DNA of 64,000 nucleotides. Source: Trileptium ribeirensis. Its lineage: Eukaryota; Nematoda; Enoplea; Enoplida; Thoracostomopsidae. Below the pieces are notes generated by a model. That model was not told where the DNA came from. It searched no databases and saw nothing but the letters and a program-made list of their open reading frames with translations. The stretch lies in the NCBI GenBank assembly GCA_030248225.1, contig JASANE010018708.1, positions 1-64,000 of the forward strand, written 5' to 3'. Within the stretch, counting starts at the first letter, position 1; each line of letters starts with the position of its first letter. Below, one piece after another: positions 1 to 64,000 of the stretch. The translations under genes were made by a program, and so were the position numbers.

Positions 1-1289
1 GTAAGGAACTAGTCGGTTAATTAAGAAGGCATCACAATTATGTAACTTGATTAATCGGTAGTAATTATTTTAATAATATCAACTCCTTATAAAAAAATTG
101 AGCACAAGAAGTGGCAACAAGATTATTAGGGGCGATAGAATAGTATAACATAGGGCTAGTAATATCTTAAAAACTTCGGCCCTTGGAGTCGAGTGAGTAT
201 ACCAGGGCGAGAATATAGGTGGGACTCGAACACATTCAGTAGTACTACTACGTCGTCTGGCAGCCGTCCGGGGTCGGCGGTGTGGGTAGTACTATTCTTG
301 AAGAGACCGGGCGAGTAAGGGGCGAGGAATCGATTAATCCCTTGAGTGGCCGTTAGATCCCACTTAATATTCTTGGCCAGGCGTACGGGGGGGCCACGGA
401 TTTGCTCATACGAGCAGCCAGCCGGGGCTCGTGTGGAGTAATTAACTTCCAAGTGTACAGTAGTCGACCGCTACCGTACAGTTTTAGTAACGTAGTTCGA
501 CAGCCGCCCGGGGTCGGTTTGTTTAAAATAATTCGCACTATTAGCGTAACTCTAAGGCCTATGTTGAGATAATTATATAATCGCATGGTATACCAGCCGT
601 CCGGGGGTGTGCTGTGTCAACCCACAAGAGCTTAATAAAGTAACAGATAACATAACTCTTAAGTTGCTATAACTTAGGATTAAGGGCTAGGCCAAGTACT
701 CCATAGCTGTAACTTAACCTAAACTTAAAGTACTAAAGAGGGATCATCAAGTATACTTAAAGCAGTGGCCGAAGTGTATAGTTAAGTAAAACGTCAGGCT
801 GTGCTAGTGTCAGACTGTGCAAAAATAGGCTACACTGTGCATAAATTATATACATATATAGTTAGCGTGGTGGAAGTGCTCAAACCACAGATGCTGCGCA
901 CCTGACAAAAGCGTACATGAAATATGGGCCAATCTTTTGCAGTTGGAGGTGGTGTAAATTTTGTGTGGCTATGTAATTAAATTTCTTTATTGTGTAAAAA
1001 TTCACGGAATTATCGAGCCAAAAATGTTAATCTGGACCCAGGGTCTGTTTTGAAAAAACCCTGGTTGAGGTATGGTTCCTCGACCCAAAATTCGAAAATT
1101 TGTTCTGGCGTCCTGGGCGGCTGAAAAGTTTTACTTCGGGGTTGGCAAACTCATTACTGGTATTTGATTTGCACTCCGATCCATGGTTGTATGGGTACGA
1201 AGGTATGGCGCCCGCCATGGTTTATCAACCAAAAATTCCTAATTTTACTGTTACGTCCTGGGAGGCTGATAGCTTGCACTAGGGGGTTT
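1..1289. other. Intergenic, AT-rich with a GC-richer block
   Basis: No gene is supported. Bases about 190-620 are GC-richer than the flanks and carry the motif cagccgyccgggg three times, near 259, 500 and 594. Short minus-strand ORFs overlap here but show no family signature and are interrupted. The remainder is AT-rich and looks unique. Confidence 0.5.
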
Positions 1290-1745
1290 TGGGGCATGAG
1301 AACTTATTGCCGGCTGGGCTCTCCATTCGCTGAAAACTTTGTAAGGAGGCATGAACCAGGATGCCCCGTGGTTCCGATCCGGGGCGCCCCATTTTGCCAG
1401 GATGATTTTGGTCAAAAAGTTTAAAAATTGTGTCAGAAACACTGTGAAATCGCTCTGATGGATAGAAAAAGTGATTTTCAACCAAATTATGACAAAATTT
1501 ACGAAATTTTTGGCTTCAGAACGGAATTTTAGTATATACAAATTTCGATCAAATTTTATGTATTTTGGACCGATTGGAAACAAAAAAATGTCCAAAAGGT
1601 GGTGAACCTCGAAGAGCCCAAAATTTTACCAGTGGGCATGAACCGGGAGGCACCTGTTCGGCACCAGGGGAACCGAAAAATGCCAGAGGGCATCCGCGCA
1701 TCCCCCACCCAATTTGGAGTTCCCAATGCCTGTGTTAGTATTGTT
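1290..1745 (-). repeat. Dispersed repeat A, copy 1
   Basis: The reverse complement of this stretch aligns over its whole length with 11456-11845. Shared landmarks, in order, are ggcatttttc / ggcattttca, a ttggcaaaattttgggctc-like block, gtttccaatcggtccaaa / gtttcctatcggtccaaa, gaagccaaaaatttcg, tgtttctgacac, and agcccagccg at the end. The copies are diverged (many substitutions and small indels), so this is an old, probably non-autonomous element. No coding sequence and no clear terminal repeats were found. The boundaries are those of the shared homology. Confidence 0.75.
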
Positions 1746-2963
1746 CTAACTTGTCCGGTCTTGTGCGATATCCACATATAGCATATCGACGTATGGTATC
1801 GAGAGCTGATTGGCTGTGCACCCAAAAAGCGTAGGTGTACTTATGCTTTACTACGTTCTGCAATCAATATAGAGTTACTAGTATTATAACGGATATGTTA
1901 ACGCTTGGGGTCAGTGATTTAAGACAAATTTGTTTATTTTTATTCTAAACCCAAATTAGCAGTCTTGCGTAGAAATTGCTTGTGTAAATTTTAGTCGAAA
2001 CCTAGGGCTAGATATAAGATATGAGATCACACTTATCAAAAAGCAGTGATTTGTTTGATTTATTGCGTGTACATTAGCCAGTGCATCTAACATTAACTAT
2101 AATTTGGCACAGAGCCTCTATTACCAGGTTAACTTCTTATATGTAGAAAAAATTGTATATCTATATCACCACTTATACTGTTAAACTCATATTGTGAACT
2201 TTTTTACAATTTAGAGCTCTGAAGCTTATTACAAACATTCAGTTTTTTATTCATTCATCAATAATTATAATATAATTTAATCGTTTCTACTATAATTATT
2301 GTTTATAGTGACGAGTCATAAACCAATTCCAGCGACGACTAATTATTTGAAGTTATCATGGAATTCGTCGGATCATACATTCTTTTCTTTATTGCTGGTG
2401 TCATTGTTATCACTGGCTTCTGTGCGCTTGTGTTTTCGATTAACTATCTTATTTATCCTGGCAAGTTTTATTACATATATCCTCGTTCTAGGAGTATACT
2501 AATAAATAGAATACTTAAATGTTCAAAACATAGGCCCAACTGCACTTGAGAGGGTAAAATTCAGTGAAGTGGCCCACCATCTTTTCAGCTATAGCCCGCA
2601 TTGTCTCTGGACCCCCTATCATCTCTCACCCCCAAAACCGATCTTTTCTAGATCAGGGTCACCCCTTTTCAGCAATATCTTCTGAAATGCTGTCTAACAT
2701 TCTTTTATTTATTTGGCTTTTATGTCGTTTAGGGGCTTCTGTGGCAAAAATTTTACCCAAAGTTTGGCTTAATATTCTCTGCCCTCTTTCCCCCAGGGTC
2801 AGCTTTTTCTTCTCTTTCCGATAGAACATGATTAGAGCTCCTATCTAAAAATGAGATAACGTTGATAGTTTCAGATTTTAAAGTGACTTAGCTCTTGGGA
2901 TTAGTGGGAACAATAGCTTAGTAGGAATCCGGGTGCGAAACGCCCGGGAATCTTACTGGGGGT
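1746..2963. other. Intergenic, no gene supported
   Basis: AT-rich sequence. A 63-codon open frame at 2358-2549 (+) with a hydrophobic first half is the only ORF of note. It has no recognisable family and no context, so it is not called as a gene. Confidence 0.4.
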
Positions 2964-2985
2964 TCGGGGGGCGCAAGCCCCCCGA
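2964..2985. repeat. Perfect GC hairpin with GCAA loop
   Basis: tcggggggc (2964-2972), gcaa (2973-2976) and gccccccga (2977-2985) form a perfect 9-bp stem closed by a GNRA-type tetraloop. A second GC-rich imperfect palindrome lies just upstream (2928-2949). Both stand out in AT-rich surroundings. Such GC hairpins often mark ends or subterminal parts of transposons, but no element could be delimited around this one. Confidence 0.7.
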
Positions 2986-4400
2986 GGTCTTGTGATAACA
3001 GAAAAAATTAATGTATATACAACAAAGTTAGTTAGTTAGTTAATTATGCAAAATATACTTAGAAAATAAGTTATGGATTAAACATAGCGAGTGAGTTAAA
3101 AGGGTCTTACCCTTTATATTGACAAGCTGCATTTAGATGTGGTACACATCCGTGACTTGTGAGAAGAATGTGCCTTGAAGGTTATTGTTAAAACGCTGTT
3201 GCCAGGCATACTTTATGAGATAGCGATCAAAGAGATCTGGCTTGACGCCACCCCGCTGACGAAAGAACAGCTTAAGGCGACCCCACATTCAAGCATCTTG
3301 CTCTGCTTACTAAATATACATACCGACAAATCGAAGATTCGTTAAAATAAAACATCAAAGGCTCCCGATGTTTCAACAGGAAATCATAGAGATTATGTAC
3401 GTGTTGCGGTGAAATTCCGCTTCACAGTTGCGAAGCCAGAAATGTTGAAATAAAAAATACAAATATAGCCACGTTATAGGGGCAGCCGACCAGTACGTGT
3501 AGCGGTTATTATATATATATATGTGAACACAACAGTTAGATTAAATCATACTACATATGAATATCTGCAACAACCATCAACCTATTGATGAGTTATGTTT
3601 GATAATTTGCACAATTAAGTACTCGAGTAAATTGGGCTCGCTTGCCACGTTTTTCAAATGAAACGAACAATTTCTTAATTGCGGTTAGTGAAACTAGGTA
3701 TTCTTATTGCACACTGCAGCGTCACGTATTGATAATGACACGTGTAGTGCAGTGGTATTGTTAAAATAACGTATTGGAGTCAACACTTTTAACGATATAT
3801 AACACTTTAGAGCTTTGTCGAACATAAAACGAAATAATGTAACATTTTCAAAAATAATCACTTTTATGGAGGTGTTGTTACACTTTAAAATGTGGCTTTT
3901 CGTTAGCCAGATTCGCAATAATTCTGGCACAGTAAAACGCTATTCTCTAGATTCATTTGTTCAGTTAGTGTATGCATATCTGCTTCCTTATTTGTATTTA
4001 AGGACCAGTGTGGTGGGCAGGTTTGATTATCGCATTATTTTTGGCTGGAATGTTGGGTGCTATACTGGCGTGGTGTGTTCAGAGTCAACGGCAAGAGGTA
4101 AGTGGTCTTCAATACTGCTGTTTGTACGCCTTTCTAAAACAACGAGCAATAAATTTCACACAATAGATCCGTTGTGGATTGTGCAATGTAGTAACATTTG
4201 ATACGTAATAGGTAAATAGATTTTATCTTTTGAGCTTTATATCGTTGCTACAATGTTGGTTAGGTGAGTGAATTATATTTTAAAATGTACTGATTGCACA
4301 TATGTATATATATACCCTAAGCGCACTATCGCGCAATATAATATTACTGTGGTTCTATCAGTTCTTCAATTGCGCATACTTTGCACATAAGCTTTTGATG
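2986..4400. other. Intergenic, no gene supported
   Basis: AT-rich DNA with a short TA tract near 3510-3521. An open frame at 3815-4201 (+, 128 codons) has no recognisable motif and a low-complexity hydrophobic composition. It is not called. Confidence 0.4.
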
Positions 4401-4458
4401 CATGTAATTATGCACACATGACCTTCAAGCATGTAATCGCACACACATGACCTTCAAG
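4401..4458. repeat. Two direct 29-bp repeats
   Basis: catgtaatt... at 4401-4429 is followed head-to-tail by a second copy at 4430-4458. Both end in cacatgaccttcaag. About four mismatches fall in the middle. This is a small local duplication. Confidence 0.8.
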
Positions 4459-5039
4459 CACTTATATAATTACGCTTTGCAGAAAAAAGATACTTTATTG
4501 ACTATCTCTAAGTTATAGAGCTGTCGGTGTGTTCAGACGAATTCATATGCTCCACAACTATACGTTTATACCGGTAATTTTGCGTGTGCATGTTTAATTT
4601 TATTACCAGATCGCGGAGTTTGAGCGATTTTAGCTATATATATCACTTTAGTTTTATATAGTAGTGAAACGAGCGTAATGTAGACTTCTCAGTGGCCTGA
4701 GTCGTAAATTTCGACGGCGTCAATTTCGGGTTTTTTGGCGGCACGCGCAACTCAGCTTCGGCTGGGTGGGTTGACTCACCCAATAACTGTTTTGACACAT
4801 TAAAATATTTATTTCTGTATTAATTTAGACGCGAAATCTTATTCCAACAGCGTTTGGCTGTAAACGTGGTCATACTGGTTCGGGTCGAGTTAAAAACGTG
4901 TCTGCCAAAACACGTTAAGGGTTGTATCAAATCTCGGCAGATATCTTACCCAAAATCAGTCTGACTTTGTAGAGAACGAAACGTTTTGTGGTGCTATATA
5001 ATGCTAGGATGCAGTATCTGGGTCAAAAGAGGGTATTTA

Positions 5040-5530
5040 AATGGACTCATAAGTATCACGGCAGTATCCCCTCAACTGCTCGAGCTGAATGGGCGCTATT
5101 GGTGTTATCTTGTAGAGCAATTCACTATGTATGTATCTTATCTTAGTATGTTCCTGTTGTCATTGTGTACACTGCAGGAATGTATCAAAGCTTGGTTTTC
5201 AATGGCCCATGGTATCCAAAATACACGAAAACTGCAATATGTCTGCAACCTCTCGAGCTATAAGGGTTTCACTGATTTTATTTTGTAGGTATAATCTATA
5301 TAATTATAGGTAGTTAATTCCTGTTGTCATTATTTAAGCTGCAGGGTTAAGTTAATATGGGGATTAAATGGACTCATGCCGCTCAAAATATATACGATGA
5401 AACGGTAGTATCTCCGCAGCAGCTCGAGCCATAGGCTTTCGTCTCATCTTGTATATTTGCCCTCTATTTAGCTGCACATTGTGAGTTCCTAAATACGCAG
5501 TAACCGAGTATATCTCCTTAACGAGCTAAG
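5040..5530. repeat. Degenerate tandem repeat, about 165-bp unit
   Basis: Three successive stretches beginning near 5042, 5206 and 5366 share ordered landmarks: atggactcat or an equivalent, gcagtatc / gcaatatg / gtagtatc, ctcgagc, and tttcrtctcat / tttcactgat followed by ttgta. Divergence is high, so this is an old minisatellite-like array. No gene is present. Confidence 0.4.
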
Positions 5531-6169
5531 CAAGATGGTTGATATTTAGCTCATTTTGTAAGTAGATGCTTAAGCTGTACACAGTAACATGGCAGATACA
5601 GCACTTTTACGCATAGTTTGTTTATTCGTGCAATGGCTCTATGAACTCAACTACTGCGTTTTTATAGAGTTGTTGTAATCGGCAAATAATGAGGTGCGTC
5701 ACGGATTTAATCCTTTTTAAATTCGAAAATTATATTACGATTCGCGTAGGATGAATGTGGTCCGGGCCCCAAATGTTGAGGAGTAGCCCAAAGCCCGGCT
5801 CTGATTAGAAGCTTTGTAGGCCCAGCCCGAAGTAGCTGACATGTTTAAAATATATTAGTAATTCCATAACATTACCTAAGATATTTTCCTAAAATCCTAA
5901 ATACTGAACTGTTATTGTGTCTGTTTTTTGTTGTATTTAACTGTTGTCGTTTTTTCACATTAAAGGCGGTTTTAAATTATACGTACAATGATACTTACAT
6001 ATATACCACAATATATAATTTCAAAACTGAAATTATATACATGAATATTATTGTATTTCTATTTATCCTGGCTCAACAAATTTTTATGTAGACCCGCAAA
6101 CATTTAGCTCAACCTCAAGTCCCACCAAAATCCAATTTTGAAAATTATCTCCTGAAAATTTATAAGTCA
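5531..6169. other. Intergenic, no gene supported
   Basis: AT-rich DNA. A short GC-richer patch at about 5759-5835 has repeated gccc words. Nothing coding is seen. Confidence 0.4.
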
Positions 6170-6177
6170 GAATACAG

Positions 6178-7205
6178 CAGTGAATAACCTGAACCGAAAT
6201 TTAGCGGAACCGTCCATTTTAACCGCATCCGGAACCGAAACATGGTCTTGGAAACTTATATATAGTAATAGTAAATCGGATGATGGAAGAAATGAAGGTC
6301 CAGTGGATTTAAAATGTATTAAAAATAAGTTTTACATTAACTTAATGTATTGCGATGGCATTATTACCTCTCTGAAACTTAGAAGAGACTAAGGAAACTA
6401 ATAATATTTATTTATCGATCAATGTTTGTTTTTGGACCTCCAGAGCAAAAAATGTCTTTCATTATACAGCCTTGCATAAATTGCGTCAAACTGTATGTGC
6501 TTGTAACTAAACATGCTTGCATGGAGCGTAGACTAAACACTTTTGCTATGCCTCCAATCGTGTCCCCTCACTACACATACGTTTGTTACGTGTTATTCTG
6601 TACGCAACTTGAAATCATTGGTTTATGTGGTTCTAAAACAAAATAAAGGTAGGTAACTATAATTTTCTGATCAGTTGTCATAATTGTATAGGCTACCCTT
6701 GGGCAACCAGTGCCCGTAAACTTCAATACTTCAATGTAAACTAATTTACAAAGTTCACAATCGCACTGGCTGGTTCTTGACGCAATTTATTTTAGCCAAG
6801 CTTACATCTAAGTACTTCTAAATAATCCAAACTCTGTTACTGGATTCTAACACATCCCGCATATTTCTGAATGTGTAAAATAGTTGCTACAAGCATCGAG
6901 GTGGCTTTGTTTTGTTAACAAACTCCTGCAGTGTTAAGATAAAAAATTCGTACTGAAATTACGTGTCCTACTTACGTTTCACACGACAATTTGCTGAATT
7001 AATCTTTTCTTTTGTTTGTTTGTATGGAAACTTGATCATTGTATATATTACATACCTATGTTTGGGTCACATATGAAGCTAAACTGTGGAAAATTTCAAA
7101 TAAAATTTTTAAAGCGGAATTCCAGTTCCGGTACGGGTTTTGCCTTTTGCCGGAACCAAATCTGGAACACGAATTTTGCCGGAGCCGTAAACCGGTTACT
7201 CCCTG
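6178..7205 (+). mobile_element. hAT-like non-autonomous element, copy 1
   Basis: The element starts cagtgaataac and ends gttactccctg, an imperfect terminal inverted repeat. It is flanked by a perfect 8-bp direct repeat, gaatacag, at 6170-6177 and 7206-7213. An 8-bp duplication with CAG...CTG termini is the hallmark of the hAT superfamily. A second copy in inverse orientation lies at 13783-14882 and aligns along the whole element. Shared blocks include cagtggattta, aacttaatgtattgcg, gcgtcaaactg and a ccggaattc / ccggttccgg-rich terminal part. No transposase ORF is present, so it must have been mobilised in trans. The internal sequence near both ends is dominated by ggaacc / ggttcc words. Confidence 0.85.
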
Positions 7206-7213
7206 GAATACAG

Positions 7214-8204
7214 CTATACACATTAGAATGTTCACATTAGATATGCATATATTTAAACAAAAGTTTTAATACTTTCCTCTTTAAAAATAGATAACTGAAA
7301 TGCAAAAGTACTGTTAGTAGTAGATAAACAGACAACATTCAACCAACAGATGACCTAGCCGCAGCACTTCGTGAAAGGTTACGTACGACATTAAAGTGAA
7401 AACTTTGTATTGTTTTGATCAAAGTATAACACTACATTTACTAAGACATGTGGGGTTTAGACAGATTTCTTTTGCGCGCGCCGATACATGTGTAACATTG
7501 TGCTCATCATTGAAGGAAGGTTTTGGAATTTCCATTTCTTTGTGAAAAATGATACCAAGCAGATTTTTGATACAGATTTTATTTAACGGCGACGGTAATA
7601 ATTGAAAATCAAAATTATCTGGCAACTATTGAAACGTGTGATTAGTGCGGTGCATAACACTTATTTCCTATTCATTGCTCAAAGCCCAGTGGGAGCTAGC
7701 TATAACAGCACCAATAAATTGTGATTTTTCGACACGTATTAGAATGTAGTTAGTTGTACATCTAGCTTTGGCGATTACGGTGACCATTTCCTATTCTCAT
7801 TATGACAAAACCGACCCGAAGTGGGGACTTTTTGGATTTATCGCTTAGGTCACAAACATTATGAAACATTTTGAGCTATTGGTCGAAATTTGAAAATATC
7901 TTAAAAAGTGAACTTTAAAAATTTTGACAAAATAGTTATTTATAGCGTAGTTTTGCCGGAGAAGCGCTTAAAACTTTAGTAACAATTGGAGATAGTTGGA
8001 AAAATGAGAAAAAAATTGTTCTAAATTAAGGGGCATATTTATCAAAAATATAGGAAATTAAGCTGTACCCCGTTACCATACCCCGCCAAGCTACCGGAAC
8101 TATCTATCCTCCTAAGCAGACATACCATGGACACCTATGGTTTATAAGATTATTGGAACAGACCGAGCGAAGCGAGCGGGTTTTCCACTGAGGGCGCAAG
8201 AGGA
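7214..8204. other. Intergenic, no gene supported
   Basis: AT-rich. The word gagcgaagcgagc near 8165 is a short palindromic motif that recurs in related form near 23848 and at the ends of family B copies, suggesting a repeat edge. No coding signature is seen. Confidence 0.4.
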
Positions 8205-8335
8205 ATAATCGTGAAAATTTCCTATCTGTCGGGATCACTCATAACTGATTTTCGATGGACAAATTTCGACAAAATTTTTTTATTCGATAGCAAAAATGAT
8301 GACAATGTGCCCTTTAGTTGAACGGGAACAGCTCT
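8205..8335 (+). repeat. Dispersed repeat C, copy 1
   Basis: Aligns directly with 17921-18045. Shared words include gtgaaaatttc, ttttcggatgga-like, atttcgacaaa, ttcgata-gaaaa-tgatg and atgcc-tttagtt-aacg. It abuts the 5' part of the non-LTR relic that follows. Non-coding, of unknown type. Confidence 0.65.
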
Positions 8336-8339
8336 GAGC

Positions 8340-11335
8340 TGTGCCAGGTGCTTTGCCTCCCATTCTGGCGTTGCGGTGCGGCCGAAGAAGCACAAAGCCC
8401 GGGGAAGAGGACGGCGATTTCGACGTAAGAAGAAACCGACCCAACCTCCCTACGGACGGCAGAGCGGTCCAGGCCCGGCCAAATCTAGACACCTCCTTAA
8501 ACAACATCACGGCGAGGGCCCCTCGTGGGCCCGTCCTGAATTATTAGTGGGTGTAGCGTCAGGCACTCCCTACGCCTGGTGCCGATCCAATGAATAAACA
8601 TACATCCTCACCCCGGCCTCCAACGGAGAGGTTTCCGACGAGGAGGGAAGGACGATAAGAAAAGGAGACGACGAATATAGGGACGATATGCCAGAAGGAT
8701 CGAGAAACATGTTGTACCTGCTGGAAAACGACCTTCACCGAGACAGAAATGGACACTGAAAGTCGTGACATGGAACCTATAACGTATTTCGTTGAGAGAA
8801 AACAACAGAATCCGGGTCCGTCGGGCAGCGGAGTTCGCACAAGGCAATAACTGGCAAATTGTGTTTTTTTGGAAACCTGCTCTGAACAGGAGGGAGTGCT
8901 GTGGATGGAACACGGTGACAGACTGCCATCATCCATTCAGGGCAAACGGGCATCCTGCTACGATGTGAATCCATAAAATGGATAGACGAAAGCCAACGGA
9001 AGTTTCATTTGGCTAGAACCACAACTGCAGTGATAGACGGCTGCCACCTGGTATTTCAACCTTTGTGCTCCGTCCCAGGAAAGAAATAATTGGCCGTGAC
9101 CACAACAGTCAGATTGCACGTCAGTCTCAAGCAGGCGAAACCAGTGTAATTTACTGAATGTCAACCACCCAACGCCGCAGGAGAGGACCTGTCAAAGGAG
9201 GCACCGCAAACAACCTGGTGTATGCCAACAGTTTCGTCGCACATCAACATCGCGGGACGTGGTTCAGCAGAATCTGGCGACGATGGACGAATTAGATGGC
9301 TTTATAGTCAAACAATATCAGCGCCACAAGTTAGCAATAAAAATCTCAACGATCAACGAAATGACAATATCCGATCACAAACCGAAAAACTCGACATATT
9401 ATGGAACAAGAGAAAGTGGCGGCGCGGCGACACGGCAGCGGCTCATCCAATTCAAGGGGAGAAATTGAGCAACCCGATTACGCAACACCTTTTCAGGGAA
9501 GAAACAGAGCAGGCAATGGATACTCCCCTCCGGAAAGCAAGAACAGACCCAACAAATTGGAACCTAGTCTCTGATATCGTCTTATCAGTAATCGAGAGGA
9601 TATGTGGCAGGAGAAAGAGAACGGTGACTAATCTATAGACCGTGGGGAGAAAAGGCAAGTTGCGATAAATGCACGGACGAATCACAGAATTGGTGAACCA
9701 GAGAAATGAACTAATGGGGCGCCGTAATCAGCCTCCATAAACGCTAACATAGACGCAGTAAAAACTGCACTCAGGCTAGCACGCCAAGAGAACAGATTCT
9801 GCCTCCGGAAAGGGGAAAAGCAGTGGTGGGAGGACATCATAGCCGGGTGTGCGGCAGCAAGTGCAGCAGATAGAGTCAGGGAATACGTACCGTATCGAGA
9901 GCGGCACCGGCAGAGCCCCGAACACCACCAACATCATAACATCGGATTTCAAACAATATTTTGACACATATCAGCAAAGAGACACGAAGTGGATCCGACA
10001 ACGTTAGCAGCAGAGATTTAAAAGGTAGAAGTAACACCAAACGACGAAATCGATGAGGGCAACAGCACCCTAATCTGATTACCGACAGATGAGGACATCT
10101 ACAAAAAGATGAAAAAGGTGAAAGATTTCGCTACAGGAAAAGACGGCGTACGGATGGGATATATTGCAAAACTCGACGCCGGGGTGCATAAATGGCAAAT
10201 ACTGTAAAGTTCATGTTCAACAACCGAGGTCGCAAATGGGAAAAATCGTTCAAGGTAGGCCAAATTGTACCGCTGTTCAAGAAAGGCTGCAGGATGGACA
10301 TGTACAACTATCGGTGCGTATGTATTTTAGCAGTCAGTAGTCGTATTGTCCCGCGTTATTGCAGCAGACTACAGAAATGGGCGGAGGAGATGAAACTCGT
10401 TGCTGACAATAACAACGGCTTGAAACCTGGAAGATCGACGGTACATGCGACGCGAATCTTAGGCAGAATACAGGAAGATGTCACGGACTGGAAGAAACGT
10501 AGTCGACTGCACGGTACGGAGGACATAGATGCCTCACGCGTATTACCAGCTCGCCTTTTCCACCTCAGAAATCCTAACCCTAGAGTCAGCAAGCCGGAGC
10601 TGTAGGCAGTCCTGAGGAAGTACCGCCTACAAGGAGATTTCCTAAAGACTATCATGGACCTGCACGAGACTACGACATATTGTGGCTGCGGCAAAGATGG
10701 CAACAACGAGGAATGGTATCCAGAGCGGGGAATCCGTTAAGGGTGCCCAACCTCGCCAGTCCTATTCAATATATTCCACCAAGCGATCATGCCGATAGAA
10801 AAAAAGAGAGACAACGGCAACCTAACTCAAGGTCGGAACAACTGGGAATACGGTGGAACTGGGTTCCGAGAAACAACTTTCCTGATACGAGCCTGTAGGA
10901 AAAGCACAACAGCGGCTCAACATCATTTCAACTTTCACTATCCCTCCTCGCGGATGACATCACCATCTATGTCAATCAAGCGTAGCTGAAACACGGAGTA
11001 AAATCGGTAAAGGCAACGATGAAAAAATTCGAAGATCAAAGCAACACGGCAAAGGAAGGGCAATTGGAGTTCGGTACCGGCGTAAGCAACGCAGTCCGGA
11101 TGCTCGGGTGCTGGATGTGCCGCGAAATAGAATTCAAGATTAAAGAGGGCCGGCGGCGTACGGGCCAAAGTCAATCGCCAGTTGACAAAATCCAAACTGA
11201 CAATGAACATATAAGCTTAGGTGGTAGAAGCCTGCGTCGAAAACGCTCTCCTTTACGGCTGCGCTACAAGAACCTGGTACAAGAAAGATCTGAAGGTGAT
11301 TCAGAGGTGGATGGATCGGTGCTATTGAGAGATCT
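8340..11335 (+). mobile_element. Non-LTR retrotransposon relic (endonuclease + RT)
   Basis: A LINE-type element broken by many stops and frameshifts. In changing frames one can read, in order: a basic proline-rich leader (8376-8597); the start of an apurinic-type endonuclease, LKVVTWNL (8756-8779); an endonuclease-end block with INEMTISDHKP (about 9346-9385); and reverse transcriptase pieces. The RT pieces are LFKKGC...YR and KPGRST (10192-10605), GCPTSPVLFNIF (10742-10777) and the catalytic LADDITIY (10947-10970). A C-terminal YGCATRTW-like block lies near 11260. The 3' end is cut off about 11335, where dispersed family B starts. The clade was not determined. It is inactive, since no uninterrupted domain remains. 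Confidence 0.85.
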
Positions 11336-12480
11336 ACAACCTTTTTGTGTGACTACTGTCTGGACTGCTGTGGACCCGAATATGGTTCGTCGAAACTTTG
11401 CCAGAAATAGTGATTTTTAAAATTTCGCCGATTTATTGTTTGGGTTTACCTTGCAATGTTGGGCTCTCAAAATTGAGGGTACGGGGGCCTGGCATTTTCA
11501 AGTACCCCCTGGCCAACGCCGAGTGCCCCCGGTTCGTGCCTTCTGGCAAAATTTTGGGCTCCCCCGGTTCAGCGCCTCTTGGCAATTGTTTGTTTCCTAT
11601 CGGTCCAAAGTGCATAAAATTTGTACTAAAACTCCTTGCTGAAGCCAAAAATTTCGCGAATTTTGTGCAAATTAGCTTCAAAATAACTTTTCCTTTCCAT
11701 CGAAAGCGTTTTGACTGTGTTTCTGACACGATTTAGCCGTTTTTCTTTTTGCAAATGCTCCCTGCCAAAATCGGTGCCCCCGTTTCGAAACCGGGGTCGC
11801 CCATTTCATGCCCTTGGCAAAATGTTCAATGAATAGATAGCCCAGCCGTGGGTGCCTATCGCGTTATCAAGCGCCCTGGATTCGATATGGTCATGCTATC
11901 GAGAGTCCAACTTCAATATATTATACCTTTTCATGCGGTTTCAAGGGTTTTAAGAGTCGACGAGTCAGATTTCCAAAATGTGCGTTTTCATTTGTGTGAT
12001 TTTATATGTGTTGCGTGTAGGACATCAAGAATGGTCTACATGAAGGTTTTTCGGTGTGCTGAATACAGGGATTTGGTTATCTAGAGTGCAGTATGCATAT
12101 TTCATACCTTTTACAGATTTTCAATTTGTTTAGGGTCAATGAACCCGATTTTCAGAATTATTGTATGTTTTCAGTTGTTTGGTTACGTATTTCGTACATG
12201 TCCTCAAAAATTGCCTATATAGGTTTTCCTGTAGGCTGAATACTATAGTTTGTTTATCTAGAGGCCAGCACAAATACTTGATGCGTTGTCAGTAGTTGTG
12301 TTCGATGGGTTTAGGGTCGACAAGGTTTTAGGATTTTCAGTCGGTTAGGGGCTCCGCAAGAGGTTTTATGGTGTTAAACATATATCAAACATAGCCTGTT
12401 GCAGTTGATTAAACAAAATGATAAAAACTAAACCACGCTCGCTCTATTTAACGTTTGCTTGCGAGATACTAGTGTAAGCC
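11336..12480 (+). repeat. Dispersed repeat B, copy 1 (split by repeat A)
   Basis: The left piece 11336-11455 matches 18265-18375 (gctgtggacccgaatat, gttcgtcga, tttgccaga). The right piece 11846-12480 matches 18376-18440 and then 18670-19498. Between the two lies a complete copy of repeat A, so A inserted into B. The right piece contains a degenerate internal tandem repeat of roughly 140-190 bp marked by tatctagag followed by ccag, near 12079 and 12255, with a variant at 11896. The end is marked by cacgctcgctct followed by gcttgcgagatact. Non-coding. Confidence 0.75.
11456..11845 (+). repeat. Dispersed repeat A, copy 2 (nested in B)
   Basis: Aligns with the reverse complement of 1290-1745. 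Internally it repeats a short phrase several times, roughly a run of c's, ggttc, a few bases, then ttggcaaaattttg. A direct comparison with the uninterrupted B copy at about 18370-18380 places the insertion after ttaccttgcaatg and before ggtgcctatcgcg. Confidence 0.75.
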
Positions 12481-13774
12481 GTTGAACGCATTGATTTCAT
12501 ATTGAGTAATGTTAATCTTTTGGGACAATGCACGGGCTAAAAATGCTTTATTTTGAACCAAAAATTGTGAAATTTTCCCACTTTTAAAAGTAGTTACACA
12601 CTGAGGGCTGGTATGGGTCTATAGATGGTCTTGCACAAGTATATAAGGTTTCACTGCGTAACGTTGCATCGTTAAAAAATAATTTATTTCCGGTGGTCCC
12701 GGAGTGGCAGCCCTGACTGTGTGTTGTAGGTTTTGCATAAAGGTCATAAAATGACATGACTTTAGACTAAAGACTTTCACATTAAGCTTAACATATCGAG
12801 GACGGCACAGCCTGCATATATCTGGCACTTGTTGGATTTGCCTTAGCCTCTGAATGCGATAAAAGCAATTGTATTTGCGTGGTATGCATCAAATATATAG
12901 TACAAGCGCTAATGACAAGAGCCAACAACGTGAAAAATGACTTGTCTTGGAGCAGAAATAAAGGTCACATAGTTTGGCTGTGATAAAATTTCTGTTTATT
13001 GCCATTAATGTATTATCGGTGTTTTATTGTTATTCATGGACATTAAAAGTGGTTCTTGGGATCGTAGAACCTAGTCGTAGAATGGTCACTAAGCGCGAGC
13101 TACTAGCAGTTGCTATGTTTATCCTGACTGTAAGAGTAACTAACTAGTGTATCTATCTCCGGCTTTATGATCTGAGCACTTCGGCAGGTCGGACTCAGTG
13201 CCTACTACTCGCTTCTAGTATTGGTGGAAGTTCAGTTATATATTAGGCAACCACCGGTACCAAATTTGCCGGTACCGGTACCACGTGATATCGGCCGTAG
13301 CAGGCACCACAGTAGTAAAAACAAACCAGCAATATCTATAGTAGACGTACTATATAAAATTGAAATATATATAATTTATATGCCCACGTACCTTACACAA
13401 GAAGTTTTTGTATGGTCAATTACCATGCGACGTATAACATGCAAGAAATCGAAAATGAGAAAGGGACTAAAATACAGCCATTAATTACATAACTACGCAT
13501 GTGATTGCGATATAGTAGATTTAACTTGCAATATGCATAAAATAGATATTCCGTGACGCACAAACCTGATGGCATATATCGTCCTTTGTTGTACTTGACT
13601 GACTGATCTTGTATAACTTATGCTTGCTGCAGTTCTATCGTCATGCTTCTGAATAGAACCCTAGTGCGGTGTGATCGACTAATTCCGATTGAGTTTAGGT
13701 AAGATAATCCTTTATGCAACAAAATCTTAACAACTGATTCTAGTACTCCACCAGCGGGAAGCTTGACACCAAGC
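12481..13774. other. Intergenic, no gene supported
   Basis: AT-rich DNA. Around 13240-13290 the palindromic word ggtacc / ccggtacc recurs several times, which may be the edge of a further hAT-like copy, but no boundary could be set. No coding sequence is seen. Confidence 0.4.
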
Positions 13775-13782
13775 GTATATAT

Positions 13783-14882
13783 CAGGGAGTAACTGAAAAT
13801 CTGGTTTCTCGAACGTCTTGTTCCTGTTGCGGTTCGGGCAAAAGGCAAACACCAGACCGGAACCTGAATTCCGGTTTTACAATTTTGTTGTAATTTTTCC
13901 ACATTTGTTCTTCATCTGTGATCTAAACATATATAATACAGACACAAGGATCAGGTTCCAATACAATCAAACAAAAAATATTAACTCAGCAAATTGCCTT
14001 ATGAAACGTAAGTAAAGCACAATTTTTTATCTTGGTTTTCCTGGAGTTTGCTAACGAAACAAAACCAGGTCGATGATTGTAGCAGCTGTTTTAACCATTC
14101 AGAAGTCTACGGTGTATGCTAGAAGTACACCGGTCCAGTTGGAAAAACAGTATGTATTATTTAGAAGTATTTCTGAGCTTGGCTAACATAAATTGCGCCA
14201 GGCACCGGTTAGTCTGGTTAACATTGTGAATCAGCCTACATTAGAATAAAATAACATATCTGCAACGCAGCCACAAACTACATTCTTGGTAATGAACTGT
14301 TTTATTGAAACTGCGATAACTGTATTTAATGAACAGTTTGCATCATTTATAGCATTCTGATCAGAAAATTATAGTCGTCATCTAGCTGACGAGCACTGGT
14401 TGCCTAACGCTGACTCAAACAATGTCTCTAACCACTGATTAGAAAATTGACTTCTTTTATTTTCTTTTAGAGCATATAACCCAATAATTTCAAGTTTCCT
14501 ACAGCATAACGTAACAATCGTACTGGACTAGTAATGGGAAGCTCCCGGAGACATTGCGAATTTGTTTGGCCTATTCTCTATGCCTTGCAAGCACATTCAG
14601 TTTGACGCAAGGCTGTTTAGTTTAAGACATACGTTTGTTTGCTTTGGGGTTCCAAACACCGACATATTGATCGGCAAGTAAACATTAGTAGCTTCCTCAA
14701 TCTCTTTAAAGTTCCAGAGATGCAATAATGTCAACGCAATACATTAAGTTTAATGCAAAAGATATTATAATACGGTTTAAATCCACTGTACGTTCATTTT
14801 TCCTTCATCCGTTTTACTGTTTATAGGATTAGAAGACCAGGTTCCGGACCCGGTTTACATTGACGGTTCCGGTTATTCCCTG
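13783..14882 (-). mobile_element. hAT-like non-autonomous element, copy 2
   Basis: Inverted copy of the element at 6178-7205. It starts cagggagtaac (13783) and ends gttattccctg (14882), the same imperfect inverted termini. The flanks gtatatat (13775-13782) and atatatat (14883-14890) agree at 7 of 8 bases, as expected for an aged 8-bp target duplication. The low complexity of the flanks weakens this point. At 1100 bp it is slightly longer than copy 1. No transposase is present. Confidence 0.8.
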
Positions 14883-14890
14883 ATATATAT

Positions 14891-17800
14891 GTGTTCCTTA
14901 GAAAGATTAAATTCCATATTTTCTTCGTAACCGAAAGCTATAAGAGATCAGCACTTTGAAAATGCGTTTCAAAAACTTAAACAATAACGATAAATTATAA
15001 TAATATAATATATTATGCGTAATAAATTGACATCTAATCATCGACTATCCCTAAATATCTTGAATTTAAAAATGATGATGACACGGTAGCCATGTTCCCA
15101 ACATGACTCAAAACAGTATCTCGCTGTGGTAAGGAAAAAATTTTGGTCTTAATAATTCAGTGAAGCATTTGAAACAGGAGCCTAACTTGCCTTTTTAAAA
15201 TTTATCAAGTTAATACTTCTATTTACTTCTTGATGTCAATTCATGCGGAATATATATTTAGTCAGCAACGTATTGAACAAAACACGAAAAGCTCTTTTTG
15301 CGATGGATTTTTGGTACCGGTATACTGGTCGAACCCTATAGTAAATACCATTTAAATTCTCGATCGTCGATAACGGCTCCAAAAGTTGTCTCCGCGGCAT
15401 CCACCTCAACATGGCCTATCCTGCATTTTGACCACGTTGGCCCAACTTTGGTCATCGAACAAAAAAGTTTAACTGTATGCATGTCTTAATTCAGGGGACA
15501 GAAAAATTTTGAAAATGACGCCCGTGACATTGCACACTCTCCTGGAACTTTCTAAATTCAAATATCTAGCTTCAAATTCCCCATATTTCTAGTTCTTTGT
15601 TAAATTTATATGTTTAAACCGAAAGGCTATCTTGCAAGTTGGCGTCATTTAGGCTAAATCAGGTAAAAACTCCGCGTCTCTTGCCTCCAGTTGGCTTCCA
15701 GCGGTGTTCTAGCAAACTCGCCAGATTCCCATTGTACTTCAAATTTTAGGCTTTATACCGAATGGAGTTTGTATTAACCATGAAATGAAATAGCGTCCGG
15801 TATAAATGAAACACTGTTTACAATCATTGACTTTAGCCGTTGACTTCGTGTAAATTGCACGTTGTACTGCGAATATTGGTGCAACTATATATATGATCAG
15901 TAGAACATTGTTTCTTTGTTCATGCCGCAAATCCCCAATACATCGCAAAATGGAGCTGCTTGTAATAATGAAGTCTAATATGGATTCTTTGCAGGTTAAA
16001 GAAAAGTTTGAAATCTTAGGATATATCGTGCATATCCGGATAGTTCGGATATGGTAAGCTATATCCATTCCAATCACTAGTTACGATATGTCGTTTCAAT
16101 TCTTAACACGTTGATAGTCAGGTTAATTGCATTGTGCACAAAATGGCTCAGCATTTTGTTGGCGTTTGAGAACACCGAAAACCTTAGTAGAATCTTCCAT
16201 AATCAAGCTACTGTGTATAGTAAACCTTTCTGCATTGACTGTTGTAAGACCAAAGTACTACCTAAAGAAATCAGTGGAGACAACATAAGGGGACATGAAC
16301 AAACATTAACTAAATTAGATTCTTCTCTATTATATATATATCTGTGATATATAATACTTAATAATTCGTAGAGCTTGGCTTTGGATTTTCACACTGGTTA
16401 ACCGATCTGCATTTTTCTGTGAATATCAAATCTGCACGTTTAATATTGCACATTGTTTATTCTTCGACGTTCGGTTAATCACCGCTTATATTATTATATA
16501 AACGTATATATTGTATAAATAAATTGGTTTTCAAGAGAATGGAACATCTGGCTCGTACTGCATCGGTGAAACCTCCGGAGCCTAAATAGACGGCTAGACT
16601 AGCGGTCTGGCGGTTATTTGAGTTGTTAAATTTTGGCGCAAGTGCAGCGACAGACCGTTTTAGACGCTCAATTTTTCGGTGCCAAATTATTGCCTTGTTA
16701 TTGATATGTGCTTTGGGTTAATACCTCTCCGTTCCTATATATAGCAAGTAAGAGTGCATGACTTTGAAAAATTCCGACGGGTTGCGAATGCTTTGAGTGT
16801 TTTAGCTACTGACACGTGAATTTATTTAAATTTTTGAACTGCGCCAAATATCCTGTTTTTGGAGCATATATAATTGGTTGTTGTGTTGTTTATAATAGTT
16901 TTTGGAAAATTTTTGTTTTGTTATCTTACCATAGTTCCTTCCACTAAACAACTTACGTTATTCATAACAGTTATGAAGTTGCCGTTTGTTTTTGTGTAGT
17001 TCACAATGTCGTACGCTCACTTACGATGTTACAACCACGGATAGTTATACGTATCAGCATTACAAATCGATTAACTACTAGTTGGTTGAATAAGTTGGAT
17101 GTAAGAGTTAAATTATACTATTGATTAATTTATGCTCTTCTAAATTACTAGCAACTCGGCGAACTGGATCGCTTCACGTAAAATTGTATCTTGATTCTAC
17201 CAGCGTAACACTGTTGGCGGCTATTTTCAGTATACTCCTAAACCCCAATACTCTATTGATAAAGCTGGAGACTATCTCCGAATATGGCTAAACGGCTAGA
17301 AATATGAAAATTTGCCACAGTTTCAAGCGCATGGATACTACTGCTATATAGTCTCATTCATGGTTTCCTTAAGTTGCTAAATTTCATTGCTGAAAAACAC
17401 ATCAAAATTGAATGAAATACTTGTAAAAATTAGTCTGTGTATATCCCAAGTTGTAACAAGACATCTTGGAATTGTCGCCGAAATTTTTAGTAGAATTCTT
17501 CATACTTATGGGTTTCATTTGTGCGTTACCTGTCCCGTCTAAATGGTACTGTGGACGTTTTTTCTACGAATATTGTTCTGGTGTGTAACTACGTTTGGCT
17601 CTGGCAACAGTGCCGGGTTGGGATTATGTGACTGTTCCGGTGGAGTACTGATTGAAGTCGGCGCAATGACTGTAAAGCGGCATAAAGTGATAATGCACCG
17701 AGAAATGTTGCTCAGCTAGCCGTTTTTGCTCCGTAGCACCCAAATTTATGTTCCACTAATCAGTTGTATCACTTCGTGTGCGTAATACTGGGTCAAGACC

Positions 17801-17920
17801 TTCTCATGTGGCTTTCCCTAAAACACAGCAAGCACCATGCTGGATTGATAACCTTGTATACTGGGGAGCATGGAATGGTTGTTGTAACTGAAGCTAGCGG
17901 AGTTAGCACTGCAGGCGCTA
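14891..17920. other. Intergenic, no gene supported
   Basis: About 3 kb of AT-rich DNA with TA-rich tracts (for example 16330-16350). A minus-strand open frame at 15739-16077 and several shorter ones have no recognisable motif and are treated as chance. No repeats shared with the rest of the window were noticed. Confidence 0.4.
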
Positions 17921-18045
17921 GGGGGCGTGAAAATTTCTTTTTTTCTCGCTGTCATTTATAACCCATTTTCGGATGGACGGATTTCGACAAATTTTTTGTT
18001 CGATAGGAAAAGTGATGGCAATATGCCATTTAGTTTAACGAGAGC
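17921..18045 (+). repeat. Dispersed repeat C, copy 2
   Basis: Direct match to 8205-8335 (gtgaaaatttc, atttcgacaaa, ttcgatag-aaaa-tgatg). It lies just upstream of the large palindrome and the second family B copy. Confidence 0.65.
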
Positions 18046-18212
18046 TCCGACCCCATTTTCGGATCAAAATAGTTAAAACAGGTTTTTAAGGGTTCTTTGC
18101 CAAATCTGACCATACGGGTAGCATAGTTTGGTACCCCATATTTCGACACAGGCTTCGCTTCGAAAAATGGAACAAAAGCAGCTCATCGAGATGTACATCT
18201 TTGCTGATCACA

Positions 18213-18662
18213 GTACAAAATCATCTTATCGAGATCTATAACTTCGTTGACCACGACTTTTTTGTGAGACCACTCCCCGGACCGCTGTGGACCCGAATAT
18301 TGTTCGTCGACCCTTTGCCAGAAGTAGCGATTGTTCAAATTCAGCGTGTTATTGGATGTTTTTACTTTACAAGGATTTCCTATTACGTTATCAAGTACGC
18401 TGAATACGATGATTTTACTATCTAGAGTCCAACTTGACCATATATAGTCAAGTTGAACTCTAGATAGCAAAATCATCGCATTCAACAAGCTTGATAACCT
18501 AATAGGTACTCATTGTAAAGTAAAAACAACCAATGACACGGCGAAATTTGAAAAATCGCTTCTTCTGGCAAAGGGCTGACGAACCGCCCACAGCAGCCCA
18601 GGAAGTGGTCCCACAAAAAAGTCCTGGTCAGTAAAGGTGTAGATCTCGTTGAGCTGATTTTG
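18213..18662. repeat. Large imperfect palindrome within family B
   Basis: Arms of about 220 bp (18213-18438 and 18447-18662) are reverse complements of each other with scattered mismatches. They meet at an 8-base spacer flanked by aacttgac / gtcaagtt. Both arms are family B left-end sequence: gagatcta, acttttttgtg, gctgtgg, tttgccagaag, ttactttaca, tatctagag. The structure therefore looks like two B left ends joined head to head. Transcripts across it could fold into a long hairpin. Confidence 0.85.
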
Positions 18663-18669
18663 TTCCTTT

Positions 18670-19498
18670 TTTGAAGTGATATATTATACCTTTTCATTTT
18701 GTTTCAAGAGTTTCACAGTCGATGAATCCGATTCCAAAATGTAGCGCGTTTTCATTTGTCTGATTATGGATTCCGTGCAGGGCATCAAGAATGTAGGTAT
18801 TTCGGAATGCTGAATACAATGGTTTGGTTATCTAGAGTCCAGCTTGCAAATTTCATGGGTTTGCAATGGGTTTAGAGTCAGTGAACCCGATTTCCAGAAT
18901 ATAGTTTGGTTAAATGTTGCGTACAGGTCATCACGATTTGTATGTATATGTTTGATGGTTTGGATATCTAATGTCCAGCACGAGTGCCTTATGCCTTTGC
19001 AGGCGTTTTCATTGAGTTTATTCCAGAATACAGCTGGTGTTCAGTAGTTTGCTTCATGAGCATGGTATCAAAAATAGTTTATATAGAGAATTTTCGCTGT
19101 TCAGAATAGAATAATTTGGTTATGTAGAGTCCAGCCTGCATATTTCATACATTGTCGTAGGTTTAGGAACAATGAAGTCGATTTCCAGAATATTGTCTGT
19201 CTTCAGTTGTTTGGTTATGTATTGCGTACTGGTTATCAAGAGTTGTCTATATATAGGTTTTACGGTAGGCTGAATACAATGGTTTGGCTATCTAGAGACC
19301 AGCGCAAACACTTGATGCGTTGGCAGTTGTTTTCGATTGGCTTATTGTCGACTAGGTTTTAAGGTTTTCAATGGGTTCAGAGTTCAAGAGGATGTAGGGT
19401 GGTATATATGAAACACAGCCTGTTACATGTGATTGAACAAAATGATAATTTAAAATCAAAACACGCTCGCTCTGTTTCACCTTCGCTTGCGAGATACT
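18670..19498 (+). repeat. Dispersed repeat B, copy 2
   Basis: Matches the right part of copy 1 (11930-12480) and ends with the same cacgctcgctctgttt...cgcttgcgagatact signature. It contains a degenerate tandem array whose units carry tatctagag plus ccag, near 18828, 18967, 19120 and 19287, spaced about 140-165 bp. Each unit also carries gctgaata, aatggttt and a ccagaat landmark. Non-coding. Confidence 0.7.
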
Positions 19499-22309
19499 GA
19501 TTATTTTGGTGGATCAATTCCGTTACTGCATGCTGCTATTTCTGAATCACGTAGTTCATTCTTCGGCTAAATTGTCTTGAGATAGATTTAGTTTTAAAGT
19601 AGTATTCACTTCTGAGTGATTGTTGAAGTTTTGAATGAAGAAAAATAATTGTTTTATGATTGGTGTGTAAATGGTGCACAATAAATTGTTTTGCCAAATT
19701 CACCGTAATCTCATGTAACTCCATTCCTTGCATGTTCTTGTGCAAACAATTTGCGTATATTACCATTTTTGAGGTGTAATGAAATGTAAGATTGGATACG
19801 TATTCAAAAAATAATTATCCCGAACTACGTAATTTGTGTACGTATCCTATCTGCCTTGTATGCTGCATGGACTAATATGTACCGTTTACCCATAACTTCA
19901 GTCGGCACCAGCCTCGCCGACTTTTGTTTCGAAATTAGAATTGTTAATTATTTAATTTTAGATTCAAAATGAAGAATAAAAATTAATGTATATTTCCCAT
20001 TTTTGGAAATTAGAAAATATTTTTTCTCTATTGCGGCCTTTTTGGGTTTTTAACTTGAGTAAAACGTTCACAAAATACCTCTATCAGACATTTTAATTTA
20101 TATATAAAAATTTTTGGAAGCTGTAAAGGAAGCAGCCAAATGCTCCGTGGGTACAAACGTGTTCTTATTCCCGAAATTTTGCTGGTTCGTTAAGCTTCAA
20201 AATTTCATGTGCCACAGTGCGCAGCATTGGCAATGGCATTGGCATTTATCGGCAAAACAGGCAAGGACACATGTATATAAATTTCAGGTTCCTTAAGCGT
20301 AAATCTCAAAGGAGCCTAGAAAAGCTGGGAAATTAGCCTGACAGTAGATAGCTGCATGACTGACACGTTCGCGTGCGGGATTTTACTTATCTCGTTAAAC
20401 ATAAACTAAATACAAAACAGAGTTTTTGATATATCAACTGTATCTGCAACTATTTGTATGCCTATATATTTTCTTCATAACACTTTTATTTCATATATAA
20501 AATATAAACTTACGTAACCCAAATTTACGATACTGTTGCTACTTTTGACATTACTATACGCTGTGCATCTTCTCATAGCCTGACTATAATTATGTTTGGT
20601 TTTGTCTTCTTGTATGGATTGGCGTTTCAACCGATACGAGCACTTGTCCGTGTGAATGTTAGCAAATTTTTGTTATTTTCCAATTTTAATTTAATTATCA
20701 TATTGATTTTTAGAAACTTCGCGAAAAGGCTCAGCGAATGTCGAAAGAATTGTAGAGTGTCGGCGTTGTGGCGACCACTGCATGATGATAACGTGTGACT
20801 ATACTAGACATAGGAATGTAATCCATCAATGATAATTTGTGTGTGTGGTGTGTGCACGTATTTCCATTTTTTATTTTACTTAATTTGTGTAGACAATAGA
20901 AGCTTGAAACAAGGCTTATTTACTATGTATTAGCTAGCATCATTTGTTTTATCTATCCTAACCTGCATTTACTAGACTATTCTGGACTGGATCGGTTGTG
21001 ATATGTAATCTGTCGGTTTGGCGGTATGGTTCCAAATTTAAATTGAGTCGGGCTATCCTATTCGTTGCTAAAACTCTGAGATGGTCTTAATATTATTCAT
21101 GGACGAAGATATGCAAATACAAACTTTTATCTGAATATTATCAATACTTTTCAAAATTATTTAGATATGCTAGATAGCGAGTCGCACATCCAGGGTTCCA
21201 CGGCAGGGGATTTCACAGCGCCCCACCGTGGCCCCTCCTTCCCCGCGGTGCGCGCAGAATATTTAGCACTGTCAGAACAATGCTAGGGGAATTGAGTGAC
21301 CGTTATGAAGCAACATTCTGTAGAAAGATTTCGATGACGCCCCTGGCCTACACGCCGAGACCAACTACCTACCCCCTGAGCTGACATAAATTGATCACGC
21401 ATGTTTGCTATGACCCATGAAAAGCACGTTGCCTAACAGCGAATACATGTTAATTAAACTTCAATACGCGGCTTTAAAAATTTGTGCTATTGGGACAGTA
21501 ATAGGTATATGACAAACACGTGGTATCCATTAATAGCGAAACATTCGCATGTTTTTGAAGTAACGTTTCACGAAATTTTAGATGGATGAAATTGTGTTTA
21601 TTTTGGGTATACCGTTCTTGTAGTAAACAATTTATTGTTTTGGAGCACTTGACGCTTTTTGTTGGTATCGAATAGCTAAAATTTTTCGAAGCTATAATTA
21701 CGTCGTACCAGTGTATGAACTTTGACATATATATTTATAGCGGCGAAGTGTATAAAATTGGGTTTTCAGGGTGACACGCATAACACAACTTTGGCTATGC
21801 GGATTGATTCTCGCGATAACTCATTTGAAAGCTTGAAATGTTTGTGCCCTTTAGTTAGGATAATTCCGATATCTTCCCTCCGAAAGCGGCCCAAATGGCC
21901 TCAGATCGGGTCCCGCAGGAGCACAAACAATCTTGTTACTTACTGTAACTCGATAACCGGTGTAGATATCCAAATCATATTAGGCTCATATTGTAGAATG
22001 AAAACCCTCCGTAAGACTGCATAATGTTTTACTAGGATGTAGGATTGGATCAAATTGGGTTGTAAAATGGGCCTGTGCGACCTAAAATACTTGAGGTTAT
22101 ACATCCACCACCATTCGACCTATATAAGTATTTATGGTCTCATTTTGTAAAGCAAAGTGAAGCCATAAATACCTGCTTACTGTGTTCTGCTATTGCCATT
22201 ATTTATGCCAGGAATTCATTGAATTCCCTGCAAAAGAGCCCAAAAAAGCCGTCCGTGGAAATGATGGCGCCAGGTAAACTCAATAAAAAATCGACGAAAC
22301 GGCATTTCA
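19499..22309. other. Intergenic with a GC-rich island
   Basis: Mostly AT-rich and without supported genes. About 21180-21390 is a sharply GC-richer island (cccgcggtgcgcg, ccccaccgtggcccc, gcccctggcc) in AT-rich DNA. It is probably an inserted element of unknown type. No partner copy was noticed in the window. Confidence 0.4.
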
Positions 22310-23000
22310 CGCTAACGCCACGGCGGCGCCGGCCAAAATACTTCAAACCGACCACAGTCCTTCTGTACTATTAGTATGTATGTACCCGAAAAGCATATGG
22401 AACGATCCGCCGTCGTAACCGCATTTGAGGATTGCGATCAGAATGATTAATATTAAGATGATTGTAAGGATTCCCGGGAATGTTTGGTATCCCACTCACA
22501 TACGAACCATGTTGATCCGAGACAATGATTGTATTTAGAAAAATGCGCCGACGCATTATATTTATAAGAGTATCACCACTGCAGTCAGGGATTGAAAACA
22601 AACGGAAATGATCCGTTTTACGTTCGATAATCCCAAACAACCAATGATGAACTCCTGTTCGATGTCCACTATTATATTTTCATTTAAAAAATAAAATTCA
22701 TTTATATCAACGAATGATCGCTCACCACCCAAGCGCCAGCGTCGCCGTCGCCATGTCCGATTATGGTAAAGCACCTGTATCTCTTGCCAGTAATTGTTCC
22801 AATCAGCAATCGTATTTGAGCCCAAACCAAACTCATGTGCAGTAATATTGGACGGCTAGTTTTGAGACCAAAAATATAAAAATCACTTTGCGACATCGAA
22901 AGTTTGTGACTTTCGAAGAACGAGTTCATCGGAACACTAAACGATCGTTGCAATCTCGGCAGTGCCAAACGAAACCATCACTGTTTTCAGCATCAACAGC
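22310..23000 (-). pseudogene. Merlin (IS1016-like) transposase relic
   Basis: Read on the minus strand across several frames, this segment matches the layout of Merlin DDE transposases. In order it has a WHCRDC knuckle and SFFES near 22900-22975, then a helix-turn-helix-like GSNTIADWNNYW block (22825-22785). The first catalytic region reads FVDINEFYF (about 22715), where Asn replaces the expected Asp of the D-E pair. Next come KYNSGHRTGVHHW and FGIIERKTDHF (22675-22610), then PDCSGDTL and the second Asp in IIVSDQHGSY (about 22525). NHS follows near 22445, and the third block HTNSTEGLW (about 22370) keeps the catalytic Glu. At least three frameshifts and the Asp loss make it inactive. Family B copy 3 abuts it on the right. 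Terminal repeats were not identified. Confidence 0.8.
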
Positions 23001-23059
23001 CAAGTAACACCATGCAAACAACTTGTACTGGCAGGACTACCTCCAGGCATTATTATTTC

Positions 23060-23545
23060 ACTATACTAGTAACTCGCAAGCTAGGGGAAACGAGCGAGCG
23101 TGACCTCACACTTTACAGACCCAGTCGTTCCTTATGTTCATACAAAATGATAATCAAAGACGAAACAAAAAGAAACCCGTCTCTTCAGGAAGATCAGGCG
23201 AACTTAACCAAGTCTCGAATGTTTGGCTTCAAAGCTTGACAACATTTCCCAAATCTCGAATTTTCGGTTCAAATGTTAGGGTCTGGTCCTCAAACTCGAC
23301 CATCATTAATCATGGAAAATATTGACAATACACCAAAAACATTCCTGCCATCGTTTTCAGCGTAGTCGAAAACCTAGGGATCTGTCTTTTCACGGAGATC
23401 TGGCAAAATTAACCAAATCTCGAATTTTGCAGTTCACATTACAGGTGGTCCAATGACCTTTAAGCCATTTTTCTGGGTTAGATTGAAGTCCCACAAAAAT
23501 AACGTAAGAGACAAAGTTGTAGCTCTCGTTGAGGCGAATACGGAA
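23060..23545 (-). repeat. Dispersed repeat B, copy 3 (partial)
   Basis: Starts with the reverse complement of the B end signature: ctcgcaagc, a short spacer, then gaaacgagcgagcgtg (23066-23101). It ends near 23545 with the reverse complement of the B left end (gtcccacaaaaat, then gtagctctcgttgag). The middle is heavily diverged from the other two copies, so this may be a shortened or related subfamily member. Confidence 0.5.
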
Positions 23546-25354
23546 GGTTCCCTCCGTTTTTCGCTCTGCCTTCTATTTTTCGAGTTATAGACACATATAT
23601 ACCCAACTCCAAAACCGAAATTTCAAAAAAAGTTAAATTTTGACCCTTCTGACCCGTTTCTTACCCGAAACCCGTCCCGGAATGCACATCAAACCTACAA
23701 AAGAATCATATAGAGACCAATAACGGTTCATTTAAAAAAAAGTTTGTGAAAATCCATCGATCCAGTGTCGAGCTATGAAAGTCACAGACAAACAAAAAAA
23801 AATTTTCCCCTATTCGCACGCTAGCAACCTATTTGGGGAAACTCGCTTCGCTCGTTTCAAAAATATCAAAAATAAGGCTGTCGCCTTCGAATCCCCGCTT
23901 TTTTAAAAAGTCGGTTGGCTGCCGAGCCCCGTACTAAGCTGTTCCTTTCCCTAACGACATAATCCAGGTGCCAGTGACGCCGCTCTAACAAGTCCCATCT
24001 ATATTTTCTAGTTTTCTTTATAATAAATGCATTCTTCTAATTTTCCATATCTCAGGAGCTACAGAGCAGATTTTGGTCATCGACCCAACATATAAAAGCA
24101 TAATTCTAAGTCCAATGATTAAGACCACATCTAAATCAGCCCATCCCATCGTGAGTGTTAAGCTAACTTGAAAATAAAAATAACAATTTTTCAGATATTC
24201 ACTTTTGAGATTTCACCATTTTCAAGACGAGTCTACTATCCATTGGTTTGTTCCTACGGTTCCAATTCCATGCTCATCCGAAAGATTGTGAAAAGATATA
24301 TATGATAATTAAGCGCAGTCTTAGGTTAGACGTTTTAATGCCGAAAAACTAAGTTATTACCAATTTTAAACCCACTAAAAATCCGAGAATAATAAAGCAT
24401 CTGAGGTATAGCTGAAAAGGGGCAACCCTGATTGTGAAGCAATCGATTTTAGAGGGTTTGATATTATTGTGGTCTAAAGACTATGGGAGCGTAGCTGAAA
24501 ACATAGTGGGACCCTTCCCTGGATTTCCCTAAGTTGATTTTCCTTCTGCGAAAGTATCACCGAAATAGCTGTGGCCCATTATGTGTATGTGCACTAGTGA
24601 TGCAACTTCAGTTCACAGAGCGGATTTCATCTGTTGCCCTCCAGATTTACATCGTGTACCATCTCTATCCCAAACAGCAGTACGCGCCATATTGATGTTA
24701 AGTTGTCAAATTTACCGGAGTTCAACGATTCGAAGTTGCCATCGAAAAGAAGTGTTTTCTATAGTCCTTAGAAATAGTTGAAAGCTTAGCCTTAGTGGTT
24801 GTGCGTATACGACTGTATTTAGTACAACTTTGAACAACTCAAGCTGTTCATGGTTGGCACGTAATGAAATGTGCAATCGTGAAGAGAAAGCCACTGCAGT
24901 AACCCAGTTAGGTGAAAATCAAGTAAGCTATACGTATACCGTTATCGGTGTTACCCTGACAGCATTAATCATATGTCCACATTTTATAGAAGACTTAAGG
25001 CTAAGTTGGGTACTGTCGCCCCTCCTCCACGATTCCCCGCATTAAGCGATGTGTTTCAGATCTTTTTGGTTATACCAATGGGCCTAAATTTGTCAATTTT
25101 CAAGATATAGAAATAGGTTTGGCATCATACCATTCAGGTCGACCTGATTAGGGCAAAAGTCATTTCGATTTTTTGGTTCCATTAGGTTCTGACTTTAGCA
25201 CCTTAGACTCGGCTCGCTAATGCGGTTCGAACAGTAATTAAAATTAATTATAATAATAATAATTGATTTATAAAGCTCTAATTTCATTGAAAATGTTACA
25301 AAGGCGCATAAGCGAACAACACGGTGTAATACAAGTGACGTTAATCTTAATATT
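23546..25354. other. Intergenic, repeat-like phrases, no gene
   Basis: Around 23640-23870 the sequence resembles the prose-like motif seen at 51300-52300 (aaaatccatcgatcc...gagctatgaaag), followed by the cgcttcgctcg word. The rest is AT-rich with no recognised coding sequence. Confidence 0.4.
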
Positions 25355-26790
25355 ATATCATATTGTATTGTCTATTCCAGGAATAGGAAAGTTTTCTGTC
25401 GAGATTTAAATTTTGCATTTTAATACTAGGATCACGGACGCGTGGTGGCAGGTTATTCCATGCAAGGGAGCTGAAACAGTTACTGCGCGAAACGTTGAGT
25501 ATGCGACAGGCCGCTAGGCGTGACAGCACTGATAGTTTGACCATATAGGAGATATACACGACGGTGCGCCAGTACATATGGCATTGAAAAGGATGACGAG
25601 CATTTTGTGCTGTTCCGCTTTTCAACAGGCTGCCAGTGGAGTCGTCGGAGAATTGGAGTAATGTGATCGCGTTTGCTTGTTTGTGGTACTATCCGGGCTG
25701 CATTGTGGAGCAGACGTCGCAGTTGAACGATATCACACAAAGACATGCTGCAATACATGGCACTACAGTAGTCTAGTCGAGATACGACAAATGCTAGGAC
25801 GACGCATTTTGCTGTCTGATCATCAAACCGCCGCCGCATTCGGCTAATTTCGCGAAGTTGCCAGGTGCAGCCCCGCGACAGAGCAGTTATCTTACGGTGG
25901 AAACAAAGGCCACTATCAAGGAATACACCCAGGATCTTTACAAAGTCCCATGGTTGTATTACGGCATTATCAATGTGAAGACATGGCTTGCATGTGACTT
26001 TGCGACTGAAGTATATTAGATCGGTTTTTGAATCATTTAATTCAAGCTTATTGTTATAAAACCAGTTTCGAAGAACATCAAATAAGCGTTGTAGTGTGCT
26101 TATGAGTCCGGTTGAGTCTTTGGGGTCGAAGTCTTTGTAAATTTGGATGTCATCTGCGTTGCACTGTGCGTAAAAGCCGGTCGCTACGATTAGCTCGACG
26201 ACAGGCGCTATATATATATGCTGAACAGAAGCAATCCAAGGATGCTGCCTTGAGGAACTCCACAGGACATATCGTTCTGGGTGGACCGCGAGTTTCAATG
26301 CGGACCTGGTAACGGCGTCCGTTAAGGTAAGACTCGAACCACTGTAGAGATGGCTGTGATACGCCGATGTCGCAGAGACGTTGCATGAGTATATTATGGT
26401 CGACAGTATGAAACGCTGACGAGAGATACCAGAATAACGGTGCTCCCCTTGTCCATGTTATTCCGAATGTCGCTGCAGATTTTCAGAAGAGCCGTTTCAT
26501 TGGAATGGCCTTTCCTGTAGGCAGACTTGTATTTTGGTAAGGGATCGTTATGGTTAATATGCTTGGAGAGCTGGACGAAAATAACCCGCTCAATCTTCTT
26601 TCAGAGAAATGACACTCTAGACATAGGTCGAGAATCGTTCATGTCGTAGATGTCGGCGCCTGGTTTTTTCAATTTAGGTGCCACGATGGCGAGTTTTTCG
26701 CTGTCTAGTATTTCATTGTTGTTAATAGAATCGGTTATTACAGCAGCGATTATGGGCACAGCTCATCAATATATTCCTTGATAAAGACAA
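25355..26790 (-). mobile_element. CR1-like non-LTR retrotransposon relic (RT 3' part)
   Basis: A 5'-truncated LINE on the minus strand. Reading down from about 26790 with frame changes one finds RT motifs: KLAIVAPKLKKPG, RPMSRVSFL, YKSAYRKGHS-ETALL, TVDHNILMQ, then FESYLNGRRYQVRI (about 26330). The VPQGS-type block is followed by the active-site segment CNADDIQIYKDF (normally YADD, here Asn for Tyr), LNDSKTDLIYF, VKILGVFLDSG, SRLDYCSAMY and ITPILRRLHWQPVEKR. A C-terminal NNLPPRVRD block precedes the stop near 25355. The longest uninterrupted piece is 272 codons (25480-26298). The LDYC...LHW.PV block is typical of the CR1/L2 group. Inactive. Confidence 0.88.
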
Positions 26791-26794
26791 ATCT

Positions 26795-26990
26795 ATGGAG
26801 GAAAATTTTTTCAAAAATTTTATTACCACCGGAGAATTCAAAAGTATCGAAAGAAATTTTGCTCTAAACCTGATCGAAATGCATATTTCTGATCGTGAAG
26901 CTAAGCCGAACGGTCCCAATATTATGCCTGTGTCTTCAAAATTGACCAATTTCGACCTTGGTGGTATAACTGGAAAGACAGTGTCTTCTA
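26795..26990 (+). repeat. Dispersed repeat E, copy 1
   Basis: Matches 28560-28750 in the same orientation. Shared landmarks are ccaatattat / ccaaaattat, gtcttcaaaattgacc / tatcttcaacattaacc, aatttc and cttggtgg / cttgggga. It abuts the truncated 5' edge of the CR1-like relic. Non-coding. Confidence 0.45.
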
Positions 26991-28559
26991 AACAGGCACG
27001 TTTCCTGTGTATATCGCTCATTGTGAATTCCTGTAGAGGTTTTCTGTACACGAGTGCCGTGAACTGTGCACACTTGTCTGTGGTCACTAAAATGTTATCC
27101 AAAGAATTGGTGTGCTACATTACTGTATGTTCTTTAGTGCTCATGATTTCTTGTGGCTCAAAGCTCGTTTCTTGTGTTTATATTCGCGATCATTAAATTA
27201 GCATTGCGATTAACGGCCCGCGTTATTAAACCGCACCAATAGCTCGTTTTTCTTGATAACGCTAATTGTAAGACTCATGTCAGTATAGCAGATGCAAATG
27301 TGCGAAACATACATGTGATTATGAGACCATCAGTAACAGCAAAATCGGAGTCCACGTACATATCTCGTGTCATTCAGCAAATCACTTGATTTCACTTCAC
27401 GGTTCGGTAAACGCGTGAAATCGAATGTTGTACGTTTATGCAAATATTGCGTTCGCACATCATGGAGCTCACGTTCACACCCGCTAATTTGCGAATACCG
27501 ATCGCTGAATTTAAACTTGTATAAATCAAATATCTCTGTGATTAATATCGGTGCCGATCAGCAATCAGCTAAAGTTTATGCACACACTATTGCGTTGAAG
27601 GTCTGGATTTTAGGGCAATTGACTGCGAATTGCATCGGATTTTCTACATGTCTCTAAATTCGAAACCAAACTAACATAACAAGTTGATACTACTAAAGGC
27701 CCTACTAACAATAGCTGACTGGTTTTTGCACGTATGTTCGTAAAGTTCTCAACCAATTTTACGTGTTTTATGCGTTTTTTCAATAACCGTTTCAATAATA
27801 TTAGGACTGGCTATATATAGTCAGGCAAGACAATGATTTGATTAGAAGTATAGTCGTATGTACATGTTCTACTAACGGAAATAGATGATATTAAAAATGT
27901 TTGAGCCACGCTATATGGCGGTTTCAAGACAAAAGAGCGTGTTCTTTGAATACTTATGCAAAACGTTTCTTTGTTTTCATTTGCAACTGAAATTTATACG
28001 GAATTCTGAGGTCTTTTTCTTTAGCCCCACAGCCATAGTTGGTCAGTTTTGAAGATTCAGGGGTAGTTTTATCATCAATAGACTCGGCTGGTTCAGAAAA
28101 TATTCACTACGATTATATATATCATTGATTATACATGTGATTATACGGTGATTACATATTCACCACTATATTTATCACAATTTCTTTTCGGATTTCGGTA
28201 CCCTAAAATTTCAAAAAATTCTCTCTGTAAATGTATCATTTTGTAGATAATTGAGTTGAATAATGACAAAATAAGCTGAATCGACTCACGGGTTAAAGAG
28301 TTATTTTCATTTACAACAAATCCTAAGCCTTAGGATAAGTCTAGAAGAAGAAATTAAAGAAACCAGGTAATAATGCTAAGCATTGTGTTAGGAAACAAGA
28401 GTGATCTGCCCATTACACTACCTTATAGCTAATACACTACTCAATAGGATAAGTCTAAGTCGCCAACCCGTGGACTATTGATTGAACTGACTTTACTTGC
28501 CTTCCCAGTTTGTCAATGCGTTCGAAAGATATATAAAATTATACATTTATAAAGAAAAA
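26991..28559. other. Intergenic, no gene supported
   Basis: AT-rich DNA. Open frames (for example 27367-27657) lack recognisable motifs. Nothing else was seen. Confidence 0.4.
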
Positions 28560-28750
28560 GTGTTTCGAAATTTCGGGTGCCACGGGTCAACGAGAATCCA
28601 AAAGAATATAAAAAAATCATTAATGTTGCCGAAATGGGTATTCTGTGAACCAACTTGCCGAACTCAGTGGATTCGTACCAAAATTATCACCGTATCTTCA
28701 ACATTAACCAATTTCAGCTTGGGGAGGGGGACTAAAGAAAAACACCAGAA
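28560..28750 (+). repeat. Dispersed repeat E, copy 2
   Basis: Diverged direct copy of 26795-26990, as described there. No coding content. Confidence 0.45.
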
Positions 28751-29974
28751 TTATTTTTACTTTTGATAATTTCCTCGCTTCAGGTTCCAAAAGCAAAATG
28801 AACAAAAAAGTTGAGACTAAATGATGAATGCGTTCAGGTTTAGCCGTGTACCTGTGGACAATTGCTAGTTTGTATGGCATGGCGGCTTTAGGTTAACACT
28901 GCAATAACTGAAATGTTTAAACCTAATTTGTCGACACTCCTTTGTGTTGTATGCTGTCAGTTACATATATATGCTAAAATATTTTTGCTTTGTTTTGTGG
29001 AAGTATTTTGTTATATAATTAGCTCTCGCTGTCGCAAAAAAAACAAGCAATTTACTTGTTGGTCGAAGTTTGATTTTTTAAATTCCGTAATTTTTGATCA
29101 GTTCCATATATTTTGGGCCATAGCTATCTTTTTTCTGCTAAATTTCTTCGAAAATCTCGCTTAACATTCTGGCGACGAAAGATTGAGCAGCAACCAAATT
29201 CCGGGCAATTAAAATCAATCAATATATTTGAGTATCATGGCTTTATATCAGTAGAACATGTCGTGTTTAGGGTTTCGCTTATCACAATTTAAATATTGAT
29301 ATTATATGAAGTGAGCCATATTATTAAAACGTTGATTATATATTAGCATATTTTTGTTTCAGAAAAAACAATACGCTCTTTGAAAACGTCAACTGTGCTG
29401 ATTGTCGCCGCTGTGTCTCGTCGTTGTTTGCTTCTAAATTTGTGTATATATACTAATATGATTTAATTTTATTTTACTTTTATATACCGCCATGAGTAGC
29501 AAGATGCCAAAAACAGCGCTCACGTCTAAAAATCTAGTTTAGTTTTCCGTCTAAATTTGTCAAATTTTTTGCAAAAGCTATATTGGAGGACGTGGATTTA
29601 AGAATGAGTAAAAATTAGACCAAAATAGTTTGACATAGAGTATGAGCTATATCATTTTCTTGTGATGTAGGTTAAATTTCATGAGGCCGAATGATACAGG
29701 TAATATTTACTCCATGCCAAGATTGCGATTTGCGGCAACTCGTTTTCAGACAAGCTGTATGACTGTATATTGATACGATCAGGCTTATGATTTTAAAAAA
29801 GCAACAACTGCCTGTATAATACAATTGCCATGGTTAGCGATAGCCCTATAAATGTTATATTTTTACAATTGTCCTCCACTGTCCTATATTTTCAGCCCTA
29901 GTCCTGTGAATGCTATATTTTTTAGATTCAGTTTCGACGTGTTACAAAAGCATATTTTAAAAATTTGAAGTACT
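28751..29974. other. Intergenic, no gene supported
   Basis: AT-rich DNA with no recognised feature. Confidence 0.4.
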
Positions 29975-31215
29975 AAATGTTGGTTTTTTGATGCCGGACA
30001 TAGGCAATACCAGAAGTAGACAATTCGTTTCTAAAGCCGGGACCGACAGTAACAACAAGCCCAGAATGAAAATCCTCAGACAACACTCTAAGCCCGGTAA
30101 TTGCGGTTCCCCAACGCTGCCGGCTGAAGACGCCATGAAAGCGATGGCTGCATAAAAACCTTCGAAGGCCATCGGCCCTGATGCATCTGAAGCATTTAGG
30201 CCCTATAGCCATAAAATATCTGACCAATTTCTACAACACATCGCTGCAGTCATCGATCATCCCGAGTATCTGGAAACGTTCAGTCATCATTCCATTGCGT
30301 AAGCCTGACAAAGACCAATCGAAGGAGAACAGCTGGGCGCCATTAGTTTGCTGTGCGACAGCGTGAAAGTTCTCGAAAGACTAGTTCTTCCCATTTAGTG
30401 CAGCACCTGAAAAAGTAAATTTCTCAACATGGTTTCAGAAAGGTTCATTTCACTACAACGGCACGTCCTAACGTAACACGTGGCTTCAACTGAAAACGAC
30501 CAGCGGATCGCACAGTAGCCATAGCACTCGATTTGGCTGCAGCTTTTGACGCAGTCAACCAAGACACGCTGAGCAATCTGATCTTCCAAATCAGCTCACC
30601 CAATGCTGTTCTTCGCTGCACCATAAACCACATCCAAGGCTGACAAGCGGCTTGGCTATTCGAGTCAAGATTGTAAAAAGCCAGGCACGCGCACAACGGC
30701 GTTGTCCAGGTAGTAATGTTGTCGCCGAGTCTCTTCCTTCTTCACATGTCAATGCTGCCTGCAGCGAACAAAGTGGTCAGCTATTCTGATGATGTTTGAA
30801 TTTATATTAGTGGTTCGAACATCTCATGAAGACAGACTCAACGACCATTTAAAAACAGTCTCGGAGTTCTTCCGAGCTATGAACCTCCACCAAGTCTCGG
30901 CCAGAAACTCGACTGTATAACTTTTTACGCTGCAAACCGCTCAAGCCTGTGTAAGTTCCCAAATTTACACGGATGGCAATGTTCTTCAGGTGACGAGAAC
31001 TGCTAAGCACCTAGGAGTCACGATGGACACGGTGCCTTGTGTCGGCGAACACTGCAAGACGGCCATCGCTAGGATGCAGAAAAGGAATTCTATGATACAA
31101 ACGCACGCGGGAACGAAATGGCGATGCGACAAAGAAACCCTGTTTCAAGCATACTGTGCCGCCAATCGTGGAGCCAAATCTGGGGGTGGTTGCCAGAACC
31201 GGGGGTTTCAAGAAA
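29975..31215 (+). mobile_element. Jockey-like non-LTR retrotransposon relic
   Basis: RT fragment with stops and shifts. In order it reads: AMKAMAA, stop, KPSKAIGPDA (about 30133-30180); LKHLGPIAIKYLTNFYN and WKRSVIIPLRKPDKD (30190-30330); SLLCDSVKVLERLVLP (30344-30391); AIALDLAAAFDAVN (30520-30562); PNAVLRCTINHIQG; and the active site VVSYSDDV (30775, Ser for the usual Ala). The thumb-region block TAKHLGVTMD and the AGTKWRCDKETL block (30996-31150) follow. The order and wording fit the Jockey clade. It is truncated at about 31215, shortly before the usual end of the RT ORF. Inactive. Confidence 0.85.
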
Positions 31216-31419
31216 TATGGGGGGCTGGCCACTTTGTTCTGCTTAGCTTGTTGAATACTCGATTAGGTTTTATGCGTATATATAAAAATATAATTTTGAG
31301 CATTTTACCATATTTTTTATAAACAATGTCATTGACATTAAGTGTTAATTAAGACATTAATGTAAACGTTTTCTTCAGCGACTAAAAACTTTATATGTCA
31401 TAAAAGATTCGTCACGTCT

Positions 31420-31687
31420 GTTGAAGTATGTGTTCTTCATATGTTAAATTGTAATTATCAGCGCTGTTCCAGGGTGCTGTTATACACACACTGGACAATA
31501 CGTTTCAATCAGAATTGGAAATTCCACTTCAGAAAAGGATTTATGGTACCGCGGTTGAAGTATGTGTTCTTCATATGTTAAATTGTAATTATCAGCGCTG
31601 TTCCAGGGTGCTGTTATACACACACTGGACAATACGTTTCAATCAGAATTGGAAATTCCACTTCAGAAAAGGATTTATGGTACCGCG
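31420..31687. repeat. Perfect 134-bp tandem duplication
   Basis: 31420-31553 and 31554-31687 are identical over 134 bases by direct reading. Each starts gttgaagtatgtg and ends tatggtaccgcg. Everything around is heavily decayed, so a perfect copy is either very recent or an assembly error. Confidence 0.95.
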
Positions 31688-34600
31688 GATTTTTCGAAGA
31701 ATCTTCGCTAATTTTTCGAGAGCGACATTCTTTTATTTGTGTAGTGTATGTAACTGTGCCACGCTAGCTTATCAAAAAACTGAACTCTAAATATCAGTGC
31801 CAAGTTCTTAGGTGATATTTTAATTTGTTCTAGATGAGTTAATTTCGATAGTCGAATAAATCTTGGATATAAGAGTGGGAAAAATCCCAAAGTTATTTGT
31901 TTTACTATCGTGTCGGTCTAAATTTCCAGGCTCTGTGTCAAACTATTCATTCTAGAAATAGAAGAGACATGGTTTTTTAACATGACCGAAAGAATTGTTC
32001 CCAAAATCTTATTTTACTTTGAATCGGTAAAATTCTAAATCTGTAAATGAAGAAGGATGATGTCGTAAATGTGTACATGATGAAGAAGTTACTTTAAGTC
32101 CACGTCTATTATTGGTTCACCTGCCATCGTGCGGATTCTGAATTTATAACCTCAAATGTCATACATACTACGTTCCGGTTTATCACCATTTGAAATTTGT
32201 TGTTGGAACTGTACTAAATTTACTGCAACGTGTTTGCGATTATTCGTTTTTCCTTTAGCTATTTGACTAATAAATACATTTTCATACAGTGAAATAATTT
32301 GACTTTTAGGTTAAAGCTAAATAATTTTTTAGCGGACAGAAATTATGTCCCATAAGTTCAAGGTTTCATCCATATCAGGTGTCCGTATAATATATATATA
32401 TATATATTTCTACTTTGCCTTGATATCGAAACTGTTGCTATCGATAATGTCGAAGTGGACGGTTGTATCTTTCTATACTGTAAAAATATATTTTATGATA
32501 TCACTATTTATATTATATTGATATAAATCGATATTAATACACATACTTGTGTTTGTTTGTCAGGCGTGACCACTGTTCTTAAAGTTTTGATAAATAATCT
32601 TTGTGTGCCAAACATAGCTAGCCAATCGCACCACTAACACTATAAACCATTTTACTGTCGGTTCGTGGAGACTCAGCTACGGCTGTCACTGTAAAGGAAT
32701 CTTGTGATGTCGCGGAAGGAAGAACAATGTGATAGCCTACACAATCTTGAAACAAATTTAGCATTAGTAGTTTCGGTGAAATCCGCTGACGAAACAGCAT
32801 ATTGTCATCATCACAAACTACATAAGCTAATTGACATATGTACATGCGATTGTATTGTTGTCCGGGTTAACTAAGAAGTAAATTAACAGGTCAATTTAGA
32901 AATTTTGTTTCAATCATTGATTTTAACATGCGACGCAGAAACACAACTAGGAGTGCAATATATATCCGTAAGTTCTGTGCACGAAAATCTGTTTAGTGTA
33001 CGAGATATCGTCATAAACCGTGTTAAACATTTTAGCCATATGTACTCATAGCACATGTGTTCATAACAACAAGTCGCTAAACTCTAATATAGTGTTTAGT
33101 GGAACCGACATAGTGACCTCGATTATCTCAAAATACTTGAAGGGTTTTTGCTGTTGTCGGGTGTCGCTTTTCAGTCTGGTATTTTTATCCATTTTTGAAG
33201 ATGAAATTTCGTTTATAAACTCTGTAGTTAATTTTCATTGGTTCACTGTGCCAAGTGTTAATATAATCAACGTTTAAAATATTCACCAACCTAACATCCT
33301 TTGGTATATATTTATTTCAAAATTTGTTATGACAGTAGCGCGATGAGTGACTGTTTCTTGATGTGGATTTATTGTCGGAACGTTGAACAGAAAAGCTCCT
33401 TTTAATAAATAATTCTATAATAAAATTTAACTACGACGATATATTTTGCTAAATCTCAGATTAGTTTTCGCAGAAGATTTCAAAATCGGAGAATCTTGTC
33501 GGTATGATTTTTACATGTGTCTTTCAACACCCAATTCCTATAGATAGTATTGTTCGATATGACCTTGCTAGTAGGTAATGCCAAGTAACATATATTTCTG
33601 TGTAAAAATAAAAGTGTATGTTGAGTCGTTACGATCGTGATAAAATATTCTAAGTTTATAGATCCGAGGCTTTTCTGACCACACCGAACTAAATTAAACG
33701 CATGTTCGAAATTTTGGTGTTACGGATTTGATATTTTGAAAATCGTAGTTTTTGCTATTGTATTTAACTTCTACAAACTGAACATGCAAACCAACAGTCT
33801 TATCCATACTTTATCAAAAAAACTCTTCTAGTATCGATTTCTCTATCTATACTGATTACTTTTATTATAGTAAAATGTAGTAATTTATATATTTTTCTAT
33901 TCTCATGTATCCGGACAAATTGAAAAGTGCTGTATTTTTAATTTGAATTAAATGCAATTTTACAATCCTACTTATGTATTTTTGTAGCGACTGTTCAAAT
34001 TAGCCATGGTATGGTACTTTCATTCTTTGGCTATTCATATACACGATCTATCTGGTGTTGGTTATGTAAATGATTTGTAGTAAACGTCAGTAGCTATATA
34101 CATGGTATGACATATACTTCATGCACACACCCGTTGCTATATGTGGGATTTTTCAATTTTGATTGCAAAAATGACAAAGATTTTTTGATCGTTTAAGTAG
34201 TATATGCATATAATGGAAATCATATTTTCATGAGACGATATATATTGTGAAAGCGACAGCCATGTCATCTTCAGGGATCATTCATTATATCGTTAGCAAA
34301 GGAACATCTTCGCTCTTGGGGTTCTGGGGCTGTAGCATCTAACCCTCTTACACTATTGTATTACTCCACTTTAGGTGCGATTATTTGGGTTTTACTTTCC
34401 TCAAGTGACCTCAAAACCGATGTGCGGCGATTCAGTTTGTGATGTTGACAATAGCATAACCATGATGAATATACGCATTAAGCCAATATAAGTTTCGGCC
34501 CTAATAAAAATCTTGCAAAAATATAGGTGAACGCATTCAGATTAGAAACATTTTCGAGTAAATTTTTTGGATTTTCAGTTGAGCACGTGAATATATACCT

Positions 34601-35914
34601 ATATTTATTACATCATTTACAAGATGTGGGGGCATGGTCGTAATTATGTCACGCGTTCGAATGGGCTATCTACTATTTCACGCACACAGTCCAGCTCGAC
34701 TATTAAAATTTTGGATTGACTAGCTAGGATATGCATTTGTCATCGAGTGTTGAACCGGACTGTGCTTTTGTCACGAGGCGTTCAGCTGAGCCTTATAACT
34801 TAGCCAGAGACTATAGAGTCCGCAAAAATTACGTTTTACATGTATCTAAATAATGCCCAAAAGCGGCTTACAGCTTAAAACGTTAATTGTATATATTAAA
34901 ACAAATATATAACTTAGAATTAATGTGAAAATACTATAGAACAAAATGCTATTAATACACTGAGCACAATACTAAAAATTTCTCAGTAGACAACTCAGTC
35001 AGACGCTCCGTTTGTCACGCAGAGCCTAGCTAAGCTCCCTGTTTGTCACATTAAGACTAGCTAAGCTATAAAAATGCACATTAGTGGTCCAGCTAAGCTA
35101 TAGTTCATCCGATCTAGTTAAATTGGACGCGTGACATAATTTGGCCCTCGCGCACGCATCTTATCGTAAATGATGCATAATGCAAAGTTACAGAAAATTC
35201 TTGCACAATGACGATACTTTTGTATGTATATACACAAAAATGCGCCATGTAGATGCATTATTGCAGTATATGACCTACGCTAAGTATAGTCATTTATCCA
35301 GAGGAGTGTAAGCGATTGTAATGTATGTATATTAATTATGTGGCTTTCGTTCACTTACAAGATTAGCTCCCCGTCACATATTGCATCAATATTCTCGGTT
35401 ATGTTTTGATAACTGGTCAACTGCACATAATAATTGTAGCAGTTAGGTGTCGACATCTTGCTCGAGTTTATATGATAATGCCACTGGTGCAAACGTTGCT
35501 ATGTATATTTTAGCATAGTCAACGGTAGCTTTCATGTATTATAGATGTTTTGTAGGGCTTATAATTTAGAAAGTAAACTTGTAGCATTATTCATAAATCG
35601 AGCGTTAAATTTGGTGTTTTCAGATAGTCCGCGTTTGCAAATAATTATGAGATTAAGAATTCTGTATTGTGGTAATTGCGTGGTGCTGCAAAAAGATTGC
35701 CTTGAGCAGCATTGCGCACTAAGAAGCTGGCTTGTCAATCGAATGCAATGTGTTGCAAAGCTCTTCTAGGGTAAGTTACTGGCGGAAACGAAATTCATGG
35801 ATTGCCGTTCTCGGCCCGTGTCACCTTTGTGTGTGTGTACAGTTAGACACACACACACAAACATTTAGATTGAAGTGTCTTACTAGGCTAAATATCTTAG
35901 GCAAGGTGGTACAA
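31688..35914. other. Intergenic, no gene supported
   Basis: About 4.2 kb of AT-rich DNA. It contains a TA microsatellite at 32388-32407 and a CA tract at about 35849-35860. The word agctaagct is repeated at three sites in 35030-35100, twice with a neighbouring gtttgtcac. Open frames at 32618-32845 (-) and 33020-33277 (+) carry no family signature. Confidence 0.45.
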
Positions 35915-36355
35915 TGGGCGATTGAGAAGTGAAATTAACAAAACGGAAAATTGAGAACCTGGAAATTTTTGATGACGGGTAACAGAGGAAAGGAAAGTTA
36001 GAAAATTGGTCAACGTTAAATTGGTAATTGATAGGTGAAAGTGAGAGGACGTTGGTAAGAGAACTGGGAAGGTGAGAAATTGTCAGATGGAAAATTAATA
36101 GTGGGGAAACTGTCAAATGGAACGTGGGGAAATTGGGAAAGTGGTAAATTAATACTGGGGAAACTGGCAAATGGGACGTGGGAAACTGAGAAGACTGGAT
36201 GATGGCACGTCCTAAATTGGGAAATTGATAGTCGCGAAACTGTCAGAGGAACCTGGAAAATTGAGTACACAGCATGATGGGAAGTGGAAAATTATGAAGT
36301 TAGGAATGTGGGAAATTGGTAAGACAGGAAGTTGACAAGGCGAGAAATGAAGAAG
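35915..36355 (+). repeat. Purine-rich degenerate array, gggaaattgg type
   Basis: The + strand is nearly all G, A and T, built from variations of gggaaattgg and gaaaattg every 10-20 bases. A longer unit of about 46 bases is visible at 36077-36175 (aaattaata-tggggaaactg-caaatgg-acgtggg twice). The open frames on the opposite strand are translations of this pattern and are not genes. Confidence 0.7.
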
Positions 36356-36774
36356 ATGGGCCTATTTCACCTTTAGGGGCCTTTATATAAGAATATTAGC
36401 TAAGTCTTAGGATAACAGGAACCGCATAGCCTGCTTTTTACTTCCGCCTTGAACACTACCGGAGTCTCACACAAGCTGTTTGCTTCATTATATCTGCCCG
36501 TCCCTCCCAATGGTTTTCCTTATGTGTGGCAATTGATGCTGAAGGCTGATGTTCGGCTCAGTTTGCACGTTGATGCCCAATGTAGCAGTGTACGTTTACT
36601 TGAATTACATAGTCAACACTTAGAATTCACCACCTTGGCGATGAAATAAGTTCTAGTTGTGGCACCTTATAACACATCTTCGCAACATTCGGTTTGAACA
36701 TCAGCATTGCGTTTACGTGTTATAACCATTGCCGACAGCGCCCTTGTAAGTTACTCTGAATGCCCAAGGTAACC
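36356..36774. other. Intergenic, no gene supported
   Basis: Separates the two purine-rich arrays. A 66-codon open frame (36449-36649, +) has no recognised features. Confidence 0.4.
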
Positions 36775-37165
36775 CTGAGGAGCTTCCCGAATTCAGGGAA
36801 TTTCATAAAATCAAAGCAATGTCAGAATCTAACTTAATGAAACTAGGGAATTTTGGAAATGTTTGAATTTAAGGAATCTTTCAACCTAAGAATTTTGGAA
36901 TCTGGGAATTTTGAAAATTTCAGAATTTAGGGAACTCGGGAATTTTGTAGTTTGTGAATTTAATAAACCTTGGAATTAGGGTATATCAGCCCTCAGGCAG
37001 TGTCAGAACTTGAGAACCGAAGAACATTTGAACTTTCAAACTTGCATATATATTTGTGAAACGTGGGAATTCGAAATTATGAAAAAGCAGGGTATTTAGG
37101 AATCTGCGAATTTTGGAAATGTCTGAATTAAAGGAACCTATTTAGGAATTTTGAAAATGTCGAAA
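36775..37165 (+). repeat. Degenerate array, gggaattttgg type
   Basis: Short variations on tttaggaattttgg, gggaattttga and tcagaatttaggg recur about every 20-30 bases. It is similar in style to, but distinct in sequence from, the array 35915-36355. Confidence 0.65.
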
Positions 37166-37869
37166 CCCAAAACGAATCATTTTCGTATTAACCGTTTCAT
37201 GCAAACATACGTTAATATGTATTTTGCTAGCTTGGAAAAAACCCCACTTTCCCTCGGTGCATTGAATCCCAATTACCCAATAGCGCAAATTTTCATATCC
37301 GTTTCATGCACACATACGTTATTGCGGTCACAAAAAGTAAAAAGCCTGGCAGGATGAGTGACAACTGAAATTAGCATGAAGATTCAATGGTCCACCGACT
37401 ATAAATCATGTCGCAAGCAAGGTAGAGTATTCATGCGCCAGAAAGCTCTAATTGCAATCTATTCATTAGTTAACTCTGATCCAGAATTTTAATCACAGCT
37501 ATGTGCTTATATAAGCCTAAAAATCACTAAACCTTTGTCGTGAGCAGGTATCAGGCACCCACTACCGGACCCTAAAGCTGTTATTTCTAAACCAAACAAT
37601 CAAATACTTTGCAAACTTCTTTGTTGAAGGGTAACAATATGACAACGCATTGCTATACAATAATGGCTGCTATCACCTTAGCACATCTCGCACTCATGAA
37701 TTTTTGACCTATACAAGCGTTTACTCAAAATTGAAATTATTTCCGTTTTGATATGCGACTAAAACGACTGTCGAGTTACCTTTAATGCATTTTCGGTGTA
37801 TTCTTGTTGTTGTGATACCTTAAAGGGCCAATTGTTGTGAAACCTTATTTTATGCCATTGCTTAGATAG
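37166..37869. other. Intergenic, no gene supported
   Basis: AT-rich with no recognised feature. Confidence 0.4.
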
Positions 37870-38305
37870 CTGCACTTCAACTAAGTAGCTTCAACAAAGC
37901 GGGAAAATGTAACAAAAAGTACATCAATATTGCTAACTGCCAAACATGTATTAATAGCTTAAATACTTGCCACTTATTGTGTAGTATCACATATGACAGT
38001 CAGATTATTAAATATTTATCATATCTACTCCAAACAGGAAATGATTGGGAAATTTGAGGGTAGCTGCATAGCAGGTTTTGGTGTTTGCGATGCGAACAAA
38101 TTTCAATTACAACTAATTAGCTCTTCCAGCACGAAAATGTAACAAAAAGTAAATCAATATTGCTAACTGTCAAACAGGTTTTAATGGCTTAAATACTTAC
38201 CACTTCCTATGTAGTATCACATATATGTGCAGTTAGATAATGAAATATTTATCATATCTACCGCAAACACCGGCTGGTCAGGCAATTTGAGTAAGAAACA
38301 GAGGC
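37870..38305. repeat. Two tandem copies of a 230-bp unit
   Basis: aaaatgtaacaaaaagt at 37904 recurs at 38134, 230 bases later. The following sequences stay aligned through tcaatattgctaactg, ggcttaaatac / agcttaaatac, gtagtatcacatat, aaatatttatcatatcta and ggcaatttgag / gggaaatttgag. Identity is high but not perfect. Confidence 0.85.
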
Positions 38306-38333
38306 TTGAGAAATAAATAATTTGTTTTGAAGG

Positions 38334-38585
38334 TCAGCCATGTAAGTCGTTCCACCAGAAACCTGCTAAATTTCTCAATAATGTATGCATGTATAACATG
38401 GCACGGTTTGAAGCGCGCTCGTGGTGATCTGCAATAACATACCCGTATAGCGAATGGTTCTGATGACGTAATATGCCCGTGTCCACAGAGTTTTTTTGCA
38501 TTCGCACCCTTAATCTACGCCATGCAATCTTTTTAATATTAAAGCATTTGTTGGCGGTATCGGCAGGAAGTACGTGTTTGACCAT
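38334..38585 (-). CDS. Unrecognised 83-codon ORF
   Basis: ATG-started frame (38585) with a balanced amino-acid composition unlike its AT-rich surroundings. It has a basic middle (WRRLRVRMQ) and an aromatic C-terminus (FWWNDLHG). No family was recognised. It faces away from the ORF at 38671 across only 85 bases, so the two could share a promoter region. It could equally be a fragment of a decayed gene or a chance ORF. It is reported because it belongs to a compact group of ORFs at 38334-40139. Confidence 0.3.
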   Translation of the reverse strand: MVKHVLPADTANKCFNIKKIAWRRLRVRMQKNSVDTGILRHQNHSLYGYVIADHHERASNRAMLYMHTLLRNLAGFWWNDLHG

Positions 38586-38670
38586 AGGTTAGGTAGACAC
38601 GAAGAGGCCTGTCGTATCCAGACATTCTCATCCTAACACAAGTTAGCCGTCTTATGATTTTGATTAAAAG

Positions 38671-39012
38671 ATGGTCGGCAGGGACACAAACCAGCAGATG
38701 GCACACTTTTTTCGATGTTTTTACGGCAGATTGGCGGGACTAAATACCCGGCAACTTTATATGGTCACATATCCAAAACTTTTTAAAGAAATTCGAAAAT
38801 CACAGCTGGTTTTTAGATCCCGCAATATTGATAATCGCCGAGTAACTGTGTTAGGCACAATATTAGACATGCATAGTTACAATGGAAAGTTGCTATATAA
38901 ACTTATGATCAATTTTAAATATAGGGATGCAATCAACCCGGTTAATTCCTATTGGAGAGAAAATTTGAACTTGAAAAGGCTTCGCGGGGACCATCGTTTT
39001 ATAAAAAACTAG
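38671..39012 (+). CDS. Unrecognised 113-codon ORF
   Basis: ATG start at 38671 and stop at 39012, with no interruptions. The product would be basic and aromatic-rich (YGRLAGLNTRQLY, YPKLFKEIRKSQL, NPVNSYWRENL, KRLRGDHRF) with no signal peptide or membrane segment. No family is recognised. The next ORF starts 71 bases downstream on the same strand. This spacing is much tighter than between animal genes and resembles a fragment of a viral or mobile genome. That reading is an inference from layout only. Confidence 0.35.
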   Translation: MVGRDTNQQMAHFFRCFYGRLAGLNTRQLYMVTYPKLFKEIRKSQLVFRSRNIDNRRVTVLGTILDMHSYNGKLLYKLMINFKYRDAINPVNSYWRENLNLKRLRGDHRFIKN

Positions 39013-39083
39013 GAAATATTCATTAACCCCGCATGAGAATGAGTTAACAAGGCTTTTCCACTAGTTTTGTACATCGAGCTGTA

Positions 39084-39511
39084 ATGACTCGTAAACAGAC
39101 TCGTGTGCTTTTAGGTACACCTGATTACTGTACGTACTGTGACCATGTGTTAAATATTCGTGTAACCGAAGATTTCGAACGCTTGTTCCAGGTACTGCGG
39201 CCGAACTTATCTCCGATACGGCAAATTCGACCAAGTTTGATAGCCATAGTCGGAAACGGGGAATATCAAATACCTTTACATCAATTCTTTTTTGGAAGGT
39301 GTTTTCCTAGCAATAAAAATAAAGAAATTTGTTTCAATCTTGTTACTCATACAGCTCAACGTGCTATTATAATGGAAAAAAGGCCTTCGATGGTGAGTCT
39401 TTTGATTTCGATGCTTATGACTATCTGAAAAAGGTTCTATATTTCAATCTTTGTAGTATCAAAACCTTATTATACGAGAAACAGATCCTTCGTCGTTTTG
39501 GCAGAACCTGA
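39084..39511 (+). pseudogene. Unrecognised ORF, frameshifted or spliced
   Basis: An ATG-started frame runs 39084-39428 and includes a possible zinc-binding CTYC. The overlapping next frame stays open to 39511 (FDGESFDFDAYDYLKKV). The two would join as one product of about 140 residues if the frame slipped at the A-run in ggaaaaaagg near 39374. Alternatively the sequence atg|gtgagt just after it (39389-39397) is a good 5' splice site. An exon ending there would be in phase with the open frame starting after ttag at 39602. Which reading is right cannot be decided from sequence. No family was recognised. Confidence 0.3.
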
Positions 39512-39602
39512 TGGCATTGTTGGTATTTTGCCATGCGGTCGTTTCAGGCTTAATATTTTTCTGTTTTTAACTGTTAATTGAAAGTGCTTGGAGCCACGTT
39601 AG

Positions 39603-39878
39603 TGGCAATACCCCTCATTGTTACGACTTGGAATCTATATCGTTGTCTTATTATATGTGTTGTATCTGGTGGTGTTTGTCTCCACATACAAAAAAAATCC
39701 GTATGTGGCCTTTAGGAATGCCTGCTTGAAATACCTACCGCGAAGGGGAGCGGATATGCAAAAATATAGTTATACTATAGGAAATTCCAGTTACGAGAGG
39801 TGTTTAATTGTAAATACGTTATTTCTTGCGGACACGGCGTATTTTTCTCCATTTGTTATTTCTATGATGAGCGAATAA
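39603..39878 (+). CDS. Unrecognised ORF with N-terminal membrane segment
   Basis: Open frame without an early ATG, so it is either an exon (possible acceptor ttag at 39599-39602) or a 5'-truncated gene. It begins with a strongly hydrophobic stretch, IYIVVLLYVLYLVVFV, then turns basic (YKKNPYVAF, KYLPRRGADMQKY) and ends FSPFVISMMSE. This is the profile of a small single-pass membrane protein. No family is recognised. A further ATG-started frame follows after 36 bases. Confidence 0.3.
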   Translation, partial: WQYPSLLRLGIYIVVLLYVLYLVVFVSTYKKNPYVAFRNACLKYLPRRGADMQKYSYTIGNSSYERCLIVNTLFLADTAYFSPFVISMMSE

Positions 39879-39914
39879 ATTGCATATATTTAAAAAATAT
39901 TAGGTAAAAAAACC

Positions 39915-40139
39915 ATGCCCATACGACCCCGGCTATCATTATCTCAAGCGTGGACCAAGATTCTTCGCAAATTCGGTATTTTTGTATCTTTACTCGGTCA
40001 CGCAAGAAGCTATGGAGCTAACCAAGCCGCAGGTGGGCTTCACGAGCTGTGTTCAGACACAACCCGATTGGTTGGGCACGTGTCTAGTATCTGGTATGAC
40101 TACTTAGCTCCCCCATGCAGGTTGACTCACAGGTCATAA
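39915..40139 (+). CDS. Unrecognised 74-codon ORF
   Basis: ATG in the context aaaccatgcc, stop at 40139. Weakly supported: its only claims are its close spacing to the preceding ORF and a composition richer in G, A and C than the flanks. No motif was recognised. Confidence 0.2.
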   Translation: MPIRPRLSLSQAWTKILRKFGIFVSLLGHARSYGANQAAGGLHELCSDTTRLVGHVSSIWYDYLAPPCRLTHRS

Positions 40140-40721
40140 TGTCCATCCGATATTACCTGTCCTGATCTCACTTGGAAGCTGTTTAGCTCAATATTATCGA
40201 AGAGAGAATCTACGCATGTGATCTTAACCGTAAACATTGATCGCAATGTACCAGTAAATATTATGCAGAATTCGTATCGTACTCAATCGATCATGATTCT
40301 GGTTCCTTTAATGATTTGCACCCGTTATGGCCCCTACAAGCTTCCGACAGTCCCTGAGTATTTAACGTCGGCCTCTTCGGTTTACTAATATGCAAATCGT
40401 AAATTACAAATTTAAATAATGTATTTTGTGCAGTAAATTTGAACCGAAAAAAGATTATAGGTTGGGATCGGTTTTATGTCAGTACTTTTTACCTTTATGT
40501 CATGCATCTAACTAAATTCACTCCACTACCCAAACCGTTCCAGCGGAGCCACCATTCCTACTTGGCAGTCTCCTACTCGACTTATTACACGCTGATCTGT
40601 TTCCAATACCAAAACGGATCTGTTTAGATGCTGCGATCTTTCTATTGCATAGAGTAAATAAAAAACCTGCATGATACATTAAGAACGTGGCCTATACAAA
40701 GACGTAGCCAGGGGGTGCCGG
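40140..40721. other. Intergenic, no gene supported
   Basis: AT-rich sequence leading into the tandem array. The words gacgtagccaggggg (40700-40714) at the start of the array resemble the edge words of many DNA transposons. Confidence 0.4.
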
Positions 40722-42360
40722 GCATCCAACTCTGAAAACACAGAAATATGAATGTTCACGGTTATGTGTTATGTGCGAAAGGTACGTTTAATAAGATGTG
40801 GATCCCCTAGCACATTCAATGCCCTCCGCTCTAAAGTGTGTGGCTACGCCCATCGGTCATCAAAACAACACTGCCTAGTTATTTAACCTTTTTCGACATG
40901 TAAAATTCAGTCGTCGCTTGAAATAAATTACGATACAAATACAATAAAATAATAGTAAACGTTTGGAATAAACCCAACCAACGGTGATAATAATTTATCT
41001 TTGGAAAGTTTCGCGGTAATCAGACAGAAAAAAATGAAAACTTGTGGCCTCCCCATAAAAGTGACACAAATGACGCATATATTAACCGCGACATGCTATA
41101 ATTACCAGTACAATAGAGTGCGGCATAATTATGTGTCACAGTCATGTCATAATTTCATAAATGGCTCTGTTTTAGAATTTAATTCGCTTTAAGATTTCAA
41201 TTTCTATTGTCATAATGACTTGTGTGACTAAATGAGGCAGGACACGGTAATGTGGATGTGGATCCAAATCTGAAATGACACAAAAAAGTGAATATTCATG
41301 GTTATGTGTTATGTGTGAAAAATACATTTAAGCAGTGGCTCCCCTAGCACATTCAATGCCCCTTCGCTCAAAAGTGTCTGGCTACGCCCATGAATCTTCA
41401 AAACAACACTGTCTTGTCATTAAGCCTTTTCGACATGTACAATTTAGCCGCCGGTTGAAATAAAATTACGATACAAATACAATCAATAAGTTGTAAACGT
41501 TTGGAGTAAACCCAACCAAAGACAATATTACTTTATCTTTGAAAGTTTGGCGGTAATTAGACAAGAAATAATGAGACCATGTGGCCTCCCCATAACAGTG
41601 GTACAAATGTCTCAAATATTAACCGCGACATGATATAATTAAGCAGTACAATACAGTGCGACATAATTGTCACAATTTTGTCATAATTTGATAGATGGCG
41701 CTGTTTTAGAATCTAATTAGCGTTAACATTTCACTTTCTACTAATGTCATAAAGAATTGTGCGACTAAATAAGGCAGGACACGGTAATGTGGATCCAACT
41801 GTGAAATAACACAGAAATGTGAATGTTCACGGTTATGTGTTATGTGCAAAATGTGCGTTTAATAAGCTGTGGCTCCCCTAGCACATTCAATGCCCCTCCG
41901 CTCAAAAGCGTCTGGCTATGCCTATCGGTCATCAAAACAACACTGCCTTGTTATTTAGCGTTTTTTCGACATATAAAATTAGTCGTCCGTTGAAATAAAA
42001 TTACAATATAAATACAATAAAATAATAGTTGTAAACATTTGAAATAAACCCTACCAACGGTGATATTAATTTATCTTTGGAAAGTATGGCAGTAATTAGA
42101 CAGGAAAAAGTGAAAACTTGTGGCGTCCCCATAAAAGTGGCCCAAATGACATAAATATTAACCGCGACATGATATAATTAAGCAGTACAATACAGTGCCA
42201 CATAATTAAGTGTCACAATCTTGTCATAATTTGATAAATGGCTCTTGATATTATTTGTTTTAGAATCTAATTCGAGTGAAAATTTCAATTCCTTTTAATT
42301 TCATAATGACTTGTGCGACTAAATGACTCAAGACATGGTAATGTGAATGTGGAATACTAT
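40722..42360. repeat. Three tandem copies of a 530-540-bp unit
   Basis: Units begin near 40722, 41262 and 41793. The landmark aatgttcacggttatgtgt (one copy reads aatattcatgg) falls at 40751, 41291 and 41822, giving periods of 540 and 531. Each unit carries cccctagcacattcaatgcc, ctggctacgcc, atcaaaacaacactg, aaaccc-accaa, ttatctttg, accgcgacat, cataatttgata-atgg and ttagaatctaatt in the same order. The AT-rich units differ by small indels. No coding sequence is present. Confidence 0.9.
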
Positions 42361-42834
42361 AGTCAGAAATGAATAATATGTTTATTTTTTATAAATAAAA
42401 GTAAATCGTTACAATGATACGACAGGAAATTTTTTAATGATTTGAAAAAGGAAAGTTTGTGATTTTGGATGTATGTTAATGTATACATCATCATTTTGCC
42501 AATTGCTGAAAGATACAGCTTTGATTTTGGTACTATCAGCTAATCAAGGTAGTTTTAGAAACTAAGCAATGAATCTTCAATTTTAGCAAACAATTTGTAC
42601 TTTACCCTACAACTGTTAATTTGAACACGAAAAATATGCAGATGACTAATTGCAAAGCACTCAAACCTTACATTCGCTTCTCTTCGATTAATCACGGCAA
42701 TTCCTCGTCATAAATTCTAAACCTATACTTACGAGATACATAAAACTTTGGTTTGAATATGAACGGCGGTTATCCACAAATATATGAAGCGTTTGTAGTT
42801 ATTTAAATTGATCATCTTAGCGCAACTAGGATAT
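42361..42834. other. Intergenic, no gene supported
   Basis: AT-rich with no recognised feature. Confidence 0.4.
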
Positions 42835-42898
42835 TATAGATAATACTTTTATACATTGATTTTACTTATAGATAATACTTTTATACATTGACTTTATT
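42835..42898. repeat. 32-bp direct duplication
   Basis: tatagataatacttttata... at 42835-42866 is repeated at 42867-42898 with one or two differences near the end. Confidence 0.8.
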
Positions 42899-45397
42899 AA
42901 AGAACAAAAATTTAAAAATTCCAATTGAACTGTCACTGCATAGCATCAAAGTGTTCTTGATAAATCCATGAAAAAGAGTCAACACTCATGCAACCGTATG
43001 TTGTGGGATGGCGTCGCCCATTGCTGCATTATTTGAACTCGCTTTTAATTGAGACAAGGTTTTCAGTTATGTCCTGTCCCCTGTCTCTTCCAAACTTTCG
43101 TCCTGTCCCCTAGTTTTGTTCTGCCCACCCCTAATTTTTGTTGCAAATTCGAAGAAAAATATAACTTTTTGGTCGAATTTGTAATGAAAGTTTTGCAGAA
43201 GAGAGCAATAGAACATAAGTTGGAGAGGCAGGGCAAATCGTGGGAGACAGACAGGGCTAATGTTAGAGGGACAGCACAATACTGGGATACTTGACCCCCG
43301 TACAGTAAGATAATGACGCAAAAATAGACCGTGTCAAACCGCAGAGCATAAAATCTAGTGTAACATGATAGTCACACTGACCGTCAAGGGTATTTCATGA
43401 ACTCTTGGTAGTATCTAGTAAATTATTATTCATTTACTGTACTAAGCGTCATATGACGCTAAATCAGAATTATCAATAGTACTTGTTAAGACCGTGATAT
43501 TGACAGCCTTAAACTGAAGTAATGATTGGATATTGGCAAAACAGAGGACTAAGCACGTTCATCATAGCATATTATTACTACAATATTTATTATTATAACA
43601 TAGGGAAACACAGCTTATTTGAATTTCATTAAATATAAATGCATAGAATAAATCAAATTTGGAAAAGGCAACAAACCTCAGTTTTAGTGTGATGCGGCTG
43701 ATCAAACATACAAACAGGCCAACAAACAGCTTATGTAAATTACGCTTTATTTATTCACTGTCGTGTCGCAAAACTACCAAAATATACATCTGATTAAAAT
43801 GTTATCGATTCCAGTTCACGTCAAAGCAGCTAAATACATAGTGAGAGATCTTGGACTATATAAGTTCGGAATTATGTAAGAAAACTAAAACCTAACATTT
43901 ACATTTATAACTAGGGCATCAGATCAGATTTAAATTTAACAACTATAATCCACTACAAAAGTTATTAATAATTGCAAAAGAATGCTTGTGATGGTGTACT
44001 GGAGAAAATCAAAACATTCGCCTAATGAATAAGCAAATGACTTATGCTATTAAACTTCATTGCCATGTTAATGTTGCACAAGCAAAGCGAATATATATAG
44101 CCTGTGTTCTTCCGTTGTGTTATTTTGATCACTGGGGTTTCTGAGGCATTTTAGATATAATTTACAATTTATAATTTTAATTTAATTAGAATTTAATATC
44201 TAATTTACAGTATTGTTACAGATTTTGGAAAAACTGAAGTAATCCATTGTATATAGTGTTCCCGTCGAGACCTACAACTTTGCCATTGTACAAGTTTTAC
44301 CTAACAGAGCAGATATACTATCGCTGTTCACATAGAGTAACAAATATATAACTTACATTGTGAAATAATGCGCTAAGCTAGTCGGTCCTAGGAAGTGCGC
44401 TGCTACTCGATCGCGTTATGAGATTACTAAACAAACGGACCAACAGTTCGCAAGGAGCGTAGTTACTTTAACATACAATGGTCGCACGGAAACCAACGAG
44501 GTTCAAGTAGCCCCATTGGCAAAAGTTTGTCATCATGCGAAATGCAGATTAAGTCATGTGGGAGAGAAAATGTGAAAAAAAGTTGTATCTATACTTTACT
44601 ATACAGCAAACACCAAGAAACCGGTACGAATGCGAAAAAATATTACCATTAGTGTGATCATGATTGTATATTTTCTAAACGTAATAATTTATGACCTCAG
44701 TCAACAATTGTAAAATAGTCGATTTTGGAGGTAGAAAGTGAGGATGCTAAAGAGCTAAACGCAAAGGTACAGCCGCCGTATCGTAAAGATTGCATTTTAT
44801 ATACTACATTAGAGGGTCGAGAAATAAGGAATTAAGGGCAGGAACATGTATATTACGAGTAAAGTTAAATCATACAATTGTTTTTATGGCTTGATATACC
44901 CCCTACGCCTACCCCTAGTGCCGCGAAAGGCTTGATCAATATAAAATTGACAACTTTTAAGCAAAACCAGCGCGTTACTGGTCAGCGCAAAGCAAACATT
45001 GATGCACAGTCGAAAAGAAGCATCAGCTTCGCGTTTCATCGATCAAAGCAAGTTCTGGGTAACCCTGATACACGTTTTCGGGGCCTTATTGCCATTTGCT
45101 ATGGTCGCCCTCGGGTTCTGCCTCCCCCTCCAGCGATGGCCAAAACCTCAAAATTTAGAAGTAAAATTGGCCCTTGGTTGAACTGTCACATTGGGTAAAA
45201 CGCTCCCTTTCTATAAGCGCGCCCTCGGTGGCACGAAAACGATCATGAATCTTTGTCCCGCATGGACTCCCCACTGTTCTCTTCAAAATATACACCATCT
45301 TTGGGTTTTTAGCTCCAGCTGGCTATTCATATATCTGTACAGAATTCATGACTAAATTATGAATTATGCATTTACAAGCAATGTTATATGCCCAATA
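42899..45397. other. Intergenic, no gene supported
   Basis: About 2.5 kb of AT-rich DNA. Open frames on both strands at 43049-43321 overlap each other and have no family signature. A frame at 44878-45198 starts with TTG and is likewise unsupported. Confidence 0.4.
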
Positions 45398-45421
45398 CTA
45401 GAAACTTGGCACCGCGCCAAG
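45398..45421 (-). other. Helitron 3' terminus: hairpin plus CTAG
   Basis: cttggc (45405-45410), loop accgc and gccaag (45416-45421) form a perfect 6-bp stem. On the minus strand it is followed by TTT and then CTAG, with host T next. Helitron 3' ends are defined by CTRR with a short hairpin about ten bases upstream, which acts as the transposition terminator. Confidence 0.8.
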
Positions 45422-45578
45422 GCATGTGAATTCGGAGAACGATAAGCACTTTATCGGCCTGTCATTAACACTCTATCTCACTACGCTTTGTAACCAAGAA
45501 AATTATTTTGAAATAACTCACCAAAATATAATACACTGATCTAATTTGACAGGAACAGGACCAAACTATTTTGAATTG

Positions 45579-46262
45579 TCAAATATCAACCACCAGCACA
45601 AAGTGATCCGGATATTCTGCATTCAACAAAGCAGCATTACAGTGATAAACGTAAATTGCCCCACCGGGCGTATTTAGCTCATTCGGTGAGAGATTTCTCC
45701 AACGGTAATCCAGTCGTGCGCCAGATAGCATCGGCGTAAACAGGTATATTGGAATACCAAAGCAGCGAGCTGTCATCCGGATATGCCATTCTTCCGCCCA
45801 GTGGTTAATTTCCATTAAATTTGTCAAATGTTCCTGGTAATCTTGCTCGGTATCCGGTTGATCATCTTGAGCCAGGATGAAATTCAATACGGCGTTTCGA
45901 ACGTTTAAATGGTGGTTTTGGCTGCCAGTTAATGCCTGTGATATGGACCTGTAGAAACAATTGCCGTCGGACATTGCCGCATTCCCAGTGTCTCTGTCGC
46001 GCTAAATCACACGCGGTTGACGTGATGCGGAAATCATTTGCTCGCCTCCTAAAGGAATCATTAATCCTCGCTTTACTGGTAAGCGAAACTCGGTGGCTTT
46101 TACGAAACGTTGTTGTATGGTTAATGGCTTGAACAGGATCTGTGTGGAACGGTCCTCAATTATTCTTGGAATATTACCGGTTTGCGATTGTAGGCCAGAC
46201 GTTGAGGGTTGCTCTGGATCATTAGCCATTAGAGATCCTTTTGCTGTTGTCATCGGCGTCAC
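45579..46262 (-). CDS. Helitron OTU-domain cysteine protease (one in-frame stop)
   Basis: An ovarian-tumour-type (OTU) domain is read from 45974 down to 45579. It has SDGNCFYRS, with the Asp and catalytic Cys of the OTU box at the start, and ends YPDHFVLVVD with the catalytic His. The middle contains HWAEEWHI, matching the conserved E-W block. An 86-codon frame from 46262 is in the same frame, is separated only by a TAG at 46004-46002, and overlaps the helicase stop. The likely intact ancestor was therefore one longer ORF. OTU enzymes remove ubiquitin. In animal Helitrons an OTU domain is a known accessory, thought to modify host or element proteins. Whether the 131-codon piece alone is translated is unknown. 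Confidence 0.75.
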
Positions 46263-47692
46263 ACGTTTTTTTGACAGGCCTTTGAGTCTTTTTTTTGATC
46301 GCTCGACTTGGAAACCACGTTTTGGTTTCGCAGTGTCACGTCGGTACTGCTTTTTGATTCCAGTGGCGGCAAACTTTCCAAGTAATCTGGAATTGCTATG
46401 GATCCATCCATGCGATATAGACGACGGTCCTCGTGTAGTCTCTCCAGCATTCGCCTTCTAGTGTTGTCAGAATATATCCTGCTGAACAGAAACGGGTGTA
46501 GCATCATGTTAGTTATACGCTTCACTCTGGACAGTGCTACATAGGTGAGTCCTGGCGAAAATTCTCGGTCTCCAATTGACACAACTGCTGATGTCAATGT
46601 CGCACCTTGTTGTTTGTGAACAGTAACTGCCCATGCAAGCTGCAGAGGTATCTGTTCTCGGCTACAAATGTTCCCATCACGCTGAAATGTAACCCGAGCA
46701 GGAAACACCGGGAAGCTGTGGTTGATATTTGGGTTATATGAAGGACCACGGTATCCTGGAAAAACACACACAATGCACTCGGGCAGCTGCGGTGGTCCAC
46801 CGGATGAGTAGATAATAGATTGAACTACGCCAAAGGTTCCGTTACACAGGCCAACCCCAGTGCAAATGTTCTTCGTCAACATAACTTTAGCGCTCTCACA
46901 CATCATTATTTTCTTCTGTAAACCACCAGCTTCATCCGCACTCGCGCTTCCAGCACCGAAACCTGTATGTTTTGCTTCAATGACAGCTGTTGGTTTTCCA
47001 GTTTGCCGAAGCTTCGCAATGTTGCATTCGGCAACATCGTCTCGTTTTGCAAACACTTGAGGTGAGTCGCTGAACCTATCAACATTCGCTTTTGATAACC
47101 TATCTGAAAACCTTGTTTGCAGAAGCTGGAAGTCTTCCTTCGTAGGTATGCCATTGCGGAGACGTATCAGGAGGTCGAGGAAGCGGCCATCTTCACTTTG
47201 CCGTTCAACCTTTGACAGCACAACAGCCTTGTCAATGCTCAGATATGCCGCCCTACCTGCATCAGAAAGCTTTCCACCTCCTTTTGCAGAAAACAATGGG
47301 GCGTCCAAAACGGGATACAGCTGACCAAAGTCTCCAAAGAAAACCACGCTTCGGCCTCCAAAAACCTCTGTGCTTGAGCCAGCAAACGCTTGACGTAACC
47401 TTTTGTCCACTGTCCCCAGAAGTGCCCTACCTATCATGGACACTTCGTCACAAAGATAAATGCTGATATCTTTGTGCTCTTCCTGGAACTCTAGCAATGC
47501 TTGGCCTTTCAAATCTTGTATGTCTTGCGACCGAACTGCAGGAATCCTCAAGGCAGAATGTAGCGTTTGCCCACCGATGTTAAATGCAGCCGTGCCGGTT
47601 GGCGCGAGCAACATACAACGGTTTCCAAAATAAGACTTTAGGCAGTGGATTAGATACGACTTTCCAGTTCCGGCACATCCGTATACGATCAT
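46259..47692 (-). CDS. Helitron Pif1-like helicase
   Basis: 477 codons from ATG 47692. Superfamily 1B helicase: Walker A GCAGTGKS (residues 5-12), Walker B CDEVSM (81-86), motif III GDFGQLYPV (120-128), the WAVTVHKQQGATL block (354-366) and TYVALSRVKR with the arginine finger (383-392). It unwinds DNA during rolling-circle transposition. In Helitrons this domain is normally fused behind Rep in one polypeptide. Here the matching helicase N-terminus (NLNEAQRAF, SEGAVR) is readable in this frame upstream of the ATG to about 47830. The Rep frame ends exactly across this ATG. A -1 shift (consistent with a one-base deletion) is needed to join them. The C-terminal tail is Lys/Ser-rich. Confidence 0.9.
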   Translation of the reverse strand: MIVYGCAGTGKSYLIHCLKSYFGNRCMLLAPTGTAAFNIGGQTLHSALRIPAVRSQDIQDLKGQALLEFQEEHKDISIYLCDEVSMIGRALLGTVDKRLRQAFAGSSTEVFGGRSVVFFGDFGQLYPVLDAPLFSAKGGGKLSDAGRAAYLSIDKAVVLSKVERQSEDGRFLDLLIRLRNGIPTKEDFQLLQTRFSDRLSKANVDRFSDSPQVFAKRDDVAECNIAKLRQTGKPTAVIEAKHTGFGAGSASADEAGGLQKKIMMCESAKVMLTKNICTGVGLCNGTFGVVQSIIYSSGGPPQLPECIVCVFPGYRGPSYNPNINHSFPVFPARVTFQRDGNICSREQIPLQLAWAVTVHKQQGATLTSAVVSIGDREFSPGLTYVALSRVKRITNMMLHPFLFSRIYSDNTRRRMLERLHEDRRLYRMDGSIAIPDYLESLPPLESKSSTDVTLRNQNVVSKSSDQKKDSKACQKNV

Positions 47693-50600
47693 CCGAACAG
47701 CACCTTCAGACTGCGTGATAATCCTGAATGCCCGTTGCTGCGCTTCGTTAAGATTGTCAACAACAACTGACTCAGTCGTGTCGATATTCGCACAGGGCGC
47801 AATCGTGGCACAAACCGCCGTGCTTGGTCAACATCGATATCAACAGAAGATGCTGTCCAGTCAAACTTGGGATGATCACATCTCTCGGGGTGATTTGCGA
47901 ATTCAGGATACATTCGACAAAGAAGCATCCAATCGTCGAGCTCTTCATCTCTCTGTTGCAGCTCTTCGTCATCTTGTGCATTATTGCGTTCGTCTTGTGG
48001 TTGTGCGTTCACTTCAGCCTGCATTTGGTTATGTCCTATTCTGGTTACATCTGAGTGTTGCTGGAACAATCTCCATGCGTCGATGGCTGATTCTGATCCC
48101 ATTGTCAAATCCGCTATCTTCCTGAAAGGCTTGTACATAATAAGCGACTGCAATGCAAACTCGGAATGACGTGGATGGTCTGGATGCGGAGGGATATAGG
48201 GATGAACGCAAACAATCGCTGGGTTATCCTTTAGCCTAAAGCTCACTTTCCCGCCATATTTTTTCGCCGTATAGTTTTGAGTCACAGTGTAAAGGGACTT
48301 GTCGTTGAGTTCCGCTGGTCGGCGCGCATACATATCAATTGCGTTAGATTTGATCACCTCCTCCGATCCCGACGTGTCAACTTCACGTTGACCACTTGTG
48401 TTGAGATGAATGAATGTCCTCGAGCACATATACAGTGGCAACTGCAGCAGCAAATGCATGGTTTCCTCAGCGGAATAGTCTCGCTCTTCCACAGTTTTCA
48501 TGAGAATGTTTTGAACGACGCTCTTCAGCGGGGTGGTTCCTTCTTTGCGTGCCAACACGGATTGGTAGAACTCAGCGAATGATAAAGACCTCGGCTCTTC
48601 CTTTGTGGCGTACTTGACCACGTATGACATCAATTTCTCCCTGGATACAATAACCTTGACGTCGCAGTTCGCGCGATGAGTTTGAAGAATCATCTTGTTA
48701 TGTGAATTGATCCTCTCATCATTTCGCCGTGTCTCGTAGTCAAGGTTTACTTTACCCTTGTCGTTGACGTCTACAGCTCGCGTCACTGTAGTCTCCGGGC
48801 AGCGATCCTTGGGGAATTGGAACCTGCAGACAAATTGTCCAGCGTCATTCTTCTTTTTCAGACAATATCCTAGTCGACATCTTGTGTGGCGTTGAACCGT
48901 GTTGACTAAGTCCTTGTAATCTATTTCTTGTGATTCCACATCCATCTTTATTACGTCCGATAGCAATTTTTCACATGGATTTGACGCTGGAATGTAGGTT
49001 TCTCCCCTGCCGTTGACATCGAGTGCCGGGTTCCAAGTCGTCATGACGTCATCGATGAAGATCTTCAGCTCCACATCCCTTGTACCGTCCGCTTGAGATT
49101 TTATTTCGGCTACATCCACACCGTCCAGCAACCATGCCACGCCATGTACATGAGGACTTCCACGATGCTGCCATTCAAAACGAAGCCAATAATCTTTAAA
49201 CTTGAGATCCGCCTTTAAAACTGTTTTGATGTATTCATCAACACGAAAGTAGAAGAACCAATCCGCTATAAGTGGGTTATCGTTGACAGCTGCAGACTTT
49301 GACTGATATCCTGGAAGCAATCGGTGCAACTCTGGCCAATACGTATCGGCTGCAGAAAGAGTGAAGAAAATGTGTGGCATTCCCAGAACATCGATCATGC
49401 ACATCAGCTCTCCTCTTCTTGAATGCCAATAGGGTTTCCCTCCGCGCAGATTGGATCCAAAATGTAGCATCCGCTTTCCAAGTGCATTGCGCTCCTGTGC
49501 ACCCATTTCTCGTAGGTTGTCGACCGTAAGCCTTGCTTCTCCAGGATTCTGTCGGATGAAGACTCGACCTGTCTGAAGTGCTGTCCATCGCATGCAGCTA
49601 TTGAGAGCGAAATACGGAAATCGCGGATGCCTTGCAAACCTACCATCCTTGTACAACAGTAAATGCCGGAAATATTGGTATGGGAAAACGCTTTCATCCC
49701 TAGCGTCTCGGAGATCACCTTTTCCGCTCGGGAACAGCACTGGAAAGGCGCGAGCAATGTAACCCGGGCTGTCAAATTCGCTCACTGGATCGGCTGCAAT
49801 GGCAGGATACGTCATGGGCGAAGGAATCAGCTGCTGACCTGTAGAAACAGCATCGATTAAGTGATCGGCAGCTCGGCGTATATGGTCGGCCTCTGAGATT
49901 CGCGGAACATGCACAGGGACAAAGGTTGACGTGCAACGTTGATCGTCGGCGTTGTTTTCCACTTGGCCTTCATCATCGTAGTCTTCAAGTTCACGAACGT
50001 CGAAGCCCTCGAAGTCCAACTCTCCATCGTCTGGTAGCATCGCTGCTTTACTCCGATCAATGTTAATATCCGCATAGTGAGGATTGTGCGTCTTTAGCCA
50101 GCGCAAGGCGTCAAGCACCACCTGCCGTCGCACACGAAAGTCCTTATGACTACCCTTTTCCCCTTTCTTTCGAACAATGATGACGCCTACTTCCGACGGC
50201 AAACGCGGTAGATCTCGTACAAAATGAGATATATCTTGAGGCAGGTTAATTATGTGCCCCCTGTACCCTCTTTGACCTCCAGGCAAACGATATGCAGCCA
50301 TCATAACAGTAATCTGCGAAATAAGCATTTCTTCAATTACTGTCAAACCGACAAGCTCTTGCGGCACCGGTCCAGGATCCATATTGTTTCTGTCGGAGAA
50401 CTTGTGCGGATTTCTCTTGCACCTATTACATACTGTCGAGCCATGAGCTAAGGTCACAAGCTTTGATGGTCCTCGCTCGTTGCAATTTAAGCAATCCGAA
50501 AACTTCACATCTTTCAGACTGTCAGCAAATTCCACTGTAGACTTAGTAAAGCCGTGATGTTCGCCAACCTCCGACCTAGATGATTGACTGGAAGGAACCG

Positions 50601-51090
50601 AGCTACCTTGTTGGCGCTGATATCTTTTGCTCCACGCATTGGTTGAACGCACAGAGGCCTTCTCAGGTGAAGTCATCAGCGACCGCCTTCTGCTTTGGCG
50701 CGTTTTGGCCGTTTGCAACCGTTTAGTCTTTGCACCCGGTGACTCTGCAGCGATTTGGTCAAGAACGCGCTTCCTGCTCCTGTCGATACGGGCTCGACGG
50801 GTTTTTGGAGTTTCTGTGGAACTAATACGTGTATTGACATTTGCCTTTGACCTGTCAATCCGATCACGTCGCTCAGGTGACGTTTCGTGCTGCAGTGTTT
50901 CTTCCACAACGATTCTATTACGATTAATATGGGCTCGACGCGATCGCGGCGTTTCTTTGTCATAGTCTTTTTTCTTCCGATCTCTGTCGCCGGCGAGCCG
51001 TTTCTCCGTGGTACTTGGCGTTTCCTGTGAACGACGCTTAGTGGCAGCTACTTGAAACTGCTTGCGCCGTCTTCTATCCTTCGATACCAT
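47689..51090 (-). CDS. Helitron Rep (HUH endonuclease) protein
   Basis: 1133 codons. Residues 1-150 are very basic and contain degenerate repeats of the form ETP..RRARIDRSR. Residues 200-224 hold a C-x2-C...C-x2-C knuckle (CLNC, CNRC). A conserved region around 235-370 precedes the Helitron-specific domain (about 430-650). The Rep core follows: HUH motif HVH at 647-649 in RGSPHVHG, a Cys/His cluster (RCRLGYC, 737-743; CRFQF, 755-759), and the catalytic tyrosine pair Y823/Y827 in SYVVKYATK. It nicks and joins the element's DNA ends. The frame then runs on to 47689 past the point where the helicase frame takes over. The final roughly 50 codons are thus probably out-of-frame. The start is the first ATG, 100 bases inside the proposed 5' terminus. 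Confidence 0.9.
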   Translation of the reverse strand: MVSKDRRRRKQFQVAATKRRSQETPSTTEKRLAGDRDRKKKDYDKETPRSRRAHINRNRIVVEETLQHETSPERRDRIDRSKANVNTRISSTETPKTRRARIDRSRKRVLDQIAAESPGAKTKRLQTAKTRQSRRRSLMTSPEKASVRSTNAWSKRYQRQQGSSVPSSQSSRSEVGEHHGFTKSTVEFADSLKDVKFSDCLNCNERGPSKLVTLAHGSTVCNRCKRNPHKFSDRNNMDPGPVPQELVGLTVIEEMLISQITVMMAAYRLPGGQRGYRGHIINLPQDISHFVRDLPRLPSEVGVIIVRKKGEKGSHKDFRVRRQVVLDALRWLKTHNPHYADINIDRSKAAMLPDDGELDFEGFDVRELEDYDDEGQVENNADDQRCTSTFVPVHVPRISEADHIRRAADHLIDAVSTGQQLIPSPMTYPAIAADPVSEFDSPGYIARAFPVLFPSGKGDLRDARDESVFPYQYFRHLLLYKDGRFARHPRFPYFALNSCMRWTALQTGRVFIRQNPGEARLTVDNLREMGAQERNALGKRMLHFGSNLRGGKPYWHSRRGELMCMIDVLGMPHIFFTLSAADTYWPELHRLLPGYQSKSAAVNDNPLIADWFFYFRVDEYIKTVLKADLKFKDYWLRFEWQHRGSPHVHGVAWLLDGVDVAEIKSQADGTRDVELKIFIDDVMTTWNPALDVNGRGETYIPASNPCEKLLSDVIKMDVESQEIDYKDLVNTVQRHTRCRLGYCLKKKNDAGQFVCRFQFPKDRCPETTVTRAVDVNDKGKVNLDYETRRNDERINSHNKMILQTHRANCDVKVIVSREKLMSYVVKYATKEEPRSLSFAEFYQSVLARKEGTTPLKSVVQNILMKTVEERDYSAEETMHLLLQLPLYMCSRTFIHLNTSGQREVDTSGSEEVIKSNAIDMYARRPAELNDKSLYTVTQNYTAKKYGGKVSFRLKDNPAIVCVHPYIPPHPDHPRHSEFALQSLIMYKPFRKIADLTMGSESAIDAWRLFQQHSDVTRIGHNQMQAEVNAQPQDERNNAQDDEELQQRDEELDDWMLLCRMYPEFANHPERCDHPKFDWTASSVDIDVDQARRFVPRLRPVRISTRLSQLLLTILTKRSNGHSGLSRSLKVLFG

Positions 51091-51194
51091 TATATCGACG
51101 ATGTTTGAGCAAATACGTAGGCTAATTTAGTGCAATAACAAAATGACTACCTGACGCCACGTTATTTTATATAATTATCTAAATGTAAGATAAC

Positions 51195-51241
51195 GGAGGT
51201 TGAACGGTCATGGCTTGTCACGCCATGACCGCACAACCTCC
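51195..51241. repeat. Long palindrome beside the Helitron 5' end
   Basis: Two 20-base arms starting ggaggttg and ending caacctcc match at 18 of 20 positions around a 7-base loop (ttgtcac). It lies four bases beyond the proposed TC terminus at 51190. It may belong to the target sequence, be a terminal structure of the element, or mean the true 5' end is further right. Confidence 0.85.
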
Positions 51242-51300
51242 AGCAGGACGTGGGTTTATTCCCTCATATCAACACACCTCTAAAAGACACATGGATATGT

Positions 51301-51456
51301 TTTCATTTAAAAAAATTCGTCAAAATCGGCCGCTGTTGAAATAGAAAAGTCGTGTTGACAGAGAAAAAAAACGGACGCGCATATTTTTCACCCTATGTTC
51401 TCCTAGTGAGAATTCTTGGATTCCGAAGCTAACGCTTCTCCATCTCCGAATTCAAT
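51301..51456 (+). repeat. Direct repeat, left copy
   Basis: Aligns base for base, without indels, to 52154-52309 (offset 853) with about six mismatches. It runs from tttcatttaaaa to ccgaattcaat. Looser similarity extends about 30 bases further left in both. The copy continues into the sequence 51457-52153. Confidence 0.9.
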
Positions 51457-52153
51457 TACAACAAAATTTGATAAAAATCGATTCATGCGTTACCGATTTA
51501 TGGACAAAAAAGATGAAATTTGACAAATTTCGGCTCGCCAGGGGGGTTATTTCCCTCATTCTCGGCAACGGGGCGAAGCATTGGCATATAACTAATACTG
51601 TATCCAAGCGATCTCTATGGCAAGTTGCTGTGAAAATTTGAGCCAAATCGACCGAGCCGTTCTGGAGATATGGAAGTTTGAAAAAATTTTGCTAAATTAA
51701 CCAAATGGCCGTGGGACCCAACTTAGAGGACTTATATCTCAATACCTAGAAGAGATAGAGCAAATCTGATGGCTCGTATCTGGTAGGGCATGAGTTGCTC
51801 TATCACCATACCAAATTTCATTCCATTCGGATAAGTGGTTACATAGCTACAGCACGCCAAACTTTTGCCAAAATTTTCAAAATTTCACCATTTTTCAAGG
51901 CCCGCCTGGTGCCAGGGTGGCGCTACCCAAGCGACTCATATACCCAAGAATAAAGCTCGTCTAGACAAATGCTCCGATACCTAAATCATTCAAATCGGCC
52001 CAAGGGTTACGGAGTTATGAGCGAAAATACCCCTAAAAATGGGTCATTTTGACCCCTTACCCCCTGGGTACCCCCCATTGGGGGTCCCTGTGGGACCATG
52101 GGTAGGTCCCACCGGGATAAAACCCCCAAAAGGCACATCTAGAGATCTGTAGC
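51457..52153 (+). repeat. Spacer with recurring 'aaatcgg...gag-tat' phrases
   Basis: Non-coding sequence in which a loose motif of roughly 30-40 bases keeps returning: ccaaat-gaccgagccgttctggagatatgg (51631), accaaatttc-ttccattcgg (51811), caaatcggcccaagggttacggagttatg (51989). A related form appears in the flanking direct repeats (caaaatcggccg). The end is unusually rich in runs of c and g (52045-52130). Probably the internal unit of a larger tandem or non-autonomous element. Confidence 0.55.
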
Positions 52154-52309
52154 TTTCGTTTAAAAAAATTCGTCAAAATCGGCCGAAGTTGAAATAGAAA
52201 AGTCGTGTTGACAGAGAAAAAAAACGGACGCGCATATTTTTCAACCTATGCTCTCCTAGTGAGAATTCTTCGATTCCGAAGCTAACGCTTCTCCATCTCC
52301 GAATTCAAT
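52154..52309 (+). repeat. Direct repeat, right copy (interrupted)
   Basis: Near-identical to 51301-51456. Similarity stops exactly at gaattcaat. The left copy continues tacaac, the right one gcgagacgc. This break marks an insertion boundary and is where the proposed LTR begins with TG. Confidence 0.9.
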
Positions 52310-55300
52310 GCGAGACGCAGTATACGCACAAAAATAACAGCTTTATACATATTCAATTGCAATTTTTGTTCAAAAATGCTAAAACAATCAAACACGCTTA
52401 ACTAAATAGTTAATTGTACTAGGACCAGTTCTGGCCCTAAAGGGTCCCAGTTACACCACCATTCCCCGCTGTGGTTCCCAGACAACCCCGGTTTCCACTA
52501 CTCCCCGGTGAAGCGCTAGTTGACCTAACGGAATCGCTTAGCTTAGCAGGCTGCCGCGGGTTTACCAGTGTTCGGCCCGGTCACTATACTGGCCCACGTA
52601 TCTAGTAGTATGAAAGGCCCCCTGAGGGAGGGTCAACCTCTAGGCCTGCTCAAAGGTGTTAAGGCTGACCCGCCTTTCCCTCATTCTGTCCAAAATTTCT
52701 TGACAGTTGTGGTTTCTACGTCTCGAATCTGGGTACGTGAACCGGGTCGAACGGTGCCTTTGATTAGCCTAGTTCGGACCTTTCCCTTAGAATGACGAAA
52801 CTAGGCAACTCCTGGAGACTGATACCAGGGCCCTAATCTGTTCGAAGCAATTTGATTAAGACAGAGGACCGAGGCCTTCTTACCGGACCCCGTGATAAGC
52901 CGGCTGCTAGTTTCTTAGACTGCTCATCGGATAATACCGAAGTGGTTCCTTGAAAGATTTGTTCGTGATTCCTAGTATTGTGCTATTGTTTTTATTCCTA
53001 TGCTAACGCTTTGGATTTAGCTTGTACTATAGGAGCTTTAGTCGTCCGAGAATAGAAAAACGTATCGCCTAAGCATAAAAATAACACTCTAGCAATTTAT
53101 TAAAGCAATGCGAACAGGTGTATATTTAAACATGTAAGTGTAAGGGGGTACGCGGGCAGCCCAACGTCTACCTGCAGGAACTCCGCACCCCGAAATTTCT
53201 ATTGCCCCCAGGGGTGGGCTCAGTGCAGAAGAGAGTTGCCGCCCTCTGGTCCTGGTGTTCCTGGGCAGGACCCCCGTGCGAATACGGCCAACGTTGTCTA
53301 GTGGATGATATAGGTCCCCCCCGGTGTGGCAACCCGTTTGTGCGATGAAGGGGAAATGGGCCGCTCTCGTACACCCACTGCCGCGCGCGGGGAGCTAAGG
53401 AACAGGTGAACGCCCTCCAGCAGGCCAACGACTAACTAATGTGCACTTGTTTCATATAGGAATCGCAGTAAATTCTGATGCGTTTTGGTGTGTGTGTTTC
53501 TTCCGACGATGTTGTTTGCCAGCACCGGAAATGTGTCTTACTATCTTGCCACTTAAACTACTACAGAAGCCTGAAGGGTTGATAGTGGAGAAGTGCGTTG
53601 GTCGTACGAGCGGGACATATTGTTTCGGTTAAGTAGTGACGCTGGGTTAAGGTAGTTGGTGCGGGACCTAGCCCGACCATAAGCTTTGCTATTGCTTCGC
53701 TGAGAATCGCGGTTAACACTAGGAAAACACCAAACTACAAAACCCCATGAGCTTATTACGCTGATATACAATGGAACGACTATGCAAGAGTTTATTGCAA
53801 GCATTGGGAACGGCATAAAAGTTACCAAAACAGTACAAGCTACACGAAAGAATGCTTATTATTATTATTTACATGCAGGAACAAAAATATTCGTCGATCA
53901 TACTATTTACAAGTACCAGAATCAGTGGATATGAATACAAGTTGATCGCTTTGACCCACACTATCGTTTACGTTGCTTGACAGGGCTTAGCGAACAGAGC
54001 ATAAGAAAATCATTTTGTTTCATTTTGGCCGGGGTTCATGAAGGAAAAGAGAAAAGTATTTTGGGTGTAAATTTTCAGGGTGGCGAGGCCGACTGTTGCA
54101 CCGTACTCAAAAATTCCACGCGAGCATGCTCACAAGCCAAACTCAATGCACTGCTCCCAAAGAGCACCACCTATTGCACCACCCGATTAGCCAAAGCCGA
54201 AACGCTAAAGTAATTGGCCGCATGTAAATTGCCTTGTTTTGACCTGTCCAAAACCACCGTAAAACATGAGCAAACCGGTGAAAGCTTTATAAATAAACCA
54301 CGATCCCACCGCAACTGCGATAGGATCGGGAACTCAGTACGTTCGCTGCTGCAAACCCGAACTCGGGAAATACAAGTTGGGTAAATTTAAACTTTGTGCA
54401 AAAGTCGTCAATAAGATTCGCTCACTGAGGCCTGACGGATCCTGAACGTACAGCGGGCATGCTAAGAAACAAGACCGCCACTGTGAAAGAAACACCCTGT
54501 CGGTTGAGAAAATAAAACCGAAAACCAAAAAGGAAGCCATCAGGCGCACGTGAGAATTCAATTAAACTAGAAAAGTGCAAAACTAAAGAAAAAATCGTCT
54601 GAAAGTCGACCAGTTTCTAAACCAGCAGGCCCGTACTGAGCTCCCCGAGTTAAGTGTACACCGCATTTTATACTCCGATTTAAATTTCCCACAATTACTC
54701 AAAACTAACTGGGCCAATCACGAGCCCCGATGAACAGTTACAGAGAACGGCCGTCCGAATCAGCAGTATCATAAAACATCAAACGAAAATAAGTACGTTT
54801 ATATAACCAACAGAGTTTCATAAGACTTTTATCGCATCCCGAAATTATCACTTTGTATTTTCTTATCACCGAATTATGGTAGTCCTTAAGATTAGATTTA
54901 GTATCCGAGATAACATTTGAAACCGGGCGCCGTAAAATGAATATTTTGAACTCTATTTGTAAACCTTATTTGACTCGCAAGATAACGATGTTACAAACTT
55001 AGTAGAATAACGGCTGGCTGGCGTCGAAAGGCCAGTTGTAAATACTTTACTGGGCGAGATAATAAAATGTTAGATTTACAACCGCCCACCATAAAAATTC
55101 CAGAGCTAGATGGTAGATTTTAAATGTTCCCTACCGCAACAGAGAGGGTTAATCAGTAACTGGACTGCAATGTTTGAAATTAAGAAACAGTCGAACAAAG
55201 GAAAAACGCCACAACTGTCAGCCAACGATTCCGCCTGCCATTGACGCACACAACTCCAGTATTTAAACGTGGCACAAAAGTACAGCGAAATTTTAGGCAC

Positions 55301-56276
55301 TGAATAAGCAATGATCGCCGCCGTGCGCTACCACAGAAGCGAAATGAGAAACAGTGCACAAGAGCAACCCGCCAGACGCCGCAGTCCCACGCCAAAAACT
55401 CGACGTCGGTCAGAACCCACTCTAAAACAAGATGCCCGCCTAGCCAAAAACAGAATCCCCACTCGCACGGATAACGCCACTGGGTGCCACGATACACAAG
55501 AAAACGCAGAGTGCCCCGAGGGGCGAGCCCTTCCGCCAGACATATCACTCTGCGACGCCTGGCCGAAACATCGAAGAAATACGCAATATAAATACCATCG
55601 CAATAACACGCCGATAACATTTCTAAACGTACACACTGCCGAGAACAGATGTAAATGTCGAACTCCTCCCTACCGAGATACACTCTGTCAAAGTACTGCA
55701 ATAGTGACCGCTAAATTTCACATTTCAAAAGATGCAGAAGTTGTAAATGTTCACGGATAAACGCTACGATCGAATTACAATAAACTACGCGATACTGCAT
55801 AAACTATAACCCGCGATCACATACGAAACAATTGATAACGATCCAGTCGCGGACGCAATTGACCATGTTAGAGATAACGCTCGCCCCATCCCGTAATTTA
55901 GCAATAGCAAGTAAATCACTTGCAAGCAGTAAAAATGCCTGTGAAGTTACCGGCCACAGTCTTAACGGACCGATAAAAAAACCCAGTACGCGCGACTGCA
56001 CACGTAGAGAGAGGCGCAGAGTGCAGTACTGTCGCAGCACAAAGGCGTCCGCCAACAAAAGAAAGACACCGAGCGTCCGCGACATATACACCATTCACCG
56101 AGTATTAAAATACTCTAGTCTCACTGCTATAAAAACGCGCTATACAAAACGAGCACGAAGAAATGACACCCAAACACAGGGTCGAACACAGGTCGGAAAC
56201 AGGCATTCGTCGTCGAAAAAAGATCGTAGAGGATTGTGAGTGGAAGGGTTACGCACCGGGAAACCCTTCCCTCACA
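52309..56276 (-). repeat. Candidate 3' LTR of the gypsy-type element
   Basis: On the minus strand the LTR start is proposed at 56276, where a polypurine tract (aaaatgggggatt) is followed by TGTGAGGG. Just inside, 56235-56276 is a 15-bp-arm palindrome. The other end is proposed at 52309, where the interrupted direct repeat breaks off and the sequence starts TGCGAG, an imperfect match to TGTGAG in inverse orientation. Possible signals on the minus strand are a TATA-like tttataaag near 54285 and AATAAA near 53790 and 53096. At about 4 kb it would be unusually long. An alternative end is 53139 (TGTAAGGGGG), which would give 3.1 kb. The 5' LTR lies outside the window, so this cannot be confirmed here. 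ORFs inside it look accidental. Confidence 0.4.
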
Positions 56277-56289
56277 AATCCCCCATTTT
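56277..56289 (-). promoter_or_regulatory. Polypurine tract
   Basis: On the minus strand aaaatgggggatt directly precedes TGTGAGGG. A purine run ending just before TG is the plus-strand primer site expected immediately upstream of a 3' LTR, and its position downstream of the last ORF fits. Confidence 0.6.
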
Positions 56290-57166
56290 CGTTTTGTGAA
56301 TTGAAAGATTTTACTTAAGAGTGAGCAATTGTAACATAGACCGCCGACCGGTGTCCGTTCCCGACGATTATATGCCATAAACCAGACAAGCCATGTGCAC
56401 ACGTATGCACACCGCAATGGTCTACCAACAACAAGGTTATACAATTGCGATACAATTACATCAATCAATAACCGTCGATATAAAACATGCTAATTGAATA
56501 GTAGCTGCCAAGCTGACAAAACGCGAGTTTACTGAAACGATTTAGTCGGGTTCCCAAAGAATGCCAGGGCACCACTAAGTAACCTATATGCCTAACCCCA
56601 ACAGTACTGGCTCGATAGGAGTACCAGTACCTAGATCCGTTTGCCGGCTGTTTAATTCCTGGTTAAAAAAATTTGTGGTTAAAAATTTGAGACCTGTTAA
56701 AGTAAAGTGGGAAAAAAGAAAAAAATTTGTTTGGAATGCCAGGGTGACGCCAGTGTCTGCTTTCGCATGCGTCCAAGTTTGGTAAATATGGCTCTGATAT
56801 TGTAATAACTATGCTTAGCGGAATTACGGAATTTGCTCGACTCTGGCATATTTGTGGGTCCTGGTGGCTTTCCTGCTTGTGATTAGATTTCTATTTCGAA
56901 AACCAGAAGAGAAAGGAAGGGCTACCCTACCTGTTGCTTTGCTGATCAGGATATGCCTTACTAAGGAAAATGTTGATTGGGGCAGATTCAACAGATATCG
57001 CTACATTAACTGCTTTGGTGCTTGTCAGCGAGTCGAGGACGCTTGGTTTACTAGCGTTCGAGTACTCCTCTTCCGTTTCAGAATTTTAAATGAAACTAAA
57101 AGAAGCCTAGGTTTGGGTTTTCTCATGTTTATTTTGGAGTACTCGTTACCCTCGCGGAGAAAGATG
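56290..57166 (-). other. 3' untranslated part of the retroelement
   Basis: Between the stop of the NADAR ORF and the polypurine tract. No coding signature is seen on the element strand. An open frame on the opposite strand (56852-57181) is not supported. Confidence 0.5.
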
Positions 57167-58366
57167 TTATTCGCACGCTAGCTGTTGCAATAGATAATCC
57201 ATTTCCTCCAGTCCCGCCGGTGTGAGGGTAGGCTCATTCATGGGATACACTACGTACGCCGTATGTGGCAAAGTCGGTTCCCATTTCCATGATTCGATGT
57301 CTTGCAGACTTGGAGGTAAAGGTACAACGCGAATGGGCTGTAAATTTCTCATTTGGGCCAGTTTGTTTTCCAATTTTGTTGCGACGCCCTGAGCCCACTC
57401 GGTTTTCGGTGTCTGGTAGATGTTCCAGTATGGCGACGGCGGGATGACCGATATTACGATATTTGCCGCTATTATGTGCCTTAGATATGATAGCTTCCTG
57501 GCAATGGCTTTAGTGTATGTGGTCGCATTCAACAACGTGATTTCGCCAGCTTTATTTCGTGACAGGGCGGCTTGTTGTCCGCCAACGAAAATAATTTGAC
57601 TAATCGGTGGTTTGGCTACCAATACAGCGAGTTGAACCAATTCCGTGAAAGATGCGTCTGGCCATGATAGTATTGTTTTATCCTGGTCGTTTGTTTGAAT
57701 GCCCAGCAGTGGGAATATGCAATGGTCGCCGATAACAATGGTACGCGGCCATGGACTCTGCCCAGTACGGCGAAGGCTCCGTACCTCCTCCAGAATCTTT
57801 CCCATGACGTTTTTAACCTTGTGATTTAATGGCTTGAAGTGAAGCTCGTGCGCCTGCATACCGACGCCCCAAAACATATCCTGTGGATTAGCCTCGAGTA
57901 GTTGCGTGTTGCCCAAGTTCTCGAGCAGGTTCCCGACGTACGGGTCTTCGCATTTTTGCAGAACCAAGGGTCGCATTATCGATGGCAGCATATGCCAGAG
58001 TATTGCTTTGCCGATGGCAGACAAATACTGCTCCTTATGCGCTCGAGCAATAGCTTTCACCTTAGCGGGGTGTAAGTTGTCGCGTCCCACCTCATCCATG
58101 GCTTCGGCTTGGTCGTATAAGTATGATATGGCGAACTGATATGCCTGCTCCACTGTATGGAAACTGCGGCCGGCGACATGGATGTTGCCGTGGATTTTGT
58201 AGAAGTTTGAGAGGGGCGTGAGGCCAGTACCCTTACTGAGGAACGGTTCCCATCGTTGCGACCAGTCAACCTCGTAGTCTGGGACACAATGGTACGTGTC
58301 GAAATACGTGTCACTGGGACCGCCCGGAGAGTATCGTTGTGATGTGGCGGCAACGCTTTGGTCCAT
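57167..58366 (-). CDS. Retroelement ORF3: NADAR domain plus SGNH-like region
   Basis: 399 codons from ATG 58366. The frame is open without any ATG-independent start signal up to the pol stop at 58507-58505. Numbering from the GTG at 58480, the NADAR (YbiA-like) domain spans about 76-238. It has LSNFY (90-94), GRSFHTVEQAYQF (105-117), W162, the RPLVLQKCEDPYVGNLL block (170-186) and DMFWGVGM (201-208). NADAR enzymes are N-glycosidases acting on ADP-ribosyl compounds, including ADP-ribosylated guanine, and riboflavin intermediates. Residues 246-430 resemble an SGNH hydrolase fold: VIGDH where GDS is expected, FVGGQQA in place of the G-N block, and a final LTPAGLEEM. The usual Ser and His are absent, so this part may bind rather than cleave. 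The start is chosen because the ATG follows a strong splice acceptor by three bases. It occupies the place of env in retroviruses. Confidence 0.85.
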   Translation of the reverse strand: MDQSVAATSQRYSPGGPSDTYFDTYHCVPDYEVDWSQRWEPFLSKGTGLTPLSNFYKIHGNIHVAGRSFHTVEQAYQFAISYLYDQAEAMDEVGRDNLHPAKVKAIARAHKEQYLSAIGKAILWHMLPSIMRPLVLQKCEDPYVGNLLENLGNTQLLEANPQDMFWGVGMQAHELHFKPLNHKVKNVMGKILEEVRSLRRTGQSPWPRTIVIGDHCIFPLLGIQTNDQDKTILSWPDASFTELVQLAVLVAKPPISQIIFVGGQQAALSRNKAGEITLLNATTYTKAIARKLSYLRHIIAANIVISVIPPSPYWNIYQTPKTEWAQGVATKLENKLAQMRNLQPIRVVPLPPSLQDIESWKWEPTLPHTAYVVYPMNEPTLTPAGLEEMDYLLQQLACE

Positions 58367-58392
58367 GACCTGAGAATGAAATGAAAGCATGG
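58367..58392 (-). promoter_or_regulatory. Candidate 3' splice site ahead of ORF3
   Basis: The minus strand reads a pyrimidine-rich stretch (tttcatttcattct) then cag at 58372-58370, followed by gtc and the ATG of ORF3. The tract is translatable in frame but makes poor protein sense. This supports an acceptor for a subgenomic mRNA, as used for env in retroviruses. The donor would lie beyond the window. Confidence 0.55.
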
Positions 58393-58504
58393 TTATACAA
58401 TACATAAATGAAGTTAAGATACTGTGACAATTGTTGACGGGGCAATATGGTACAGACGACGGTGGCAGGTATGTTGCCACGTCGGGACAGTTGATGTACT
58501 GCTG

Positions 58505-61500
58505 TCAATCGGACTCCGGCGGCAACGGCTTCAAAGTACGCAGCTCTAGCTGGCTCGGAGTCAAACTTCCGGCACCGGTTCCGTGCGGTGAGTCGTCGTC
58601 CGATGCGGGGCGATTACGCGCTGGTTTGCCCTTGCCTGTGATACTATGCTTCTTCGTTGTTCCTCGTTTGATTGCTGGCGTTGTTCGGTTCGTAGCTCTA
58701 GTCCTGGTCTTGTCGCGCGGTTTCGGAGACAGCGGTGGTGATTCACCACTGGAAGAATCGTCCGAATCCTCCGGCATGCGGCGAAACTTTACCGACTGTT
58801 TGGTAGTGTTAGCAGGTGCCTTTGCGTCGGGTTTCCTGCTAGTTATTCGCAACGCTTGTTGAAGAACGTTATCGATCGCTTTGTCGTACTGCTGATCGAT
58901 GCGCTGCACCCTATCGGTCTTGATTTGGGCTGGTCCCCTGGGTTTCGACTGTTCGCTGGCTCGTGTAAGCTGCGAGACGGGAGCGGCTGTAGCCTGGACG
59001 CCGAGTTGGCTACCAACTGGCGTGTTATGACTACGGTCGTGAGTCAAGAGCGGTCGGTCGTCAATCAGAAGGTCTTGCTGTTGTATTTGGCTGGGCCGTA
59101 TTGGTTGCCCAGGTTCAGCGTCTCCGAGACCATCCGATGAGTCCGACGGCAGACGAGACCGGGGTGACGCCGGCATGTGAGCAGGAGGTGAATCCAACGC
59201 GTCAATTGGTTCCGCTTCGGACGAATCTGGGTCATAATGTGGCGCGTCCGCAGTACGCTGCGCTTCCTCAAATTCCCAATTTGCGCGAAAAACCTCGTCT
59301 CCCTTCAGAGGTCGCAACAACTCAGTCCGATCTATGGCGGCAAGCGGATCTGGTCCGTCAACTGCAAACACTCGTGGGGGAAACGCTTTCTTAGTGCGGT
59401 TCATGTGCACTGTTAGAATCGGCCCATCAGGTATTCCTACGAGCTGGACCGTCATGCTTGGAGCTTTGACTTCGATGACGCGGTAGGGTCCGTGCCATCG
59501 GCGAACCAGTTTCCGGCTCAAATGCGGGGACCAGTTGTAGGCGTACACCCAAACTAAATCACCAGGTTGATAGCTTGCCTCCTTTGCGTTCTTGTTATAC
59601 TGTGCAGCCTGCTTTGATTGTGCGTTCCGCAGAGCCTGGCGTACGTTTTGTCTAACGCGACGCAGCCAGCCCAGAACGATTGTCCGATACGCGCTGACCC
59701 CTGAGTAGTTTTCCAAACAGTGCTTTTCCGCCATGTCACCCGGCAGTCTTGGGTCAAATCCGTGCATTAGTACAAACGGGGACTCGCCAGTGGTGCTATG
59801 GATGGCAGCGTTGTAGGCCATCGTGACGTAAGGGAGCATTTCGTCCCACCGCAAATGGTCGTTAGCCGAAAGGCTGGTTTTCAACATTTGTAGCAACGTC
59901 CGATTGAACCGTTCGATTTCCCCGTTGGCCTGGGGGTGGTGGGCAATCACCTCACGTTTGTAAGTACTAACAATGGCGCATATACTTTTAAACAAGGCGG
60001 AGACAAACTGTCTTCCTTGGTCAGAGAGCAGCTCCTTCGGAGCTCCGAACCGGTTCACCAGTCCGTCCACGAATAGCTCAGCCACGGTTCTGGCTTTCTG
60101 GTCGCTAGTAGGAAAAGTGATGGCAAATTTGGTGAACTGGTCAATGAACGCAACCACATAACGGTTTCCAGACAGTGTCGTGACTCGAACGTCAAGAATA
60201 TCAACGAAGACCCGGAACATTGGTTGCGTCGGCACGGGCAGCAGACCCATAGGTGCCTTTGGTTTCTTGGGCGGGTTCTTTGACGTTTGGCATACTAAAC
60301 ATGTCTGAATCCATCGAGACACGTCTCGGTTAATGGTAGGCCAGTAATAAAACATGGCGACTTTTGCTACCATCCTGTTACGACCAGGGTGTCCAGCGTA
60401 CACACCCTCGTGTTCGCGTGCAAGAATAGTTTCTACCAAGCTAGCAGGAACGCAAATTTTGGGCCTAGTGTCCGCAACAACACAAGGCTGCTTGTATAAA
60501 ATCTCGTCCTCGTTGAGCTCAAACTGTGAGGCAGTCAACAAAACTCGACGAGCCGCTTTATCGTCCTCGGGGAGTACGCCTGTACGCAGATGATGGACGA
60601 TGGGGCCAAAATATTCGTCCTTTTCTTGTTCTTCCGCAAGATTGGCAGCGTCACAACCGAGCTCGGGAGCGTTCAACTCCTCGGCGAGATAAATGTCTGG
60701 CTCAAGAGTCAGCTTATCTCGCCGCCTCTCTAAAGGTTGCTGTTCGGCCATCAAGGCGTTCGGTTCATCCTCCACATCGAATGGACGTCTACCAAACCGT
60801 CGTTTCCAATGTGGTACATGCCCTTTTCGTTGGGGCTGTGCATCCGATATAGAACTGTCAGAAGAGATCGAATGCCCGGATCCCTGATCCGCCTCATCTC
60901 CTCCACCGGCTTCTTTTGACGTCGTTGGTTGCTGGACCGGTCTGTCAGTGAACAAATTAGGTGATGCTCTTTGTTTTGACGGTGTTTTTCGATTCTGCCC
61001 AACAATGGCATTCACCATCCGCATATCCTTTCGCCGTTCTTCCAACGGAACTTCCTCCGATGCTTCGTCACTATGCGGCTCGTGTCGTGGATCGCGTGAC
61101 AGAGCATCTGCGTTGCCGTTCGCCTTTCCCGGCCGATATACGATTTCGAAACTCCCGAACTCAACGAGCAGTTCGTTGCTCCACTGCGCAATCCGCGAAT
61201 TCTTGGGCGGTTTTGCGAAGAGTTGTTTCAGTGGTTTGTGGTCGGTCTCCACCACGAATTTATGCCCGTACAGGTAATGTTTGAAGTATAACACGGCCCA
61301 GCGTATAGCCAGCGCCTCTGCTTCGATCGGCGGGTAGCGTCTCTGGTACGACAGGAGTGCCTTGCTGGCATAAGCGATGGGCTTGATTCCGCCGTCGGTC
61401 TTCTGCGACAGTACTGCCCCCATGGCGAAACCTGACGCATCAGTTTGTACAATAAACGGCACACCGAAATCGGGATAGATTAGCAGAGGATCGCGACTTA

Positions 61501-64000
61501 GGATGTCCTTAAGCCGGTCAAATGCTTCCTGGCAAGCCACAGTCCATTCGAAAGATGCGTCTTTGCGTCGTAGCCGGTTAAGCGGTTCCGCGATGTCTGA
61601 GAAGTTCGGTATAAATTTGCTATAATACGTCACGATCCCGAGAAAACTCTGGAGATGCTTCAGTGCTTCCGGTCGTCGAAACTGTTGAATAGCCAGTGTT
61701 TTCTCGGGGTCCGGCCGAATGCCTTCTGTACTAACGATGTGCCCAAGGTATTTCAGCGACCTCTGCCCGAATTGACATTTCTTCGGTTTGAGGCGGAGGT
61801 TAGCCTGCCGGAATCGGTCGAATACCTCGGCCAAATCAGCGAGATGTCGGTCGAACGACGGCGAAAATACCAAGATGTCGTCGATATATATTAAGCATTT
61901 CTCCCACTCTAGACCTGCTAACGCTAGTGCCATGCACCGTTGGAATGCGCCAGGTGAGGAATTCAGGCCGAACGGAAGCACGTTATACTCGAATTGGCCA
62001 TGGACGGTTACAAAGGCCGTCTTTTGTTTCGTAGCTGGGTCCAGTTCGACTTGCCAAAATCCTTTATTTAGGTCGAGACTGGACATAAATTTGGTATTCT
62101 TTAACGTGGCCAATATGTCGTCGATTCGGGGGAGAGGGTATGCGTCCTGTTCGACGACGGCATTTACCTTGCGGAAGTCAACACAAAGTCGCAGTGACCC
62201 GTCACTTTTGTTCACATAAACTATTGGGGAGCCCCACGGCGAATCCGATGGCTGTATCACTCCGGCGGCTATCATATCGTCAATCTCTTTGCGAAGTGGC
62301 TCGCGAAGAGCATGTGGCAGCCGGTGAGGTATCTGTTTGATGGGTCGGGCGTCGCCCGTTTGTATCGTGTGTGGCGCTAAGGTACACCGACCCAAATCAA
62401 AATCATCGGTGCTGAAGACGTCTGCGTTACCCGCAATGACATTCCGGAGTTGTTTCTGTTGCGGAGCTGTCAGAGTTGAATTAGCTAGCTGGATTTTCTC
62501 AAGAACAAGCCTAGCCCGTTCATGATTCATGTTTCGGCGGTCTGCGTTGACTCTCTGCAGAACCATAGTCGGCTCTTGACGCATGTTGTTCAACCGTCCA
62601 ACCGGCTGACTTTGGACGTAACTCAACAGTTCCTGGCCTCGCGTAGTAATATACTTAACTTGCTCTAAGTTGATATGCTCTAAATATCCTATCAGTTGTC
62701 CCGCATGTAAGCAAACCGGCTGGTCAGTGAAGTTGACGGCGGCCACTGGAACCGTCGGTCGCCCCGTCATCACAAGGGCATTGGATAGCACTGGGTTCAT
62801 GAGCGTCGATAGTGGTGTGAACACAGCCGAACCGGCATGTGTGACGTCCGTTTCAGGCACTGCGTTGAAGAAGGTTTCCGTGTTCGGCGGTATGGTCATC
62901 CGCGTGCGACTCACCACCGCGACCAGGCTCGGGAAACCGCCAGGTGGCGCTGCGAACGGTATTCGGTAAACTTCTTCGGTGGAGAAGTCGGAAATATCCA
63001 GACAGCGATGTAAGAAGTCTATGCTGAACTTGGACATAGATGACATAAAGTCCGTGCCGAGGATGAGTTGGTATGGTGGATCCGGTACGACGCGTAGAGT
63101 GCACTTCGAAGTAAGCGGCCCGAGGGCTACCCTCGCAGCTGCAACTCCAGAAGTGGCTAATTCCTGCATGGAGGCAGTGATTATCCGCGGTCGTTGCTCC
63201 TGACGGATGTCTAAATTAGCTTTTCGCGCTGCAACGAGTGAAATCACCGAGACGTCGGCACCGGTGTCCAACAACGTTAGCACGGGGACTGAGTTTACTT
63301 TAGCATTGACCACAAGTGGCGAGACCGTTGCTGCCAGAGTATTCATTTGCTTAGCTGCCTTTGCTTTTGAAGTACAAGGATCGTCGCCAGGAAACCTCAG
63401 CTCTTTGATCGGCGTGCGGTCACGACGAGGTACGCCGCTGTAGTATCGTGGATCCCGGTCTAAAACAACGTGTGGGGATCGCTGTGTCAGTCCGGCCGCG
63501 GTCCTAGCCTGGTATCGCGTATTATAGGGTGGCGTAATATTAAATGGTTCAATCGGTTCGACTTTAGGCTCCTGATGTGGTTCAGACGGCATGCTGATCA
63601 TGAGCGGGTGGCGAACATCAGGGAGGGCTGTCCGTTCCGCGGGACGCCGACGATCGGCAGGCGATGTATAATGTTCCCAGCTGGAGCGGAGTCGAGAACG
63701 ACAGTCATAACTTTTGCAGTACCGGTATCCCGCGCAAGCCAATACAACTACAACCGCCATCAGTATGATTATTGCGTATGCGGGAACGCGCGAGCCAGCG
63801 GTGATTGGCAACGTGAAAGTCTTCGTAAGCTGCCCACTCACCAGTTGCTGTACGTGAAGATTAGCTGCTTTGGCCTCGTTCAATGAGGTCCAGGTGAGTG
63901 GCTTGAACGAGATGTCCGGGGGCGCGGTAATATTTAGTTTTGCAGCTAGGGTAACAGAGAAGTAGCTCGGTTCCAATGTACTAGTGAGCATAATATCGCC
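58505..64000 (-). CDS. Retroelement Pol polyprotein with N-terminal membrane segment (5' partial)
   Basis: Open from the window edge (1828 codons from ATG 63991, and three more codons stay open before it). Residues 1-68 contain a sequon (NIT, 20-22) and a heptad-like stretch. Residues about 69-92 form a membrane span (IIILMAVVVVLACAGY) followed by a Cys/Arg-rich tail, the layout of an envelope protein C-terminus. The protease has LLDTGADVSVI (240-250). RT runs about 555-760 with LDLNKGFWQVELD and active site YIDD (702-705). RNase H starts at QTDAS (849-853). Integrase has an H2C2 knuckle (H1194, H1201, C1231, C1234), a DD35E triad (D1264, D1324, E1360, in QANGEIERFNRTL) and a GPY/F module (GPYRVIEV, 1501). 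Unusual parts are a roughly 210-residue polar linker between RNase H and integrase, and a roughly 280-residue acidic, Ser/Pro-rich tail. No frameshifts. It ends with TGA 25 bases before the GTG of the ORF3 frame, in the same frame. Confidence 0.95.
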   Translation of the reverse strand, partial: GDIMLTSTLEPSYFSVTLAAKLNITAPPDISFKPLTWTSLNEAKAANLHVQQLVSGQLTKTFTLPITAGSRVPAYAIIILMAVVVVLACAGYRYCKSYDCRSRLRSSWEHYTSPADRRRPAERTALPDVRHPLMISMPSEPHQEPKVEPIEPFNITPPYNTRYQARTAAGLTQRSPHVVLDRDPRYYSGVPRRDRTPIKELRFPGDDPCTSKAKAAKQMNTLAATVSPLVVNAKVNSVPVLTLLDTGADVSVISLVAARKANLDIRQEQRPRIITASMQELATSGVAAARVALGPLTSKCTLRVVPDPPYQLILGTDFMSSMSKFSIDFLHRCLDISDFSTEEVYRIPFAAPPGGFPSLVAVVSRTRMTIPPNTETFFNAVPETDVTHAGSAVFTPLSTLMNPVLSNALVMTGRPTVPVAAVNFTDQPVCLHAGQLIGYLEHINLEQVKYITTRGQELLSYVQSQPVGRLNNMRQEPTMVLQRVNADRRNMNHERARLVLEKIQLANSTLTAPQQKQLRNVIAGNADVFSTDDFDLGRCTLAPHTIQTGDARPIKQIPHRLPHALREPLRKEIDDMIAAGVIQPSDSPWGSPIVYVNKSDGSLRLCVDFRKVNAVVEQDAYPLPRIDDILATLKNTKFMSSLDLNKGFWQVELDPATKQKTAFVTVHGQFEYNVLPFGLNSSPGAFQRCMALALAGLEWEKCLIYIDDILVFSPSFDRHLADLAEVFDRFRQANLRLKPKKCQFGQRSLKYLGHIVSTEGIRPDPEKTLAIQQFRRPEALKHLQSFLGIVTYYSKFIPNFSDIAEPLNRLRRKDASFEWTVACQEAFDRLKDILSRDPLLIYPDFGVPFIVQTDASGFAMGAVLSQKTDGGIKPIAYASKALLSYQRRYPPIEAEALAIRWAVLYFKHYLYGHKFVVETDHKPLKQLFAKPPKNSRIAQWSNELLVEFGSFEIVYRPGKANGNADALSRDPRHEPHSDEASEEVPLEERRKDMRMVNAIVGQNRKTPSKQRASPNLFTDRPVQQPTTSKEAGGGDEADQGSGHSISSDSSISDAQPQRKGHVPHWKRRFGRRPFDVEDEPNALMAEQQPLERRRDKLTLEPDIYLAEELNAPELGCDAANLAEEQEKDEYFGPIVHHLRTGVLPEDDKAARRVLLTASQFELNEDEILYKQPCVVADTRPKICVPASLVETILAREHEGVYAGHPGRNRMVAKVAMFYYWPTINRDVSRWIQTCLVCQTSKNPPKKPKAPMGLLPVPTQPMFRVFVDILDVRVTTLSGNRYVVAFIDQFTKFAITFPTSDQKARTVAELFVDGLVNRFGAPKELLSDQGRQFVSALFKSICAIVSTYKREVIAHHPQANGEIERFNRTLLQMLKTSLSANDHLRWDEMLPYVTMAYNAAIHSTTGESPFVLMHGFDPRLPGDMAEKHCLENYSGVSAYRTIVLGWLRRVRQNVRQALRNAQSKQAAQYNKNAKEASYQPGDLVWVYAYNWSPHLSRKLVRRWHGPYRVIEVKAPSMTVQLVGIPDGPILTVHMNRTKKAFPPRVFAVDGPDPLAAIDRTELLRPLKGDEVFRANWEFEEAQRTADAPHYDPDSSEAEPIDALDSPPAHMPASPRSRLPSDSSDGLGDAEPGQPIRPSQIQQQDLLIDDRPLLTHDRSHNTPVGSQLGVQATAAPVSQLTRASEQSKPRGPAQIKTDRVQRIDQQYDKAIDNVLQQALRITSRKPDAKAPANTTKQSVKFRRMPEDSDDSSSGESPPLSPKPRDKTRTRATNRTTPAIKRGTTKKHSITGKGKPARNRPASDDDSPHGTGAGSLTPSQLELRTLKPLPPESD

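Follow-up and report, generated by a model that had tools for sequence, protein, structure and literature searches.

The 64,000-nt stretch of DNA analyzed here (the window) contains the 3′ part of a Ty3/Gypsy-type LTR retroelement, all of whose features in the window lie on the minus strand. The element spans 24.9 kb with an interior of 18.6 kb, and it encloses a third open reading frame, ORF3, that lies directly 3′ of the pol frame on the same strand. The 3′ LTR is in the window (positions 53139–56276; 3138 bp with TG...CA ends) and was delimited by blastn against the 5′ LTR, which lies beyond the window on the same contig (L010:2866–6003, equivalent to C12367:74866–78003). A polypurine-tract-like run, GAAAATGGGGGA (56279–56290; read directly), sits just inside the 3′ LTR, and TGG is present 3 nt after the 5′ LTR. 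Pol, as delimited with Pfam, occupies 58505–63991 (1828 aa) and continues upstream of position 64000, the open frame that includes it being 2838 aa long once followed past the window edge. It encodes a retroviral-type aspartyl protease (63041–63310; PF13975, E = 1.8e-11), a reverse transcriptase (61733–62215; PF00078, 2.3e-34), an RNase H (61169–61546; PF17919, 2.4e-33, and PF17917, 2.9e-33) and an integrase with an H2C2 zinc finger and rve core (59975–60451; PF17921, 2e-18, and PF00665, 2.5e-11). LTRs and this protease, reverse transcriptase, RNase H, integrase order are those expected of Ty3/Gypsy elements. Thus, the preliminary description of this DNA was right to place ORF3 directly downstream of a gypsy-type pol, on the same strand and inside the element, since all four enzymes are found and 3.1 kb LTRs flank the whole.

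The two LTRs are 5.6% divergent (174 of 3124 aligned sites), and in the one copy examined the 4–5 bp flanks of the LTRs do not agree, so that no target-site duplication is seen. The window copy may therefore be a recombinant with LTRs from two insertions, and for these reasons LTR divergence was dropped as an estimate of age.

Farther upstream, 1658 codons form a gag-like open stretch (L009:3025–7998, minus strand), in which a zinc-knuckle-like motif is seen by eye and Retrotrans_gag matches only at E = 0.017; it is followed by one in-frame TAG and then by a 1007-codon env-like stretch. By eye, the C-terminal part of the gag-like ORF and the N-terminus of the next stretch have a repeated unit in common (YLEAYIRQ.../YLEIFIRR...). 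The env-like region (L009:1–3021, minus strand, plus window 63713–63805) is placed between gag and protease in the pol frame and comprises, in order, a signal-peptide-like segment, an RPKR motif, a fusion-peptide-like segment and a transmembrane segment. The first three lie beyond the window, and the last (63713–63805; Kyte-Doolittle 2.77) closes the region N-terminal to the protease. RxKR/RxRR motifs occur at three further places in the element frames besides this RPKR, and comparison of the region with Pfam and PDB gave no match of weight to known fusion proteins. One distant family also has an env-like region before its integrase (38% identity over 106 aa). To our knowledge, an env-like region ahead of the protease is an unusual gene order for Ty3/Gypsy. 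Because this region is present upstream of the protease, ORF3 is not an env replacement; its described "env position" is accurate as a place 3′ of pol and does not hold as a substitution for env. Seven of the 71 integrase rows found in the genome (below) sit in open frames of 4597–4813 aa, and the lengths of these seven frames suggest that gag, env-like region and pol may form one frame. The overall layout of this giant element (about 25 kb) is LTR, gag/env-like/pol frame, NADAR ORF3, LTR.

ORF3 is open from 58480 to 57167 (437 aa), and its identification as a NADAR gene, for which a profile search had been proposed, is borne out by a match to PF08719 with E = 2e-14 and 54.6 bits against a cut-off of 35.1. 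The frame is intact as described, but the GTG at 58480 falls in the linker and is not upheld as its start; the true start is probably the ATG at 58366, just 3′ of an acceptor-like YAG, which gives a 399-aa protein (57167–58366, with the stop at 57167) that matches PF08719 at 1.7e-14. The NADAR domain comprises residues 50–197 of this form (57776–58219; PF08719, and PDB 8bau by profile at 8.9e-07). All seven aligned ORF3s, the window's among them, match NADAR, and the match is far beyond chance. Two gypsy ORF3s that were scored against TIGR02464 (riboflavin-intermediate N-glycosidase, YbiA) reached 57.4 (the window's) and 52.7 bits, under its cut-off of 73.7.

The protein also has a second, conserved C-terminal domain of ~195 aa (57170–57754) with 24 invariant columns in five sequences and no Pfam or PDB match of weight. 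An SGNH/GDSL identity was considered for it on the strength of motif order, which is only vaguely alike, and received no support from profiles. The AlphaFold single-sequence model has a mean pLDDT of 36, too poor for a fold search. A protein database search with ORF3 gave 3378 word-sharing candidates, none with E ≤ 0.001, and scans of viral and prokaryote genomes gave 6 and 33 pattern-matching stretches, respectively, among which tblastn found no relative.

A 3′ splice-site-like sequence, TTTCATTTCATTCTCAG (58370–58386), ends 3 nt before the ORF3 ATG. A pyrimidine-rich YAG is present 3–20 nt before the ATG in seven families whose ORF3s are 54–95% identical to that of the window, and the linker around it varies among these families, often with stops. 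Among 1056 further ATGs from these loci, only 0–6% equal the acceptor score, which was devised after the sites had been seen; in the three most distant families the signal is weak, and 14–25% of background ATGs score equally. ORF3 is in frame with pol after a TGA in the window and its near kin. Stop-codon readthrough from pol was rejected as a general route, as the linker has multiple stops in some copies (L016, L017, L019 and L020) and ORF3 is off-frame in others (L034 and its kin, and L045). The acceptor-like site suggests expression in the manner of retroviral env: most likely, ORF3 is translated from an RNA of its own, spliced or trans-spliced, with the acceptor just before the ATG at 58366.

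We searched the genome with the ORF3 protein (2292 first-look candidates, the best 96 of which were scored, in 98 rows) and took 30 ORF3 loci with up to 1.5 kb of flank, which with the window included represent 28 distinct copies. A pol match lies upstream on the same strand within 1.5 kb in 18 of the 30 loci, or 16 of the 28 distinct copies, again with the window included; one of them, L032, is a rearranged copy, in that its match is to the N-terminal part of pol. Among the 12 loci with no pol match in the flank, five (L036–L039 and L042) have an integrase match further upstream, and L015, L019, L026, L034, L035, L040 and L041 have no pol match within the 1.5-kb flank.

The reverse search, with integrase and the pol tail as query, yielded 5769 first-look candidates, from which 69 copies were scored (71 rows). 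In this set at least 26 copies, that of the window among them, are followed on the same strand by a scored ORF3, the ORF3 scoring having covered the best 96 candidates; no copy has a scored ORF3 on the other strand within 8 kb. Nineteen of the other 43 integrase copies, 17 of them from distant families, were probed going down the list with one skipped, and ORF3 NADAR sequence was found at the expected place in 14, all from the distant families: it runs through the 700-bp probe in 11 and is partial in three, one of these a short match. C6238 and C5631 retain C-terminal remnants of ORF3 only, which in C6238 come after a low-complexity run. ORF3 is lost in the remaining three; in wider stretches, C9968 has an internal deletion that leaves the last 27 ORF3 residues, and in C1224 and C3253 the homology ends before ORF3. 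In L058 (C6238:72150–74400), most of ORF3 has given way to this low-complexity sequence, a long A-rich tract that is perhaps an artefact of assembly. The same layout is present in distant families with ORF3s ~30% identical and integrases 42–45% identical. The preliminary description held that copies lacking ORF3 would indicate an adjacent host gene or a one-off capture; the copies examined show that ORF3 is neither, and is a resident part of the element.

The dN/dS test proposed for ORF3 was run by the Nei-Gojobori method and indicates purifying selection. The ratio is 0.156 between the window and a 95% identical relative and 0.036–0.112 over 21 pairs of seven copies of the L034 family. In five of these seven copies (10 pairs) the means are 0.080 for ORF3, 0.012 for its NADAR half, 0.115 for its C-terminal half and 0.266 for the pol tail, so the NADAR half is the most constrained of the four partitions measured. 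Between the window and L014 (399-aa form) the values, which rest on few changes, are 0.088 for NADAR, 0.153 for the C-terminal part and 0.41 for the final 491 aa of pol. Across families, dS is saturated in most cases (the finite values are 1.7–2.5), and the ratios are 0.08–0.10 for closer pairs and 0.36 for L018 with L044. Ratios this far below 1 show that in the families measured the ORF3 sequence is kept for its protein, under strong purifying selection. We know of few retroelements that keep an enzyme gene outside the replication set; here such a gene is kept across families whose ORF3s are ~30% identical, under selection stronger than that on the measured parts of pol.

NADAR genes are also carried by other elements in this genome. 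A PF08719 search gave 2317 first-look candidates, and all of the best 150, which were scored, match with E below 4e-33. The NADARs that were fetched form four groups in a 27-row tree (ultrafast bootstrap 100/99 for the gypsy group and 96–100 for the others); the joins between groups involve long branches and are unsure, and the gypsy NADARs occupy their own long branch. The groups are the window lineage, two Polinton-like lineages and a set of units with a UPF1-like SF1 helicase. The helicase-type loci, on contigs C7014, C11068, C14662, C9306 and C14184, have an AAA_12 domain in five of five cases (L048, L049, L055, L056 and L057). When such units were followed upstream, a Gypsy-type integrase was found before the helicase in four of four (L077, L079, L080 and L081; C14662 not among them); the integrases of L079–L081 are 67–92% identical to that of L077, and the integrase is 33% identical to the window's. 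This is a second, distinct Gypsy-type lineage, in which the integrase is followed downstream by a large SF1 helicase ORF and by a NADAR ORF.

Both Polinton-like lineages have an A32-like ATPase. The first (L004/L011 on C520, L046, L047, L050, L052 and L053) encodes an rve integrase with a chromodomain, the A32-like packaging ATPase, NADAR, a TATA-binding protein (PF00352, 1.1e-32 in L004) and, by eye, a DNA-polymerase-like ORF; the integrase with chromodomain and the TATA-binding protein were seen in this lineage only, the latter being, as far as we know, unusual on a Polinton-like element. The second (L001–L003, L012, L051 and L054) has a capsid-like ORF (a weak double-jelly-roll hint), the A32-like ATPase and NADAR, and in its NADAR the E..D..W block is altered to Y..D..F/L in three of five rows, with the other two off pattern. 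One Polinton-like NADAR (135.5 bits) and one helicase-type NADAR (128.1 bits) exceed the TIGR02464 cut-off. That four lineages of a single genome, two of Gypsy type and two Polinton-like, carry NADAR suggests a selective pressure common to unrelated parasites.

Comparison with NADARs of known activity is informative in understanding ORF3. The oomycete NADAR contacts ADP-ribose through K50, R79, W89, R93, W133, D130, E43 and E125, and K95, the equivalent lysine of the E. coli C7 NADAR, coordinates phosphate and is essential for guanine-ADP-ribose hydrolysis (PMC11543638). Residues at these positions were counted over distinct gypsy loci by tblastn without a motif filter, with mapping by alignment and spacing; 12 loci yielded no residue. 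The ribose-side positions are kept (oomycete numbering, in readable loci): E43 in 41/41, E125 in 38/39, D130 in 38/39 and W133 in 37/39, with departures confined to the broken copies L021 and L024. At K50/K95, the 41 readable gypsy loci have Ile (13) or Val (28), and Lys stands there in all 19 rows of the three remaining NADAR groups; those rows were chosen by motif pattern among 20 fetched loci, with L048 left out. The alignment reads as if the W89 and R93 positions were also replaced in the gypsy ORF3s, with a 5-residue insertion near them. K104 and R108 of ORF3 are invariant in the seven aligned proteins and probably match K75 and R79.

The ribose side is thus kept and the phosphate grip rebuilt, which makes ADP-ribosyl hydrolysis by ORF3 plausible but not secure. 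The enzymatic role first proposed for it has partial support: it fits the ribose-side pocket residues, and fits less well at the lysine required by a bacterial NADAR for guanine-ADP-ribose hydrolysis, which is Ile or Val in every readable copy. This lysine loss raises a sharp biochemical question: is ADP-ribose still erased, or has the substrate changed?

Env-bearing Ty3/Gypsy elements of the errantivirus type have a Ty3/Gypsy pol and, 3′ of it, a third ORF that is env and is probably expressed from a spliced RNA. The present element is like these in its pol, in a third ORF at that place that is probably expressed from a spliced RNA and in having an env-like region; it is unlike them in that the third ORF is a NADAR gene and the env-like region lies before the protease in the gag-pol frame.

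Gypsy elements with NADAR are already known as a kind (PMC12477816), so the arrangement, whose novelty the preliminary description had left open, has a described relative. In that 2025 report, Ectocarpus Gypsy elements (Gypsy-12_Ec32 and kin) have a NADAR of the YbiA family at the N-terminus of Pol, and Pacific oyster (Crassostrea gigas) Tx1 LINEs have a NADAR-like ORF1 (PMC12477816). The Ectocarpus elements are, like those studied here, Ty3/Gypsy LTR retroelements with a conserved NADAR in several families. In the same account they differ in having NADAR at the Pol N-terminus, in residing in a brown alga and in giving almost only bacterial blastp hits. The present NADAR, in a genome probably belonging to an invertebrate animal, has an ORF to itself 3′ of pol, is fused to a conserved C-terminal domain and has a probable splice acceptor of its own. 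The Tx1 elements are likewise animal retroelements with NADAR, but are non-LTR and carry it in ORF1.

DarT1-NADAR operons and T4-like phages have NADARs with the same YbiA-kind Glu / Glu-Asp-Trp signature that are also carried by parasites or defence units (PMC11543638, PMC11125620); the gypsy protein differs from these in its replaced active-site lysine, its fusion to another domain and its eukaryotic retroelement carrier. NADARs of RNA viruses (nidoviruses, hepe-like viruses and picornaviruses) also belong to invertebrate replicators and have been proposed to undo host ADP-ribosylation, but they tend to be domains of RdRp-bearing polyproteins (PMC9503650). A limited literature search, which makes a weak negative, found no earlier report of NADAR in a separate ORF behind pol, of that ORF being fused to another domain, of the loss of the lysine, of an env-like region ahead of the protease or of parallel carriage by four lineages.

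The best explanation, to which we give an even chance, is that ORF3, a resident accessory gene of this lineage of giant elements, is expressed by splicing and encodes an eraser that protects the element. As an eraser, ORF3 would act on the RNA, cDNA or replication complex of the element by cleaving the N-glycosidic bond of ADP-ribosyl or related ribosyl adducts there, and would so keep a modification made by the host (or a rival) from blocking reverse transcription or integration. The sequences show that the gene is there, where it lies, that several families have it, that it is under purifying selection and that other mobile lineages of the genome carry NADAR; from these we infer the splicing, catalysis, substrate and protective role. 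NADARs take ADP-ribose off guanine in DNA and RNA (PMC11543638, PMC11833690) and are the sole hydrolase family, among those tested, that removes it from guanosine in RNA (PMC11833690). The most economical reading would be a counter-measure or clean-up enzyme common to unrelated parasites. Should NADAR shield element nucleic acids, host restriction of mobile DNA by ADP-ribosylation in animals would become directly testable.

Counting against the eraser reading are the lysine loss, the replaced W89 and R93, the copies without ORF3, the weak acceptor in distant families and the few PARP rows. A PARP search gave 7 rows (from 14 candidates) on 5 contigs, and being intron-blind it can miss host genes, which makes the contrast with NADAR rough; a Macro search, also intron-blind, gave none from three candidates. 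No expanded PARP defence is visible in these intron-blind searches of the genome. More tentatively, and with doubt outweighing belief, we propose that ADP-ribosylation, based on nucleic acids or NAD, serves the host (or its parasite community) as a defence against mobile DNA, that at least four lineages (two Gypsy-type and two Polinton-like) took up NADAR as a counter-defence, and that a version private to the window lineage evolved, its phosphate pocket rebuilt and a second domain fused to it.

It is also conceivable, though rather unlikely, that the gypsy NADAR has lost its grip on the ADP-ribose pyrophosphate and either has a different N-ribosyl compound as its substrate or serves as a binding module (reader), the conserved C-terminal domain then giving the real activity or an interaction. 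This would account for the universal Ile/Val at the lysine position, the replaced W89/R93 positions with the insertion nearby, the separate long branch and the sub-threshold TIGR02464 scores; it is at odds with ribose-side E, E, D and W residues kept almost without exception, with the invariant K104 and R108 (probably K75/R79) and with the lowest dN/dS being that of the NADAR half, which suits an enzyme pocket. An RNA-processing role, for example in splicing or trans-splicing of element RNA, seems less probable still: SNA-3, a three-NADAR protein, acts in nematode SL1 trans-splicing (PMC9303266), and ORF3 itself seems to require splicing, but the presence of NADAR on Polinton-like DNA elements is not predicted by a role in retroelement RNA. 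Tuning of host-cell NAD or flavin metabolism, to which the name of TIGR02464 and PMC9303266 point in that YbiA-type NADARs cleave riboflavin intermediates, is very improbable, as nothing evident would lead two Gypsy-type lineages and two Polinton-like ones to share a gene of that kind and ORF3 is below the curated TIGR02464 cut-off. That ORF3 is a bystander, an adjacent host gene or one-off capture, is next to impossible, for the divergent LTRs with no matching target-site duplication, and hence a perhaps recombinant copy, would suit it, but ORF3 lies within the LTRs, has dN/dS well below 1 and recurs behind pol in the integrase copies counted above, a count that already refutes it.

Two further features of this genome may be recorded. 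Outside the retroelement, the window contains a Helitron-type pair of ORFs at 46259–51090 on the minus strand, one (47689–51090) with Helitron_like_N and DUF6570 and the other (46259–47692) a Pif1-like helicase by motif only; they overlap by 4 nt, and a pair of 156-bp repeats is present at 51301 and 52154. Elsewhere in the genome, L082 (C17193:64554–65603) is a piece of COX1 interrupted by stops, probably a mitochondrial sequence copied into the nucleus, that gives a weak hint of the invertebrate mitochondrial code.
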